From: a bacterium
Lineage (GTDB): Bacteria; Patescibacteriota; Minisyncoccia; Phycocordibacterales; Phycocordibacteraceae
Direction: 5' to 3'
NCBI GenBank assembly: GCA_021784815.1
Contig: JAJYHK010000016.1
Coordinates: 1 to 51,984 of the forward strand
DNA: 51,984 nt
The position numbers and the translations under genes are program-made. Numbering within the stretch: position 1 is the stretch's first letter; each line of letters opens with the position of its first letter. Under the pieces are notes generated by a model, which saw nothing but the letters and a program-made list of their open reading frames with translations, was not told where the DNA came from and searched no databases. Below, one piece after another: positions 1 through 51,984 of this stretch.

Positions 1-1164
1 CTTCGCGTGCTCGAAGAACTCCACTACCATTGCCATCCCGGCGATAAATCTCGCTATATCGCTGATATACGTCAGGCGCTAATCCAAACCGGCCTTATCG
101 ATGAGCATGCGGTGCAACGAGAGTTGCGATTGAAGGCCGCCTTTAAGGAAACAAGATTCTATAAAACGGGGATCGTCTTTGCGAACGATCGGAAAAAACG
201 TAGCTATGACCATGTGCGCTCCTTCGACCAGCTGGGCGTAAAACGCAAGAACGTGAGCCATGCCGTGTTTTCCGGTTCAGGTATGGAGGAGGGCGTTTTT
301 TCGGATAAGCAGCTGCTCAAGGTGACGATTGCTGCGGATGCCAAAGATATAAAGGTTGTCGATATTGAAGCGCACGTCGTACGGGCGGCCCTTGCTCGGA
401 ATGATTTCTTCTCTTTCTCCAATTTGAAGAATTACATCCCCGCCATCTCCTCTTTGGAAAGTTTCATCGCAGATCCAGGCTATATGGCTGGGCTCAGTAT
501 CACTTTCCGCGGCTCAGAACACGATCTCCGATCTTTAAACAACAGGACGAAATTCGCTGGGCTCGTCACGCTCCTTGCAGAGCTTGAGAAACAGATGACA
601 GAATTGCATACGGAATACGAGGGCACCGAGCAATTCGTGCCTCAACCCATTCGCGTCGTTTTTACGGATAAAAAAATCAAAGTGCGTATACCGAAAGAAG
701 AGTCTCGCGACGATGGGCGCCGGGCCTATCTCGAAGACAAGTCGTGGTACGTCTTTGATACGCAATACGGCACTAGTGAAGAAGAGGCCTTGGTCGATCT
801 GATAGGTCGATATGTAAGCGACCTAGAAAAAGAATTTCGTGAGGTCTACTTGGTCCGTAACGAGCAGCAACTTAAGATATATAACTTTTCTGACGGGCGT
901 GGATTTGAGCCGGATTACCTTCTTTTCCTTGTCGACAAGAAGGGCGAACACCGCACCTACCAACTTTTTATTGAGCCGAAAGGGCAGCATCTACGCGAGC
1001 ACGATCTTTGGAAAGATCAGTTCCTTGAAGAGATGCATGTTCGCTTCAAGGACAAGATATTTACGGGTGAGGCGAAAACCGGCTACCGCGTCATCGGAGT
1101 GCCATTCTATAACAGCGAGGATGAAAACCAGTTTGTAGAAAAAATGCTCGCGGCAATCGCCTGA
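1..1164 (+). CDS. Type III restriction enzyme Res subunit, C-terminal part (cut by window edge)
   Basis: The reading frame is open to the first base, so the gene starts upstream of the window; the ORF-track start at a GTG is only the first in-frame start-like codon. The last third holds a PD-(D/E)xK nuclease signature: FEPDYLLFL, then the IEPKG strand about 25 residues later, as in the C-terminal nuclease domain of type III Res proteins. The helicase motor would lie to the left. In type III systems Res works with a Mod methyltransferase; no classic Mod is adjacent, although two beta-class methyltransferases lie 4 kb downstream on the other strand. An IS256-type element sits 50 bases behind the stop. 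The family assignment is fairly good; whether the gene is intact cannot be seen. Confidence 0.72.
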   Translation, partial: LRVLEELHYHCHPGDKSRYIADIRQALIQTGLIDEHAVQRELRLKAAFKETRFYKTGIVFANDRKKRSYDHVRSFDQLGVKRKNVSHAVFSGSGMEEGVFSDKQLLKVTIAADAKDIKVVDIEAHVVRAALARNDFFSFSNLKNYIPAISSLESFIADPGYMAGLSITFRGSEHDLRSLNNRTKFAGLVTLLAELEKQMTELHTEYEGTEQFVPQPIRVVFTDKKIKVRIPKEESRDDGRRAYLEDKSWYVFDTQYGTSEEEALVDLIGRYVSDLEKEFREVYLVRNEQQLKIYNFSDGRGFEPDYLLFLVDKKGEHRTYQLFIEPKGQHLREHDLWKDQFLEEMHVRFKDKIFTGEAKTGYRVIGVPFYNSEDENQFVEKMLAAIA

Positions 1165-1181
1165 GTCGGCTTGTCGACTCC
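1163..1181 (+). terminator. Short hairpin behind the Res gene
   Basis: GAGTCG and CGACTC pair around a six-base loop and overlap the Res stop codon. No clear T-run follows, so it is only a weak terminator candidate. Confidence 0.3.
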
Positions 1182-1213
1182 AATTTCCCGCTTGATTCGG
1201 GTAGTTTTCCGAT

Positions 1214-2420
1214 CGGGCGCCCGCCCCCGGCCCTTAACCCTGAAATCACATGGAAAAGACCCTTACCTACGCCGAGTACCAGGCTCGGCTTGAAAATGTG
1301 CGCACTCCCGAGGACGCCGCCGCCCTTGCGGAGGAGTTGACCGCCTCCGCGCTCGCCGCCATCCCGAAGGCCGAGCCGGAGGAGGAAGCTACGACCCCGA
1401 AGGCGAAGTACAAGCGCCGTCTCGGCATCCCCGCAATCGATAAGGACGATCTTGCCTTCGAGCCGTGGTACGACGTGGTTGCGAATGACAACGAGGCGAT
1501 GGTCATCTCGCTCTACGCCAAAGGCCTCACCACCCGCGACATCTCGCGGTATATGAAGGCGCACCACGGACTCGACATCTCCCAGCCCGCTGTATCGGCG
1601 ACCACGGACAAGGTGTTCCCGCTCGTGAAGGAATGGCAGAGCCGATCTCTCGCCGCAATGTATCCGATCCTCTATCTCGACGGCATTCACTTCAAGGTGC
1701 GCGACGCCGGGAAAATTGCCTCAAAGGTCGCGTATATTGCGCTCGGCATCAACCCGTACGGCGTCAAGGAAGTGCTCGGCATCTGGGTGACCGATACTGA
1801 GGGTGCGAAGTATTGGATGCACGTCCTGAATGACATAAAGAATCGTGGTGTCGACGACATTCTGATTGCGTGCGTTGACGGCCTCAAAGGATTCCCCGAG
1901 GCGATTAAGACCGTGTATCCGAACGCGGACGTGCAAGTGTGCATCGCGCACCAGATCCGGAATACGATGAAGTTCCTACCGTTCCATCATCGCGAGGCCT
2001 TCTGCAAAGACCTCAAGAACGTGTACACGGCGGCGAGCGCCGATGCCGGGCGCGAAGCGCTTGAGGAGGTGAAAGAGAAATGGCCGCAGTACCGGCCATA
2101 CCTCCGCAGTTGGGAAGATCGGTGGCCCGAGCTCGCCACGTTCTTCGAATATCCCGCACCAGTTCGCCGTATGATCTACACGACGAACATGATCGAGAAC
2201 TTGAATCGCCAGTTCAGGAAAGTCACCAAAACGACCAACGTGTTCCCGCACGATGATTCGCTCGTGAAGCTTCTGTGGCTCGCGCAGACTGACTTCTCGA
2301 ATGTGCGCTCCGTAGCTCTCCGCAACTGGAGCGAAATCATGGCGCAGCTTTCTGTCCTCTTTGAGGATCGCGTGCGCTTCTAGGTAGCACCTATTAACCA
2401 ACGGCCGGGCAGGGCGCCCG
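1214..2420 (+). mobile_element. IS256-family insertion sequence
   Basis: An intact IS256-type transposase is bracketed by imperfect inverted repeats: CGGGCGCCCGCCCCCGGCC on the left (1214-1232) and GGCCGGGCAGGGCGCCCG on the right (2403-2420). The two differ by a one-base gap and two substitutions. I see no matching 8-9 base target duplication outside these ends, so the borders are approximate or the insertion is old. Confidence 0.6.
1250..2383 (+). CDS. IS256-family transposase (DDE type)
   Basis: The 377-residue protein has the mutator/IS256 order: an N-terminal helix-turn-helix part (GLTTRDISRYM), a first Asp in LDGIHFKVR, a second Asp in CVDGLKGFPEAI followed by the CIAHQIRN segment, and the catalytic Glu in TTNMIENLNRQFRK. 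All three DDE residues are present and the length is normal for the family, so the enzyme may be active. It catalyses cut-and-paste or copy-out transposition of the surrounding element. The ATG is chosen because it lies just inside the left inverted repeat. It sits between the Res fragment and an XRE regulator, which suggests the element landed in a restriction locus. Confidence 0.93.
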   Translation: MEKTLTYAEYQARLENVRTPEDAAALAEELTASALAAIPKAEPEEEATTPKAKYKRRLGIPAIDKDDLAFEPWYDVVANDNEAMVISLYAKGLTTRDISRYMKAHHGLDISQPAVSATTDKVFPLVKEWQSRSLAAMYPILYLDGIHFKVRDAGKIASKVAYIALGINPYGVKEVLGIWVTDTEGAKYWMHVLNDIKNRGVDDILIACVDGLKGFPEAIKTVYPNADVQVCIAHQIRNTMKFLPFHHREAFCKDLKNVYTAASADAGREALEEVKEKWPQYRPYLRSWEDRWPELATFFEYPAPVRRMIYTTNMIENLNRQFRKVTKTTNVFPHDDSLVKLLWLAQTDFSNVRSVALRNWSEIMAQLSVLFEDRVRF

Positions 2421-2448
2421 CCGAACGCCGCCGAGAGCGGCGTTCGGC
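2420..2448. terminator. Strong hairpin between convergent transposase and XRE genes
   Basis: A perfect 12-bp stem, GCCGAACGCCGC with GCGGCGTTCGGC, encloses a five-base loop. It lies between two convergent genes and could end transcription from both sides, although no long T-run is visible. Confidence 0.5.
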
Positions 2449-2454
2449 TTGACC

Positions 2455-2673
2455 CTATAGGAAGTACTCGACTTTCTTTCCGTACAGCTTCGCGAAACGC
2501 TTCAGCTCGACGATGTCTACGCGCTGTTGCCCGCTTTCAATGTTCGATATGTGCGACTGCGGCCGCCCGATCTTTTTCGCGACTTCCGTTTGGGTAAGTC
2601 CCGCCTCGAGGCGCGCCTTCCTAAGACGTTCGACGAATATCGCATATTCCTTGGTATGGATGCTCTTCGCCAT
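2455..2673 (-). CDS. XRE-family helix-turn-helix regulator
   Basis: A 72-residue single-domain protein of the Cro/C1 type. The HTH is clear: LTQTEVAKKIGRPQSHISNIE with the ESGQQRVDIVELKRFAKLYG tail. Proteins of this size next to restriction genes often act as C-proteins that time restriction and methylation, and that role is an inference here. It points toward the IS element and away from the membrane-protein gene at 2842. No operator repeat was found with confidence. Confidence 0.88.
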   Translation of the reverse strand: MAKSIHTKEYAIFVERLRKARLEAGLTQTEVAKKIGRPQSHISNIESGQQRVDIVELKRFAKLYGKKVEYFL

Positions 2674-2841
2674 ACCGATAAGCGTCTATCCGAAAACTCA
2701 ATATCCAAACTTTAGATACTTATGCTACGATTCCGGTATCTGTCACCCTGTCGACAACCCCCTTCGCAAGGTCGGGGAATAAGCTAGGGTGCAGGGCACC
2801 TTGGCCCATGCCAGGGCTTACCCGATCACCCAGATACGTCC

Positions 2842-3459
2842 ATGAAAACCCTAACGACAGATGCAATCCCGGAAGCGCCGACGCCCGAGAAATATTCATT
2901 CGGCACGACATGGGGGTGGCAAGCCTCCGGCCCCATGTTCATCGGACTCGTTTCCGCGTACTACCTCGTCCTTAATCTTTGGGCCGTATTTGTGAGCAAG
3001 GATGGCGAGCAGTTCAATTGGGTGTTACTGACGATCCTCTTAGTCCTACTTGTATGGGCCAGCCAGATAACCAAAATCGAAAAGGGGTGGAGCCTTGCTC
3101 TCAAGGCTAAATGGGTCAAATGGGACTCCATTAAATGGAAAGAGGAGGAAGCGAAACGTACGCTCAACCCGGACGTATACGAAAGCGATCGCGCCTATAC
3201 GAATTCGGCGTCCACTTTCTACTTCTACCAAGCCTCCCGCGTCCTTTCCGTTCTCGTGACGCTCGGGGGAGGCGCGGTGCTCGCGGTGGTCCTATGGAAC
3301 GGCGCTTCCAACTTCCTGAACGGTAACTCTCCCGCGATGAACGTGCTACTTCTCCTGCTGGCCGTGATCGCATGGCAGCTCGTACGGATCAGCGCGATCA
3401 TGTCCTCGAGAAAAAGCGCGAGCGCGGACGATTTCCTCTCTGAGCTCGGGAAGAAGTAA
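2842..3459 (+). CDS. Unknown four-helix membrane protein
   Basis: I do not recognise the family. The 205-residue product has four hydrophobic stretches, near residues 30-50, 60-80, 133-155 and 165-187, as two hairpins separated by a charged soluble loop (KWVKWDSIKWKEEEAKR). The C-terminus is charged (SRKSASADDFLSELGKK) and probably cytoplasmic. It is the only rightward gene between the XRE gene and the leftward methyltransferase operon, so it may belong to the accessory island. Function unknown. Confidence 0.7.
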   Translation: MKTLTTDAIPEAPTPEKYSFGTTWGWQASGPMFIGLVSAYYLVLNLWAVFVSKDGEQFNWVLLTILLVLLVWASQITKIEKGWSLALKAKWVKWDSIKWKEEEAKRTLNPDVYESDRAYTNSASTFYFYQASRVLSVLVTLGGGAVLAVVLWNGASNFLNGNSPAMNVLLLLLAVIAWQLVRISAIMSSRKSASADDFLSELGKK

Positions 3460-3475
3460 GTATTGCACCGTTTGA

Positions 3476-4204
3476 TCAGAAGTTCTCGAAGATTTCTTTG
3501 AGCTTCTGCAGATGCTTGGTTTTCAGCACCTCGTCCGGCTTGATAGCGTCTCGGTCGATGTAGAGGGACGGATCGATCTTGAGCGAGGAATGCGCCAATG
3601 GAACATCCTCGTGCCCGAAGCACTTCCGCGCGGCGTCGAGCGCTTCGTTGTGCCACCGAATATGACCGTCGAGGGACGAGAAGAACTTGGCGTAGTGGAA
3701 GCCGAAATCGATTTCGCACCTGGCAGAGAGCTTTATGGTCGCTTCTCTGAGGGCGAGAAGTTTCCCATACGCTTCGACGAACCATTCGATCGATTCCTGG
3801 AATCTTTTCTCCGTCTCCATGTCCCTAAAGACGAGTCGGTGGTTCCGCTCCTCAAACGGAGAAAGACTCTCCACGGAGAGGTCGCAATACGCCGGGTATC
3901 TCATGAACTCTATAAGGACTGGACACGCTCGCAGATGCGCAATCTGCGCATCGTTAAAGAGCATCTCGCCCTCAATCCCCATGATGCCCGCCTGTCGCGC
4001 ACCTTCAACCAAGGTATTCCACTCGCGTCTGCTTTCGGTGTCATTCTTGGATGGTTTCCAGTTCTGAAGCGCTTCCTTGTACGCGGCCGTAAGAGGCTCC
4101 TTGCCAGTTCGGTACGCCTCGATATCGTTTTTAATAAGGAGGAGAAACCGCTCGCGAGCGGTGAGGTTGCTTCGGCTGATGAGATGGTTTAGTTTCTTGT
4201 CCAT
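3476..4204 (-). CDS. Unknown 242-residue cytoplasmic protein, last gene of methyltransferase operon
   Basis: No family recognised. The product is soluble and mostly helical by composition, with no signal peptide. Two cysteines (RACPVL and YCDLS) and a His-rich segment near GFHYAKFF/GHIRWHNEAL are visible, but no known motif. It starts two bases behind the stop of the 67-residue gene upstream, so it is translated as the last member of the operon that begins with the ParB-methyltransferase. Its position suggests a role in the same phage-like or restriction module, for example modification control, but nothing in the sequence proves this. Confidence 0.7.
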   Translation of the reverse strand: MDKKLNHLISRSNLTARERFLLLIKNDIEAYRTGKEPLTAAYKEALQNWKPSKNDTESRREWNTLVEGARQAGIMGIEGEMLFNDAQIAHLRACPVLIEFMRYPAYCDLSVESLSPFEERNHRLVFRDMETEKRFQESIEWFVEAYGKLLALREATIKLSARCEIDFGFHYAKFFSSLDGHIRWHNEALDAARKCFGHEDVPLAHSSLKIDPSLYIDRDAIKPDEVLKTKHLQKLKEIFENF

Positions 4205-4206
4205 GG

Positions 4207-4410
4207 TTATTTCCGTTTCTTAAGCACTTCCTCGAGGAACTCGATCCGTTCCTTGAGATCGACCACCTCGATTGTCCGCGCGAGGGCGAGTGCGAGACGT
4301 GACATCACAATCGCCCGCCGCAGAGTCGTGCGGCGCTCTTTCACTTCGGTAAGGGTGTCCGAGAGGATCAGAGCGGCTTCTTCTGCACTCATGTATTTCT
4401 TGTCCGTCAT
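4207..4410 (-). CDS. Small helical protein, unknown
   Basis: A 67-residue product of charged helices (SAEEAALILSDTLTEVKERR and DLKERIEFLEEVLKKRK) that could form a short coiled coil. The gene is packed between two others with gaps of 2 and 3 bases, which supports it as real. Small coiled-coil proteins next to terminase-like genes are common in phage modules; no function is assigned. Confidence 0.6.
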   Translation of the reverse strand: MTDKKYMSAEEAALILSDTLTEVKERRTTLRRAIVMSRLALALARTIEVVDLKERIEFLEEVLKKRK

Positions 4411-4413
4411 ACG

Positions 4414-4803
4414 TCACATGCCTTCGACGATCTCCATCCACATCCGAGTCTCGGCCGCCTTGCCGGTCTTCGTGACCTCGCGATAGAGGGCGGCGACCAC
4501 GTTCGGCGTGAGCTTCTTGGCCCAGCGGCTGACGCCCTGCATGAGGCCGCCCTGCTCGTCGATGCGTTTGTTCCAGTCGGTGAGGGTGCCGAGGTCTTTG
4601 ATACCGAAACGTTTGGCGAACTCGCTCTGGGTCCGAATCTCAAGCAAGGACATTGCGACCTCGTCGTCGATGCCGAACTTCTCGACAACGTGGCGCGGCT
4701 GGCCGCGCAGGATAGACGGCATAGAACGCCACATGAGGTATGCCTCATATTCTTGCTTCTTATACACGGAGAGCTCCGGGTGTTCATAGGTGGCATCGTC
4801 CAT
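4414..4803 (-). CDS. HTH protein resembling a phage terminase small subunit (phBC6A51-type)
   Basis: The ORF track runs further upstream, but that part overlaps the methyltransferase gene in another frame; the ATG at 4803 (MDDATYEHPELSVY) is preferred and leaves a 7-base gap. The 129-residue protein contains an HTH with an unusual long turn: TQSEFAKRFGIKDLGTLTDWN. This type of HTH occurs in phage small terminase-like proteins and insertion-element proteins. It is directly downstream of two methyltransferases, an order also seen in phage genomes. A DNA-recognition role is likely; the terminase function is a guess because no large subunit is in view. Confidence 0.6.
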   Translation of the reverse strand: MDDATYEHPELSVYKKQEYEAYLMWRSMPSILRGQPRHVVEKFGIDDEVAMSLLEIRTQSEFAKRFGIKDLGTLTDWNKRIDEQGGLMQGVSRWAKKLTPNVVAALYREVTKTGKAAETRMWMEIVEGM

Positions 4804-4810
4804 AGGCGGT

Positions 4811-5569
4811 TCATAGCACTTTCTCGGCTTTCTCTCCGGTGAGCTTCTCCCAGCGAGCAATAATCGCCTCGCAGTATGCCTCCTCAAGCTCAAGCGCATA
4901 GCAGGAGCGGCCGAGATGCTCGCAGGCGATAAGGGTCGAGCCCGAGCCCGCGAAGGGATCGAGTACGATGTCATTCGGTCTCGTGCTGTGGTAGAGGAGA
5001 CGGCGCAGGAGGGCGGGCGGCTTCATCGTTGGGTGGAGGGCGTTCTTCCGGGGCTTCGGATAGAAGAGCGCGGTCTTGTCTCGGGAACCGTAGAAGGCAT
5101 GGGTGCCGTGCCATCCGTACACGATAAGTTCATGCTGGGGGTGGTAGTCTTTACGGCCAACCACGAAGCGATCCTTGAGCCAGATGAGGAGGCCGGACTT
5201 CGTATATCCGGTGTCGTGAAGCGCGTTCAGGAGCTCGCGGAGCTTGGTGTCGCCGTTGAAGATGTAGAAGGCGTTCTTGGGAGCGAGGAAGGGCTTGGCG
5301 GCGGAAAGCCAGTCCTGGGAGAAGCGGTGGTAGTCGTCCGCGCCACTGTCGCCCTTGATCGGGATGAACTTCTGCGTGCCACCCTGGTTGATGGCGTCGA
5401 GGAACTCGCGCTTGCCGTCGACGTAGTCGACGCCATACGGAGGGTCAGTGAGAACGAGTGTTGCCTTATCGCTCCCGAAGAGCCGCTCGAGGTCTTCTCT
5501 CTTTGTCGCATCTCCCTGGAGGAGACGGTGGCGACCGAGCCGCCAGAGATTAGGTGAGTTTTTTGGCAT
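4811..5569 (-). CDS. Beta-class DNA adenine/cytosine-N4 methyltransferase
   Basis: The 252-residue enzyme has catalytic motif IV (LTDPPYGVDY, residues 42-45) before the AdoMet-binding motif I (LDPFAGSGSTL, around 206-210), the beta-class order. DPPY fits N6-adenine or N4-cytosine methylation. The protein starts at the same point as the methylase half of the next upstream gene (LWRLGRHRLLQGD compared with IYQLGDHRLMCES), so it looks like a paralogue that lacks the ParB domain. Its start overlaps the end of the ParB-methyltransferase by 20 bases, which points to translational coupling. The pair may modify different strands or sites. Confidence 0.9.
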   Translation of the reverse strand: MPKNSPNLWRLGRHRLLQGDATKREDLERLFGSDKATLVLTDPPYGVDYVDGKREFLDAINQGGTQKFIPIKGDSGADDYHRFSQDWLSAAKPFLAPKNAFYIFNGDTKLRELLNALHDTGYTKSGLLIWLKDRFVVGRKDYHPQHELIVYGWHGTHAFYGSRDKTALFYPKPRKNALHPTMKPPALLRRLLYHSTRPNDIVLDPFAGSGSTLIACEHLGRSCYALELEEAYCEAIIARWEKLTGEKAEKVL

Positions 5570-6911
5570 GGTCGTTCGTGTAATGCTCCCAGCGCTTCAC
5601 GATGACGTCGCAGAAGGTAGGATCGATTTCCATGAGATACGCCTTGCGCTTCAGCTGTTCGGCGGCGATGAGCGTTGAGCCGCTCCCGCCAAAGAGATCG
5701 AGCACCACGTCGCCCGGCGCGGAGCAACGCTTCAGGGGCTTCTCGGCGAGGGTCACTGGCTTTTGCGTCGGGTGCTCGTATTCGCGGGTATTGTCCCGCT
5801 TCACTAGCCAGAGCTGCACGATGCTCATGAGGTCGTCGTATATGCCTTGCGAATTCACGTCCTGGTTCAGGATCTCGCTCAGATTCTTGATGACGTCATT
5901 GACCGGCGGGCTCCCGCGCGTGCCGTACACGCATGTCTCGATGACCTTGTTGAACGCGACCTGGGGCGTCGGGTCGAAGTTGTTCTTCACCCAGAGACAG
6001 AGACGGCGGTTGGTGACGCCGAGCTTTTCATAGAGCGTTTGAAGCATCCAGACGTACCGCTCGTCAGACCAGTAGAAGACGTGGGCGTCGGGATGCGCGG
6101 AGGCAAGTGCGTTTTTAAGCGAGGCCTCCAAGAATGCGCCATATTCAGCGTCTTTCTTTTTGTCGTGCACGTATTTGTCCGGCGTGTACTTGCCGTTCGT
6201 GCCGATGCCGGTGCGGTAGTCGAGACCGATGTTGTACGGAGGATCGCAGTACACCGTGCGGGCTTTCGCGCCGTTCATGAGTTTCTCGATCTCTCCTGCA
6301 TCGAGCGCGCTCTCGCACATAAGGCGATGATCGCCGAGCTGGTATATGTCGCCCCGCTTCGTCTCCGGCGTCGTGATTTTCGTGAGCTCAGCAGGAACGT
6401 TGAAATCGTCGTCCACGACCGTGAGTACGTCGTCGAAGAACCCGTTCAGCTCGTCTGGCGTGAAGCCCACGTCGAGAAGCATGCCGGTATCAAAGAGCTT
6501 CAAGAGCTCCTCGTCCCAGCGACCCTGATTTTTGTTGAGGCGAAGGTTCAATTCCTTCTCACGCTCAATGTCGGGGAGGTTGACGTACACCACCGGAATT
6601 TTGGTCAAGCCCATGGACGCCGCGACTTTGAGCCGAAGATGCCCACCAATGACGATGTTCCTGCGTTTCGCTGCTCCGTTGACTATGATCGGGTCGCAGA
6701 AGCCGAAGCGTTCAATGCTCGTGCGTACGTCGGCGAGAATATTCTCGTCCCATTTGCGCGGATTGTAGGCGCTCAGTTTGAGCGCCCCGACGCTAACTTG
6801 TTCTATCTTGAGATTCTCTGGCGCGACGCGACTGGAAGCTCGGCGAGCCTCGTTTCTTCCCCGTGCGCGTCGACCTTTCGGCTCAGCGTGAGCCGCAGTC
6901 GAGTTTGCCAT
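5550..6911 (-). CDS. ParB-domain/DNA methyltransferase fusion protein
   Basis: After a basic N-terminal tail rich in Arg, residues 35-115 form a ParB/Srx-like domain (ALKLSAYNPRKWDE, IVIGGHLRLKVA). A beta-class methylase domain follows, with DPPY at 223-226 and FGGSGS at about 407. Such fusions are typical of phages, prophages and mobile islands, where the ParB part is thought to help DNA binding. It is the first gene of a leftward operon with a second methylase and an HTH protein. No strong ribosome-binding site precedes the ATG. Target sequence unknown. Confidence 0.9.
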   Translation of the reverse strand: MANSTAAHAEPKGRRARGRNEARRASSRVAPENLKIEQVSVGALKLSAYNPRKWDENILADVRTSIERFGFCDPIIVNGAAKRRNIVIGGHLRLKVAASMGLTKIPVVYVNLPDIEREKELNLRLNKNQGRWDEELLKLFDTGMLLDVGFTPDELNGFFDDVLTVVDDDFNVPAELTKITTPETKRGDIYQLGDHRLMCESALDAGEIEKLMNGAKARTVYCDPPYNIGLDYRTGIGTNGKYTPDKYVHDKKKDAEYGAFLEASLKNALASAHPDAHVFYWSDERYVWMLQTLYEKLGVTNRRLCLWVKNNFDPTPQVAFNKVIETCVYGTRGSPPVNDVIKNLSEILNQDVNSQGIYDDLMSIVQLWLVKRDNTREYEHPTQKPVTLAEKPLKRCSAPGDVVLDLFGGSGSTLIAAEQLKRKAYLMEIDPTFCDVIVKRWEHYTNDHAKKLT

Positions 6912-7370
6912 AACGAAAAAGCAAGCTGGTAACTTTAATGCCTGCTCTTCAGTTGGCGCCCCGGAGAAATCGCCCCCTCATGTGTCGCGCCCACCTCCTC
7001 TTCGGTCGATATAGCCCGCCGCCGGCTCTGCGTTCTCAGGTATCAACAGTATATATCTGAACACAAACCCGTTCAGATAGTCGTGTGCATAACTTAACCG
7101 TGGAGGAACGCGCTTGACGCGGCTACACGTCTGAAATGCCAAAATAATCACGCTACGATAATTACCGATAGTCAATGTCTTCGGGACATGTGGCCAGCAT
7201 ATACCACGATACTTTTGTGCGGGGAGTGATATTGCTTGCATGTCGCCAATCCTTCTAAAGAGCCGGAATTTTGGCATTGTTTGGCATTTCAACCCCCGAC
7301 CGAGCGGGGTCGATCTGATATGGTGAAAGTCGCCAAAAGGTCCTTGAACTGTCTCGCACTACAAGGTTCG

Positions 7371-7389
7371 AGACCGAGCCGGGGCACAG
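7371..7389 (+). repeat. 19-bp direct repeat, copy 1
   Basis: AGACCGAGCCGGGGCACAG occurs here and identically at 7731-7749, 360 bases apart. The second copy sits exactly at the broken end of the recombinase remnant, so the pair may be recombination or deletion borders. Confidence 0.7.
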
Positions 7390-7547
7390 CAGTCAGCAGC
7401 CTTATTTTAGACCGTGGGAGTTCGTTTTGGTTCGGTTCCGCGCGTCTACCAGGGGTGGGCGACCGTGGCGGGTTCGATTCCTGGAAAGAGCACAGCAGTC
7501 AGCAGCCCTATTTGAGACCGCCCGGCCTCGAATTTGGTGCGGTACCG
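7384..7547 (+). repeat. Diverged tandem repeat pair, 106-base period
   Basis: Copy 1 (7384-7440) and copy 2 (7490-7547) share an exact 18-base core, GCACAGCAGTCAGCAGCC, then TATTT, AGACCG and a diverged TCG-TTTGGT-CGGT-CCG tail. The first copy overlaps the 19-bp direct repeat. The unit is not coding in any convincing frame. Confidence 0.6.
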
Positions 7548-7562
7548 TTCGGGGTGTTTGCG

Positions 7563-7594
7563 GCAGAAAGCGCGATTTCGGTCGCGCTTTCTGC
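7563..7594. terminator. Perfect hairpin behind the recombinase remnant
   Basis: GCAGAAAGCGCGA and TCGCGCTTTCTGC form a 13-bp stem with a six-base loop, two bases downstream of the remnant's stop codon on the minus strand. It fits a terminator retained from the original gene. Confidence 0.55.
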
Positions 7595-7595
7595 G

Positions 7596-7730
7596 TTAGT
7601 TCTCGAGCGCGATCTTCCGCTCCTTGAGCACGATCCTGCCCTTGAGGTGCGAGAGGAGCTCTCGCTTCTCGGGCAAGGTGCCGTTCTCAAGCAGGTACTT
7701 TGCGTACCGTCCCTTGCACGGCACGGTCGC
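7596..7730 (-). pseudogene. C-terminal remnant of a serine recombinase
   Basis: About 40 codons on the minus strand read YAKYLLENGTLPEKRELLSH and continue to a KGRIVLKERK tail and a stop. This matches the usual end of resolvase/invertase-family serine recombinases, where a segment with EEKRE, then LGSN-LKD, closes the protein. The similarity stops at the AGACCGAGCCGGGGCACAG repeat; beyond it the ORF continues with a composition unlike a recombinase. The catalytic domain is absent. The likely story is deletion or excision between repeats, leaving a scar. The family call rests on a short match. Confidence 0.45.
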
Positions 7731-7749
7731 AGACCGAGCCGGGGCACAG
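7731..7749 (+). repeat. 19-bp direct repeat, copy 2
   Basis: Identical to 7371-7389. It marks the upstream edge of the recombinase remnant. Confidence 0.7.
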
Positions 7750-8025
7750 AGTGAGGGAAAGCTATAACAGCATAGAGCCGGTATAGTTTTGATGAGCGAA
7801 GGTCCTCGGTATGTCCGCATACTGGGGCGCGCGATACGAGACAATATAAGATAAGAGATTGTATCGCTGTTGATCCCAACGCGGTTACGCGACGTACTTC
7901 CTCAGGACGATCGAATCCGCCCATATCCCAACCGCACGTTTCGCGAGGCAAGGGGATACCTCATGCCGTAAAAAGGTGTATGATGCGCGCAGTCCACCAG
8001 CAACGTTTTCTGCAAAGGAGGCATC

Positions 8026-8565
8026 ATGGATCTTGATCTTTCACACTTCCTTACTGAGAGGTGGTCGCTACTGTTGCCGGAGCAAATCGTCCGTGCCGCA
8101 TACGTGCAGTTCAGACGGGTCATAGTAACCACGCACATGGAGGCTGAGTCGGGAACTATGCTGCACTTGGCGGCAAGTGTCGTACCGGATATTCCAATTG
8201 TTTGTCTGAAGGATCCGACTTTCAATCCGGAGTACGCGGAACACCTGCGCAAGGAGCTCAGACTCAACCTGCATGTCTATGAGTACACGGGCGACAAGCT
8301 TAAGGCGCTTGTGTTCCACTGCAAACAGTTTGGTGCCGAAGCTATGATACACGGCATTCGTCGAGATCAGACATCAAACCGGCTACACAAGCGCATGGTC
8401 GAACGCGGCAAACTCGACGGGCTATACCGCGTGCACCCGATTCTTGATTGGACGCAAGCCGATACACAACTCTATTCTGAGCGGCATAAGCTGCCGAAAC
8501 ACCCGACGCTTATGCCGAAAGCCGACCGCACCGAATGCGGGATCCATTGTTTTCTCAGGACTTGA
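8026..8565 (+). CDS. PAPS-reductase-like (CysH family) protein
   Basis: The 179-residue protein aligns over its length with the adenine nucleotide alpha-hydrolase fold of CysH: a nucleotide-loop region near residues 35-48, GIRRDQTSNR, then VHPILDWTQADTQLY with LPKHPTL, and a C-terminal ECGIHC motif that holds the catalytic Cys in true reductases. The N-terminal SFGxxS-type loop reads THMEAESGTMLH and is degenerate. No sulfate assimilation genes are nearby, so a role in sulfur transfer or nucleic-acid modification is possible. The start is supported by AAAGGAGG placed 6 bases upstream and a TATGAT box about 45 bases upstream. Confidence 0.8.
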   Translation: MDLDLSHFLTERWSLLLPEQIVRAAYVQFRRVIVTTHMEAESGTMLHLAASVVPDIPIVCLKDPTFNPEYAEHLRKELRLNLHVYEYTGDKLKALVFHCKQFGAEAMIHGIRRDQTSNRLHKRMVERGKLDGLYRVHPILDWTQADTQLYSERHKLPKHPTLMPKADRTECGIHCFLRT

Positions 8566-8595
8566 AAAGCGCCCCGGCAAGGCCGGGGCGCTTTT
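8565..8595 (+). terminator. Rho-independent terminator of the CysH-like gene
   Basis: GCGCCCCGGC and GCCGGGGCGC pair around AAG, followed by TTTT, directly behind the stop codon. Confidence 0.9.
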
Positions 8596-8786
8596 ATCGT
8601 TATCAGAAACCGGCGGCGAGTTCCGCAGGCTGCCGCAGGGCCATTTTGAGCGCCGAAGGGATATGCACGGCGGTGCGCTGGTAAGTGGTTGCATCTACTT
8701 TCATCACTAACGTGTGTTTCTGCGCCGCCTGTATGAGTCTAAGCTCTCCACAAGAGAGTTCCTGTATACCGCCCCCGTCTCACTGC

Positions 8787-8792
8787 TATAGT
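8787..8792 (+). promoter_or_regulatory. -10 box TATAGT of the small membrane-protein gene
   Basis: TATAGT ends 12 bases before the ATG at 8805, which predicts an mRNA leader of only about 5 bases. Confidence 0.5.
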
Positions 8793-8804
8793 ACGTTCAT
8801 CGTT

Positions 8805-9149
8805 ATGAACGATGTTATCTATGCATTCTTCGCGGGCGGTACGATAACGGCCGCGGTTACCTGGCTCGAGTTCTCCGGACGCCCCGTGCTTTCGGCCATG
8901 GCGCTTCTTTTTCCGGTGTCGACCTGGCTCTCATATCTCTTTATCGGCCACATTTCCGGCCCCGAGGCAGTGTCGCGCAACGCGCTCTTCGTGATGCTTG
9001 GTACGATTTTCGCATGGATGCCCTACATGTACGTCATCCACTACCTTGCGCCGCGTATCGGTTCGGGGAGGGCGATTCTCGCAGGTATCGCCACGTTTCT
9101 CGTACTCGCTTTTTTGTTTACGATGATTTACGGCAAACTAACCGCATAA
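8805..9149 (+). CDS. Small integral membrane protein (four helices)
   Basis: The ATG at 8805 is preferred over the GTG at 8685 because the product then starts with a membrane helix and a -10 box lies just upstream. The 114 residues form four hydrophobic helices separated by short loops (GRPVLSAMALLF, STWLSYLFIGHISG, FAWMPYMYVIHYLAP, AILAGIATFLVLAFLF). The layout resembles the DUF3147/GlpM group of inner-membrane proteins, but this is only a weak impression. Function unknown. It is convergent with the pilin-like gene, one base apart. Confidence 0.7.
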   Translation: MNDVIYAFFAGGTITAAVTWLEFSGRPVLSAMALLFPVSTWLSYLFIGHISGPEAVSRNALFVMLGTIFAWMPYMYVIHYLAPRIGSGRAILAGIATFLVLAFLFTMIYGKLTA

Positions 9150-9150
9150 C

Positions 9151-9612
9151 CTAAAAATTGCACACAGGAAGGTTGCCCCACCAGCCGTTTGTCGCCATAG
9201 CCGTTACCGAGTAGCCTGTCTTGCAGCACGAGTTGGTTGCTTGGAGGCAGACATACAACCCATATTGCTTACCGTCGGCTGGGTAATAGCGATCACCAGC
9301 AATGAGACTAGGAATCCTAGGAATGTACTCGGGAATAAGCTCGCTGCGTAGTTGCGTGCCATCCGGGCCCGTGTCATTGAGCTGGATATCGCCATTCCCG
9401 GTCGGTGGCGGAAACTCCGGATAAACGCCGTGATCTGTGTAATAGGCCTGGATGGCGGTTTCCAGAGACTTTATGTCGGAAATGCGCGCTGCGTCTGCTC
9501 CTTTCGCGCGCGCGGTGCTTAGAGAGGCAAGCACGACCGACGAAAGGAGCCCGATGATGGCAATCACCACAAGAAGTTCTATGAGCGTGAACCCGCCAGC
9601 GCGTACCCGCAT
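9151..9612 (-). CDS. Type IV pilin-like protein with class III prepilin signal
   Basis: The start at 9612 gives MRVRAGGFTLIELLVVIAII, a short basic leader followed by the prepilin cleavage site G^FTLIE and a long hydrophobic helix; the ORF-track start adds 16 residues before the leader. Cleavage and N-methylation would be done by a PilD-type peptidase. After the helix comes a pseudopilin-like body (AYYTDHGVYPEF) and a C-terminal Cys pair (SCCKTGY, PVCNF) that could form a disulfide. Candidate roles are pilus fibre, DNA uptake or attachment to a host cell, all known for Patescibacteria. A TATACT box ends 11 bases before the ATG. Confidence 0.88.
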   Translation of the reverse strand: MRVRAGGFTLIELLVVIAIIGLLSSVVLASLSTARAKGADAARISDIKSLETAIQAYYTDHGVYPEFPPPTGNGDIQLNDTGPDGTQLRSELIPEYIPRIPSLIAGDRYYPADGKQYGLYVCLQATNSCCKTGYSVTAMATNGWWGNLPVCNF

Positions 9613-9623
9613 GCTGTCACTAC

Positions 9624-9629
9624 AGTATA
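9624..9629 (-). promoter_or_regulatory. -10 box TATACT of the pilin-like gene
   Basis: On the minus strand TATACT is followed by 11 bases and the ATG at 9612, so the leader would be about 4 bases long. Confidence 0.5.
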
Positions 9630-9744
9630 CTATAATTTTGTTCCTGGGTATATGAAACAATCTTTCTTTTATAACGCGTTTCTTATCTTCGTGCCTGTTG
9701 CTCGGAAGTCGGCGGCGCGGTACTGTGATGCTGCGTTATCGTTC

Positions 9745-9829
9745 GGGCATGTGGCGGAATTGGTATACGCGTACGTCTCAGAAGCGTATGGAGCAATCCT
9801 TGGGAGTTCGAGTCTCCCCATGCCCACCA
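9745..9829 (+). tRNA. tRNA-Leu (anticodon CAG)
   Basis: The acceptor stem GGGCATG pairs with CATGCCC; the D-arm follows TG; the anticodon loop CTCAGAA gives CAG; a long variable arm is present as in class II tRNAs; the T-arm reads GGGAGTTCGAGTCTCCC; CCA is encoded. Confidence 0.96.
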
Positions 9830-9844
9830 GCCCAGACAGGCGAT

Positions 9845-9920
9845 GCGCGGTTAGCTCAGTTGGTAGAGCAACCCGTTTACACCGGGTAGGTCGGGGGTTC
9901 GAGTCCCTCACCGCGCACCA
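9845..9920 (+). tRNA. tRNA-Val (anticodon TAC)
   Basis: The acceptor stem GCGCGGT pairs with ACCGCGC; the anticodon loop TTTACAC gives TAC; the T-arm GGGGGTTCGAGTCCCTC is present; CCA is encoded and is followed directly by the ATG of the next gene. Confidence 0.96.
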
Positions 9921-10616
9921 ATGGAATTGCCAATTCTCTACGAAGACGCCGACCTTGTCGTAATCGACAAGCCGTCGGGACTCATGACGCACGCCGACGG
10001 GCGCTTGGAATTGGAAACGGAAACGGCAGAAAGCTGGTTTAAAGAGAAATATCCGGAGGTCATCCTCGAGCGACCGTATGTCCATCGGCTCGACCGGGAA
10101 ACGAGCGGCGTGCTCGTGTTTGCAAAAAATGAAAACGCGCACGAATTCCTGCGCAAAGCCTTTACCGACCGCGACGTGCGTAAGACCTACCTCGCGCTCG
10201 TGTACGGCGCGCCCCAAGAGCGCGAGGGCGTGATTGATTTCGATATCGGCCGGTCGCGCAAAGACTTTCGCTTGAGGAGCGCGCAGCCGAAAGCGAAAGG
10301 TCGTCTCCGAGAAGCGCTCACGCGCTATAAAGTGCTCGGCGAAATTGGGCAGGGAAGCAAGAAATTCGCGCTTCTTGAGGTGTCGCCGGAAACCGGTCGC
10401 ACCCACCAGATTCGCGTGCACCTGAAAGCGATTCACCACTCGGTCGTATGCGATCCGCTCTATGCGCCGAAGCATCCGGCGGTGCTCGGGCTTACACGCC
10501 TCGCGCTGCACGCGCACAAGCTTGATTTACCGCTGCCCTCTGGTGGGCGCGTGGAAATCGTCGCGCCCGTTCCGGGCGATCTCAGGCCAGCCTTTTCAAA
10601 AGCAGCTTCGTTCTAA
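9921..10616 (+). CDS. RluA-family pseudouridine synthase
   Basis: The 231-residue enzyme converts uridine to pseudouridine in rRNA or tRNA. The catalytic Asp lies in HRLDRETSGVLVFAK, followed by the RKTYLALV strand, the GRTHQIRVHL motif and GDPLY-like VCDPLYAP near the C-terminus. There is no N-terminal S4 domain, so it is of the shorter RluA/TruC type. The ATG is the very next base after the CCA of tRNA-Val, so there is no room for a ribosome-binding site; processing of the tRNA 3' end would leave a leaderless mRNA. Target site is unknown. Confidence 0.92.
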   Translation: MELPILYEDADLVVIDKPSGLMTHADGRLELETETAESWFKEKYPEVILERPYVHRLDRETSGVLVFAKNENAHEFLRKAFTDRDVRKTYLALVYGAPQEREGVIDFDIGRSRKDFRLRSAQPKAKGRLREALTRYKVLGEIGQGSKKFALLEVSPETGRTHQIRVHLKAIHHSVVCDPLYAPKHPAVLGLTRLALHAHKLDLPLPSGGRVEIVAPVPGDLRPAFSKAASF

Positions 10617-10667
10617 AGCACACGAAAAGGCCGGATTCGCCCACGAGCACATCTCGGGCGTAACGTA

Positions 10668-10698
10668 AAACAGCGGGCTTTTCGCTCGCCGTTTTGCG
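10668..10698 (+). terminator. Imperfect hairpin before L19
   Basis: AAAACAGCGGGC and GCTCGCCGTTTT form an imperfect stem that ends in a T-run. It likely ends the RluA transcript. Confidence 0.45.
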
Positions 10699-10716
10699 TT
10701 TCTGAGCCGCGCGTGG

Positions 10717-10722
10717 TACCGT
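10717..10722 (+). promoter_or_regulatory. rplS: Extended -10 box TGG-TACCGT of rplS
   Basis: TGGTACCGT ends 9 bases before the ATG at 10732, consistent with a leaderless or near-leaderless start. Confidence 0.5.
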
Positions 10723-10731
10723 GTGCGGGTC

Positions 10732-11214
10732 ATGGACAAGGTACTTACGACCATCAACGTCGCGGGACGCGCTAAGCTTGGGATTCGCCCGGGCGACACC
10801 GTGCGCGTCATTCAGAACATCATCGAGCTCAAGAAGGGTCGCGGTGCCGATAAGAAGGAAAAGACGCTCAAGAACACCCGCAAGCAGGCATTTGAGGGCC
10901 TCGTGATTGCGGTTAAGCACGGTACGGAGCCGGGTGCGACCTTCACGGTGCGCGCATCTCTCTCGGGCGTCGGCGTCGAGAAGACGTTCCCGCTCTACTC
11001 GCCAATGATCGACTCGATTGAAATCGTAAAGCGCTCGAAAATGCGCCGCGCGAAGCTCTATTTCATCCGCGAGAAGGCGGCTAAAGCGGTCCGCCGTCAG
11101 CTGCGCAATGCGCGCATGGTGCACGAGAAAAGCGAGGAAGAACTGCCTGAGAGAGAGCCTACGGAGGCAGCTAAGGAATCGACAGAGAAGATCGAGGAAG
11201 CGGTTGCCGCGTAG
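10732..11214 (+). CDS. rplS: 50S ribosomal protein L19 (bL19)
   Basis: The first 120 residues carry L19 hallmarks: IRPGDTVRV near the N-terminus, FEGLVIAVK, the [12 protein letters not shown] segment, and the basic [10 protein letters not shown] end. L19 lies at the 30S-50S interface. The ATG at 10732 fits better than the in-frame GTG at 10723. The last 35 residues form an acidic, Glu-rich extension ([20 protein letters not shown]) that most bacterial L19 proteins lack. It is a single-gene unit bounded by terminators. Confidence 0.96.
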
Positions 11215-11224
11215 TTCGGTGGGG

Positions 11225-11258
11225 AGCGCCCGTTCCGCTTTGCGGAACGGGCGCTTTT
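11225..11258 (+). terminator. Terminator of rplS
   Basis: GCGCCCGTTCCGC and GCGGAACGGGCGC pair around TTT and end in TTTT. Confidence 0.92.
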
Positions 11259-11278
11259 CGTTTATAGTGCCTTCGATT

Positions 11279-11363
11279 GCGCAGGTGGCGAAATTGGTAG
11301 ACGCACTACCTTGAGGTGGTAGCCCCCGTTAAGGGGATGGAGGTTCGAGTCCTCTCCTGCGCA
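11279..11363 (+). tRNA. tRNA-Leu (anticodon GAG)
   Basis: The acceptor stem GCGCAGG pairs with CCTGCGC; the anticodon stem CTACC/GGTAG holds the loop TTGAGGT; there is a long variable arm and a T-arm GGAGGTTCGAGTCCTCT. After the discriminator A the sequence is CAAAA, so the CCA end is not encoded, unlike the three other tRNAs in this window. Confidence 0.96.
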
Positions 11364-11576
11364 CAAAACGAAAGAGTCGGAGGTGAAGAATGATTGCGCG
11401 AGGAGCGTCCCGAGACGAAAGTGTACCTCATTGACTTTCCTCGCTCCTTTTTGCGCTCGCGCGGCTTGTCAACCGCGGAGCGGACGTTCCGGAAGAGACG
11501 TCGCGCCATGGGTGCGTGGCGTAAAACGGAAGTCGTGTTATAAAACATGCACTTGCGGCGCACGCCGGAAGAGTAT
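11364..11576. other. Spacer between tRNA-Leu and tRNA-His
   Basis: No gene is seen. GGAGCG near 11402 pairs with CGCTCC near 11441 just before CTTTTTG, a terminator-like end. A TATAAA box near 11540 could serve tRNA-His. Confidence 0.4.
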
Positions 11577-11653
11577 GGCGGCGTTAGCTCAGTTGGTAGA
11601 GCTCTCGGTTGTGGTCCGAGCGGTCGTGGGTTCGAATCCCACACGTCGCCCCA
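11577..11653 (+). tRNA. tRNA-His (anticodon GTG)
   Basis: The anticodon loop TTGTGGT gives GTG. The extra G at position -1 faces C73, the identity element for histidyl-tRNA synthetase. The acceptor stem GCGGCGT/ACGTCGC has one G-U pair. CCA is encoded. Confidence 0.96.
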
Positions 11654-11661
11654 AGTCATAT

Positions 11662-12108
11662 ATGCAAACTGAACCGAATAAGAAGTTTGTCATGAAGTGC
11701 CGGGCGATCATCGTGCACGAGGGGAAGCTTCTCGTAGTGAGTCATCCGCATGATACGAGTTTCTATGCGCTTCCGGGCGGGCACTTGGAGTGGGGCGAAA
11801 CGCCGCAAGCATGCGTGCGCCGAGAGGTTGTCGAGGAGCTCGGCGTCGAACCGGAGCTCGGGAGATTGCTGTACGTAAACACATATCTTGAGAACAGCCG
11901 GAAACACGTAACGGAGTTTTTCTTTGAGGTACTCAATAGCGCAGATTTCGTTCATTTGGAAGGCCGTGAGCGTACCCACGCTTTTGAATTACAGGCGATA
12001 CGATGGCTCGCGCCCGAAGACGACGCGAAAATTCTGCCTGAACAATTTGGCGCCGATTTTCGCGGAAGAAGGATTTTTTCGGACAGTACCCGATATATAG
12101 GCAAGTAG
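11662..12108 (+). CDS. NUDIX hydrolase
   Basis: The 148-residue protein has a full Nudix box, GX5EX7REUXEEXGU, in GGHLEWGETPQACVRREVVEELGV (motif spans residues 41-64). The enzyme would hydrolyse a nucleoside diphosphate linked to another group, using Mg or Mn held by the REVVEE glutamates. The start at MQTEPNKKF lies 8 bases behind the CCA of tRNA-His, too close for a ribosome-binding site, so after tRNA processing the message would have a leader of 8 bases. The substrate is unknown; candidates are oxidised dNTPs or sugar nucleotides. Confidence 0.9.
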   Translation: MQTEPNKKFVMKCRAIIVHEGKLLVVSHPHDTSFYALPGGHLEWGETPQACVRREVVEELGVEPELGRLLYVNTYLENSRKHVTEFFFEVLNSADFVHLEGRERTHAFELQAIRWLAPEDDAKILPEQFGADFRGRRIFSDSTRYIGK

Positions 12109-12272
12109 TCCGTGATTTTCTAAGACGCCGCCGGTACCCGTTTTGTTCGTGCCGCGATCTCGATACTCAGCACGTGGGCTTGCGTGAACGGCGCGTGAAT
12201 GCACGGGGATAGCGATCGACAACGTTATGTGGTACTGCTTATTTTGGAAGCGCGCTAAAGAGGAGAATGAGT

Positions 12273-12521
12273 ATGTCGTGCGAACCAGAAGGCACTAAGG
12301 CGACGCCTTTCCCAGACCGTTCAGGAGAATCTGCAGCGGCAGCCCAGCGTACGGTGAGCGGACAGACGGGTGTATTCGCCCGGACCGGCATCTGCCCACA
12401 ATGCGGCAGGGTTGTACCCGTTGAGGAAGATCCTCCATTTACGGCACTTTCGAGCCCGGATGCGCGGAAATGGCACCGGGCGTGCGATTGCAAAGGGTTA
12501 GGGATGATTGTCGGACCATAG
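12273..12521 (+). CDS. Small zinc-ribbon-like protein, unknown
   Basis: The 82-residue product contains CPQC followed 33 residues later by CDC (HRACDCKG), a pattern that could bind one zinc ion. The N-terminal half is polar and low in order. AGGAGA at 12261-12266 is directly against the first ATG (12267) but 6 bases from the second (12273), so the second start is chosen. No family recognised. It precedes a terminator and is transcribed alone. Confidence 0.6.
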   Translation: MSCEPEGTKATPFPDRSGESAAAAQRTVSGQTGVFARTGICPQCGRVVPVEEDPPFTALSSPDARKWHRACDCKGLGMIVGP

Positions 12522-12530
12522 GACGGCGGT

Positions 12531-12570
12531 GTGCGCGGGTGGGAGCAATCCCGGCCGCGCACTTATTTTT
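12531..12570 (+). terminator. Terminator before mscL
   Basis: GTGCGCGG and CCGCGCAC form the base of a stem with an inner GGG-CCC pair, followed by TTATTTTTT. Confidence 0.85.
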
Positions 12571-12575
12571 TGTGC

Positions 12576-12581
12576 TAGCAT
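12576..12581 (+). promoter_or_regulatory. mscL: Extended -10 box TGC-TAGCAT of mscL
   Basis: TGCTAGCAT is followed by GCCGCC and the ATG. The 6-base gap places the transcription start on or beside the A of the ATG. Confidence 0.6.
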
Positions 12582-12587
12582 GCCGCC

Positions 12588-12998
12588 ATGAAAAATTTCT
12601 TTGCGGAATTTCGCGCGTTTGCGGTGCGCGGCAACGCGATCGATCTCGCGGTCGGCGTCGTCATCGGCGCGGCATTCAATCAAATCACCACGTCGCTGGC
12701 CAATAACGTCCTCACGCCGCCTATCGGTCTTCTGCTCGGCGGCCTCGATTTTTCCAAACTTGAAGTCTCGCTCGGCGGCAAGTCGGTCATCGCCTTCGGA
12801 CTATTCCTACAAGCGGTTCTCAACTTTTTCATCATCGCCTTTGCGCTTTTCTTGCTCGTAAAGGTGATTAACCGTCTCCAAGCGAACCGCAAAGAAGAGG
12901 AAAAACAGGAGGCACAGCAGCCAGCGGAGAGTCCGGAGCTCAAGGTGCTGCTCGAGATCCGCGACGCGCTGCACTCCCGGAACGGGGAACGAGCGTAG
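12588..12998 (+). CDS. mscL: Large-conductance mechanosensitive channel MscL
   Basis: The 136-residue protein has the MscL order: N-terminal amphipathic helix (FFAEFRAFAVRGNAIDLAVG), first transmembrane pore helix with the GVVIGAAFNQI gate region, a short periplasmic loop, second helix (FGLFLQAVLNFFIIAFALFL) and a cytoplasmic helix with an acid-base tail. It opens under membrane tension and releases solutes on osmotic downshock, important for a small cell. The ATG follows an extended -10 box by six bases and no ribosome-binding site is present. Confidence 0.97.
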   Translation: MKNFFAEFRAFAVRGNAIDLAVGVVIGAAFNQITTSLANNVLTPPIGLLLGGLDFSKLEVSLGGKSVIAFGLFLQAVLNFFIIAFALFLLVKVINRLQANRKEEEKQEAQQPAESPELKVLLEIRDALHSRNGERA

Positions 12999-13036
12999 TG
13001 CTGCCGACGCCGTGGTACCATGCTTGAGCAACTTCC

Positions 13037-13687
13037 ATGAAGAGCCTGTTTTTTGGAGTCCTTATTCTGGTGGTAGTGGGCGTCGGCGGTCTCATCTATC
13101 GCAACGCGGTTCAGCACCCAAACCAAAAAGTAGCCTGTCCGGTTGATGCTGAAATCTGCCCGAACGGTGCTTCGCTCGCTCGGGTCGGGCCGTCGTGCTC
13201 CTTTCCAGCGTGTCCGCCGCCGAACGTCACGCTCTCAAGCGCGAATGTTTCCTACGCCGTCCCCGCAGGTTTTAACAGCATCACCGGTTCGTCTGATCCG
13301 TCGGTGATCGCCGAGTACGACCTGGCGAACGCATCCTCCACAGGGGCTGGCGCGTCCCTTTTCATTCGGAAGTATTCGATCGCCGCTTCTTCGACCGCGC
13401 TTGCGACTATTGAGCAGACGGCGGTAGGTTACCCATCGGGTCAACTCGTCAGCCCGAACGCCTTTACCTCGACAGTCATCGGGTTCCATCGATTCACAAT
13501 CGTTACGATAGAGCGAGCCAGCGGGGCCATCGATACTGCATATTATCTCAACCGCGGCAGCGACGTGCTCCGCTTTGATGCGGTGGACTATAACGTCGCG
13601 AACTGGAATGATCCGAGTCTGCGTCTTTCCGCGTTGCCGGCGCAGCAAGGGCTCAAGTACCTCTTGTCCACGCTGCAGGGCGACTAA
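13037..13687 (+). CDS. Exported or membrane-anchored protein with Cys-rich segment
   Basis: An N-terminal hydrophobic helix (LFFGVLILVVVGVGGLIY) would anchor or export the 216-residue protein. Next comes a four-cysteine segment, ACPVDAEICPNG followed by RVGPSCSFPACPP, a short motif of two likely disulfides. The rest is a beta-rich domain with no recognised family. The upstream box TGGTACCAT suggests a leader under 10 bases. It lies between mscL and a SIMPL-domain protein, and could be part of the cell envelope. Confidence 0.7.
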   Translation: MKSLFFGVLILVVVGVGGLIYRNAVQHPNQKVACPVDAEICPNGASLARVGPSCSFPACPPPNVTLSSANVSYAVPAGFNSITGSSDPSVIAEYDLANASSTGAGASLFIRKYSIAASSTALATIEQTAVGYPSGQLVSPNAFTSTVIGFHRFTIVTIERASGAIDTAYYLNRGSDVLRFDAVDYNVANWNDPSLRLSALPAQQGLKYLLSTLQGD

Positions 13688-13761
13688 TTTTCTTACCGGA
13701 AAGGTTATAGTTCATGTGGCGCTGGCCTCCGGCGCGTTGCTATGAATCTGACTAACCTTCC

Positions 13762-14547
13762 ATGGACCAAGAGCACATGCACACACTCAGCGATTCGGGG
13801 ATACGGGTGGCGGTTGTCGTCGTGCTCGCCACGCTTGCGGTCTTCCTTGTCGCGGAGACGATCTCGATCGGTCGGGGACTGACTACGCCCACCAGAGCGC
13901 CCGCGGATACGATTACCGTGACTGGAACCGGAACGGTCGCGCTTCCGCCCGACATTGCGTACCTTACCTTCACGGTGCAGAACCGCGCGGCTGATGTCGC
14001 TGCGGCGCAGGACGCGACGACCAAGCAGGCGAACGCGGCGATTGCCTACGTGAAGCAGCAGGGCATTGCGGACAAAGACGTAACGACGCTCTCATACAAC
14101 ATTACGCCGCAGTACAAAACGGCAATGTGTCCCATCGGGGTGTACTGCCCGGTGTCGAACGAGGTCGCTGGTTACCAGGTTTCCGAGTCGGTGCGTGTGA
14201 CCGTGCGCGATCTCTCGAAAGTAAGTCTGCTCCTTTCGGGACTCGGCCGGCAAAACGTGCAGAACGTATCCGGTCCAGAGTTCGGCCTCGCGGACCCGAA
14301 TGAGGGGACGGATGCGGCGCGTGCGAAGGCCATCGACAACGCAAAAGCAGAAGCGCAGACGCTTGCCGTGCAGCTTGGCGTGGGTCTTGGCCGCATCGTG
14401 TCCTTCAATGAGAACACTGCGCCATACCGGGTGTACTCGACGATGGGCATGGGCGGGTCCGAAGCGGCTGCAGCGCCGCAACCGGAGCTCCCGGCCGGGC
14501 AGAACACCTATACCGCAAACGTCTCGATTACATACGCGATTCAGTAA
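13762..14547 (+). CDS. SIMPL-domain (DUF541) exported protein
   Basis: A 261-residue protein with an N-terminal helix (VAVVVVLATLAVFLVAETISI) and a SIMPL/DUF541 body: ITVTGTGTVALPPDIAYLTF at the start, repeated helix segments rich in Ala (QDATTKQANAAIAYVKQQG), the TLSYNITPQY strand, DARAKAIDNAKAEAQTLA-type helix and a C-terminal YTANVSITYAIQ strand. This family (BP26, YggE) forms oligomeric channels or rings in the periplasm or at the surface, with an uncertain role in stress tolerance. The motif CPIGVYCP could form a disulfide. Confidence 0.88.
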   Translation: MDQEHMHTLSDSGIRVAVVVVLATLAVFLVAETISIGRGLTTPTRAPADTITVTGTGTVALPPDIAYLTFTVQNRAADVAAAQDATTKQANAAIAYVKQQGIADKDVTTLSYNITPQYKTAMCPIGVYCPVSNEVAGYQVSESVRVTVRDLSKVSLLLSGLGRQNVQNVSGPEFGLADPNEGTDAARAKAIDNAKAEAQTLAVQLGVGLGRIVSFNENTAPYRVYSTMGMGGSEAAAAPQPELPAGQNTYTANVSITYAIQ

Positions 14548-14701
14548 GACGGAGGCTCGACGCAAGACCCCATTGCTGCGTCGGGGTGGGCGGGTTGTCG
14601 GTATTGCATCGAGTTAGGCAAGGTACCTTCGATACACCTGCCCGAGTGGCTCGAGCGCGGCGTTGACGGCTCCCGGTGCTCGTAGTATCATGCTCGCAAC
14701 G

Positions 14702-14722
14702 AAAAGCCCGCCGGGCTTTTTT
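14702..14722 (+). terminator. Hairpin terminator upstream of secE
   Basis: AAAAGCC and GGCTTTT pair around CGCCG, followed by TTA. It either ends the SIMPL transcript or acts as an attenuator in front of secE. Confidence 0.75.
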
Positions 14723-14744
14723 ATTTATCCGTCATTTTCCGCTT

Positions 14745-14930
14745 ATGAACGCACTCACTTCGTATCTGAAGCATGTCCGCAACGAGTTCGTGCATATCGT
14801 GTGGCCGACGCCGCGCACGGCGCTTGCGCACACTCTGGTTGTCATCATCATCGCTGTTGTTATAGCCGCTGTTGTTGGTGTGGCTGACTACGGTTTCAGT
14901 AGCGCGGTCTCGCATATCGTCGGCGGATAG
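14745..14930 (+). CDS. secE: Preprotein translocase subunit SecE
   Basis: The 61-residue protein is of the short, single-helix type: an amphipathic N-terminus (YLKHVRNEFVHIVWPTPRTA) with the conserved VxWPT motif, then one membrane helix (TLVVIIIAVVIAAVVGVADYGF). SecE clamps the SecY channel. It is immediately followed by nusG, the usual bacterial order. The ATG at 14745 is chosen because it gives the normal SecE N-terminus; the ORF track runs further upstream through the terminator. Confidence 0.93.
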   Translation: MNALTSYLKHVRNEFVHIVWPTPRTALAHTLVVIIIAVVIAAVVGVADYGFSSAVSHIVGG

Positions 14931-14941
14931 TCCCCAGCATT

Positions 14942-15583
14942 ATGGAGGAGAACAACAGCGAGATGCGCGACGAAGTGAGCCTTCCGGAAGAGGCGGGTAT
15001 GGCAGACATTGCGCCAGGAATAGTAAAGCACGTCATCGACGAGACCAAGACGAACCCCGAAGATGCGCGCTGGTACACCATCCACACGTACGCCGGATAC
15101 GAGAACGCGGTCGAACGCAACCTGAAGCAGCGCATCGCGTCTTTGGGCATGGAGAACAAGATTTTCGACGTGATCGTGCCGACGGAAAAAAAGATCCGCG
15201 TGAAGGGCGGCAAGCGCATCGTCGAGAAGGAGAAGATCTACCCGGGCTACATCCTCGTGCGCATGATCGTGGACGATGACTCGTGGTTCGTGGTGCGCAA
15301 TACGCCGCGTGTGACCGGCTTCGTGGGCTCGGGCAACACGCCCGTGCCGATGGAACAGGCGGAAGTGGCGTCCTTGATGAAGCGTATGATCGCCGATGCG
15401 CCCAAGCACCACATCGACCTTATGAAGGACGACCCGGTCGTCATCGCGGATGGACCGTTCAAGGATCTCGAAGGGAAGGTGGGCGACATCGACGAGGAAC
15501 GCGGCAAGGTGAAGGTCATGGTGAGCATGTTCGGCCGCGAGACCCCGGTCGAGCTCGACTTCCTCCAGGTGCGCAAGCTCTGA
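14942..15583 (+). CDS. nusG: Transcription antitermination factor NusG
   Basis: Residues 40-150 form the NGN domain (WYTIHTYAGYENAVERNLKQR, KIYPGYILVRM, VRNTPRVTGFVG) and the C-terminal KOW domain reads VVIADGPFKDLEGKVGDIDE. NusG binds RNA polymerase and links it to Rho and to the ribosome. The N-terminus carries a 40-residue acidic extension. It sits 11 bases behind secE and 40 before rplK, the classical SecE-NusG-L11 order. Confidence 0.97.
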   Translation: MEENNSEMRDEVSLPEEAGMADIAPGIVKHVIDETKTNPEDARWYTIHTYAGYENAVERNLKQRIASLGMENKIFDVIVPTEKKIRVKGGKRIVEKEKIYPGYILVRMIVDDDSWFVVRNTPRVTGFVGSGNTPVPMEQAEVASLMKRMIADAPKHHIDLMKDDPVVIADGPFKDLEGKVGDIDEERGKVKVMVSMFGRETPVELDFLQVRKL

Positions 15584-15624
15584 ACCTGGCGTTTTTTAGC
15601 AATCTCTTGTAAGGTACTCGCACT

Positions 15625-16044
15625 ATGGCAGTAGTCGTAAAAAAGATTAAGCTTCAGATCCCGGGTGCTAAGGCCACGCCGGCGCCGCCGGTAGGTACTG
15701 CACTTGGACCTGCGGGCGTGAACATCGGCCAGTTCGTGACCCAGTTCAATGACGCGACGAAGGATAAAGCGGGCACGATCATCCCGGTCGAGCTCTCGGT
15801 GTACGACGACCGCTCGTTCACGTTTATCATGAAGAGCCCACCGGCCTCGCGCCTCATCCTTAAGGCAGCCGGTATCGAGAAGGGCGCGAGCAAGGTGCCG
15901 CAGCAGAAGGCCGGAGAGATCACGAAGGCGCAGGTTATAGAGATCGCCGCCGAGAAGATGGAGGACTTGAACGCCGGCACGCCCGAGGCGGCCGCTCGCA
16001 TCATCGAGGGCACGGCGCGCTCCATGGGCGTGCACGTGAAGTAG
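15625..16044 (+). CDS. rplK: 50S ribosomal protein L11 (uL11)
   Basis: The 139 residues match L11 throughout: [20 protein letters not shown], the [12 protein letters not shown] segment, the [12 protein letters not shown] linker and the C-terminal rRNA-binding domain ending in [12 protein letters not shown]11 forms the GTPase-associated centre. In most bacteria rplA (L1) follows, but here a terminator and a dCMP deaminase gene follow instead. Confidence 0.97.
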
Positions 16045-16067
16045 GGTTCTTTTGTTTCTGAAATAAA

Positions 16068-16101
16068 AACACCCGCGGCGCCGAAAGACGCCACGGGTGT
16101 T
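16068..16101 (+). terminator. Terminator of the secE-nusG-rplK unit
   Basis: AACACCCG and CGGGTGTT pair, extended by GGCG/CGCC with one mismatch, then GCATTTTT. Confidence 0.88.
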
Positions 16102-16159
16102 GCATTTTTCCTCTCAAGTACGTACGGTATCCTCGGACCCATTCCTTTGGAGGTATGTG

Positions 16160-16768
16160 ATGGAAAAGAAAGAGACGCTCGCTTGGCTCCCCGAGACCGA
16201 CCCAGCGGTCTCCAGAAGAATGTTTCAGTACAAGCTAGATCGTTCGTATACGCGGCCGTCCCAGCTCGACATCGAAGCACAGAAGGCGATCGTTATATCG
16301 AAACGCAGCACCTGTCTATTCTACGAGGTCGGCGCCACGCTCTTCTACATGAAGAGCGGCATCTACCATCTCTCTGACGGTTATAATGGCGCCTCGCGAG
16401 GCGACGTGGATCCGCGCATCGAGGGCTGCGCGCGAATCGTGGGCGGAAAGCTGGAGGAAGGGAAGGGCTTGTGTCGCGGTTCACACGCAGAACTGAATGC
16501 TATCGGCAACTGTCCGGTGGATCCGGCGACGTATGAAAACGTGGGCATGATGGTTACGCTCCATCCCTGCTACGGCTGCGCTAAGCAGATCGTCAATCGT
16601 GGCATCAAAACGGTGTATTACATCTGGGAATACGGTCGCGAGGATTTCGTAACCGACTATCTGACTCGACTCGGCGTCGATGTTAAGAAATATTCTTCGA
16701 CGTTCTTGCGGCGCTGGATCGAGCGCAATGGATACGATCCGATCGGTTTGCGGCATCAGGAACCGTAG
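16160..16768 (+). CDS. dCMP deaminase-like zinc enzyme
   Basis: The 202-residue protein has the cytidine/dCMP deaminase core: GYNGASRG, the zinc and proton-shuttle motif SHAELNA (His109, Glu111), and the second zinc motif PCYGC (Cys137, Cys140) with QIVNRGIKTVYY. These match dCMP deaminases, which give dUMP for thymidylate synthesis. The ATG at 16160 is preceded by GGAGG at good spacing. ThyX, thymidylate kinase and dUTPase lie next, which supports the role. The N-terminal 45 residues and the C-terminal 45 are lineage-specific. Confidence 0.88.
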   Translation: MEKKETLAWLPETDPAVSRRMFQYKLDRSYTRPSQLDIEAQKAIVISKRSTCLFYEVGATLFYMKSGIYHLSDGYNGASRGDVDPRIEGCARIVGGKLEEGKGLCRGSHAELNAIGNCPVDPATYENVGMMVTLHPCYGCAKQIVNRGIKTVYYIWEYGREDFVTDYLTRLGVDVKKYSSTFLRRWIERNGYDPIGLRHQEP

Positions 16769-16780
16769 TTGCCGGAATAA

Positions 16781-16813
16781 AACCCCCGCGGCAATCGTTT
16801 GCCGCGGGGGGTT
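16781..16813. terminator. Bidirectional terminator between dCMP deaminase and thyX
   Basis: AACCCCCGCGGCAA pairs with TTGCCGCGGGGGGTT around a short loop between two convergent genes. Confidence 0.85.
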
Positions 16814-16818
16814 CTGTT

Positions 16819-17760
16819 TCAGGCGTGTGCGGGCTTGAGCGCCGATCGAAGCTCCTCCCACTCGCGCTTGTTGAGCCCGCTCGTCTCCTGGGTGACTGCT
16901 TCGCCTGCGAGCATGCGCCGCAGGGCGCCGAGCATGGCCGCCGAGAAAGTGAAAGCGCCAAGGCGATACTCCTTGAATGCCGCAAACGCGAATGGCACCC
17001 AAGCCTCCACTGTCTGCAGCAGCACGTCGGCGTACGCGCGAATTTCGTACTGCGCGTGCGGGTCGGCACGCAGAGAGAGGAAGTGGAACAGATTGTGCAG
17101 GTCGATCTTCCAGTACCACTGCGTGTAGGTGTTGAGCGTCAGGTTCATGCGCGCAAGCTCGCGCGCCAGCCCCTGCCGGTAGGGATCAATGGGCGACCCG
17201 TCCGGGTTTTCATTGAGCATCTCGACGTAGTGGTCGTAGTTGCGCCCCGCGTCTTCGGCGAGAAGCCGGAGCACTTCAGCGGCCTCGGGGCCGTCGAGCA
17301 CCGCGCCGCGACCTTGGCGGTTCGTGGTCGACTGCGCCGCGAGGTGTTCCGACGCCGGAATGTAGAACTCTCGGTCGAGGATCGAATACCGCGCCGAGTA
17401 CTCGTTCACGTTTGCCGTGCGGTGCCGGATCCACTGCCGCGCCACGAAGATAGGCAGCTTTACGTGGTACTTGATCTCGCACATCTCGAATGGCGTCGAG
17501 TGGCGATGCCGCATGAGATAGCGAATCAGCCCGGCACTCTCCGATACGCGCTGCGTGCCGCGGCCGTAGGAGACACGTGCCGCCTGCACGATGGCGTCGT
17601 CGTCGCCCATATAGTCGACGACGCGGACGAAGCCATGATCAAGGACTGGCTGCGCGGTGTGCAGGATTTCTTCCAGGGCCGGAACGGTTGGCCGCTTCGT
17701 CGCGTTGTGCTCACTCCGCGCCGCGGCGATTTCGGCCAGTTGGTCGGGTGTAAGGGTCAC
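16819..17760 (-). CDS. thyX: Flavin-dependent thymidylate synthase ThyX
   Basis: The 313-residue protein carries the ThyX signature RHRX7S in [15 protein letters not shown] (Arg112-Ser122) and the conserved HLSLRAD-type segment [18 protein letters not shown]. ThyX makes dTMP from dUMP with FAD, NADPH and methylene-tetrahydrofolate, and is unrelated to ThyA. The start codon is GTG, with GAGGAG six bases upstream, and it gives [11 protein letters not shown]. It is divergent from tmk. No dihydrofolate reductase is needed in principle, which fits a minimal metabolism. Confidence 0.96.
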
Positions 17761-17846
17761 GAGCCACTCCTCTGGCTGGTTTCGGAGCTAAGTTCTCCGA
17801 AGGCACGATACGCGGAATTGCTCTGGAAGGCAATCAACGACAGGGT

Positions 17847-17875
17847 TTTACATTGCCTGCTTGAGACGGTACATT
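17847..17875 (+). promoter_or_regulatory. Promoter of tmk: TTTACA-17-TACATT
   Basis: A -35 like TTTACA and a -10 like TACATT lie 17 bases apart; an AGGAGG ribosome-binding site follows at 17891. Confidence 0.5.
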
Positions 17876-17904
17876 TTCCCTGGATCAACCAGGAGGATAC
17901 GCCT

Positions 17905-18513
17905 ATGTTTGTGGCTATCGAAGGTGGCGAGGGGGCCGGTAAAGATCTCCTCACCGAAAGGCTTCGACGCGTATGTAACCCGAGTACCACGGTGTTTACC
18001 AGGGAACCGGGAGGCACCCCAACCGGAGAGAAGTTACGAGCGGTTTTACTCGATCCCGAAACAGACATGGGCGCTGAAGAAGAGTTGCTCGTTTTTATTG
18101 CCGCTCGCACGGCGCTCGTTCGACAAGTCATCCGCCCCGCGCTAGCTGAAGGCAAAACGGTGATCTCAAATCGTTTTGCACTTTCAACCTTGGCATATCA
18201 GATCTATGGACGAGAGCGCAATGACCTGCTCGAATTTCTCCGTCAGCTTTCAGAGCGTGCTACCGCTGGCCTACCACCGGTGCACTACGTGCTGCTCGAC
18301 GTTCCGCCCGAAATCGGACTGCGGCGCGTTAAACAACGTAATGACGGGGAAACGCGCTTCGATGCAGAAAAGCAAGCGTTCCATGAGCGCGTGCGCGCAG
18401 GGTACCTGCAACACTATATGGACACCAACTATGGTATGGCCATAGATGCGCGTCAATCGCCGGAGGAAGTATTTGAGCAGGCGATACAGCGCATACGACA
18501 GTGGCAGCAATAA
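17905..18513 (+). CDS. tmk: Thymidylate kinase, with altered P-loop and DR motif
   Basis: The 202-residue protein is a TMPK by REPGGTPTGEKLR (dTMP site), STLAYQIYGRE, and the LID-like RFDAEKQAFHERVRAGYLQ. It would phosphorylate dTMP to dTDP. Two core motifs deviate: the P-loop is GGEGAGKDLL, with Asp where Ser or Thr normally binds Mg, and the DR(Y/F) motif reads SNRF, with Asn for Asp. Both are on the catalytic side, so either activity is reduced or the mechanism is shifted. AGGAGG at 17891 fixes the start. The ORF-track extension upstream is antisense to thyX. Confidence 0.88.
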   Translation: MFVAIEGGEGAGKDLLTERLRRVCNPSTTVFTREPGGTPTGEKLRAVLLDPETDMGAEEELLVFIAARTALVRQVIRPALAEGKTVISNRFALSTLAYQIYGRERNDLLEFLRQLSERATAGLPPVHYVLLDVPPEIGLRRVKQRNDGETRFDAEKQAFHERVRAGYLQHYMDTNYGMAIDARQSPEEVFEQAIQRIRQWQQ

Positions 18514-18578
18514 TACTGAACGTTCCTGCGGTGGCTAAGGCTATCGCAGGAACTTCTCTTTTATGCGAAGATGCGCGC

Positions 18579-19001
18579 ATGGAGCTCAGGGTAAAGAAGG
18601 TGCGCAAGGGGGCTAAACTGCTGAGTCAGCCGTATGCGGGCGATGTTGGCTATGACCTGTGCGCCGCTGAGGCGGTTATGGTGCCGGCAGGGGAGCGCGT
18701 CATCATTCCCACCGGCCTTGCGCTTGAGCTGCCGGAAGGACGCGCCGGGCTCATTTGGGACAAAAGCGGACTTGCGACCAAATACGGGCTCACGGTGCTC
18801 GGCGGCGTGGTCGATGCAGGGTACCGCGGCGAAGTGCTCGTGTGCCTCGCGAACACAAGCGACGAGCCGCACGCGTTTGCGGCAGGCGACAAGGTCGCGC
18901 AACTCATCGTGCAGAAAATCGAGCTGCCGACTATTGTGGAGCTCGATGAGCTTGCCGACTCAGAACGCGGCGCGCGCGGCTTCGGTAGTTCCGGCGCTTA
19001 A
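18579..19001 (+). CDS. dut: Deoxyuridine 5'-triphosphate nucleotidohydrolase (dUTPase)
   Basis: A trimeric-type dUTPase of 140 residues. The conserved motifs appear in order: AGDVGYDLCAAE (motif 1), WDKSGLATKYGL (motif 2), GGVVDAGYRGEV (motif 3, with the catalytic Asp), KVAQLIVQKI (motif 4) and RGARGFGSSG (motif 5). It hydrolyses dUTP to dUMP, which keeps uracil out of DNA and feeds ThyX. The start at 18579 gives a normal N-terminus MELRVKKV. Motif 2 has Lys instead of the usual Arg. Confidence 0.95.
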   Translation: MELRVKKVRKGAKLLSQPYAGDVGYDLCAAEAVMVPAGERVIIPTGLALELPEGRAGLIWDKSGLATKYGLTVLGGVVDAGYRGEVLVCLANTSDEPHAFAAGDKVAQLIVQKIELPTIVELDELADSERGARGFGSSGA

Positions 19002-19050
19002 CCGGACTATGATCTGAGACCCGTACATGCTCGCTTTACTTTACTCAACC

Positions 19051-19056
19051 GATAAT
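19051..19056 (+). promoter_or_regulatory. glyA: -10 box GATAAT of glyA
   Basis: GATAAT ends 9 bases before the ATG at 19066, so the message is predicted to be nearly leaderless. Confidence 0.5.
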
Positions 19057-19065
19057 TTCGGCACC

Positions 19066-20319
19066 ATGTACGACTTTATTCCGAAAGAAGATCCAGAAGT
19101 GTTTGCGGCGATCGCGGGGGAAGAGCAGCGACAGGCAGAAGGCTTGGAGCTGATTCCGAGCGAAAACTACGTCAGTGGCGCGGTGAAGGAGGCTATGGCG
19201 TCCTCGCTCACGAACAAGTACTCGGAGGGCTACCCGGGCAAGCGCTACTACGGCGGCCAGGAGTTCACCGACCAGATCGAGCGCCTCGCGATCGAGCGCG
19301 CGAAGCAGCTCTTCAATGCTGGCTTCGCAAACGTGCAACCCTTGGGCGGCGCCAACGCGAACATCGCAGCATACTTCGCGCTCCTCGAACCGGGCGACAC
19401 GGTGCTCGGCATGGACCTCTCGCACGGGGGGCATCTCACCCACGGCCATCCCGTGACCTATCTTGCGAAGCTCTTCCGCTTCGTGCGCTACGGCATGAAA
19501 GATATCGAGACCGGCGAGATCGACTACGACGCGCTCGCCGAGACCGCGCGCAGGGAAAAGCCCAAGGCAGTACTCGCGGGCTTCTCGGCGTATCCGCGGC
19601 AGCTCGACTGGCAGAAGATCGCGGACATTGCCCACGAAGTGGGCGCGGTCGCCATGGCCGACGTCGCGCACATTGCGGGGCTCATTGCCGGCGGCGCGCA
19701 GCGAAATCCGTTCGACTACGGCTTCGACCTCATGACGACGACCACGCACAAGACGCTGCGCGGGCCGCGCGGCGGCCTCATCCTCGTGCGCGGTGACGAA
19801 GATCTCGCGAAGAAGGTCGATAAGGCGGTGTTCCCGGGGCTCCAGGGCGGCCCGCATATGCACCAGATCGCGGCCAAAGCGATCGCCTTTGGTGAAGCGC
19901 TTCGGCCAAGCTTCAAAACGTACGCGCAACAGGTCGTCGACAACGCGCGGGCGATGGCGGACGTGTTCAAAGAGGGCGGGGTGCGGCTCATTGCCGGCGG
20001 CACCGATAATCACCTCATTTTGGCCGACGTCTTCGGTTCGCTCGGGGTGACGGGCGCGGAGGCGGAGCGAAGGCTCGACGAAGTCGGTATTACGCTCAAT
20101 AAAAATATGATTGCCGATGATCCGCGTAAACCGATGGATCCGTCCGGCATCCGCTTCGGCACACCGGCGCTCACTTCGCGCGGGTTCAAAAAAGAAGAAT
20201 GCGCACAGGTCGCATCGCTCATGTTCCAGGTGCTTAAGACGCCCGCAGCTATCGGCGAAGCGCGCGGCGCGGTCCGCACCCTTGCGCTCGCGCATCCCAT
20301 TCCGGAATCGTACGAGTAG
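19066..20319 (+). CDS. glyA: Serine hydroxymethyltransferase
   Basis: The 417-residue enzyme interconverts serine and glycine and produces 5,10-methylene-tetrahydrofolate. The PLP lysine is Lys229 in TTTTHKTLRGPRGG; other SHMT blocks are ELIPSENYVS, KYSEGYPGKRYYGG, and GMDLSHGGHLTHG. The start MYDFIPKEDPEVF is chosen over the upstream ATG because the usual N-terminus begins here and a GATAAT box lies just before. Its position behind thyX, tmk and dut suggests it serves thymidylate synthesis. Confidence 0.97.
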   Translation: MYDFIPKEDPEVFAAIAGEEQRQAEGLELIPSENYVSGAVKEAMASSLTNKYSEGYPGKRYYGGQEFTDQIERLAIERAKQLFNAGFANVQPLGGANANIAAYFALLEPGDTVLGMDLSHGGHLTHGHPVTYLAKLFRFVRYGMKDIETGEIDYDALAETARREKPKAVLAGFSAYPRQLDWQKIADIAHEVGAVAMADVAHIAGLIAGGAQRNPFDYGFDLMTTTTHKTLRGPRGGLILVRGDEDLAKKVDKAVFPGLQGGPHMHQIAAKAIAFGEALRPSFKTYAQQVVDNARAMADVFKEGGVRLIAGGTDNHLILADVFGSLGVTGAEAERRLDEVGITLNKNMIADDPRKPMDPSGIRFGTPALTSRGFKKEECAQVASLMFQVLKTPAAIGEARGAVRTLALAHPIPESYE

Positions 20320-20372
20320 CGGACTCCTGGTCGCTGTCTTTTGAAGGGTCGCCGTTTTGGCGGCTTTTCTGT

Positions 20373-20378
20373 TACCAT
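20373..20378 (+). promoter_or_regulatory. argS: Extended -10 box TGT-TACCAT of argS
   Basis: TACCAT overlaps the first ATG (20377), which therefore cannot be in the transcript; the next ATG at 20386 lies 7 bases behind the box and is the likely start. Confidence 0.5.
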
Positions 20379-20385
20379 GCGCGAA

Positions 20386-22029
20386 ATGGAGGAACAGATT
20401 CGCCGAGCGATCGAGCGGGTGCTTGAGGAGACTGGCGCGCCGGAGACGATGCTCTCGGTGGAGCGTTCTGCTGACCTCGCGCGCGGCGACTACGCAACGA
20501 ACGCTGCGCTCGTGGCGGCTAAGACGCTTGGCAAGAGTCCGTACACGTTTGCGGAAGATCTCGCATCGCGCATCAAGGGTGCGCTTGGCGATAAGGCGGC
20601 GCGCGTGGAAGCGGCGGGGCCCGGGTTCATTAACCTCACGCTCTCGAAGGATGCGCTCGCGCACCTCATTGCCGAGGCTGACGCGCAGGGCGAAGATTGG
20701 GGGAAAGGTACCGCAGAAAAGGGGAAGCGCGTCATGATCGAGTACAGCAACCCGAATGCCTTCAAAGAAATGCACTTGGGGCACCTCATCGGCACGGTGG
20801 TGGGGGAATCCTTGTCGCGGCTCATCGAGAACCAGGGTGCGACGCTCGCGCGCGACACCTTCGGCGGCGATGTGGGACCGAACGTTGCGAAGGCACTCTG
20901 GGCGCTCAAGAAGAACAGCGTTGATCCGGTTTCCGCGAGCGACATCGGCTCCGCCTACGTACAGGGCGCGCGGGCATACGAAGAAGACGACGAGGCAAAG
21001 AAAGAAATCGACGAAATCAACAAGGCGGTCTACGCGCGCGATCCCGCGCACGCGTCGCTCTGGGAGAAAGGTCGGGAGATTTCCATGGCCGCCTTCCGCG
21101 AGCTGTGGAAACGCCTCGGCACGCGTTTCGATTTCGAATTTTTTGACAGCGATACGGCCGAGGCTGGCATGCGCCTCGTGCGCGACGGGCTCGCCAAGGG
21201 CGTATTTAAAGAGAGCGAAGGAGCGATCATCTACGACGGCGAGGCCAAAGGCGTACACACGATGGTCTTCGTCACCTCGCACGGGACGCCTACATACGAA
21301 GCGAAAGACATCGGGCTCGCGTTTTTGCGCGAAGAGCGTTGGCCGAGCGACGAGGTCATTATCATTACCGGCAACGAGCAAAACGGTCGCTTCAAGACCG
21401 TCTTCGCGGCGCTCGCAGAGCTCGCGCCGACCATTGCCGCAAAGACCAAACAGATTGGCACAGGCTTCCTTCGGCTTACGTCCGGGAAGATGGCCTCGCG
21501 CGAAGGCAACGTCATTACAGCGGAAGAATTTTTGCGCTCAGTGATTGAGAAAGCAAACGAAAAGAACGACGACCCGCTCATTGCCGAGCAGGTCGCGGTC
21601 GGCGCGATCAAGTTCATGATTTTGCGGCAGTCGCCGGGGCAGGACATTGTATTTGATCCGGAGAAGTCGCTATCGCTCCAGGGCGACTCAGGGCCGTACC
21701 TGCAGTACGCGCTTGTGCGCGCCGCGAAGATCCTCTCGTACGCTTCTGAAGATGCGGGCGGTTCTGAAGAACCAGAAGATCCCTACGCTATCGAGCGGCT
21801 CATCATGCACTATCCTGAAGTGGCCGCGCGTGCGGCGCGCGAGCTTGCGCCGAACCTTCTCGTGACGTATCTCCTCGAACTCGCCGCTGCCTGGAACTCG
21901 TTCTATGCCACCGAGCAGGTGCTTGGCTCGAACGAGGAGACGTACAAGATCCGCGTAACGCGCGCATTCGCGAACACGATGGCGAACGGCCTTGCTCTCC
22001 TCGGCATTCCCGCGCCAGAAAGGATGTAA
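20386..22029 (+). CDS. argS: Arginyl-tRNA synthetase
   Basis: A class I synthetase of 547 residues. It has the N-terminal Add-1 domain (RRAIERVLEE and ARGDYATNAAL), the HIGH-like motif HLGHLIG after EYSNPNAFKEM, the VMFV-like GVHTMVFVTSHG segment, the KMSKS position in SGKMASREGN, the DALRA-type anticodon domain, and the standard end GLALLGIPAPERM. Start 20386 is chosen from the promoter position. It follows glyA by 66 bases, and a poor terminator lies between. Confidence 0.96.
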   Translation: MEEQIRRAIERVLEETGAPETMLSVERSADLARGDYATNAALVAAKTLGKSPYTFAEDLASRIKGALGDKAARVEAAGPGFINLTLSKDALAHLIAEADAQGEDWGKGTAEKGKRVMIEYSNPNAFKEMHLGHLIGTVVGESLSRLIENQGATLARDTFGGDVGPNVAKALWALKKNSVDPVSASDIGSAYVQGARAYEEDDEAKKEIDEINKAVYARDPAHASLWEKGREISMAAFRELWKRLGTRFDFEFFDSDTAEAGMRLVRDGLAKGVFKESEGAIIYDGEAKGVHTMVFVTSHGTPTYEAKDIGLAFLREERWPSDEVIIITGNEQNGRFKTVFAALAELAPTIAAKTKQIGTGFLRLTSGKMASREGNVITAEEFLRSVIEKANEKNDDPLIAEQVAVGAIKFMILRQSPGQDIVFDPEKSLSLQGDSGPYLQYALVRAAKILSYASEDAGGSEEPEDPYAIERLIMHYPEVAARAARELAPNLLVTYLLELAAAWNSFYATEQVLGSNEETYKIRVTRAFANTMANGLALLGIPAPERM

Positions 22030-22264
22030 CTTGCGCGGGTAAGGCGCGTGTAGTGGCTCTCGGTCGGAATCGGAGTGAAAGGAGAGAGACTTACAAAAAA
22101 GACACTAGCGGCAACTTCTCTGAGGCTGGCGCGCGGTCGGGCAACGCGTTACTCACCGGCATCGTTTTGCACGCGCACGGTTTGCATAATGCAGGCGAAT
22201 GCTTTAGCTTCAGACATGTCCGTCCCAATGGGGGGTGGGCATGATAATGGGAGAAAGGTCTTTG

Positions 22265-22582
22265 GTGAAAACAAGAGACGTTGTAGTCGCCTTGTGTACT
22301 GAACTCAAGGTGGCCCCTGGAACCATTTTCGGGCGCGCATACAACTGGGCGCACGACGGTGCATACAACCACGACATTGTGGGTAAGGCCATCGCTGCAT
22401 ACAACAGGGGCCTGTCTGCGGGCGAGATCGTCATACCGCATTGGGTTGTCGAGTATTGCAGCGCGGACCCAAAGGAGCGCGATGCGCTTCGCGGAAAAGC
22501 ATCGGTGCGGACTTCCTCTGGTCGCCGGCACCCGCGCAAGCTGGGTTATGTTCACGCAGGACCTCGCATTGCTTTTGTATAA
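22265..22582 (+). CDS. Small protein of unknown family
   Basis: A 105-residue reading frame between argS and ileS. With the GTG at 22265 the sequence GGGAGAAAGG lies six bases upstream; ATG codons at 22235-22247 are alternatives. The product is basic and contains TRDVVVALCTELKVAPGTIFG, which looks like a helical DNA- or RNA-binding start, and a C-terminal Arg/His-rich tail (SSGRRHPRKLGYVH). No family recognised. A perfect hairpin terminator follows, which supports it as a transcribed unit. Confidence 0.45.
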   Translation: MKTRDVVVALCTELKVAPGTIFGRAYNWAHDGAYNHDIVGKAIAAYNRGLSAGEIVIPHWVVEYCSADPKERDALRGKASVRTSSGRRHPRKLGYVHAGPRIAFV

Positions 22583-22591
22583 CGTCCGAGT

Positions 22592-22624
22592 CCGGAGTTC
22601 AGACCGAACCGGTCTGAACTCCGG
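22592..22624 (+). terminator. Perfect hairpin behind the small unknown gene
   Basis: CCGGAGTTCAGACC pairs with GGTCTGAACTCCGG around GAACC; a TTTTT run follows about 12 bases later. Confidence 0.7.
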
Positions 22625-22658
22625 GTAAGGGCGTTTTTCTTTTTGCCCGCCCACGCCC

Positions 22659-22707
22659 CCCAAAGATAGCTGTTTCAAGATGTCATCTTGAAACAGCTAT
22701 CTTTGGG
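22659..22707. repeat. 24-bp perfect palindrome upstream of ileS
   Basis: CCCAAAGATAGCTGTTTCAAGATG is followed by one T and its exact reverse complement. The symmetry has no mismatch and lies 50 bases before the ileS ATG, upstream of the -10 box. Confidence 0.9.
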
Positions 22708-22742
22708 ACGCAACATTTCTTGTGCATTTTCGAGGCAGGCTC

Positions 22743-22748
22743 TAGGAT
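22743..22748 (+). promoter_or_regulatory. ileS: -10 box TAGGAT of ileS
   Basis: TAGGAT is followed by 8 bases and ATG, predicting a leaderless message. Confidence 0.4.
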
Positions 22749-22756
22749 ACCTAGGT

Positions 22757-25700
22757 ATGAAGGAGGTGCCACAAAAATCAGAAGCTGCCAAGCGCGAGGA
22801 GGAAACGCTCGCGTTTTGGGAGCGGAAGGAGATTTTTAAGAAAACGCTTGAAAAGCCGGCCCCAGAGGGCTCGTTCGTCTTTTATGAGGGCCCGCCGACG
22901 GCTAACGGCAAGCCGGGCATTCATCACCTTGAGGCGCGCTCGTTTAAGGACGCCATTCCGCGCTACAAAACCATGCGCGGCTATCGCGTCGAGCGGCGCG
23001 CAGGGTGGGACACGCACGGGCTCCCGGTCGAGCTTGAGGTAGAGAAGGAGCTTGGGTTTACGGGCAAGCCCGACATTGAAAAGTACGGGGTCGCGGAGTT
23101 CAATCGCAAGTGCAAGGAGAGCGTGCTCCGCCACATCGACCTTTGGGCGAAATTTACGAAGCGCATCGGCTACTGGGTCGACGAATCGAAGGCGTATTTT
23201 ACCTTCGATCCGTTCTACATTGAGACGCTCTGGCACGTGCTCAAGCGCGCCTCGCAGGGCGACCGGCTCGTAAAAGATTACAAGGTGGTGCCCTGGTGTC
23301 CGCGCTGCGGCACGGCGCTCTCCGCGCACGAGCTTGCGCAAGGTTATGCCGACGTGAAAGATCTCGCGGTCACGGCGAAATTTAAGGTAGTCGACGGCGC
23401 GCGCAAGCTCGGCGCGGCTGAAGGCGCATACTTACTCGCCTGGACGACGACGCCCTGGACCCTGCCGGGCAATGTCGCGCTTGCGGTCGGACCGGATATC
23501 AAGTACTCGCTCGTGCGCCGGGCTGACGGCTGTGCGGTCGTCGCGAACGCGCGCCTCGAAGCGCTCGGCCTCCAAGACGCGAACGTCATACGGGAATTCT
23601 TGGGCAGCGAACTCGTCGGTCTCTCGTACGAACCGCTCTTTGACTACGCGAAAGGCCTCGCAAGCGAAAGCGAGAGATCGAAGTTCGAGAAGGCGTACCG
23701 GGTGTATCCGGCGGATTTCGTTACGACCGAAGACGGTACGGGCATCGTGCATACGGCGGTTATGTACGGCCAGGAGGACTTCGACCTCGGTTCGAAAGTC
23801 GGCCTCCCAAAGGTGCATCTCGTGAATGCCGAAGGGCGGTTCATCGAGGGAACGGGCAACCTTGCCGGCCGCTCGGTTTTCGACGAGACGCTCGCGGTCG
23901 ATGTCATCAAGAACCTTGCTGAACGCAACTTGCTCTTCTCGAAGGAGAAGTACGAGCATAGCTATCCGTTCTGCTGGCGGTGTAAGACGCGGCTCATCTA
24001 CTATGCGCGCGATTCGTGGTATCTGCGCATGGGAGACCTGCGCGACGTGCTCGTCGCCGAGAATCGGAGCATTCATTGGGAGCCCGCGTACATCCGCGAC
24101 GGCCGCATGGGGCAGTGGCTCAAGGGGGTGAAGGACTGGGCCATCAGCCGCGAGCGCTACTGGGGCACGCCGCTGCCGGTGTGGCAGAGCGCCGACGGTG
24201 CCGAGCGGCTCATCGTGGGCAGCATCGAGGAGCTCAAGCGCCACACGAAGAGGAGCGGAAACACGTACTTCGCCATGCGCCACGGGGAGTCGCAGAGCAA
24301 TGTCGATTGCGTGTGCAGCGGCGACCCGGAAAAACAGAAAAGCAACCACCTCACCGATCTGGGTAAAGAGCAAGTACGCGCCGCCGCCAAGAAACTCAAG
24401 AGCCAAGGGGGAGTAGACGTCATCATTGCGTCGCCCTTTGTGCGCACCGCCGAGAGCGCGCGCGCGGTTGCCGAGGTACTCGGAAAGCCAGAGAGCGAAA
24501 TCGTTTTTGACGACCGTTTGCGGGAAATCGCAATGGGGAAGTTCGAAGGGAAGCCGCTCGCCGAATATCACGCGTATTTCTCGACTGCCCGTGATCGCTT
24601 CACAAAGACGCTCGAGGGCGCGGAGAACATGCTCGACGTGCGTCGTCGCGCTGGTGAAGCGCTCTATGAATACGAAGAAACGTACCAGGACAAGCGCATC
24701 CTTATCATTGGGCATGGCGATACGATTCGCGGCTTGCGTCTTGCGGTGTCCGGAGAGCCTTCGCTCGCTGCTGCGTGGATCGGCGAACCGGATCCCGTAA
24801 ACGGCACCGTCGTGCCGCTCGATTTCGTACCGCTCCCGCACAATCGCGATTATGAGCTCGATTTGCATCGGCCGTACGTTGACCAAGTGGCGCTCGTGAG
24901 CGAAAAAGGGACAGAGCTCGTGCGCGTAAGCGAGGTGATGGATGTGTGGTTCGACTCGGGAGCGATGCCGTTTGCGCAGGGAGCGCATGAGCGTAGCTCG
25001 CAGGAGCGCACGGCGTCCCTGGATAGCTATCTCGCGAAAGTACCGTACCCGGCTGACTTCATCTGCGAAGCGATCGATCAAACCCGCGGCTGGTTCTACA
25101 CCTTGCTTGCGGTCGGTGTTCTTATGGGGCGCGGCACAGCATACAAGAACGTCATCAGTCTCGGCCACCTGCTCGACGCGCAGGGGCAGAAAATGAGCAA
25201 ATCGCGCGGCAATGTCATCGACCCATGGAAAGAGATGGACACGTGGGGCGTCGATGCACTGCGCCTCTGGATGTACTCGGTTTCTCAGGCGGGCGACGCG
25301 AAGAACTACGACGAGAAAACGGTGCGTGAAGCGGCTAAGGTGCTCTCGTGGATTGAAAACAGCGCCAATTTTTACGAGCTCTTTAAGGACGGAGCGACCG
25401 GGGAAACAAAGGAACAGCCGCTCGATCGCTGGATGCGCATGCGGCTTAAAGAGACAGCAGCGGCGATGACCGAGGCACTCGATGACTATCGCTTATTCGA
25501 GGCCGCGCGTGCATTCGCGAAGCTCGCCGAAGATCTCTCGCAGTGGTATGTGCGGCGCATTCGCGACCGCGCGCGCGACGGCGATGCCGCAGCGCTTGCG
25601 TGCTTGCGCGAAGCGCTCCACACGACCGCCCGACTGCTTGCGCCCTTGGCGCCCTTCTTGGCCGAGCATGTCTGGCAGTTGGTGAAGGGCGGGCGTGATC

Positions 25701-26173
25701 CGATAAGCGTGCATCTGGCGTCGTGGCCGGTTCCACGCCGCACACTCGTTGTCCGGATCTTCGGCTCGAAACAGGACACCGCCCTCCTTGAAGGCATGGT
25801 GCGCGTGCGCATGCTCGCATCCGATGCGCTCCAGATGCGACAGAAGGCGGGTATTAAGGTTCGCCAGCCGCTCGCACGTCTCTCAGTTCCGGATCTGCTG
25901 TCGAAAGAGCTCGCCGCGCTCCTTGCGGAAGAGGTGAATGTAAAACATGTCTCGACCGGACAGGCGGTCATCGAGCTTGACACCAAGCTCACCGAAGAAC
26001 TCGTGCGCGAGGGTGATGAGCGCGAACTCGCACGCGCGGTTGCTCAGGCGCGTAAGGCAGAAGGGTTTGAACCGCGCCAAAAAGCGCGCACCGAAATGCG
26101 CGAAGACGGCCCGTATGCGGTCGAGCTTTCGACGGGACCGGCGCGCTTTGCGCTCGTGCGGGATGCGCCATAA
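22757..26173 (+). CDS. ileS: Isoleucyl-tRNA synthetase with inserted histidine-phosphatase domain
   Basis: The 1138-residue protein is an Ile[19 protein letters not shown] (HIGH-type motif), [18 protein letters not shown], the editing domain with the [15 protein letters not shown] block, [13 protein letters not shown]-like [26 protein letters not shown] and KMSKS at residues 812-816, then an anticodon domain. Between TPLPVW and the DVWFDSG block, residues about 500-685 form a complete histidine phosphatase (phosphoglycerate mutase-like) domain: MRHGESQSN (Arg508, His509), [21 protein letters not shown] and GHGDTIRG (His653). The insertion occurs where zinc or spacer segments lie in other enzymes. 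All four catalytic-pocket motifs are kept. The start at 22757 follows a TAGGAT box. Confidence 0.96.
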
Positions 26174-26732
26174 GTATGCAGTACGAGCGCTCGTGCTCTC
26201 GCGCGCGCCGGCGGGAGAGGCGAGCGAGTTTCTTGCACTCCTTACCGACGAAGTCGGGCTTGTACGCGCGCGCGCGCAGGGAACCCGCCGGCGCGGCGCC
26301 AAGCTCGCAGCCGCGCTTGCAACGTTTGCGCAGAGTTCGGTGGTCCTCGTGCGCGGGAAGGAAGGATGGCGCATCGCCGGCGCGATTCTTGAAGAGAGCT
26401 GGTTTAGCCGATTGCCCGACGCCGATGCGCGCAGTAGAGCTGCGCGCATCGGCGCGCTCGCGCTCCGTTTGATTCCCGGCGAAGCGCCTGATCGCGCACT
26501 TTTGCCGATCGCGCTCGCATACTTCGGCGCGCTCGCGGGCGGACGCCCGGAAGAGCGCGATGCGGCGGAAATCCTTGCGGCGCTCTACGTGCTCGCGTCG
26601 CTCGGGTTCGAACAGGGCGCGCCTGCCGCGCCGGACGAGCTCTTTGCATCCCGCGCGCTCGCGCAGGTTGCGCAGAGCCGCGCGGCGTACGTAGCGCGCG
26701 TGAACCGCGGCCTCGCTGCCTCGGGACTTTGA
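26163..26732 (+). CDS. recO: DNA repair protein RecO (short form)
   Basis: The N-terminal 80 residues form the RecO OB fold: [37 protein letters not shown] and the [14 protein letters not shown] strand. The rest is a helical domain without the four-cysteine zinc finger found in many RecO proteins. At 189 residues it is shorter than the usual 220-250. RecO loads RecA onto SSB-coated DNA. The ATG overlaps the end of ileS by 11 bases, so the two are likely cotranscribed. Confidence 0.8.
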
Positions 26733-26743
26733 GCAGGAGGAAC

Positions 26744-26784
26744 ATACCGTAGCGCGGCAGGCTTTGCCTGCCGCGCTACGGTAT
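26744..26784. repeat. 19-bp perfect inverted repeat between recO and the next gene
   Basis: ATACCGTAGCGCGGCAGGC and its exact complement flank TTT. The right arm overlaps the TATACT box of the next gene. It may end recO transcription and also act as an operator. Confidence 0.7.
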
Positions 26785-26787
26785 ACT
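26782..26787 (+). promoter_or_regulatory. -10 box TATACT of the exported repeat protein
   Basis: TATACT lies at the foot of the palindrome, 9 bases before the ATG at 26797. Confidence 0.5.
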
Positions 26788-26796
26788 AGAGGTCGT

Positions 26797-28680
26797 ATGC
26801 TGCGGAGCAACGAAGACGACACTGGATTCCTTGAGCGTGCGCGCCAAAAGCTCTATGCGCGCACGGTGTCTATTCCGGAAGAGCATGCGGACCTGTCGCC
26901 TGCCGGACGGCGTGCGCTCCCGCACGCATGGCAGGATGAGCCGCTTCCGGTGGTGCACCACCGAGGTCGGCGCAAGGTGCGTCTCGCCGTGGCCTTCCTC
27001 ATTGTGTCGATCGTCTTCTTTTTGGTTGCTGCCGGTATCGCGGGCTATTTCTTCTATTTTGGCGGCGACACGGTTTCGATTAGCCGCATCGACCTCGCGA
27101 TGCAGGGCCCGACCACCATTGCGGGCGGTGATACACTGCCGCTCTCGCTCACCATTACTAACCGCAATCCCGCCGAGCTGCAGAATGCGACGCTTGAGAT
27201 CGATTTTCCGCCCGGTACGAGGAGTGCAACCGATGTGACGCAGCCGTACACCCACGACGTCCTCCAGCTCGGCACCCTCGCGAGCGGCGGGTCTCTCGAC
27301 GAGAGCGTGCGAGCGGTCCTGTTCGGTTCGGTCGGACAGAACCTCTCCATTCCGGTCATCCTTACCTATGGCATCCCGGGTTCGAACGCCACCTTCGTTA
27401 AGAAGACCTCGTACACGGTTTCCATCTCGTCGACGCCGCTCTCGGTTTCGGTCGACACACTCTCAGAAACCACCGCAGGCGCGCCGCTCACGCTCACACT
27501 CACTGTCCGTTCGAATACGAACGTGCCGCTCAATAATGTTGTTCTTAACGCCGCGCTGCCGTTCGGGTTCTCGGTCGCGAGCTCGTCGCTGCCGATGAGC
27601 GGCTCGAGCTTCCTCTTGGGCACCTTCCAGCCGGGGGCGAGCAAGACGATTACCCTTGCGGGGACTCTCATGGGGCAGGATCAGACCCAAAGCACGTTCC
27701 ATTTTACCGTGGGGACGTCGAATACGCCGGGAGATGCGACCATGGCCGTGAGCTACATGACGCAGGACGCGACGGTCACCATCGCGGCGCCTTTCATTAA
27801 CACATCGATCGCGGTTAATGGCGATTCCTCTGGCACCGAAACGCTCTCGCCGAATGCTGCTCAGAGCGTGTCGGTCTCCTACACGAACACGCTCTCGACG
27901 ACCGTCACGAATCCAGTAATTTCCGTGGCGCTCTCCGGTTCCGCGATCGACTACAACAGCGTGCAGACCTCAAACGGTTTCTACGACTCAACGACCCACA
28001 CAATTACGTTCAGCAACACGACCGATCCGTCGCTCAGCTCGCTTGCGCCGGCCGCCTCGGGGCAAGGATCGTTCACCTTCAACACGCTCCCCGCGAGCTC
28101 ATATGGGGCTTCGCCCTCGGTGACGTTCACGACCTCGGTTTCGGGCACGCGCGTCGGGCAGTCGAACGTGCCGGAGCAGGTCACGGCGAATCAAACGCAA
28201 ACGCTCAAGGTCGCGACGGCGGTCATGCTCTCGCAGGACACGCTCTACGCGAGTGGCCCGGTCGCCAATACGGGGCCGGTGGTGCCTTCGGCAGGACAAC
28301 AGACCACGTACACGATTCGCCTATCCGCACAGGACTCGGGCGCGCCGATTGCCGGCGGCACCGCGACGCTCACACTCCCGGTGTACGTCTCGTTTACGGG
28401 GAAGACGAGCGGCTCCGGTTCGATCACCTATAACAGCGCATCGCGCACGGTGACCTGGGATGCGGGCGACATACCGCAGGGCACGACCGCGCAGGCGTAC
28501 TTCCAAGTCGCGATTACGCCGTCGACCTCGCAGAAGGGATCTGCGCCGGCGCTCACCTCAAGCGGTTCCTTCTCGGCGTATGACCGCTTCGCCGGCGTGC
28601 AGGTTTCGGCCTCGGCGAATCCGGCGACGACCGCTGAGGTCGATTATGCGCCGGCAAACCAGGGCGGCGAGGTGCAGTAG
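26797..28680 (+). CDS. Membrane-anchored protein with DUF11-like beta domains
   Basis: The 627-residue product has a cytoplasmic N-terminus of about 65 residues, one membrane helix (VRLAVAFLIVSIVFFLVAAG) and a long Ser/Thr-rich extracellular part. The latter contains several beta-sandwich segments with the NxxPxxLxNxxLxIxFP pattern (ITNRNPAELQNATLEIDFPP, SNTNVPLNNVVLNAALPFGF, TNTLSTTVTNPVISVALSG), typical of DUF11/CARDB-like adhesion or surface proteins. It sits between recO and glyS and is probably a surface-exposed structural protein. No binding partner is known. Confidence 0.78.
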   Translation: MLRSNEDDTGFLERARQKLYARTVSIPEEHADLSPAGRRALPHAWQDEPLPVVHHRGRRKVRLAVAFLIVSIVFFLVAAGIAGYFFYFGGDTVSISRIDLAMQGPTTIAGGDTLPLSLTITNRNPAELQNATLEIDFPPGTRSATDVTQPYTHDVLQLGTLASGGSLDESVRAVLFGSVGQNLSIPVILTYGIPGSNATFVKKTSYTVSISSTPLSVSVDTLSETTAGAPLTLTLTVRSNTNVPLNNVVLNAALPFGFSVASSSLPMSGSSFLLGTFQPGASKTITLAGTLMGQDQTQSTFHFTVGTSNTPGDATMAVSYMTQDATVTIAAPFINTSIAVNGDSSGTETLSPNAAQSVSVSYTNTLSTTVTNPVISVALSGSAIDYNSVQTSNGFYDSTTHTITFSNTTDPSLSSLAPAASGQGSFTFNTLPASSYGASPSVTFTTSVSGTRVGQSNVPEQVTANQTQTLKVATAVMLSQDTLYASGPVANTGPVVPSAGQQTTYTIRLSAQDSGAPIAGGTATLTLPVYVSFTGKTSGSGSITYNSASRTVTWDAGDIPQGTTAQAYFQVAITPSTSQKGSAPALTSSGSFSAYDRFAGVQVSASANPATTAEVDYAPANQGGEVQ

Positions 28681-28791
28681 CGGAGCTCCTTGGGAAGCGC
28701 AAACTGCTTCGTTGCGCCGTATCTATTTTGCACGAAGCCGAGCGTCCGCCGCTTGCAATTGCGTGCCCGGTGCCGCACTCTGAAGAGCATC

Positions 28792-30129
28792 ATGGCTGAA
28801 CCAGGACTGATGGAGAAAATCGTGTCGCTCGGTAAGCGGCGGGGGTTCATATTTCCGGGCTCGGAGATCTACGGCGGCCTCGCTGGGACCTTTGACTATG
28901 GCCCCATGGGCGTATTGCTCAAGGAGAACATCCAGCAACTCTGGCTCGCGCTCTTTCGTGATAGCCGCGATGACATGTACGGAGTCGATGCTGCCATCCT
29001 CATGAACCCGAAGGTCTGGGAATCATCGGGGCACGTCGCTGGTTTTTCCGATCCGCTCGTGGGGTGTGAGAAATGCAAGCGCCGTTTCCGCGCGGATCAC
29101 CTCGACGATCCGCGCCGCTGTCCGACGTGCGGGGGTACGCTCTCGGAGCCCCGCGCGTTCAATATGATGTTCAAGACGCACGCGGGCGCGATGGAGGACG
29201 AATCGGCGATCGTGTACCTGCGTCCGGAAACGGCGGGTGGTATTTTCGTGAACTACAAGAACGTTGTGGATTCGATCCATCCGAAACTGCCGTTCGGCAT
29301 CGCGCAGATCGGGAAGGCATTCCGCAATGAGATCGCGCCGCGCGACTTCATTTTCCGGCTCCGCGAGCTCTCGCAAATGGAGGTCGAGTACTTCGTGAGG
29401 CCCCCCGAGTGGGAAGCGGCATTTGATGCATGGCGCGCGACCATGCATGCGTATGCGGATGCGCTCGGATTGCCCAGAGATGCCGTACACGAATTCGAGG
29501 TGCCGGCCGAGGATCGCGCCCATTACAGCAAACGCACCATCGATTTCGAATTCGATTATCCCTTCGGCCGCAAGGAGCTTTGGGGACTCGCATACCGCAC
29601 CGACTTCGACCTTTCGGCGCACCAGCGTGGCTCCGGCGTTTCGCTCGAGTACCTCGAAGACGAAACGAAAGAGAAATTTATTCCGCACGTCATCGAGCCG
29701 TCGCTCGGCGTCGATCGCACGGTCCTTGCGGTGCTTGTAAGCGCGTATCGCGAAGACGAGCTGGGCGGAGAGACGCGCGCATACCTTGCGCTCTCGCCCC
29801 GCATCGCGCCGGTGAAAGCGATGGTGTCGCCGCTCTTGAAAAACAAGCCCGAACTCGTCGCAAAGGCGCGCGCGGTGTATGCGGCGCTCAAGCGGGAGGT
29901 GCCGCAGGTTGCTTGGGACGACAACGGCAACATCGGCAAGCGCTACCGCCGCCAGGACGAGATCGGCACGCCGTTTTGCCTCACGATCGATTTCGATACG
30001 CTCGGCCAGGAGAATCAAACAGCGCCATGGCTTACAGACACGGTCACCCTGCGCGACCGCGACAGCGGCGCTCAGGAACGTCTCCCCATTACCGATGCCG
30101 TTGCGCGCGTGAAAGAAGCGATACGATAG
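28792..30129 (+). CDS. glyS: Glycyl-tRNA synthetase (single-chain, alpha2 type)
   Basis: The 445-residue class II synthetase is of the alpha2 type found in archaea, eukaryotes and some bacteria. Landmarks are GFIFPGSEIYGGLAGTFDYGPMG, motif 2 with FRNEIAPRDFIFRLRELSQME, a zinc site (CEKCKRRF with CPTCGG), and the motif 3 region ending in EPSLGVDRTVLAVL, then an anticodon domain ending in RLPITDAVARVKEAI. The start MAEPGLMEKIVSLG is chosen because it gives a standard N-terminus. It charges tRNA-Gly with ATP. Confidence 0.96.
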   Translation: MAEPGLMEKIVSLGKRRGFIFPGSEIYGGLAGTFDYGPMGVLLKENIQQLWLALFRDSRDDMYGVDAAILMNPKVWESSGHVAGFSDPLVGCEKCKRRFRADHLDDPRRCPTCGGTLSEPRAFNMMFKTHAGAMEDESAIVYLRPETAGGIFVNYKNVVDSIHPKLPFGIAQIGKAFRNEIAPRDFIFRLRELSQMEVEYFVRPPEWEAAFDAWRATMHAYADALGLPRDAVHEFEVPAEDRAHYSKRTIDFEFDYPFGRKELWGLAYRTDFDLSAHQRGSGVSLEYLEDETKEKFIPHVIEPSLGVDRTVLAVLVSAYREDELGGETRAYLALSPRIAPVKAMVSPLLKNKPELVAKARAVYAALKREVPQVAWDDNGNIGKRYRRQDEIGTPFCLTIDFDTLGQENQTAPWLTDTVTLRDRDSGAQERLPITDAVARVKEAIR

Positions 30130-30265
30130 ATATAGAGATTCGATGCGCACGCAAGCGCCCCGATCCCCTTGCGGAACCGAGCGGCAATAGAAGCGGACGT
30201 TGTCTGCCGGCTACCCTCCTGCAAGGGAGGCCAGGATTCTTTTTGGGCGCCTATGAGACGCGTGC

Positions 30266-30271
30266 TACTAT
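30266..30271 (+). promoter_or_regulatory. Extended -10 box TGC-TACTAT of the AI-2E family gene
   Basis: TGCTACTAT is followed by GCCGCC and the ATG, the same six spacer bases as at mscL. Confidence 0.6.
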
Positions 30272-30277
30272 GCCGCC

Positions 30278-31348
30278 ATGGAAAAAGAGATCCGCGTGTC
30301 CGTCACGCCGCGCACGATACTCGCGGTTGCGCTCATCGCGGGCGGCGCCTACCTGCTCTGGCTTTTGCGCGATCTTACGCTCCTTGTGCTCACGGCGATC
30401 GTTATTGCATCGGCGATCGAGCCGGGTATCGCGTTTTTCATGCGTCGCGGCCTTCCACGCTTTCTTGCGACGCTCGCCATGTACCTGTTCGTATTCGGGT
30501 CAGTGTTTGCGCTCGTGTACTTTTTCTTTCCGCCGATCATCGCAGACATGGTGAGCGCCATCGCAGCACTGCCGCAGTTCCTTAGTTCGCTCAATGTCCC
30601 GGAGTCGCTGCGCAATCTTACCAATCTCTCGACGATCGGCGGCGCGAACGTCCAGCACGAGAGTTTCTTTCAAACGCTCCTCGCACTCCAGGGAGCGTTT
30701 TCGGCGGCATCCGGCGGCGTGGTGCAGTTCGTCGCGGCCTTCTTTGGCGGCATCCTCTCGTTTGTCCTCGTTGTCGTCCTTTCGTTCTACTTCGCGCTCC
30801 AGGACACTGGCGTCGATGATTTCCTCCGTCTCGTCACGCCGGCAGAGTATGAAGAATATGCCGTCGATCTCTGGCGCCGATCGCAAAAGAAGATCGGCCT
30901 CTGGATGCAGGGGCAAATTCTGCTCTCTGTCATCATCGGCGTGCTCGTGTATCTCGGGCTGCTCATCATCGGCGTGCCGTACGCGCTCTTGCTCGCGATT
31001 TTCACTGCGCTTGCGGAAATCATTCCAATTTTCGGATCGCTCCTCTCGGGAGCCGCCGCGGCTTTCGTGGGTTACACCCAGGGCGGTCTCGCGCTCGCGG
31101 CGATCGTCGTGGGCCTCTACATTGTCGTAAATCAGTTCGAATCGAACCTCATCTATCCGCTTATCGTGAAGAAGGTCGTCGGCGTCCCGCCGCTCTTAGT
31201 TATCGTCGCGCTCATCGCCGGGTACACCATCGCCGGGTTCCTCGGCGTGCTGCTTTCGGTTCCGATGGCGGCGATCTTGCTCGAGCTCCTCTCTGATTAT
31301 TACAAGCGCAAACGCCGTCGCATCGCCCGCCACAGCTCAGCAGCCTAG
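30278..31348 (+). CDS. AI-2E family transporter (PerM/YhhT-like)
   Basis: The 356-residue membrane protein has about eight helices in the family's arrangement: an N-terminal pair (TILAVALIAGGAYLLWLL), the conserved FFPPIIADM region, a soluble helical part, then GQILLSVIIGVLVYLGLLIIGVPYALLLA, the family's GLIxFIPxxG-like ALAEIIPIFGSLLSG and a final pair ending in LLSVPMAAILLELL. Members are exporters or Na+/H+ antiporters; AI-2 export is not proven for this one. The promoter box TACTAT lies six bases before the ATG. Confidence 0.92.
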   Translation: MEKEIRVSVTPRTILAVALIAGGAYLLWLLRDLTLLVLTAIVIASAIEPGIAFFMRRGLPRFLATLAMYLFVFGSVFALVYFFFPPIIADMVSAIAALPQFLSSLNVPESLRNLTNLSTIGGANVQHESFFQTLLALQGAFSAASGGVVQFVAAFFGGILSFVLVVVLSFYFALQDTGVDDFLRLVTPAEYEEYAVDLWRRSQKKIGLWMQGQILLSVIIGVLVYLGLLIIGVPYALLLAIFTALAEIIPIFGSLLSGAAAAFVGYTQGGLALAAIVVGLYIVVNQFESNLIYPLIVKKVVGVPPLLVIVALIAGYTIAGFLGVLLSVPMAAILLELLSDYYKRKRRRIARHSSAA

Positions 31349-31360
31349 CGTGTCTGTACT

Positions 31361-32809
31361 ATGCCCCGATTCATCTCTACGGCTATTCCGTACGTAAACG
31401 CACAACCCCACCTTGGCCACGCACTTGAATACGTGCAAGCCGACGCATATGCGCGCGCGCTGCGTCAGGCGGGCGAGGACGTGTTTTTCCTCACCGGTAC
31501 CGATGACAACGCGCTCAAGAACGTGCTCGCGGCGGAGAAAGTCGGGAAAGGGATTGCGGAGTATGTGGCGGAAAATGCCGAGCATTTCGTCGACCTCGAT
31601 CGCAAGCTCGATGTCGGCTATGACGATTTTATCCGCACCTCTTCCGATCCTCGCCACCGGCCGGGCGTAGAAAAGCTTTGGAAGGCAACCAAGAGCGAAG
31701 ACCTGTACAAAAAAAATTACCACGGCTACTACTGCGTCGGCTGCGAAGAATTCAAAACGGAGAAAGACCTCGTAAACAGCGAGTGCCCGGAACATCCTGG
31801 CCGAGCGCTTGAAGAAGTTGCAGAAGAGAACTACTTCTTCCGCCTCTCGGCGTACCAGGACCAGCTCCAAAGGCTTGTTGAGAGCGATATGCTGCGCATC
31901 GTGCCGGAAAGCCGCAAGAACGAAACCATTGCGTTTATCAAGGGCGGACTTGAAGACTTCAGCGTTTCGCGCTCTGCGCTGCGCGCGAAAGGGTGGGGGG
32001 TTCCCGTACCCGGAGATCCCGACCAATACCTCTATGTGTGGTACGACGCGCTTGCCAACTACATCACCGCATTGGATTACGCGAACGAGGGTGAGAAGTA
32101 TCAAATCTATTGGGCGGCAGCCGACGCGGTGAAGGTGCACATGATCGGCAAGGGTATCAACCGTTTCCACACGCTTTATTGGCCGGCGATGCTTCTGTCT
32201 GCGGGCGTGCCGCTGCCCTCGACAGTATTCGTGCATGGCTACATCACGAGCGGCGGACAGAAGATGAGCAAGACGTTGGGGAACGTGGTCGATCCGGCAA
32301 GCCTTATCGAACGCTATGGGAGCGAGGCGGTCCGGTATTTCCTGCTTCGGCACGGCAGCTCGACGGAGGATTTCGATATTACCGACGAGAAATGTCGCGA
32401 GTGGTACACCGCGCACCTTACGAACGGTCTCGGCAATCTCGTTGCGCGCGTGATGAAGCTCGCGGAAGAACATCTGCCGCACCCGATCGCGCTTACGGAA
32501 GCGGACGAGGTGTTCGATTCGGCGTTCCTCGAGAGAATCGAAGCGTTCCGCTTCAACGACGCGCTTGACTTCGTCTTTGAAAAGGTGGGGGCAGCCGATG
32601 CGCGCATGGCAGAGCAGAAGCCGTACGCGCTCATTAAGAGCGGCGATGCGGTCGAGCGCGAGGCCGCGCGCAAGGAGATCGAGGCGCTCGTGCACGAGCT
32701 TGCGGCGATCGCGACCCACCTCACGCCCGCCATGCCGCGCACGGCGGCGGCCATCCTCTCGGCGGTCCGCAAAAACGAGAAACCGGAAAACTTGTTTCCG
32801 CGGCTATGA
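31361..32809 (+). CDS. metG: Methionyl-tRNA synthetase
   Basis: The 482-residue class I enzyme has HIGH as QPHLGHALEY, a zinc finger of the C..C..C..H form (CVGC with CPEH) and KMSKT (QKMSKTLGN) in place of KMSKS. The anticodon domain follows, with WYTAHLTNGLGNLVARV. The C-terminal tRNA-binding domain seen in many bacteria is absent, as in other short forms. It charges initiator and elongator tRNA-Met. It starts 12 bases behind the AI-2E gene and overlaps the next gene by four bases. Confidence 0.96.
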   Translation: MPRFISTAIPYVNAQPHLGHALEYVQADAYARALRQAGEDVFFLTGTDDNALKNVLAAEKVGKGIAEYVAENAEHFVDLDRKLDVGYDDFIRTSSDPRHRPGVEKLWKATKSEDLYKKNYHGYYCVGCEEFKTEKDLVNSECPEHPGRALEEVAEENYFFRLSAYQDQLQRLVESDMLRIVPESRKNETIAFIKGGLEDFSVSRSALRAKGWGVPVPGDPDQYLYVWYDALANYITALDYANEGEKYQIYWAAADAVKVHMIGKGINRFHTLYWPAMLLSAGVPLPSTVFVHGYITSGGQKMSKTLGNVVDPASLIERYGSEAVRYFLLRHGSSTEDFDITDEKCREWYTAHLTNGLGNLVARVMKLAEEHLPHPIALTEADEVFDSAFLERIEAFRFNDALDFVFEKVGAADARMAEQKPYALIKSGDAVEREAARKEIEALVHELAAIATHLTPAMPRTAAAILSAVRKNEKPENLFPRL

Positions 32810-33027
32810 TGAAATACGTCGTGAGCGATCAAGATGAGGTCGCGATCGGTCGCGGCGTGTTCCATAAAGACCTCGCACGCGGGTTTAAGGGCCGGGTGAT
32901 TGCGGCGGGCTACTGCGCGATCGACGCTGCGAACGTTGCGGTGTCGGGCAAGAGCGAGGGTTTCGGCATTGCGGCGCAGCCCGAGGACGCAGTTCGTCTG
33001 GAAAAGCTCCTCAGAAAGTCGCACTAG
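32806..33027 (+). CDS. Small conserved-looking protein, unknown
   Basis: A 73-residue product whose ATG overlaps the metG stop (ATGA), so it is coupled to MetRS translation. It contains VVSDQDEVAIGRGVFHKDLA and a short beta-helix segment (VIAAGYCAIDAANVAVSGKS), then LRKSH. No family recognised. tatD follows after 8 bases. Its place in an ordered operon with metG and tatD supports it as a real gene. Confidence 0.6.
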   Translation: MMKYVVSDQDEVAIGRGVFHKDLARGFKGRVIAAGYCAIDAANVAVSGKSEGFGIAAQPEDAVRLEKLLRKSH

Positions 33028-33035
33028 TCCTGCGT

Positions 33036-33839
33036 ATGGACATCCGCTTTTTCGATGCGCACTGCCATTTGCAGCTTGATGCGTACAAGGAAGATCGTGA
33101 GGCGATTGTCGAGCAGATGCGCGCGCGCGGCATCGGGGCGATTGTTGTGGGCGTGGATTATCAGACCTCGTTTGCGGCGGTAGAACTCGCGCGCGAGCAC
33201 AAGCATCTGTATGCCTCAATTGGCCTGCATCCCAATCATACGGATGAAGTATTCGATCAAGCTCGGTATCGCGCGCTCGTACAAGACCCGAACGTCGTTG
33301 CGGTGGGAGAATGCGGGCTTGACTTTTTCAGGCCCGAGAAACTGGATGAATCCGTAAAGGCGGCGCAAAAGGAACTGTTTCGTGCGCAGATGGCGCTCGC
33401 CGCCGAGGCCGACAAGCCGCTTATTATCCACGCGCGGCCAAGCAGAGGGACGTTCGATGCGTATGACGATCTCATCGCGCTTGTGCGGGAAGCGCAGGCC
33501 GCGCACGGTGCAGCCGTGCGCGGCGACGTTCATTTCTTCGTCGGAGCGCCGGAACAGGCGCGAGAGCTTGCGGCGCTCGGATTTACCATTTCGTTTACCG
33601 CCGTCATTACCTTTGCGCGCGATTACGATGCGGCGATCCGCGGCGTGCCGCTCGCAAGCATTCTCGCCGAAACCGATGCGCCCTACGTGGCGCCCGCAAG
33701 CCGCCGCAGCGCGCGTAACGACCCGCTCGCGGTCGAAGAAGTAGCGGCAAAGATCGCCGACATCAGGGGCGAAGATCCTGAAGAAGTCCGGACAGCTCTC
33801 GTGGCCAACACGCGCCTGCTTTTCTCTCTGCCGGCGTAG
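33036..33839 (+). CDS. tatD: TatD-family metal-dependent DNase
   Basis: The 267-residue protein has the amidohydrolase-fold metal motifs: FFDAHCHLQLD near the start, SIGLHPNH, VAVGECGLDFFR, the PLIIHARPS strand, and LAETDAPYVAP close to the C-terminus. TatD enzymes are 3'-5' exonucleases involved in repair and DNA degradation. The order metG, small gene, tatD matches the usual metG-tatD neighbourhood in bacteria. The start is set by close coupling to the upstream gene. Confidence 0.92.
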   Translation: MDIRFFDAHCHLQLDAYKEDREAIVEQMRARGIGAIVVGVDYQTSFAAVELAREHKHLYASIGLHPNHTDEVFDQARYRALVQDPNVVAVGECGLDFFRPEKLDESVKAAQKELFRAQMALAAEADKPLIIHARPSRGTFDAYDDLIALVREAQAAHGAAVRGDVHFFVGAPEQARELAALGFTISFTAVITFARDYDAAIRGVPLASILAETDAPYVAPASRRSARNDPLAVEEVAAKIADIRGEDPEEVRTALVANTRLLFSLPA

Positions 33840-33883
33840 CAAACCTGCCCTGACGGTGCCTTGCAGCTGCGTATAAAGCGTGC

Positions 33884-33889
33884 TAGTAT
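33884..33889 (+). promoter_or_regulatory. rpsF: Extended -10 box TGC-TAGTAT of rpsF
   Basis: TGCTAGTAT is followed by 9 bases and the ATG at 33899, so the S6-SSB-S18 operon is predicted to be leaderless. Confidence 0.6.
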
Positions 33890-33898
33890 GCGCATACT

Positions 33899-34372
33899 AT
33901 GGCGAGAAAAGGCGAAGAGACGCGCGATCAGGACGAACTTGGGGCGGGCGAGCTGCGCGTATACGAACTGGGCTTTCATATTGACCCAGAGCTTCCGGCC
34001 GAGGAGATAAAGAAGGCTTATCAGGACATCCGTAAGGCGATTAGCGGGAAGGGCAGCGTGGTTGCTGAAGGGGAGCCATTCGTGGTGCAGCTTGCGTATA
34101 CGATTTCTCGCCAGGAGCCGGCTGGTCGCCGCGATTTCAATTCCGCTTATTTCGCCTGGATTGCATACGAAATGGCCGCGGCAGATCACGATGAAATCCT
34201 CTCTGCCACAAACGCCGACAAGCGCATTTTCCGCTTCATCGACGTGCTCACGACCAAGGACGCCGTGCGCCATGCTGCAGAGATGCGGGAAATTGCACTC
34301 AAAGCGCCCGCCGCGGCGCGCGAGGAGGACGACGACGAAGTCGAGGCTAACCTCGAGACCGCAGCTGCCTAG
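33899..34372 (+). CDS. rpsF: 30S ribosomal protein S6 (bS6)
   Basis: The 157-residue protein has the S6 fold at residues 20-125: LRVYELGFHIDPELPAEEIKKAY, RQEPAGRRDFNSAYFAWIAYEM and the DKRIFRFIDVLTTKDAV strand. Both ends are extended by charged, low-complexity segments, as is frequent in small-genome lineages. S6 pairs with S18 on the platform of the 30S subunit. ssb follows three bases later and rpsR after that. Confidence 0.9.
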   Translation: MARKGEETRDQDELGAGELRVYELGFHIDPELPAEEIKKAYQDIRKAISGKGSVVAEGEPFVVQLAYTISRQEPAGRRDFNSAYFAWIAYEMAAADHDEILSATNADKRIFRFIDVLTTKDAVRHAAEMREIALKAPAAAREEDDDEVEANLETAAA

Positions 34373-34375
34373 TTT

Positions 34376-34828
34376 ATGTATCTCAACAAAGCGCTTCTCT
34401 ATGGCAACCTTACGCGCGACCCCGAGTTGCGCGCGCTGCCGTCGGGACAGCAGGTTGCCTCGTTTGGCCTCGCGACCAACAGGAGTTACAAGGATCGCAA
34501 TGGACAGAAGCAGGAGGCGACTGAGTTCCATAATGTTGTCGCCTTTGGGCGTCCGGCCGAGATTATCGCGCAGTACATGAAAAAAGGCCGCCCGATCTAC
34601 ATCGAAGGCCGCATCCAGACGCGCAGCTGGGACGACAAGGATTCCGGTAAGAAAAATTACCGCACGGAGATCGTCGTAGAGAACTTTCAGTTCGGCGATG
34701 GCGGTGGCGCGGGCGGCTCCCGCGGCGCGGGCGAGGCCGCGCCGGCGGCAGCAAGCGCACCGGCTCACGAGCCGCAAGACATCCAGTATCCGGATGAGGA
34801 AATTAATCCTGAAGACATTCCATTTTAG
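34376..34828 (+). CDS. ssb: Single-stranded DNA-binding protein
   Basis: The 150-residue protein has the SSB OB fold: MYLNKALLYGNLTRDPELRALPSG, FGLATNRSYKDRNGQKQE, EFHNVVAFGRPAEI and GRPIYIEGRIQTRSW. It is followed by a Gly/Ala-rich linker and the acidic C-terminal tip ending in EEINPEDIPF, which recruits partners such as RecO. It is placed between S6 and S18, its typical operon. Confidence 0.96.
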   Translation: MYLNKALLYGNLTRDPELRALPSGQQVASFGLATNRSYKDRNGQKQEATEFHNVVAFGRPAEIIAQYMKKGRPIYIEGRIQTRSWDDKDSGKKNYRTEIVVENFQFGDGGGAGGSRGAGEAAPAAASAPAHEPQDIQYPDEEINPEDIPF

Positions 34829-34862
34829 CTAATTATCCGCAGCAGCCAGTAACCTTTGCATC

Positions 34863-35069
34863 ATGGCCCATCAATCCGAGCGTGAGGAGATCGAGATCAA
34901 GAAATATATCGACTACAAGGATATCGCGTACCTGAAGCAGTTCACGAACGCGCACGCGAAGATCCTGTCAAAGAAGCGCACGAACATTCCGGCGCTCAAA
35001 CAGCGCGAAGTCACGAACGCGATCAAGCGCGCGCGCTACATGGGCTTTTTACCCTACGTGGCAGCGTAA
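34863..35069 (+). CDS. rpsR: 30S ribosomal protein S18 (bS18)
   Basis: The 68 residues hold the S18 core: IDYKDIAYLKQFTNAHAKIL, SKKRTNIPALKQREVTNAIKRARYMGFLPYV. It binds S6 and rRNA in the platform. The gene ends the operon; no L9 gene follows, only a terminator. Confidence 0.95.
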   Translation: MAHQSEREEIEIKKYIDYKDIAYLKQFTNAHAKILSKKRTNIPALKQREVTNAIKRARYMGFLPYVAA

Positions 35070-35086
35070 ATAAACCACACGAACAA

Positions 35087-35126
35087 AACGAACGGCCGAT
35101 TCTCCGGAATCGGCCGTTTCGCGTTT
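35087..35126 (+). terminator. Terminator of the rpsF-ssb-rpsR operon
   Basis: AACGGCCGATT and AATCGGCCGTT pair around CTCCGG; TTTCGCGTTTT follows. Confidence 0.9.
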
Positions 35127-35204
35127 TCCCCAGTTCTCAGTGGACCGGGGCGAGCGAGTGTGCCTTCATGCTACGCTCGCAGGTGTAAGCTTGGTCTCGC
35201 AATT

Positions 35205-38200
35205 ATGTATAAAAAAATAGTCCTTGTCTGTACTGTACTCGCATTTTCGGTGCCGTTTGCTGCTTCGGCAGCCCTAAGCCAAGACCAGATTTCAGCGATT
35301 CTGTCCATCTTGCGCGCGTTCGGTGTAAGCCAGAGTGTCATGGCGAATGTCGAAGCGGCGCTGAATGGCCAGCCGGGAAATGGGGGAACGGGCCAGACGT
35401 GCCTCGATCTCAGTTATAACCTGTACGCAGGACAAACCGATAACAGCACCGAAGGTGAAGTCTCCAAGCTACAGCAGTTCTTGGGTGTGATACCGACCGG
35501 TTACTTCGGGCCGCTGACCGAGCAGGCGGTGGAGCGGTATCAATCGAGCCACGGCATCGTCTCCTCGGGGTCTCCAGATACGACTGGGTACGGATTTGTC
35601 GGACCTCAGACGCGCACCGCGATGGCGTGCGCTTCTCCAAGCGATCAAAACAATAACCAAAATCAGCCGACACAGCCGACCGTCACTCTTACCGCCTCGC
35701 CTGCAGTCATTACCGCAGGGCAGTCGACGACGCTCGCCTGGAGTTCGACAAACGCGACCTCGTGCACCGGCACCGGCTTTTCTGCGAGCGGCACCTCGGG
35801 CTCCGTGTCCGTGTCGCCGTCGGCGAACACAACCTACTCCATGTCCTGCTCTGGGGCGGGCGGCTCGGCACAGGCGCGCGCAGCTGTGATAGTAACCACC
35901 GAAAGCACGCAGCCCGGCATCGTCAACAACCCTATCACCGATGTCCGGCATATCATCCCGGCCTTCAACCCGGCGCTCGACGCCGTGCAGGCCCCGAGCG
36001 GTTTCGGCACGGGACAGATCTGGCACGTCGGCCCGACTGAGCAGTACAAGAGCTTCGGCGCTATCGCGGGTCAGCTTAAGGATGGCGATATTGTAGAGAT
36101 TGACGCGGCCACCTATAAATGCGGCACCGACCAAAGTATCGTCTGGTACGCCAAGTACATTACGGTCGTGGGCGTCGGCGGTCGGCCGGTCTTCGATGCT
36201 TCCGGCTGCGACCTTTCGGGAGACAAGGGCATCTTTAATCCGCGCGGCGACAACTATATCATCGCGAACATTGAGTTCATGGGCGCGCACGGCCCGAGCG
36301 GCAATGACGCCGGTATCCGCTCCGATATGGGCGGCTACGTCTATCTCACGGACGACTACTTCCACGACAACCAGAATGGCCTACTCTTCACGCCAGGCGA
36401 CGGAGCGACGACCAACCTCGTGATCGACCACAGCGAATTCAACCATAACGGTAGCGGTTCCGGGTATACCCACAACATATACGTCAGTCTCGAACCGCAC
36501 AGCTTCGTTTTGCGCTTCAGTTACTCGCACGATGCAGTCGTGGGTCACGAGGTAAAGTCGCGCGCTGACAACAACTATATCCTCTACAACCGCATCGCCG
36601 ACGAATCAAGCGGCACCGCAAGCTACGACATCGACCTGCCGCAAGGCGGCCTCTCTTACATCATCGGCAATGTCATCCAAAAGAGCCCGCAGGCTCAGAA
36701 CGGCTCGAACATCACCTTCTCCGTCGAGGCCCCGATCGCGCACACCAACCCCATCCAGGAGATCTATATCGTCAACAACACGATCGTGAATGAGGACAGC
36801 ACCCCGAGCTACCGCCACGCGCTCTTCATCACAGACAACGGTCTTACCGCCGCGCGGTTCGTTAATAACCTCGTGGTCGGAATCCCGCAAAGCCAGCTCT
36901 TCACGGGCACGGGCGCGGCGAAGGTTCAAGCGTCGAACAACGTCGTCACCGATACGCCAGGCTTCTATGACGAAGCAAACCGCATCTACCTACTCACTGC
37001 GAACTCGCCGGCGGTAAATGCGGGGATCGATCCGGGCACGGCGCGCGGCTTTTCGCTCGCGCCGCAGTACGAATTTGCGCTGCCGCACGACGGGATACCA
37101 CGGCCCGTCTCAGGCGCGCTTGACGCCGGCGCCTACGAGTACGTCGCGGGCCAGACGGTTACGCCCGCACCGACCGTCACCTTCACCGCGGCGCAGACCA
37201 GCATTGCCTTCAACACGCCCGCGACGCTCACCTGGAGCACGACGAACGCTACCTACTGCACCGCAGAAGGCTCGTGGCAGGGTTCGCAGGCGACGAGCGG
37301 GAGCTACACGAGCCCTGCGCTCACCTCGAACGCGACCTTTGCGCTCTCATGCACCGGCCCGAGCGGCACGGTGAGCGCAGCGCCGATAACCATCACGGTG
37401 AACGACTCGGCGCAAGCACAAGCGCTCGGCACGTATACTTGGAAAGATATTTCGAATTCGGCATTGGTGAGCCAGTGTCCGGACCCCTCGAAATTCCCGG
37501 GCATTAGCGGGTCGGAAGGATGCGTCGGCGACCTGGGTATGACCACCGGCGTCTACGTGCCCGACACGAATAGCGTGTACTTCATGGGCGGTTCTGAAAG
37601 CTACCACTACTACGGGAACGAGGTCTACGCCTTCAATCTCAATACCATGCAGCCGGAGCGGGTGACCGATCCGACCATTCCTGCCGATACGACCGAGTAC
37701 TTCGACAACTCCGCGAACATCTACACGCCGCCGTATACGCTCGCTGCGTGTTCGCGCGCGCTGAATCTTAAGGACGGATCTATTGCGCGCGCGGTCGACG
37801 GCGTCGTTGGCGAGGCCGCGTGGGATCCGATCATCAAGAAGATCGTCGTTGGCCCGGGCGGATATCAGCGCCAGACGGGCTGCACGAACCAAGGAGGCAA
37901 TGCAACCGACCTGTGGACCTTCGACCCGTTTACGAAGACGTGGGCACAGGTCGCGCCGCCGGATCTCGCATTCCAGACCGTGAGCAACGTGCCGTTCTTT
38001 GTTGATCCGGTAACTGGCCTCGCGTACAGCGGCGGCGGCAACCGCAACGTCTCGCCGGTAGGAGCCTATCTCATCGACCTCTCGTCGACCTCGCCGACCA
38101 AGGCCATAGTCGACAACACTTGGCCGTTCTCCGCGACCGGCGCGGTTGCGGTCGACACGACGCACCACTACGCGCTCCAACTCATACAAGGCTCGCCAGG

Positions 38201-38897
38201 CTCGGTTGGCCTCTACGACCTCAATGGCCTCTCTCTGACCAAGTACGGCACTAACGGGCAAGGGGGAACCGACGGGGTAGTGGGAGGCCCGGGTCCTGAG
38301 TTCAAGCCGGACACCTCCTGGACGGTTACGGGGGACACGACCATTCTACAGGCGTTCATGCCGTCGTTCACCTACAACCCGAAGCTCGATATGTTTGTCG
38401 CATGGGCTGGTACGGACAAGTTCTACTTCATTAAGCTCGACTACGCTACGAAAACGGCGAACATCATCTCCAAGCACATTCCCGGCGGCCCGACGACGTA
38501 CGACGGCTACGGCGGTCTTGCGGGGCACCTCATCTACATCCCGAGTCTCGATGAATATCTCGTGTTTACCGGTATCAGCAACGACTTCTACTTGCTCGTG
38601 CCGCCCAGCTCGAGTACGGCGATGAACGCGGTGCAGAACGGCGTCCAGCTCGCATCCGGACTCATGTCATTCCCGTCGCTCAATCAAAGCCTCTCTCTGA
38701 ACTCCACGGGCATCCAAGTGAACGTGCTCCAGCAGATACTCAAGCGCTTGGGGCTCTTTGTGGGTAATACGACCAACTACTTCGGTCCGAAGACTAAGGC
38801 CGCAGTCGAGCTCTTTCAGCTTCGCAACGGCATCGACCCGATTGGCATCGTGGGCCCGCAGACGCGCAAGGCGCTTGGCGCGCTGCTTCTAGAGTAG
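35205..38897 (+). CDS. Giant secreted surface protein: PG-binding, beta-helix, propeller
   Basis: The 1230-residue protein starts with a signal peptide (MYKKIVLVCTVLAFSVPFAASA). Then come a helical segment LSQDQISAILSILRAFGVSQ, a peptidoglycan-binding-like domain (LQQFLGVIPTGYFGPLTEQA), a small Ig-like domain (TLTASPAVITAGQSTTLAWS), a right-handed beta-helix with many N and DN turns at about 240-650, a second Ig-like domain (SIAFNTPATLTWSTTNATY), a propeller or galactose-oxidase-like region (YHYYGNEVYAFNLNTM) and a C-terminal second PG-binding domain (LGLFVGNTTNYFGPKTKAAV). It is probably anchored in the cell wall at both ends, with the beta-helix as a carbohydrate-binding or adhesive part. 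Start chosen at the signal peptide. Confidence 0.88.
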   Translation: MYKKIVLVCTVLAFSVPFAASAALSQDQISAILSILRAFGVSQSVMANVEAALNGQPGNGGTGQTCLDLSYNLYAGQTDNSTEGEVSKLQQFLGVIPTGYFGPLTEQAVERYQSSHGIVSSGSPDTTGYGFVGPQTRTAMACASPSDQNNNQNQPTQPTVTLTASPAVITAGQSTTLAWSSTNATSCTGTGFSASGTSGSVSVSPSANTTYSMSCSGAGGSAQARAAVIVTTESTQPGIVNNPITDVRHIIPAFNPALDAVQAPSGFGTGQIWHVGPTEQYKSFGAIAGQLKDGDIVEIDAATYKCGTDQSIVWYAKYITVVGVGGRPVFDASGCDLSGDKGIFNPRGDNYIIANIEFMGAHGPSGNDAGIRSDMGGYVYLTDDYFHDNQNGLLFTPGDGATTNLVIDHSEFNHNGSGSGYTHNIYVSLEPHSFVLRFSYSHDAVVGHEVKSRADNNYILYNRIADESSGTASYDIDLPQGGLSYIIGNVIQKSPQAQNGSNITFSVEAPIAHTNPIQEIYIVNNTIVNEDSTPSYRHALFITDNGLTAARFVNNLVVGIPQSQLFTGTGAAKVQASNNVVTDTPGFYDEANRIYLLTANSPAVNAGIDPGTARGFSLAPQYEFALPHDGIPRPVSGALDAGAYEYVAGQTVTPAPTVTFTAAQTSIAFNTPATLTWSTTNATYCTAEGSWQGSQATSGSYTSPALTSNATFALSCTGPSGTVSAAPITITVNDSAQAQALGTYTWKDISNSALVSQCPDPSKFPGISGSEGCVGDLGMTTGVYVPDTNSVYFMGGSESYHYYGNEVYAFNLNTMQPERVTDPTIPADTTEYFDNSANIYTPPYTLAACSRALNLKDGSIARAVDGVVGEAAWDPIIKKIVVGPGGYQRQTGCTNQGGNATDLWTFDPFTKTWAQVAPPDLAFQTVSNVPFFVDPVTGLAYSGGGNRNVSPVGAYLIDLSSTSPTKAIVDNTWPFSATGAVAVDTTHHYALQLIQGSPGSVGLYDLNGLSLTKYGTNGQGGTDGVVGGPGPEFKPDTSWTVTGDTTILQAFMPSFTYNPKLDMFVAWAGTDKFYFIKLDYATKTANIISKHIPGGPTTYDGYGGLAGHLIYIPSLDEYLVFTGISNDFYLLVPPSSSTAMNAVQNGVQLASGLMSFPSLNQSLSLNSTGIQVNVLQQILKRLGLFVGNTTNYFGPKTKAAVELFQLRNGIDPIGIVGPQTRKALGALLLE

Positions 38898-38920
38898 TGC
38901 GCAGAGGAAGCTGTGGGCTA

Positions 38921-38958
38921 GTAAAACAGCCCCGGCCGCGCGGCCGGGGCTGTTTTAC
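38921..38958. terminator. Bidirectional terminator between surface protein and efp
   Basis: GTAAAACAGCCCCGGCCG pairs exactly with its complement, giving an A-run and a T-run on either side. Confidence 0.93.
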
Positions 38959-38964
38959 ACGCTC

Positions 38965-39543
38965 TTATCGCGCCTTTTCGACGCGTTCGGTGTACGTGCT
39001 GTCCTCGGTGTTGATCCGGATAATGTCGCCGGCATTAATGAAGAGAGGGACGTTCACGGTGGCACCGGTCGCGACTTTCACCGGCTTGTTGCCGCCGGTC
39101 GCGCTGTCGCCTTTCACGTTCGGAGGCGCTTCGATCACCTCTAAGTCGACCTTCACGGGGATGTTGATCGTGATCGGCGTAGCTTCGAAGGTCGTCACTT
39201 CCGTGGTGGCATTCGGCGCGAGCCACTGCACTTTGTCATGCACGGTCTCCTCGGGGAAGGAGAAGCGGTTCTTCGGATCCGCTTCCTCGCAGAACCAGCT
39301 TTCGCCGCGGTTGGTGTAGAGGTACTTCGCGCTCATCTTGCCAACATCGGCCTCGTTCGCGGTCTCATTTTGGTGGAAAGAGGTCTCGATGACCTTGCCG
39401 GAAATAAGGTTGCGCAGCTTGGTCTGGTTCACGGGCTTACGCATCTGCATGCGGAATACGTGGGACGAGAGTACCTCATAGGGCTCGCCGTTATAAATGA
39501 TCACGGTTTTAGGGACGATTTCGTTATACGAGAGGACGGCCAT
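38965..39543 (-). CDS. efp: Elongation factor P with altered tip loop
   Basis: The 192-residue protein has the three EF-P beta-barrel domains: IVPKTVIIYNGEPYEVLSSH, the middle domain VDLEVIEAPPNVKGDSATGG, and the C-terminal TGATVNVPLFINAGDIIRIN. EF-P rescues ribosomes at polyproline. Aligned without gaps to the E. coli sequence, the tip loop K31-P-G-K34-G is replaced by R31-M-Q-M34-R-K-P: the lysine that is usually modified is Met. None of epmA, epmB, earP or ymfI is seen in this window. It is divergent from the sigma-factor gene. Confidence 0.95.
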   Translation of the reverse strand: MAVLSYNEIVPKTVIIYNGEPYEVLSSHVFRMQMRKPVNQTKLRNLISGKVIETSFHQNETANEADVGKMSAKYLYTNRGESWFCEEADPKNRFSFPEETVHDKVQWLAPNATTEVTTFEATPITINIPVKVDLEVIEAPPNVKGDSATGGNKPVKVATGATVNVPLFINAGDIIRINTEDSTYTERVEKAR

Positions 39544-39605
39544 AGCTTGAAACTAAAAGCGCTCGAGGGCGGTTATAAAAAGTGCCGCATGGGGCGGATG
39601 AGCGT

Positions 39606-40199
39606 ATGATACAAGGCGTGGTGGCTTTTTCAACTATCGAGGATGTTTCGGCCCTTTCGGACGCCGAACTGTTGGCGCGTTCGTGCAAGGAGCCGGAGCT
39701 CTTCGCGCGGCTCGTTCGCCGCTATGAGGCGCCCTTTTTACGCCGTGCGAAGGCCATTCTTTTCGATGGCGAAGAGGCAAAAGAGGTGGTTCAGGACGCC
39801 TTCACGAAACTCTACGTGTATGCCGATCGGTATAAGCCGCAGGAAGGAGTCTCTTTCTCGGCGTGGGCGTACACCGTGCTCAATCGTGTCGCCTATACCC
39901 GCTACCAGGCGCTCCGGCGCCGGAATGCCAAGCGAGCCCCGCTTGAGCCGGAGCACTACGAATCGCTGCCCGACGACCAGGCGAACTTCTTCGAGGGTCT
40001 CTCGATCCGCAACGAAGTGCTTGCCGGACTCGCGAAGCTTCCGGAAGCCGCCGCTCGCGTCCTTCGGTTGCAATTCTTCGAGGGGAAGACCCAGGAAGAG
40101 ATTGCTGAGCAAGAGGGTTTGTCCGTTTCTGCGGTGAAGACACGGGTGCACCGCGCAAAAAGACTTTTTAAGAAAACATACACTAAGCACCATGACTGA
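39606..40199 (+). CDS. RNA polymerase sigma factor, ECF-like
   Basis: The 197-residue protein has region 2 (ARLVRRYEAPFLRRAKAILF, EEAKEVVQDAFTKLY, FSAWAYTVLNRVAYTRYQ) and region 4 (LPEAAARVLRLQFFEGKTQEEI, SVSAVKTRVHRAKRLF), without region 3, as in sigma-70 ECF types. It would direct polymerase to a set of stress or envelope genes. The ATG at 39606 is used because the first 8 codons of the track are low in support. The next gene overlaps its end by 8 bases and may encode its regulator. Confidence 0.9.
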   Translation: MIQGVVAFSTIEDVSALSDAELLARSCKEPELFARLVRRYEAPFLRRAKAILFDGEEAKEVVQDAFTKLYVYADRYKPQEGVSFSAWAYTVLNRVAYTRYQALRRRNAKRAPLEPEHYESLPDDQANFFEGLSIRNEVLAGLAKLPEAAARVLRLQFFEGKTQEEIAEQEGLSVSAVKTRVHRAKRLFKKTYTKHHD

Positions 40200-40518
40200 A
40201 TCGTCGGACATTGAGTATATCGTCATGCGACGGGTGCGCAGGGTGCGTGCGTTGCGTCCATTCTTGTCCGGGACGGCGTTTGCTGCGCTCGTGCTTACGC
40301 TTGCGCTTTGGGCGATTGGTAGGGAGGTGTGGGTTGCTCGCGTGTTTGAAAACGGACCCCATTCTTGGGTGGGACACACCGAATATCTTGCATACGCGTT
40401 CGAACATACGCGCGTCATCGTCCAGGCACTCACGCTTACCGTGCTCGCGGCAGGGCTCTACCTCGCGCGCGCTGCTGCGCGCCGGCTCGTGCACGGGCTT
40501 GAGGCGGCTATCGCGTAG
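40192..40518 (+). CDS. Small membrane protein coupled to the sigma factor (possible anti-sigma)
   Basis: The 108-residue protein starts inside the sigma gene (8-base overlap), so translation is coupled. A cytoplasmic N-terminus of about 25 residues (MTESSDIEYIVMRRVRRVRA) is followed by two membrane helices (FLSGTAFAALVLTLALWAIG and AFEHTRVIVQALTLTVLAAGLYLA). Size and layout fit a membrane anchor that could hold the sigma factor, but it lacks a recognisable zinc anti-sigma motif (HxxxCxxC), so the role is an inference from position. Confidence 0.65.
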   Translation: MTESSDIEYIVMRRVRRVRALRPFLSGTAFAALVLTLALWAIGREVWVARVFENGPHSWVGHTEYLAYAFEHTRVIVQALTLTVLAAGLYLARAAARRLVHGLEAAIA

Positions 40519-40528
40519 CGACGGCAGG

Positions 40529-40571
40529 CGAAACGCATGACCCTCGCGTGCACTGACGGCCATGCGTTTCG
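40529..40571 (+). repeat. Inverted repeat upstream of the small gene at 40582
   Basis: CGAAACGCATG (40529-40539) is exactly complementary to CATGCGTTTCG (40561-40571) across a 21-base loop. The right arm is followed by GGGAGG and an ATG. It may be a terminator without T-run or a translation-control hairpin. Confidence 0.6.
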
Positions 40572-40581
40572 GGAGGCTCCC

Positions 40582-40845
40582 ATGCCGTATACCGTACTAC
40601 TCCTCAGCCGGTTCAGGAACACTCGGATTGCCCCGAACGGCCGGGACTGGTTCGGCAAGCCCAAGCTCTTCTTCAATCATGCGGTAGGTGAGCGTCGGCT
40701 CTCGCGGGCCGCTCAATTGCCGAGAGCGGCATTCGAGTTCTGTACTGTCTCCACACATACGCATATGGTTGATTATTCCCCGACCGCTCGACCAACTGCG
40801 GCCGTTTACGGCCATAATGCCGCACGCGTAGTGAGGCGCCCATGA
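40582..40845 (+). CDS. Possible small Arg-rich protein
   Basis: An 87-codon frame with GGGAGG about six bases before the ATG (MPYTVLLLSRFRNTRIAPNG). The product is Arg-rich, has no known motif, and the opposite strand is open too (40597-40815). Codon use is not distinctive. It is kept because of the ribosome-binding site, but it may be spurious. Confidence 0.3.
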   Translation: MPYTVLLLSRFRNTRIAPNGRDWFGKPKLFFNHAVGERRLSRAAQLPRAAFEFCTVSTHTHMVDYSPTARPTAAVYGHNAARVVRRP

Positions 40846-40876
40846 ACAAGGAAGTCGTCAGTGGGGGCGCTGGAGG

Positions 40877-41923
40877 CTAGCTCTGCGCAAGCTTCTCGCT
40901 GATCTGCTTACTGAGCGCCTTGGCGACGTCTTTGTGCTCGCGGAGGAACGTGCGGGTCGCGTCATAGCCGACGGCAAGCTTCTCGTCTCCCATTTTGTAG
41001 GTCGCGCCGCTCTTGGTTATGAGGTCGTACTTCTCGCCGAGCGCGATTAACTCGCCCTCGTGGCTAATGCCTTCGTTGTACAGGAGGTCGAACTCGGTCG
41101 TCTTGAACGGGGCGGCGACCTTGTTCTTCACTACCTTCACACGCACGCGCCCGCCGACTACCTCCTCACCTTTCTTGATCTGCGCGATGCGGCGGATATC
41201 GAGCCGGACCGAGGTGTAGAACTTAAGCGCTTTGCCGCCCGGGGTCGTCTCCGGATTGCCGAACATGACGCCGATCTGCATGCGGATTTGGTTAATGAAT
41301 ATGACGATCGTCGAGCTCCGCGAGACGATGGCGGTGAGCTTGCGGAGCGCCTGGCTCATGAGCCGGGCCTGCTTGCCGACATGCTGCTGGCCCATTTCGC
41401 CCTCGATCTCGTCTTTGGGGGTGAGTGCCGCGACCGAGTCGACCACGATGACGTCCATGTTGCCGCTCCGCACGAGACTCTCAACAATATCGAGTGCCTG
41501 TTCGCCGGTGTCCGGCTGGGAAATGAGGAGTTCCGAGAGCTTCACGCCGATGCGCCGCGCGTACTCCGGATCGAGCGCGTGCTCGGCATCGACGAACGCG
41601 GTAATGCCGCCTTTCGCCTGCGCCTGCGCGATGACGTGGAGCGCAAGCGTCGTCTTGCCGCTCGACTCGGGGCCGAAGATCTCAATGATGCGTCCACGGG
41701 GGAGACCGCCCACGCCGAGCGCACTGTCGAGGCCCATCGAGCCGGTCGGGATCGAGGGGATTTTCTCAGTCTTGCCTTCTCCGAAAGTGGTGATGGCTTC
41801 GTCGCCGAATTTGGTGCGGATTTCCTTGAGCGCGAGCTCAATCGACTTCTGACGGCTGTCGCGATCGGTGGCGGCTTCGCCGATTTCTTTCAACGGTTTT
41901 GCGATTTTCTTTTTTACGGGCAT
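40877..41923 (-). CDS. recA: Recombinase RecA
   Basis: The 348-residue protein has the N-terminal oligomerisation helix, Walker [10 protein letters not shown] (84-92), Walker [14 protein letters not shown], loop L1 around [20 protein letters not shown], the L2 region [15 protein letters not shown] and the C-terminal domain ([15 protein letters not shown]). RecA forms filaments for homologous recombination and the SOS response. The start [11 protein letters not shown] at 41923 is preferred; the ORF track continues 10 codons upstream. It is the last gene of a leftward unit with ftsK and a small exported protein. Confidence 0.97.
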
Positions 41924-41933
41924 ACGAGAGTGG

Positions 41934-42263
41934 TTAGTTAGTTTGCGGCACAAAGATCTGTCGGGTCTCGGTAACGGTCCTGCCGAACCGATCCGTGGCG
42001 GTGAAGGTCAGTATAGAGCTCCCTTGAGGGAGGGCGATGGTCTCTGAAAAGGACCCGTTCGTATCGGGAATGACCGGCGCACCGTCGATCGTGAGCGCGG
42101 TTGTGTTTGCGGCCTTGCCGGAGATGGTGAGGACGCCGGTTGCGATCGCGGTGTCATTCGTGGGGAAGGTGATGACGAGTTTTGGGCCGCGCAGGAGCGG
42201 CCAGCCTTCGATGAGGCTGTAGCCGAGGACGATGGCGAGCACGATGCCGAGGGCAGCGCGCAT
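41934..42263 (-). CDS. Membrane-anchored beta-sandwich protein between ftsK and recA
   Basis: The start at 42263 lies one base behind the ftsK stop region. The 109-residue product has one N-terminal helix ([21 protein letters not shown]) and one Ig-like domain of the glucodextranase B type: [55 protein letters not shown]. It would face the outside. It is translationally linked to ftsK and recA, which is notable, but no function can be read from the sequence. Confidence 0.75.
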
Positions 42264-42264
42264 A

Positions 42265-44481
42265 TCAAAAAGCGTCCTCCGGCGGTTCGTTGTCCGCAGG
42301 AACGGCCGCGTCGCCGCGCGAGAGCACCTCGCGGGGCTTCGAGCCATCGGCGGGGCCGATGATGCTCTTAGCCTCGAGTACGTCCATGAGGCGGGCGGCG
42401 CGGCTGTAGCCGATCTTGAGTTTGCGCTGGAGGTAGGAGGTCGAAGCGCGGCCGGCCTCTTCGACCGTCGCTCGCGCGTCCTCGTAGAGGTCGTCGTCGA
42501 CATCATCGTCATCGAGGTCTCCACTCACGAGCCCGATGACGTCGTTAGGTTCCACGTTCGTGCCGCCACCGAGATCGATGCTCAAGAGGTCTCCGGCGTT
42601 GTGGTTCTTTATGTAGCTCGCGAGTTTCTTTACTTCGGTCTCCGAGATGAACGCGGTCTGGAGGCGCACCGGTTTTTGCATATCGCTGCTGAGGTAGAGC
42701 ATGTCGCCGGCCCCAAGGAGGGTCTCAGCCCCGGAGCTGTCGAGGATGGTGCGCGAGTCGATCTGGCTCGCCACCTGGAGCGCCATGCGGGTCGGCACGT
42801 TTGCCTTTATAAGGCCCGTGATGACGTTTACGCTCGGGCGCTGGGTCGAGAGGAGGAGGTGGATGCCGACCGCGCGGCTCATTTGGGCGAGGCGCACGAC
42901 TGAGGCTTCGAGTTCGCGCGGGTAGGTCTGCATGATATCCGCGAGCTCGTCGATAACGATGACGATATATGGCATTGCTTCGGGCAGGTCATCGCCGCCT
43001 TTTTTCTTAGCCGGTTCATAGACGCTTGCGTGGTAGCTCGCGATGTCGCGTACCTGCTCCGTCTCGAGAATGTTGTAGCGGCGCTCCATTTCCTTTGCTG
43101 CCCACTTGAGCGAGAGGATTGCTTTCTTAGGGTCGGTAATGACCGGCGTGAGGAGGTGGGGGATGCCGTTGTAGAGCGTGAGCTCGACGCGCTTCGGGTC
43201 GATCATGATAAAGCGCAACTGGTTGGGATCGTTGCGGTAGAGAAGCGAAGCGACGATCGCGTGGATCGCGACTGATTTACCCGAGCCGGTCGCGCCCGCG
43301 ACGAGGCCGTGCGGCATCTTGGCAATATTCACGTAATGCGGCATGCCGGTGATATCGCGGCCGATAGCGGCAAGGAGCGGCTTGGTGCTGCTCGTCCATT
43401 CGGGGGCGGCAAGGAGTCCGCCGAGACCCACCATCGCTTTGACCGAGTTCGGCACCTCGATACCGACAAGCGACTTACCCGGGATCGGCGCTTCGATGCG
43501 TACCGGGTGCGCGGCGAGCGCGAGCTCAAGGTTGCTCGCGAGCGAGACGATCTTGGAGAGGCGGACGCCCTCGGCGGGCTTTACCGCGTAGCGCGTGACG
43601 GTCGGGCCGACGGAGACCTCGTCCATCTCGACACTGATGCCGAAGTTCTGGAAGGTGCGCTTGATGATGTTTGCGTTCGCGCGTATGTCGCCGGTGCCCG
43701 GCTTGCCTTTGTCCGTCCCGAGAATCGAGAGCGGCGGCGCCTCGTACTCTGCGCTGAAGTTCGTGATGCCCTGCGAGCGTTCGACCCCCTCGCTACGATT
43801 AAAAACGGTGACGACCGGTTCACACTCAGGCGTCGCCGTCACGAGTGCGTGTGCCGGCTCGTCTTCGTCAGGTGTTTCGTCCGGCTCTGTGTGCGGTGCT
43901 ATGCTGGTGTGCACGGCGAAGTCTCTATCTTCCTGCTCGTTTGCATCCCCGTAATCGCGGCGCGCCCGGAGCTGTTCTCGGAATCGGCGCGCCCGCTCGC
44001 TCAGGAATACGCCAACCGCCTCTATGTCGCTCACGATAGCAAGGCCGATCGCTATGATCGCGACGAGCAATACGAGCGCGCCCCAGAAGCCAAAGAAACC
44101 CTCGAGCGCGCTGCCGGCCCAAGTGCCCGCCTCGCCGCCGAAACGCGTACCGGGAAAGATGCCGGCGAAGGAGAGTACCGCGGCGGCAATAAGGATGATG
44201 CCCGAGGTGGCGAGCGGTTCAAAGAGCGTCAGGCGCAGTCCCGCGTAGACTCCGACCGCAATGAGCGCGAGCGGCAGTGCAAAGGCGCCGACGCCGACGA
44301 CCGCATAGCTCGCCTGGTAGGCGGCCGTGCCGACCGGACCAGCCGCACCAAAAATGGCGAGGAGGAAGAGGACGCCCGCTGCAAGGAGCACTACCGCAGA
44401 GGCGTAGCGGATGAGCGCGTCATAGCTCCGCACTTCTCGCTCCTTACGCGCTTTTGCGTTTTTCCCGTTCTTGCGACTCAT
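42265..44481 (-). CDS. ftsK: DNA translocase FtsK
   Basis: The 738-residue protein has four N-terminal membrane helices (about 28-185), a short acid-rich linker, the alpha-beta motor with Walker A GATGSGKSVA near residue 397 and FIMIDPKRVELTLY, the DEXX-type VIVIDELADIM, and a C-terminal gamma domain (RASTSYLQRKLKIGYSRAARLMD) that reads polar sequences. It pumps DNA through the septum. A TGATACAAT -10 box on the minus strand lies 9 bases before the ATG. Confidence 0.97.
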   Translation of the reverse strand: MSRKNGKNAKARKEREVRSYDALIRYASAVVLLAAGVLFLLAIFGAAGPVGTAAYQASYAVVGVGAFALPLALIAVGVYAGLRLTLFEPLATSGIILIAAAVLSFAGIFPGTRFGGEAGTWAGSALEGFFGFWGALVLLVAIIAIGLAIVSDIEAVGVFLSERARRFREQLRARRDYGDANEQEDRDFAVHTSIAPHTEPDETPDEDEPAHALVTATPECEPVVTVFNRSEGVERSQGITNFSAEYEAPPLSILGTDKGKPGTGDIRANANIIKRTFQNFGISVEMDEVSVGPTVTRYAVKPAEGVRLSKIVSLASNLELALAAHPVRIEAPIPGKSLVGIEVPNSVKAMVGLGGLLAAPEWTSSTKPLLAAIGRDITGMPHYVNIAKMPHGLVAGATGSGKSVAIHAIVASLLYRNDPNQLRFIMIDPKRVELTLYNGIPHLLTPVITDPKKAILSLKWAAKEMERRYNILETEQVRDIASYHASVYEPAKKKGGDDLPEAMPYIVIVIDELADIMQTYPRELEASVVRLAQMSRAVGIHLLLSTQRPSVNVITGLIKANVPTRMALQVASQIDSRTILDSSGAETLLGAGDMLYLSSDMQKPVRLQTAFISETEVKKLASYIKNHNAGDLLSIDLGGGTNVEPNDVIGLVSGDLDDDDVDDDLYEDARATVEEAGRASTSYLQRKLKIGYSRAARLMDVLEAKSIIGPADGSKPREVLSRGDAAVPADNEPPEDAF

Positions 44482-44490
44482 GACGGATTC

Positions 44491-44496
44491 ATTGTA
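44491..44496 (-). promoter_or_regulatory. ftsK: Extended -10 box TGA-TACAAT of ftsK
   Basis: TACAAT on the minus strand is followed by 9 bases and the ATG at 44481, predicting a leaderless message. Confidence 0.55.
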
Positions 44497-44528
44497 TCAC
44501 CGAGTGATTTACTCTGTTTTTTCAATGC

Positions 44529-44556
44529 TTGCGGACATGGCGCGACCCCGTATACT
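44529..44556 (+). promoter_or_regulatory. Promoter TTGCGG-16-TATACT
   Basis: A -35-like TTGCGG and a TATACT box with a 16-base spacer; the ATG at 44564 is 7 bases behind the -10 box, so transcription would begin at the start codon. Confidence 0.6.
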
Positions 44557-44563
44557 GTCCGAT

Positions 44564-45403
44564 ATGGCTATGAGACAAGATCGGTCGGCAAACAAAAATA
44601 CGTCCGATACACGAATGTCTGAGACACGAACGCGAGAAGGAAATGGTAGTGATTTTGTCCTAGAAAAAAACATATTTTCAAATATTTTTGAAAAGGACAT
44701 ACGGCGTATATTCATATACAAGAAGGCGGAGCGCCTTGCGAAAGCCATTCATATGGTCTCGCCTGCTTTTGCCGACTCCGCTTCGTTGCGCAACCGCATT
44801 GACGCGATCGCGGTGGGTCTCATTGATGCGGCGGTCCGCTCGAGCGCGGCCGCGCGTACGGCGCTGTCGCGCGAGCTCTTGGCACTTTCGAGCGTGTTGT
44901 CGATCGCGCAGGCGAGCGGACTGCTCTCCATAATGAACGCCGACCTCATTGCCCGGGAGGCGCAGACGCTGCTCCAGGAAGTCGCCGCTTACGAAGAGCC
45001 GCGGCTTTTTTTGGATGAGGCGCCGACGATCGCGAGCATCGCGAAGAACGCGCCGCACGATGCATCGCGGCATGCGCCCCAGCGCGTGCATGGCGAACCC
45101 CGCGCCGCGCTACAGGGGCGTGCCTCTGGAGCGGCAGGTGCCGCCACCGTCCCTCCGGTGGGCGTGCCGCGCCCGGTGCCCGGCAGTGCTGATAAAGGAC
45201 ATTTCGAAGCGCATATTAAGGACAGACGTGATGCGGTGCTTGCGGTCATCCGAGAAAAGGGGGAGGCGAGTATAAAAGACATTTCGACACGATTCAGAGA
45301 CATATCAGAGAAGACGATTCAGCGAGAGCTTGTGGCGCTCGTGCAGTCGGGGGTTCTTGGTAAGCGCGGCGAGCGTCGCTGGAGCGTGTACTACGTGGCC
45401 TAG
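44564..45403 (+). CDS. Unknown protein with C-terminal winged HTH
   Basis: The start at 44564 (MAMRQDRSANK) is chosen from the promoter. The 279-residue protein has an N-terminal four-helix-like domain (IYKKAERLAKAIHMVSPAFA, LSRELLALSSVLSIAQASGL) similar in style to 23S-insertion or ribosome-linked helical bundles, an Ala/Pro-rich linker and a C-terminal HTH (GEASIKDISTRFRDISEKTIQRELVALV) of the DeoR/winged type. Divergent from ftsK. Likely a DNA-binding regulator. Family name not known to me. Confidence 0.72.
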   Translation: MAMRQDRSANKNTSDTRMSETRTREGNGSDFVLEKNIFSNIFEKDIRRIFIYKKAERLAKAIHMVSPAFADSASLRNRIDAIAVGLIDAAVRSSAAARTALSRELLALSSVLSIAQASGLLSIMNADLIAREAQTLLQEVAAYEEPRLFLDEAPTIASIAKNAPHDASRHAPQRVHGEPRAALQGRASGAAGAATVPPVGVPRPVPGSADKGHFEAHIKDRRDAVLAVIREKGEASIKDISTRFRDISEKTIQRELVALVQSGVLGKRGERRWSVYYVA

Positions 45404-45744
45404 AGGTTTAAAAGGACAAAGACAAACCCGTTTCGGTTCATCGTAAAAGACACTGTCGACGCTCGTCTTTTGCTCGAAAATGAGCGTCCCGCTCGCTTAG
45501 CCGCAGCCGCTAGGCGCAGGCCGTTTTAGGCGGCGCGACGATTCAGCGGCGCCTTGTGCTGAAGGCGAGGCGCTCTCGTCGTTAGCGGGTAAGTTTTGAC
45601 GAGGCCGCCCGTCTCTGCTAATGTGCCGCGTGTGATAGCGACTGGGGTATAGGGGCGACTACGCGGCCGGTAACGGTCTCTTTTTCGTACCAAAACCTAG
45701 TTGTTATCCACATGGAGGCCAGGGAAGGGGAAGTTCACGCAAGC
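45404..45744. other. Noncoding stretch behind the HTH gene
   Basis: No gene is seen in about 340 bases. Stem-like pairs are present: CGCTC/GAGCG with an inner TTTT/AAAA (45460-45486), TTCAGC/GCTGAA (45542-45563), CTCGTC/GACGAG (45575-45603) and CCGCGT/ACGCGG (45626-45667). A single DnaA-box-like TTATCCACA lies at 45704-45712. It could contain an unrecognised small RNA; no RNase P, tmRNA, SRP or 6S hallmark was found. Confidence 0.5.
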
Positions 45745-45750
45745 TATACT
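45745..45750 (+). promoter_or_regulatory. -10 box TATACT in front of the structured leader
   Basis: TATACT with a good composition and no reading frame behind it; a transcript from here would begin near 45757 and carry about 310 bases before the S-layer ATG. No strong -35 is seen. Confidence 0.45.
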
Positions 45751-45756
45751 TTACCC

Positions 45757-46069
45757 AGTCCTTACGGGGACTTCCGATTCTCGGAGGGGCACTTTGATAA
45801 CTGAATAGCGCCGAGCACCACTTTTACGGCGCGACGCGGGAGTAGGACGCCGGTCGTCATGCTTTCGTTAATGAAGAGCCATTTTCACGAGAGGTGAAAG
45901 TGGCGTTAGGTCGTGCGGTGAAAGTGGTGCTCGGCACCAACCTTGCCAGCTAGCCCATTCCGCGCTGGTCGATACCGCGCGGGGTGGGATAGTGTGAACC
46001 TGAAACGGTGCGATGTGCGAATACGAAATTCGGATTATCACGGGCTCTTAAAAATACTTATTAATTGGT
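45757..46069 (+). ncRNA. Structured leader or small RNA upstream of the S-layer-like gene
   Basis: In order: a 5-bp hairpin AGTCC/GGACT (45757-45772); CTTTGATAACTGAATA (45792-45807), like the boxA-bearing CTTTGAAAACTGAATA of rRNA leaders and spacers; an 18-bp stem, 45810-45827 with 45918-45935, enclosing an 11-bp hairpin 45878-45888/45894-45904; and a 12-bp hairpin 45954-45965/45977-45988 with two G-U pairs. The two right arms share GTGAAAGTGG, so the left arms could pair alternatively. No reading frame is convincing. Class not recognised. Confidence 0.6.
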
Positions 46070-49000
46070 ATGCAAACGGTAACTAACAAAGCGGTCGCTA
46101 AGATCGCTGCGGTGGCGACCGGTCTTGCGATGGTCGCGTCTATCGGCTTCGCTCCTATGGCGAACGCCGCGACGCTCACCAGCTCGCAGATCCAGTCGAT
46201 CCTCTCGATGCTCTCCGCCTTCGGCGCGAACAGCTCGACGATCGCCAACGTCCAGGCTGCTCTCACAGGCCAGCCGACGACGGGCGGCACCACCACGGGC
46301 GGCTCTACTTCGGGCACGACGTCCGCATCCTGCACCTTCACGCGCAGTCTCACAACTGGCGACTCGGGCGCGGATGTGACCTGCCTCCAGAAGGCGCTCA
46401 TTGCTAACGGCTACGCTATCCCGGCCATCACGGCAGGTACGGCGAGCTACGGCTACTTCGGTGGCCAGACCAAGAAGGCGGTGATCGCCTGGCAGAAGGC
46501 GGCTGGCGTCTCTCCGGCGTTCGGCTACTTCGGTCCCATCTCGCGCGCGCACTGGAACCTCGGCGGTGGCTCGACCACCGGCACGGGAACCGGTACGGGC
46601 ACGGGTAGCGGCACAGGCACGACGACGGGTGCTGGCCTCTCGGTCTCGCTCTCAGCGACCAGCCCGAGCAACTCGGTTCTCGTCGCTGGTCAGGCTATTG
46701 GTGATCTCGCGGACTTCACGTTCACGAACTCCAGCGCCTCGCCGGTCAGCGTGACGGGCCTCACGTTTAACCGCATCGGTGTCAGCAATGACTCCACGAT
46801 GACGAACGTGTACCTCTACAACAACGGTACGCGCATTGCCGACTCGGCGGGCGTGAGCAACGGCCAGTTCTCCTGGAACAACACCTCGGGCCTCTTCACG
46901 GTTCCGGCAAACGGCTCCTACACGGTGTCGGTTCGCTCGGATATCTCGTCGGCAACGGGTACTGCTGGCCAGCAGATTGGCGTGAGCCTCGTCTCCGTCG
47001 CGACCAGCGGCACGCTTGCTTCGAATGTGAGCTTCCCGATTATGGGCGGCTACCAGACGATTTCGTCGGCTACGCTCGCTACGGTCAGCTATGGTGGCAA
47101 CACCACGCCTGGCGCAACGACGATCAGCCCACAGAATGACTACCCGGTTTGGCAGAACACGATCTCGGTTTCCACCAACCCGGTGAAGCTGACCTCGATC
47201 ATGTTCACCAACCTGGGCTCGATTGACGGGCAGTACCTCACCAATCTTCGCCTCTATGTGGACGGCGTACAGGTTGGCTCGGCGGTGCCGTCGATGTCGA
47301 ACAGCCGCACGGTCACCTTCGACCTTTCGGCGAATCCGGTGCTGCTGTCGACGCAGAGCCATGTCGTGAAGGTTCTCGCTAACATCACGGGCGGCGCGGA
47401 TCGTACAGTGCAGTTTTCGGTGCAGCGCGCGTCTGACGCAATGTTCGTGGACAGCCAGCTCAACCAGCCGGTTACGCCTGAATACAACGGCGGAACCTTC
47501 AAGATGGTCAGCTCTGGTGTTATCACGATGAACTCGGTTTCGGGTACGAGCGGTGTGTCGGTTTCTATCGACCCAGCTTCACCGAACCAGAACATCGCGG
47601 TCGGTGCTACGAACGTAGACATGGCGAACTTCGACATGCTCGCCTCGGGCGAGAATGTGAAGGTCAGCGACCTCTACGTTTACGCATCTACAACGGCTAG
47701 CGGCGGTCTTCAGAACGGCAAGATCATGGTCAATGGTGTCCAGGTAGGCTCTACCAAGAACATTGGTAGCAGCGTATCGGGCGACACTGACTTCTCGCTC
47801 GGTTCCTCACTCATCCTTCCGGCTGGGCAGACCACGGTTGTAAGTGTCTACGCGGATGCAAAGGATACGAGCGGTGGCAATCTTGCCAACAACTCGACCG
47901 TTCGCATTTGGTTGGCTGCGGGCAGCAGCAATGCCCAGGGTCAGTCGTCGCTTAATACGACGAATGTCCCGGGTTCTGCTACAAGCGGCAATCTGCTCAC
48001 GGTAACCAACTCATCGCTCCTGGCGACGAAGTACACCGGTTACGGTAATCAGTCAGTTGTTCCGGGTGCGCAGAATGCGAAGATTGGTTCCTTCACGCTC
48101 TCGGCAGGTTCTACGGAAGGGGTGACGGTCAACACGATCGGCATCACTATCCCGAATCATTCGGGAGACCTCACGAACCTTACGCTCAAGAACGACGCGA
48201 CGGGTGCGTTGCTTGGCACCGTCATCACGACGCCGTCCTCGAGCAACTCGTTTGCGGTGAACCTCGACATCCCGGCTTCGCAATCGGTGACAGTTGATGT
48301 CTATGCAAACGTACTCTCGAATGCCACTAACGGTGACCAGATCACGGCAGAAGTCGATACGACGACGACGGGTTCTGGAGACGTAACCGGCACTCAGGCT
48401 ACGATTGGGTCGGCAGTTTCGCTCCAGACCATGACGGTCGGTGCGGGTAGCCTTACGGTTACCACGGGCGCGAATAATCCAGTGAGCACGAACTATGTCG
48501 CTGGGTCGACGATGGATCCGGTCGGCGAGTTCAACTTCGCGGCCCAGAACTCGTCGTACACGGTGCAGAACCTCGCGGTCCTCGTCCCGAACAATGCGGC
48601 GACGTCGGTCACGAGCGTGACGCTCCAGTACACGGATGTGAATGGCGCAACGCAGACGGTCTCGCAGCCGCTCCAGGTTGTTGCGGGCGACAAGTACGCA
48701 ACAGCAACCTTCTCGGGTCTCACGATGTACGTCCCGGCCAACGACTCGTCTAACGTAGACGTCTTCGTCGGTATCCCGACGATCGCTTCGGGGGCAACCT
48801 CGGGTACGCCGATTAGTGTGACGCTTGACAGTGGTGTGTCTGACACGTACTTCCGTGCAGTCAACAGCGCTGGTAACCAGCTCACCTCGATTAGCGGCAA
48901 CGTTGCGGCTGGCAGTTCGTTCTACGTCCGCAAGTCCATCCCAACCTTCGCGGTCGTACCGACGAACCTCACGGTTCCGGCTTCCGGCTCTCCGCTCTAC

Positions 49001-49477
49001 AAGTTCAGCATCACTGCTGACCCTGCCGGCGCGGTTGAGTGGACGCAGTTGACCTTCAACGTCTCGGCTTCGGGCATGAAGGGTGTCTCGGGTCTCTACC
49101 TCACTGATGATTCGACGGGCAACAGCCTCCTCGACTCGACGGTTGGTACGACGACAAGCGGCACGGCGGTGATTAACCTCCTCAACAACAACCCTGCAAC
49201 GCATCCGCAGTACCAGCAGGTTGCCGCAGGTGCAACCAAGACTTACGATCTCTATGGAAACGTAAGTGGCTTCACCACGGGTTCGACGCTCACGATCAGC
49301 CTCGCGTCTGATTCGACGGCGTCGAGCACGAACAATACTGCGGCAGCCATGGCTGCAAGTAACAACGTTGTCTGGTCTGACCGCTCGGCGAATAATCACT
49401 CGATTACGACCCACGACTGGACCAACGGCTATCTCCTCAAGAACTTCAGCAGCTCGGCAGTCAGCTACTCCAAGTAG
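46070..49477 (+). CDS. S-layer-like giant surface protein
   Basis: The 1135-residue protein begins with a signal peptide (KIAAVATGLAMVASIGFAPM, cleavage near ANA-ATL), then the helical segment LTSSQIQSILSMLSAFGANS, a PG-binding-like domain (LQKALIANGYAIPAITAGTA with YFGGQTKKAVIAWQKA), a Gly/Thr linker (TGTGTGTGSGTGTT) and about seven repeated beta domains with LTFNRIG- or NLTLKNDATG-type strands and Asn/Ser/Thr-rich loops. Few Cys, strong Ser/Thr/Gly/Val bias: typical of S-layer or pilus-like shell proteins. No ribosome-binding site is seen. It has a long noncoding leader and a strong terminator, both consistent with high expression. Confidence 0.86.
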   Translation: MQTVTNKAVAKIAAVATGLAMVASIGFAPMANAATLTSSQIQSILSMLSAFGANSSTIANVQAALTGQPTTGGTTTGGSTSGTTSASCTFTRSLTTGDSGADVTCLQKALIANGYAIPAITAGTASYGYFGGQTKKAVIAWQKAAGVSPAFGYFGPISRAHWNLGGGSTTGTGTGTGTGSGTGTTTGAGLSVSLSATSPSNSVLVAGQAIGDLADFTFTNSSASPVSVTGLTFNRIGVSNDSTMTNVYLYNNGTRIADSAGVSNGQFSWNNTSGLFTVPANGSYTVSVRSDISSATGTAGQQIGVSLVSVATSGTLASNVSFPIMGGYQTISSATLATVSYGGNTTPGATTISPQNDYPVWQNTISVSTNPVKLTSIMFTNLGSIDGQYLTNLRLYVDGVQVGSAVPSMSNSRTVTFDLSANPVLLSTQSHVVKVLANITGGADRTVQFSVQRASDAMFVDSQLNQPVTPEYNGGTFKMVSSGVITMNSVSGTSGVSVSIDPASPNQNIAVGATNVDMANFDMLASGENVKVSDLYVYASTTASGGLQNGKIMVNGVQVGSTKNIGSSVSGDTDFSLGSSLILPAGQTTVVSVYADAKDTSGGNLANNSTVRIWLAAGSSNAQGQSSLNTTNVPGSATSGNLLTVTNSSLLATKYTGYGNQSVVPGAQNAKIGSFTLSAGSTEGVTVNTIGITIPNHSGDLTNLTLKNDATGALLGTVITTPSSSNSFAVNLDIPASQSVTVDVYANVLSNATNGDQITAEVDTTTTGSGDVTGTQATIGSAVSLQTMTVGAGSLTVTTGANNPVSTNYVAGSTMDPVGEFNFAAQNSSYTVQNLAVLVPNNAATSVTSVTLQYTDVNGATQTVSQPLQVVAGDKYATATFSGLTMYVPANDSSNVDVFVGIPTIASGATSGTPISVTLDSGVSDTYFRAVNSAGNQLTSISGNVAAGSSFYVRKSIPTFAVVPTNLTVPASGSPLYKFSITADPAGAVEWTQLTFNVSASGMKGVSGLYLTDDSTGNSLLDSTVGTTTSGTAVINLLNNNPATHPQYQQVAAGATKTYDLYGNVSGFTTGSTLTISLASDSTASSTNNTAAAMAASNNVVWSDRSANNHSITTHDWTNGYLLKNFSSSAVSYSK

Positions 49478-49516
49478 TCTGATTCTCAGCTAGCGAATTC
49501 CTGAGCGATAGCTCCA

Positions 49517-49570
49517 GCTAGGGGATTGGCCCTAGCAGCAAAACCGCCTCGAAAGAGGCGGTTTTGCGTT
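49517..49570 (+). terminator. Double terminator of the S-layer-like gene
   Basis: GCTAGGG/CCCTAGC (49517-49537) is followed by AAAACCGCCTC/GAGGCGGTTTT (49540-49565) with a GAAA tetraloop and TTTTGCGTTTT. Confidence 0.92.
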
Positions 49571-49580
49571 TTCTTGGTAA

Positions 49581-49613
49581 GCCCCGCAGGCCGGTTACAC
49601 CGGCCTGCGGGGC
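49581..49613 (+). terminator. Second hairpin behind the S-layer-like gene
   Basis: GCCCCGCAGGCCGG pairs perfectly with CCGGCCTGCGGGGC around TTACA, then TTTAT. Confidence 0.8.
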
Positions 49614-49651
49614 TTTATGTACAGGGTCTCGCCCTCGCTCTCGACCGGTGG

Positions 49652-49657
49652 TATGCT
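49652..49657 (+). promoter_or_regulatory. Extended -10 box TGG-TATGCT of the TPR gene
   Basis: TGGTATGCT is followed by 9 bases and the ATG at 49667. Confidence 0.5.
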
Positions 49658-49666
49658 CAGGGCGAC

Positions 49667-50413
49667 ATGGAAACACTTAAGAAAACAGGCGTTTGGGTGA
49701 GGGGTCTCGTGGTGCTCGCGGCGCTCGCCGCTCTTGCGGCGTGGATCCTCTTCGGGAGCGGGTCGCGGGTTGCGGCGTACCCGATAAACCCGCGCGACCA
49801 TATTGCCTCGTGGACCTTCAAGGGCACGTATACCGGCTATCCGACCTTCGTCGCTAAAGCGAATGCCGATCTTGCGAAGCTGCGCGTCGACATGCGAGAA
49901 AAGAAGTACGACAACTACGACCTCTACATCGGCATGGGAGAGGACTACGATCTCTTGGGCAATGGCCGCGCGGCCTACAACGCGTACAACCACGCAATCG
50001 ATCTCTACCCGAACCAGGGACTCGCGTACACCGACCTGGCGGCACTCATGAGCCAGCTCGGCGCGCGCTATACGGCCGCCGATGCGTATGCGCGCGCCGA
50101 GGCGGTCCAGCCTTCGGTACTGACCTACCATGTAGAGCAGCTCGACTTCCTTACGAACTACTTCGCCACCGACACGCCGCGCGTCAGCGCCGCGTTCGAG
50201 GATGCGAGCAAGCAGTTCGGCGACATTTCGCAGGTGCTCCAGATCGAAGCGCCATGGCTCGCGAGCCTCGGCGAGTACGGCAACGCGATTCAGGCGTACC
50301 AGCGCGCGATCTTGCTCTCGCCGGGTCGCCACGTCTCTGGCATGCAGCGTGCCATTACGCAGCTGAAGGCCAAAGAGGCACAGCAGGCAGCGGCCTCATC
50401 GACCAAAGCATGA
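49667..50413 (+). CDS. Membrane-anchored TPR protein
   Basis: The start at 49667 gives METLKKTGVWVRGLVVLAAL, an N-terminal helix that anchors the 248-residue protein outside the membrane. Three or four TPR-like helix pairs follow: YDNYDLYIGMGEDYDLLGNG, AAYNAYNHAIDLYPNQGLAY, ADAYARAEAVQPSVLTYHVE and GEYGNAIQAYQRAILLSPGR. It overlaps the start of the O-antigen-ligase-like gene by four bases (ATGA), so both probably work together in surface glycan or protein assembly. Confidence 0.85.
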   Translation: METLKKTGVWVRGLVVLAALAALAAWILFGSGSRVAAYPINPRDHIASWTFKGTYTGYPTFVAKANADLAKLRVDMREKKYDNYDLYIGMGEDYDLLGNGRAAYNAYNHAIDLYPNQGLAYTDLAALMSQLGARYTAADAYARAEAVQPSVLTYHVEQLDFLTNYFATDTPRVSAAFEDASKQFGDISQVLQIEAPWLASLGEYGNAIQAYQRAILLSPGRHVSGMQRAITQLKAKEAQQAAASSTKA

Positions 50414-51984
50414 CGATACTCAAGCGCATCTTCCCGTGGCTCCTGTTGGCGCCGGTCTTGCTCCCGTTTGCCGTCTTTAATGGCGTCATCTACCCCTACC
50501 TCGTACCCAAGACGCTCTCGTTCTATGCGGTGAGCTTGGCGACGGCAGCGGTATTCCTTGCGCTCGTGACCGGCGGCAAAGCGTTCTACTGGGCGCGCCT
50601 TAAGAAGAAAGAGATGTGGATTCCGGCGGCGCTCCTCGCGGTCGCGTACGTCACGAGCTCGCTCGGGCTCGGGTTCTACCACTCCTTCTGGAGCATCTTC
50701 GATCGCGGCGACGGGCTCCTTATGCTCACCTGCGTGGTTGCTGACTTCTATATGCTGCTCGTCTATGCGGACACGGCATTCTTCAAGAAGATGCTGCGCG
50801 CGGTCGCCGTCGTGGCCTCGCTGGTCGCGCTGTACGGCATTGGCGAGTGGCTCGTGACCGGCGGGCGCATCGGCAGTTTGCTTGGGAACGCCGCGTTCTT
50901 TGCCGGGTACCTCGGCATCGCGCTCTTCGCGACCTTGGCCGCCGCGCGCGGTCTCTCGCAGGGCTGGCGCCGTGCGGCGTACATGGGTGCCGCGCTTCAG
51001 GTGGTGGCGATCGTGCTCACCGCGACGCGCGGCACCATGCTCGCGCTCCTCGTCGCCTTCCTGCTCGTGCTCGTGCATGAGGCAGTGGGTGGTGTAGGGA
51101 AGCGTCGCGCATGGTCGGCCGGTATCCTCGCGGGGCTTGTTGTGGCAGGTGGGCTCTTCTTCGCGCTGCGCACTGAGCTCGCCAAGGTGCCGTTTACGCC
51201 GGTGCAGCGCGTCGCTACGGCATCGTTCTCGTCGCCGGATATCGCGAGCCGCCTGTTTATCTGGAACCACATGCTCGGCGAGATTGCGAAGCGACCACTC
51301 GTCGGCGTGGGTGCCGAGCATATCGACTATCTGTTCAATAAATTTTACAACCCCTCGCAGATCCAGGAGCAGTGGTTCGATCGCTCGCACAACGCCTTCC
51401 TCGACTATGCGGCGCAGTACGGCATCTTCGGATTCCTGCTCTACGTGCTCCTCATCGGCTCGTTCTTTGTGGCGGCGCGCCGCTTCTCGAAGCGGCGCGA
51501 TCGTTGGACCGCGTCGGCGCTTATCCTCCTTGCCACGGTGTATGCGGTGCAAAACTTCTTCGTCTTCGATACGATTACTTCCTTCTGGCTCTTGCTCGCA
51601 CTCCTCGCGGTGGCGCTTGGCGCATCGCTCGAGCATGAGCAGGCGAGCGCGCTCGCGTTCCCCGTCTGGGTGCGCGGGGTAAGTTGGGCAGTCGGCCTCG
51701 GGCTCGTCGCGCTCATTGTCCCGGTCTCGATGCGGCCGGCCATTGCCGCCTACGACCTTGCCCATGCGTACGGCTACCAGCTCTCCGACGTGCAGAAGTC
51801 GATTGCGTACCTGAGTAACGGCTTCTCGCTCGGCACGTACGGCAACCTCGAGTATGGGTACGAAGCGTACGCGATGTACGCCGACGTACAGTCGAAGCAG
51901 CTCTCGGGCGACAAGCTCACCGCCGCCTACCAGGAAGCGGAGGGAATCCTGGCTCAGGAGTTCGCCCGTACGCCCTACGATGCG
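50410..51984 (+). CDS. O-antigen ligase / Wzy-like membrane protein (cut by window end)
   Basis: Not listed in the ORF track because it has no stop before the window end; read from the ATG at 50410 that overlaps the stop of the TPR gene. The frame encodes at least 525 residues with about ten membrane helices, the Wzy_C-type blocks TATRGTMLALLVAFLLVLV and RSHNAFLDYAAQYGIFGFLL, and the large loop PVQRVATASFSSPDIASRLF. After the last helix a soluble helical tail begins (QLSDVQKSIAYLSNGFSLGT). Such proteins transfer or polymerise surface glycans. With the TPR gene it suggests protein or lipid glycosylation of the envelope. Confidence 0.85.
   Translation, partial: MTILKRIFPWLLLAPVLLPFAVFNGVIYPYLVPKTLSFYAVSLATAAVFLALVTGGKAFYWARLKKKEMWIPAALLAVAYVTSSLGLGFYHSFWSIFDRGDGLLMLTCVVADFYMLLVYADTAFFKKMLRAVAVVASLVALYGIGEWLVTGGRIGSLLGNAAFFAGYLGIALFATLAAARGLSQGWRRAAYMGAALQVVAIVLTATRGTMLALLVAFLLVLVHEAVGGVGKRRAWSAGILAGLVVAGGLFFALRTELAKVPFTPVQRVATASFSSPDIASRLFIWNHMLGEIAKRPLVGVGAEHIDYLFNKFYNPSQIQEQWFDRSHNAFLDYAAQYGIFGFLLYVLLIGSFFVAARRFSKRRDRWTASALILLATVYAVQNFFVFDTITSFWLLLALLAVALGASLEHEQASALAFPVWVRGVSWAVGLGLVALIVPVSMRPAIAAYDLAHAYGYQLSDVQKSIAYLSNGFSLGTYGNLEYGYEAYAMYADVQSKQLSGDKLTAAYQEAEGILAQEFARTPYDA

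Follow-up and report, generated by a model that had tools for sequence, protein, structure and literature searches.

Patescibacteria elongation factor P with a variable tip residue in a conserved basic loop: a candidate for activity without tip modification

The elongation factor P (EF-P) of a small Patescibacteria genome carries methionine at the tip position where the Escherichia coli protein carries its modified lysine. Among its relatives this residue, number 34, is the variable one, and the strongest conservation flanks it on both sides (R31, R35-K36-P37 and N39-Q40-T41). In the textbook view of EF-P, a single modified side chain positions peptidyl-prolyl-tRNA; the E. coli protein, which is of the EpmA type, has the tip loop KPGKGQA with a beta-lysylated Lys34. 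We know of no EF-P modification of either glutamine or methionine. The likeliest reading of the observations described here is that this EF-P works without modification, and we assign a probability of roughly 0.6 to the fuller proposal that it is a functional EF-P with an unmodified residue 34, a basic, proline-stiffened loop and an altered tRNA-Pro partner. As a protein it is ordinary, with an unusual tip that is found lineage-wide.

The gene lies in a stretch of 51,984 nucleotides, here called the window, from a Patescibacteria genome of 771 kb (19 contigs, 99.87% complete; Table 1). Its product matches the Pfam families PF08207 (EFP_N, 39.3 bits, cut-off 23) and PF09285 (Elong-fact-P_C, 82.4 bits, cut-off 25). 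At an E-value of 0.001 Pfam gave no match to its central OB family, and this part of the protein was recognised by its fold: the best PDB matches of the structural model in Foldseek were EF-P structures, with TM scores up to 0.86 over 185 columns. The broader subfamily model NF001810 scored 161.8 bits, barely above its cut-off of 161, and TIGR00038 scored 163.3 bits, below its equivalog cut-off of 185.8, a threshold that is a score cut-off and not a functional feature. With a KOW-like N domain, a C-terminal domain and the full-length fold all present, membership in EF-P is secure, and the nearest named relatives of the protein come from Ca. Kaiserbacteria and other Patescibacteria. EFP_N matched once across the whole, nearly complete genome; there is therefore no second canonical EF-P copy, which the original prediction had named as evidence that would count against it. 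On one side of efp lie the gene of a divergent sigma-70-like factor, recA and ftsK, and on the other that of a large protein carrying a peptidoglycan-binding domain; none of them is a modification gene.

Table 1. Location of efp, its tip features and the tRNA-Pro genes of the same genome (window coordinates unless a locus is given).
Feature	Position	Strand	Basis or remark
efp, elongation factor P (192 aa; stop included)	38965..39543	minus	ORF with ATG start; Pfam; fold match
beta3-beta4 tip loop RMQMRKP, residues 31-37	39433..39453	minus	alignment; model strands 20-30 and 38-45
ATG codon of Met34, which corresponds structurally to E. coli Lys34	39442..39444	minus	Q/M/K in relatives
N39-Q40-T41, near-invariant, start of strand beta4	39421..39429	minus	family conservation 91/91, 90/91, 91/91
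tRNA-Pro genes	L347:1428-1729, L352:667-740 (G000 C5, C17)		7-nt D-loops

In a gap-free alignment with the E. coli protein, KPGKGQA becomes RMQMRKP and Lys34 becomes Met34, as had been read from the sequence for the region 39400-39470. Of 148 aligned relatives, 147 have a loop of exactly seven residues (the remaining sequence was not read through it), and an AlphaFold2 model built from 41 relatives (mean pLDDT 90, pTM 0.71) places the loop between two strands; the alignment register is therefore sound. In its length and its modelled strands it agrees with the beta3-beta4 loop by which EF-P reaches the peptidyl-transferase centre, and, as the original prediction suggested, it may enter this centre in unmodified form. 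Misassembly, frameshift or misalignment can practically be dismissed as a source of the unusual tip: the loop contains no indels, the model is confident, and the relatives already refute it, with an identical loop in 24 further EF-Ps of the same GTDB family and a near-identical one in nearly all others, which excludes chance or a read error. Moreover, the same loop type occurs in other species. Genomes of 85,462 species, one per species, were scanned with the pattern QR[KR]PV[MNI][QR][TA]K, which fixes Gln34 and leaves Met tips uncounted, and at least 299 confirmed EF-P loci were found. All 80 loci that were retained read R[MK]QQRKP, and every one that could be placed belonged to a Patescibacteria-type lineage. 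RMQMRKP-type loops are common to a wide Patescibacteria group, which supports the original prediction on this point.

Within the GTDB family, 92 EF-P sequences were compared, including that of the window; a few of them share a bin. Their loops read RMQQRKP (46), RMQMRKP (25), RMQKRKP (12), RKQQRKP (3) or one of a few other forms. The set also included one NPGKGAA copy (L246, G207:C12) from a same-genus bin, which has 30% identity and sits on a 9.7-kb contig; it was set aside as a likely contaminant. Some same-genus bins (G207, G216, G256 and G272) contain two EF-P copies, one of them NPGKGAA, and contamination of these bins is likely. Residue 34 is Q in 51 sequences, M in 27, K in 12 and A in one. 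Its neighbours are nearly fixed: R31 is found in 91/91, Q33 in 89/91, R35 in 86/91 (with M, G or N in a few members), K36 in 90/91 and P37 in 91/91. Met34, initially taken as the defining feature, is indeed present in the window but is not the conserved part of the loop, its position drifting between Q, M and K across the family. On a tree of the family from which the loop columns had been excluded, parsimony required at least 14 changes at residue 34, three of them forced by well supported branches, versus 0-3 changes at the remaining loop positions and a median of 6 per protein column. Apart from the single A, all residues accepted at position 34 are long and unbranched, and the position looks constrained in shape and not in charge. 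From this pattern we infer that a modification requiring Lys or Arg at 34 cannot be general in the family.

Variation at residue 34 might also be the mark of a decayed tip in a lineage where EF-P has become unimportant and stalling is relieved by ABCF ATPases or YebC2, or is tolerated, and EF-P went unmatched in 19 of 192 genomes sampled across the phylum. We consider such decay improbable, because the rest of the loop is better conserved than most of the protein, residue 34 is restricted to Q, M and K, efp is retained by 103 of the 106 genomes in the family, and PPP motifs show no depletion. In a crude count over 230 ORFs of at least 120 aa (~260 kb, about a third of the genome; ~71,000 aa), PP was observed 139 times against 159.5 expected from composition, and PPP nine times against 7.6. 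Polyproline is therefore not strongly avoided. Substrates of EF-P also remain, as ValS keeps the PPP motif in VLPPPNVTG. The ValS match (L327, G000:C15:43279-45444) reads through one TAG and stops at profile position 715 of 863.

Across the phylum sample, an EF-P match was obtained at E 0.001 in 173 genomes; the others may lack EF-P or hold very divergent forms. Among 148 aligned EF-Ps, including that of the window, the tip residue was R in 88, Q in 36, K in 18, M in 4 and G in 1, with one unread. All but one of the K tips sit in PGK-type loops (17, of the form N/K/S/FPGKG), the exception being RMQKRKP. Every Q/M-tip loop (40/40) has K or R at position 31 and K or R at position 36, and position 37 is usually P. 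Among R-tip loops, K31 occurs in 67/87, R31 in 0/87 and K36 in 9/87, and most read G36-A37. The nine columns that best separate the classes are residues 29-37. The suggestion that Q/M-type loops might form one clade did not survive the EF-P tree, on which the class is scattered with 9 gains or losses, at least four of them forced by well supported branches. In five usable independent pairs, R31, K/R36, P37 and R35 either moved with the tip or did not differ; so few pairs cannot reach significance, and the association between loop and tip is suggestive.

How would such a tip be modified, if at all? The absence of epmA, about which the original prediction had asked, was borne out for the window's genome, and epmB is absent too: no tRNA-synt_2 protein there exceeds the EpmA cut-offs, the matches being other synthetases, and NrdG2 is the sole radical SAM protein. 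It was examined together with six class II synthetases as possible EpmA or EpmB under another name, and all were rejected; besides NrdG2 they are two LysRS, two non-discriminating AspRS, a bacterial AspRS read in two frames and an AsnRS-like protein. Both lysine--tRNA ligase genes are full-length and above the lysS cut-offs (L153, G000:C16:2608-3624; L154, G000:C18:21945-22961). The two non-discriminating AspRS genes are of archaeal type and lie on contig C11 (L150, L151), and the split bacterial-type AspRS (L156, L152; G000:C18:50021-50949) reflects a frameshift or an assembly error.

The same search does detect the pathway in the phylum where it is present. EpmA-like proteins, defined as single-domain proteins above a threshold of 250 bits that we set ourselves (the curated cut-off was reached in 16 genomes), were found in 14/17 PGK-type, 0/88 R-tip and 0/41 Q/M-type genomes; two of the three exceptions among the PGK-type genomes are incomplete. 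The association of EpmA with tip class gives a Fisher p of 5e-17, a value that overstates the independent evidence, since almost all PGK-type EF-Ps belong to a single clade. EpmB-like proteins, taken as those above 100 bits with none above the curated cut-off, were found in 7/17 PGK-type, 1/88 R-tip and 1/41 Q/M-type genomes. In many PGK-type genomes epmA adjoins efp, sometimes together with an epmB-like gene (L041, L047, L062, L064, L067, L104, L135 and others), and it is likely that beta-lysylation operons exist in Patescibacteria. EarP gave no match in the window's genome or in any of the 192 phylum genomes, nor in the control genomes. YmfI is a member of a large reductase family, within which a simple profile search does not single it out.

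Modifying enzymes without recognisable homology may still exist, and such an enzyme could act elsewhere in the loop, the role of the modified tip having moved to R31, R35 or K36. That one of these residues takes the role was already raised in the original prediction and fits their near-invariance in the family while residue 34 drifts, and EF-P modifications in other bacteria are diverse in chemistry and enzymes (PMC6544042). We nevertheless think a modification at one of them unlikely. The genomes are very small, EpmA, EpmB and EarP were not found (the EarP controls being silent too), and R35, besides its replacement in a few family members, gives way to S in the loops RSSQSKG and RKSQSKA of relatives, so that the sole universal feature is a basic residue at both 31 and 36.

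An EF-P working without modification at the tip would differ from the types described so far. It resembles EpmA-type EF-P in fold, in the seven-residue beta3-beta4 loop and in the flanking strands, and differs from it in the absence of P32, G33, K34 and G35 and of EpmA and EpmB from the genome. Like the EarP type, with its rhamnosylated Arg, it has no P32; unlike it, it has no Arg34. The Lys or Arg at 34 of EpmA- and EarP-type proteins and the tip lysine of Bacillus-type modified EF-P are all replaced by Met. Among forms held to be unmodified, Pinheiro et al. (2020) reportedly proposed that actinobacterial EF-P, with a Lys tip in a stiffened PGKGP loop, needs no modification; freedom from modification is proposed here as well, for a loop whose sole proline is P37 and whose non-Lys tip is flanked by basic residues. 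In the available text of Sieber et al. 2024 (PMC11611912), unmodified EF-Ps take two forms, the stiffened loop and the lengthened loop of EfpL (YeiP), which has an unmodified Arg33 tip. The window protein shares with EfpL a tip proposed to be unmodified, and differs from it in its seven-residue loop, in having Met and not Arg, and in its TIGR02178 score (85 bits against a cut-off of 264). Judged by its sequence, the loop corresponds to neither described unmodified form and also lies outside the described modified types.

Q and M tips are themselves already known as rare states, at about 1.4% of EF-Ps. In the part of Volkwein et al. 2019 available to us (PMC6544042), the tips of 1166 EF-Ps are K in 81.1%, R in 14.8%, N in 2.2%, M in 0.77%, Q in 0.6% and A in 0.5%, and M and Q tips co-occur with P32 in 0%. 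Gln and Met tips are mentioned again in PMC11611912. The present proteins match these rare EF-Ps in tip residue and in the absent P32, and the accessible portions of the two papers give frequencies for them and no loop architecture, tRNA or function. No relevant paper on EF-P or tRNA-Pro of Patescibacteria was found in the open-access literature. The loop architecture, the drift at residue 34 and the tRNA association described next appear to be new.

The features of tRNA-Pro read by E. coli EF-P are a stable D-stem and a D-loop of 9 nt; once this loop is altered by a single nucleotide, the factor has essentially no effect (PMC4890201). In the window's genome, each of the three tRNA-Pro has a D-loop of 7 nt and a weak stem (GTAT/GTAC or GTGT/GCAC). 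A further tRNA-Pro called by ARAGORN at window positions 7401-7491 lies within a short direct repeat without an Rfam match and was discarded as probably false. A fixed tRNA-Pro(UGG) pattern, which misses tRNAs not starting with CGGG, matched in 30 of 80 genomes. The 7-nt D-loop was present in 15/15 Q/M-type versus 2/15 K- or R-tip genomes (Fisher 1.8e-6, uncorrected for descent), and the stem lacked two GC pairs at its top in 15/15 versus 3/15. The association includes only two independent pairs, and 7-nt D-loops also occur in tRNA-Gly, tRNA-Gln, tRNA-Trp and tRNA-Asn of the window's genome and, on a GC-rich stem, in the likely initiator tRNA (AGCGGGG...); descent from a single ancestor is therefore enough to explain the D-loop association.

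It is conceivable that the tip changed passively, as a consequence of a shift in the tRNA-Pro D-arm and ribosome of this lineage, a different docking geometry having left the reach of a modified Lys34 without use. The D-loop counts fit this, and an R-tip relative with the same weak 7-nt D-arm (G116) could be an intermediate. Given the phylogenetic confounding, the shortening of other tRNAs in the genome and the concentration of class-separating EF-P residues at the tip and not elsewhere, we rate it as quite unlikely. A more ambitious possibility, which we offer tentatively, is that in a large group of Patescibacteria EF-P and tRNA-Pro were rewired together: a modification-free tip, with basic shoulders and a residue 34 that is neutral and exchangeable, would have co-evolved with the short, weak D-arm. 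The pair would then follow a third unmodified route to the relief of polyproline stalling and would not be replaceable by E. coli components.

Returning to a functional, unmodified EF-P, here that of a Paceibacteria-type Patescibacterium, the factor would bind, like other EF-Ps, between the E and P sites of ribosomes stalled on proline codons. There the basic, proline-stiffened frame of R31 and R35-K36-P37 would hold the CCA end of peptidyl-prolyl-tRNA in place of one long modified side chain at 34, and any long, unbranched residue at that position (Gln, Met or Lys) would suffice as a spacer. With the D-arm of tRNA-Pro changed to a 7-nt loop and a weak stem, docking of the factor on the tRNA has probably shifted too. 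Counting against this explanation, E. coli EF-P carrying single K34A, K34M, K34N or K34Q swaps is inactive, as tested in the PGKG context (PMC6544042).

A group in which position 34 drifts beside frozen neighbours would show that the modified side chain is not essential everywhere. If this is true, organisms whose genomes are very small can lose the modification pathway. Because PGK-type members of the phylum keep epmA, R- and Q/M-tip members do not, and the D-arm varies with the type, Patescibacteria would offer a natural experiment on tip, loop and D-arm within one phylum.
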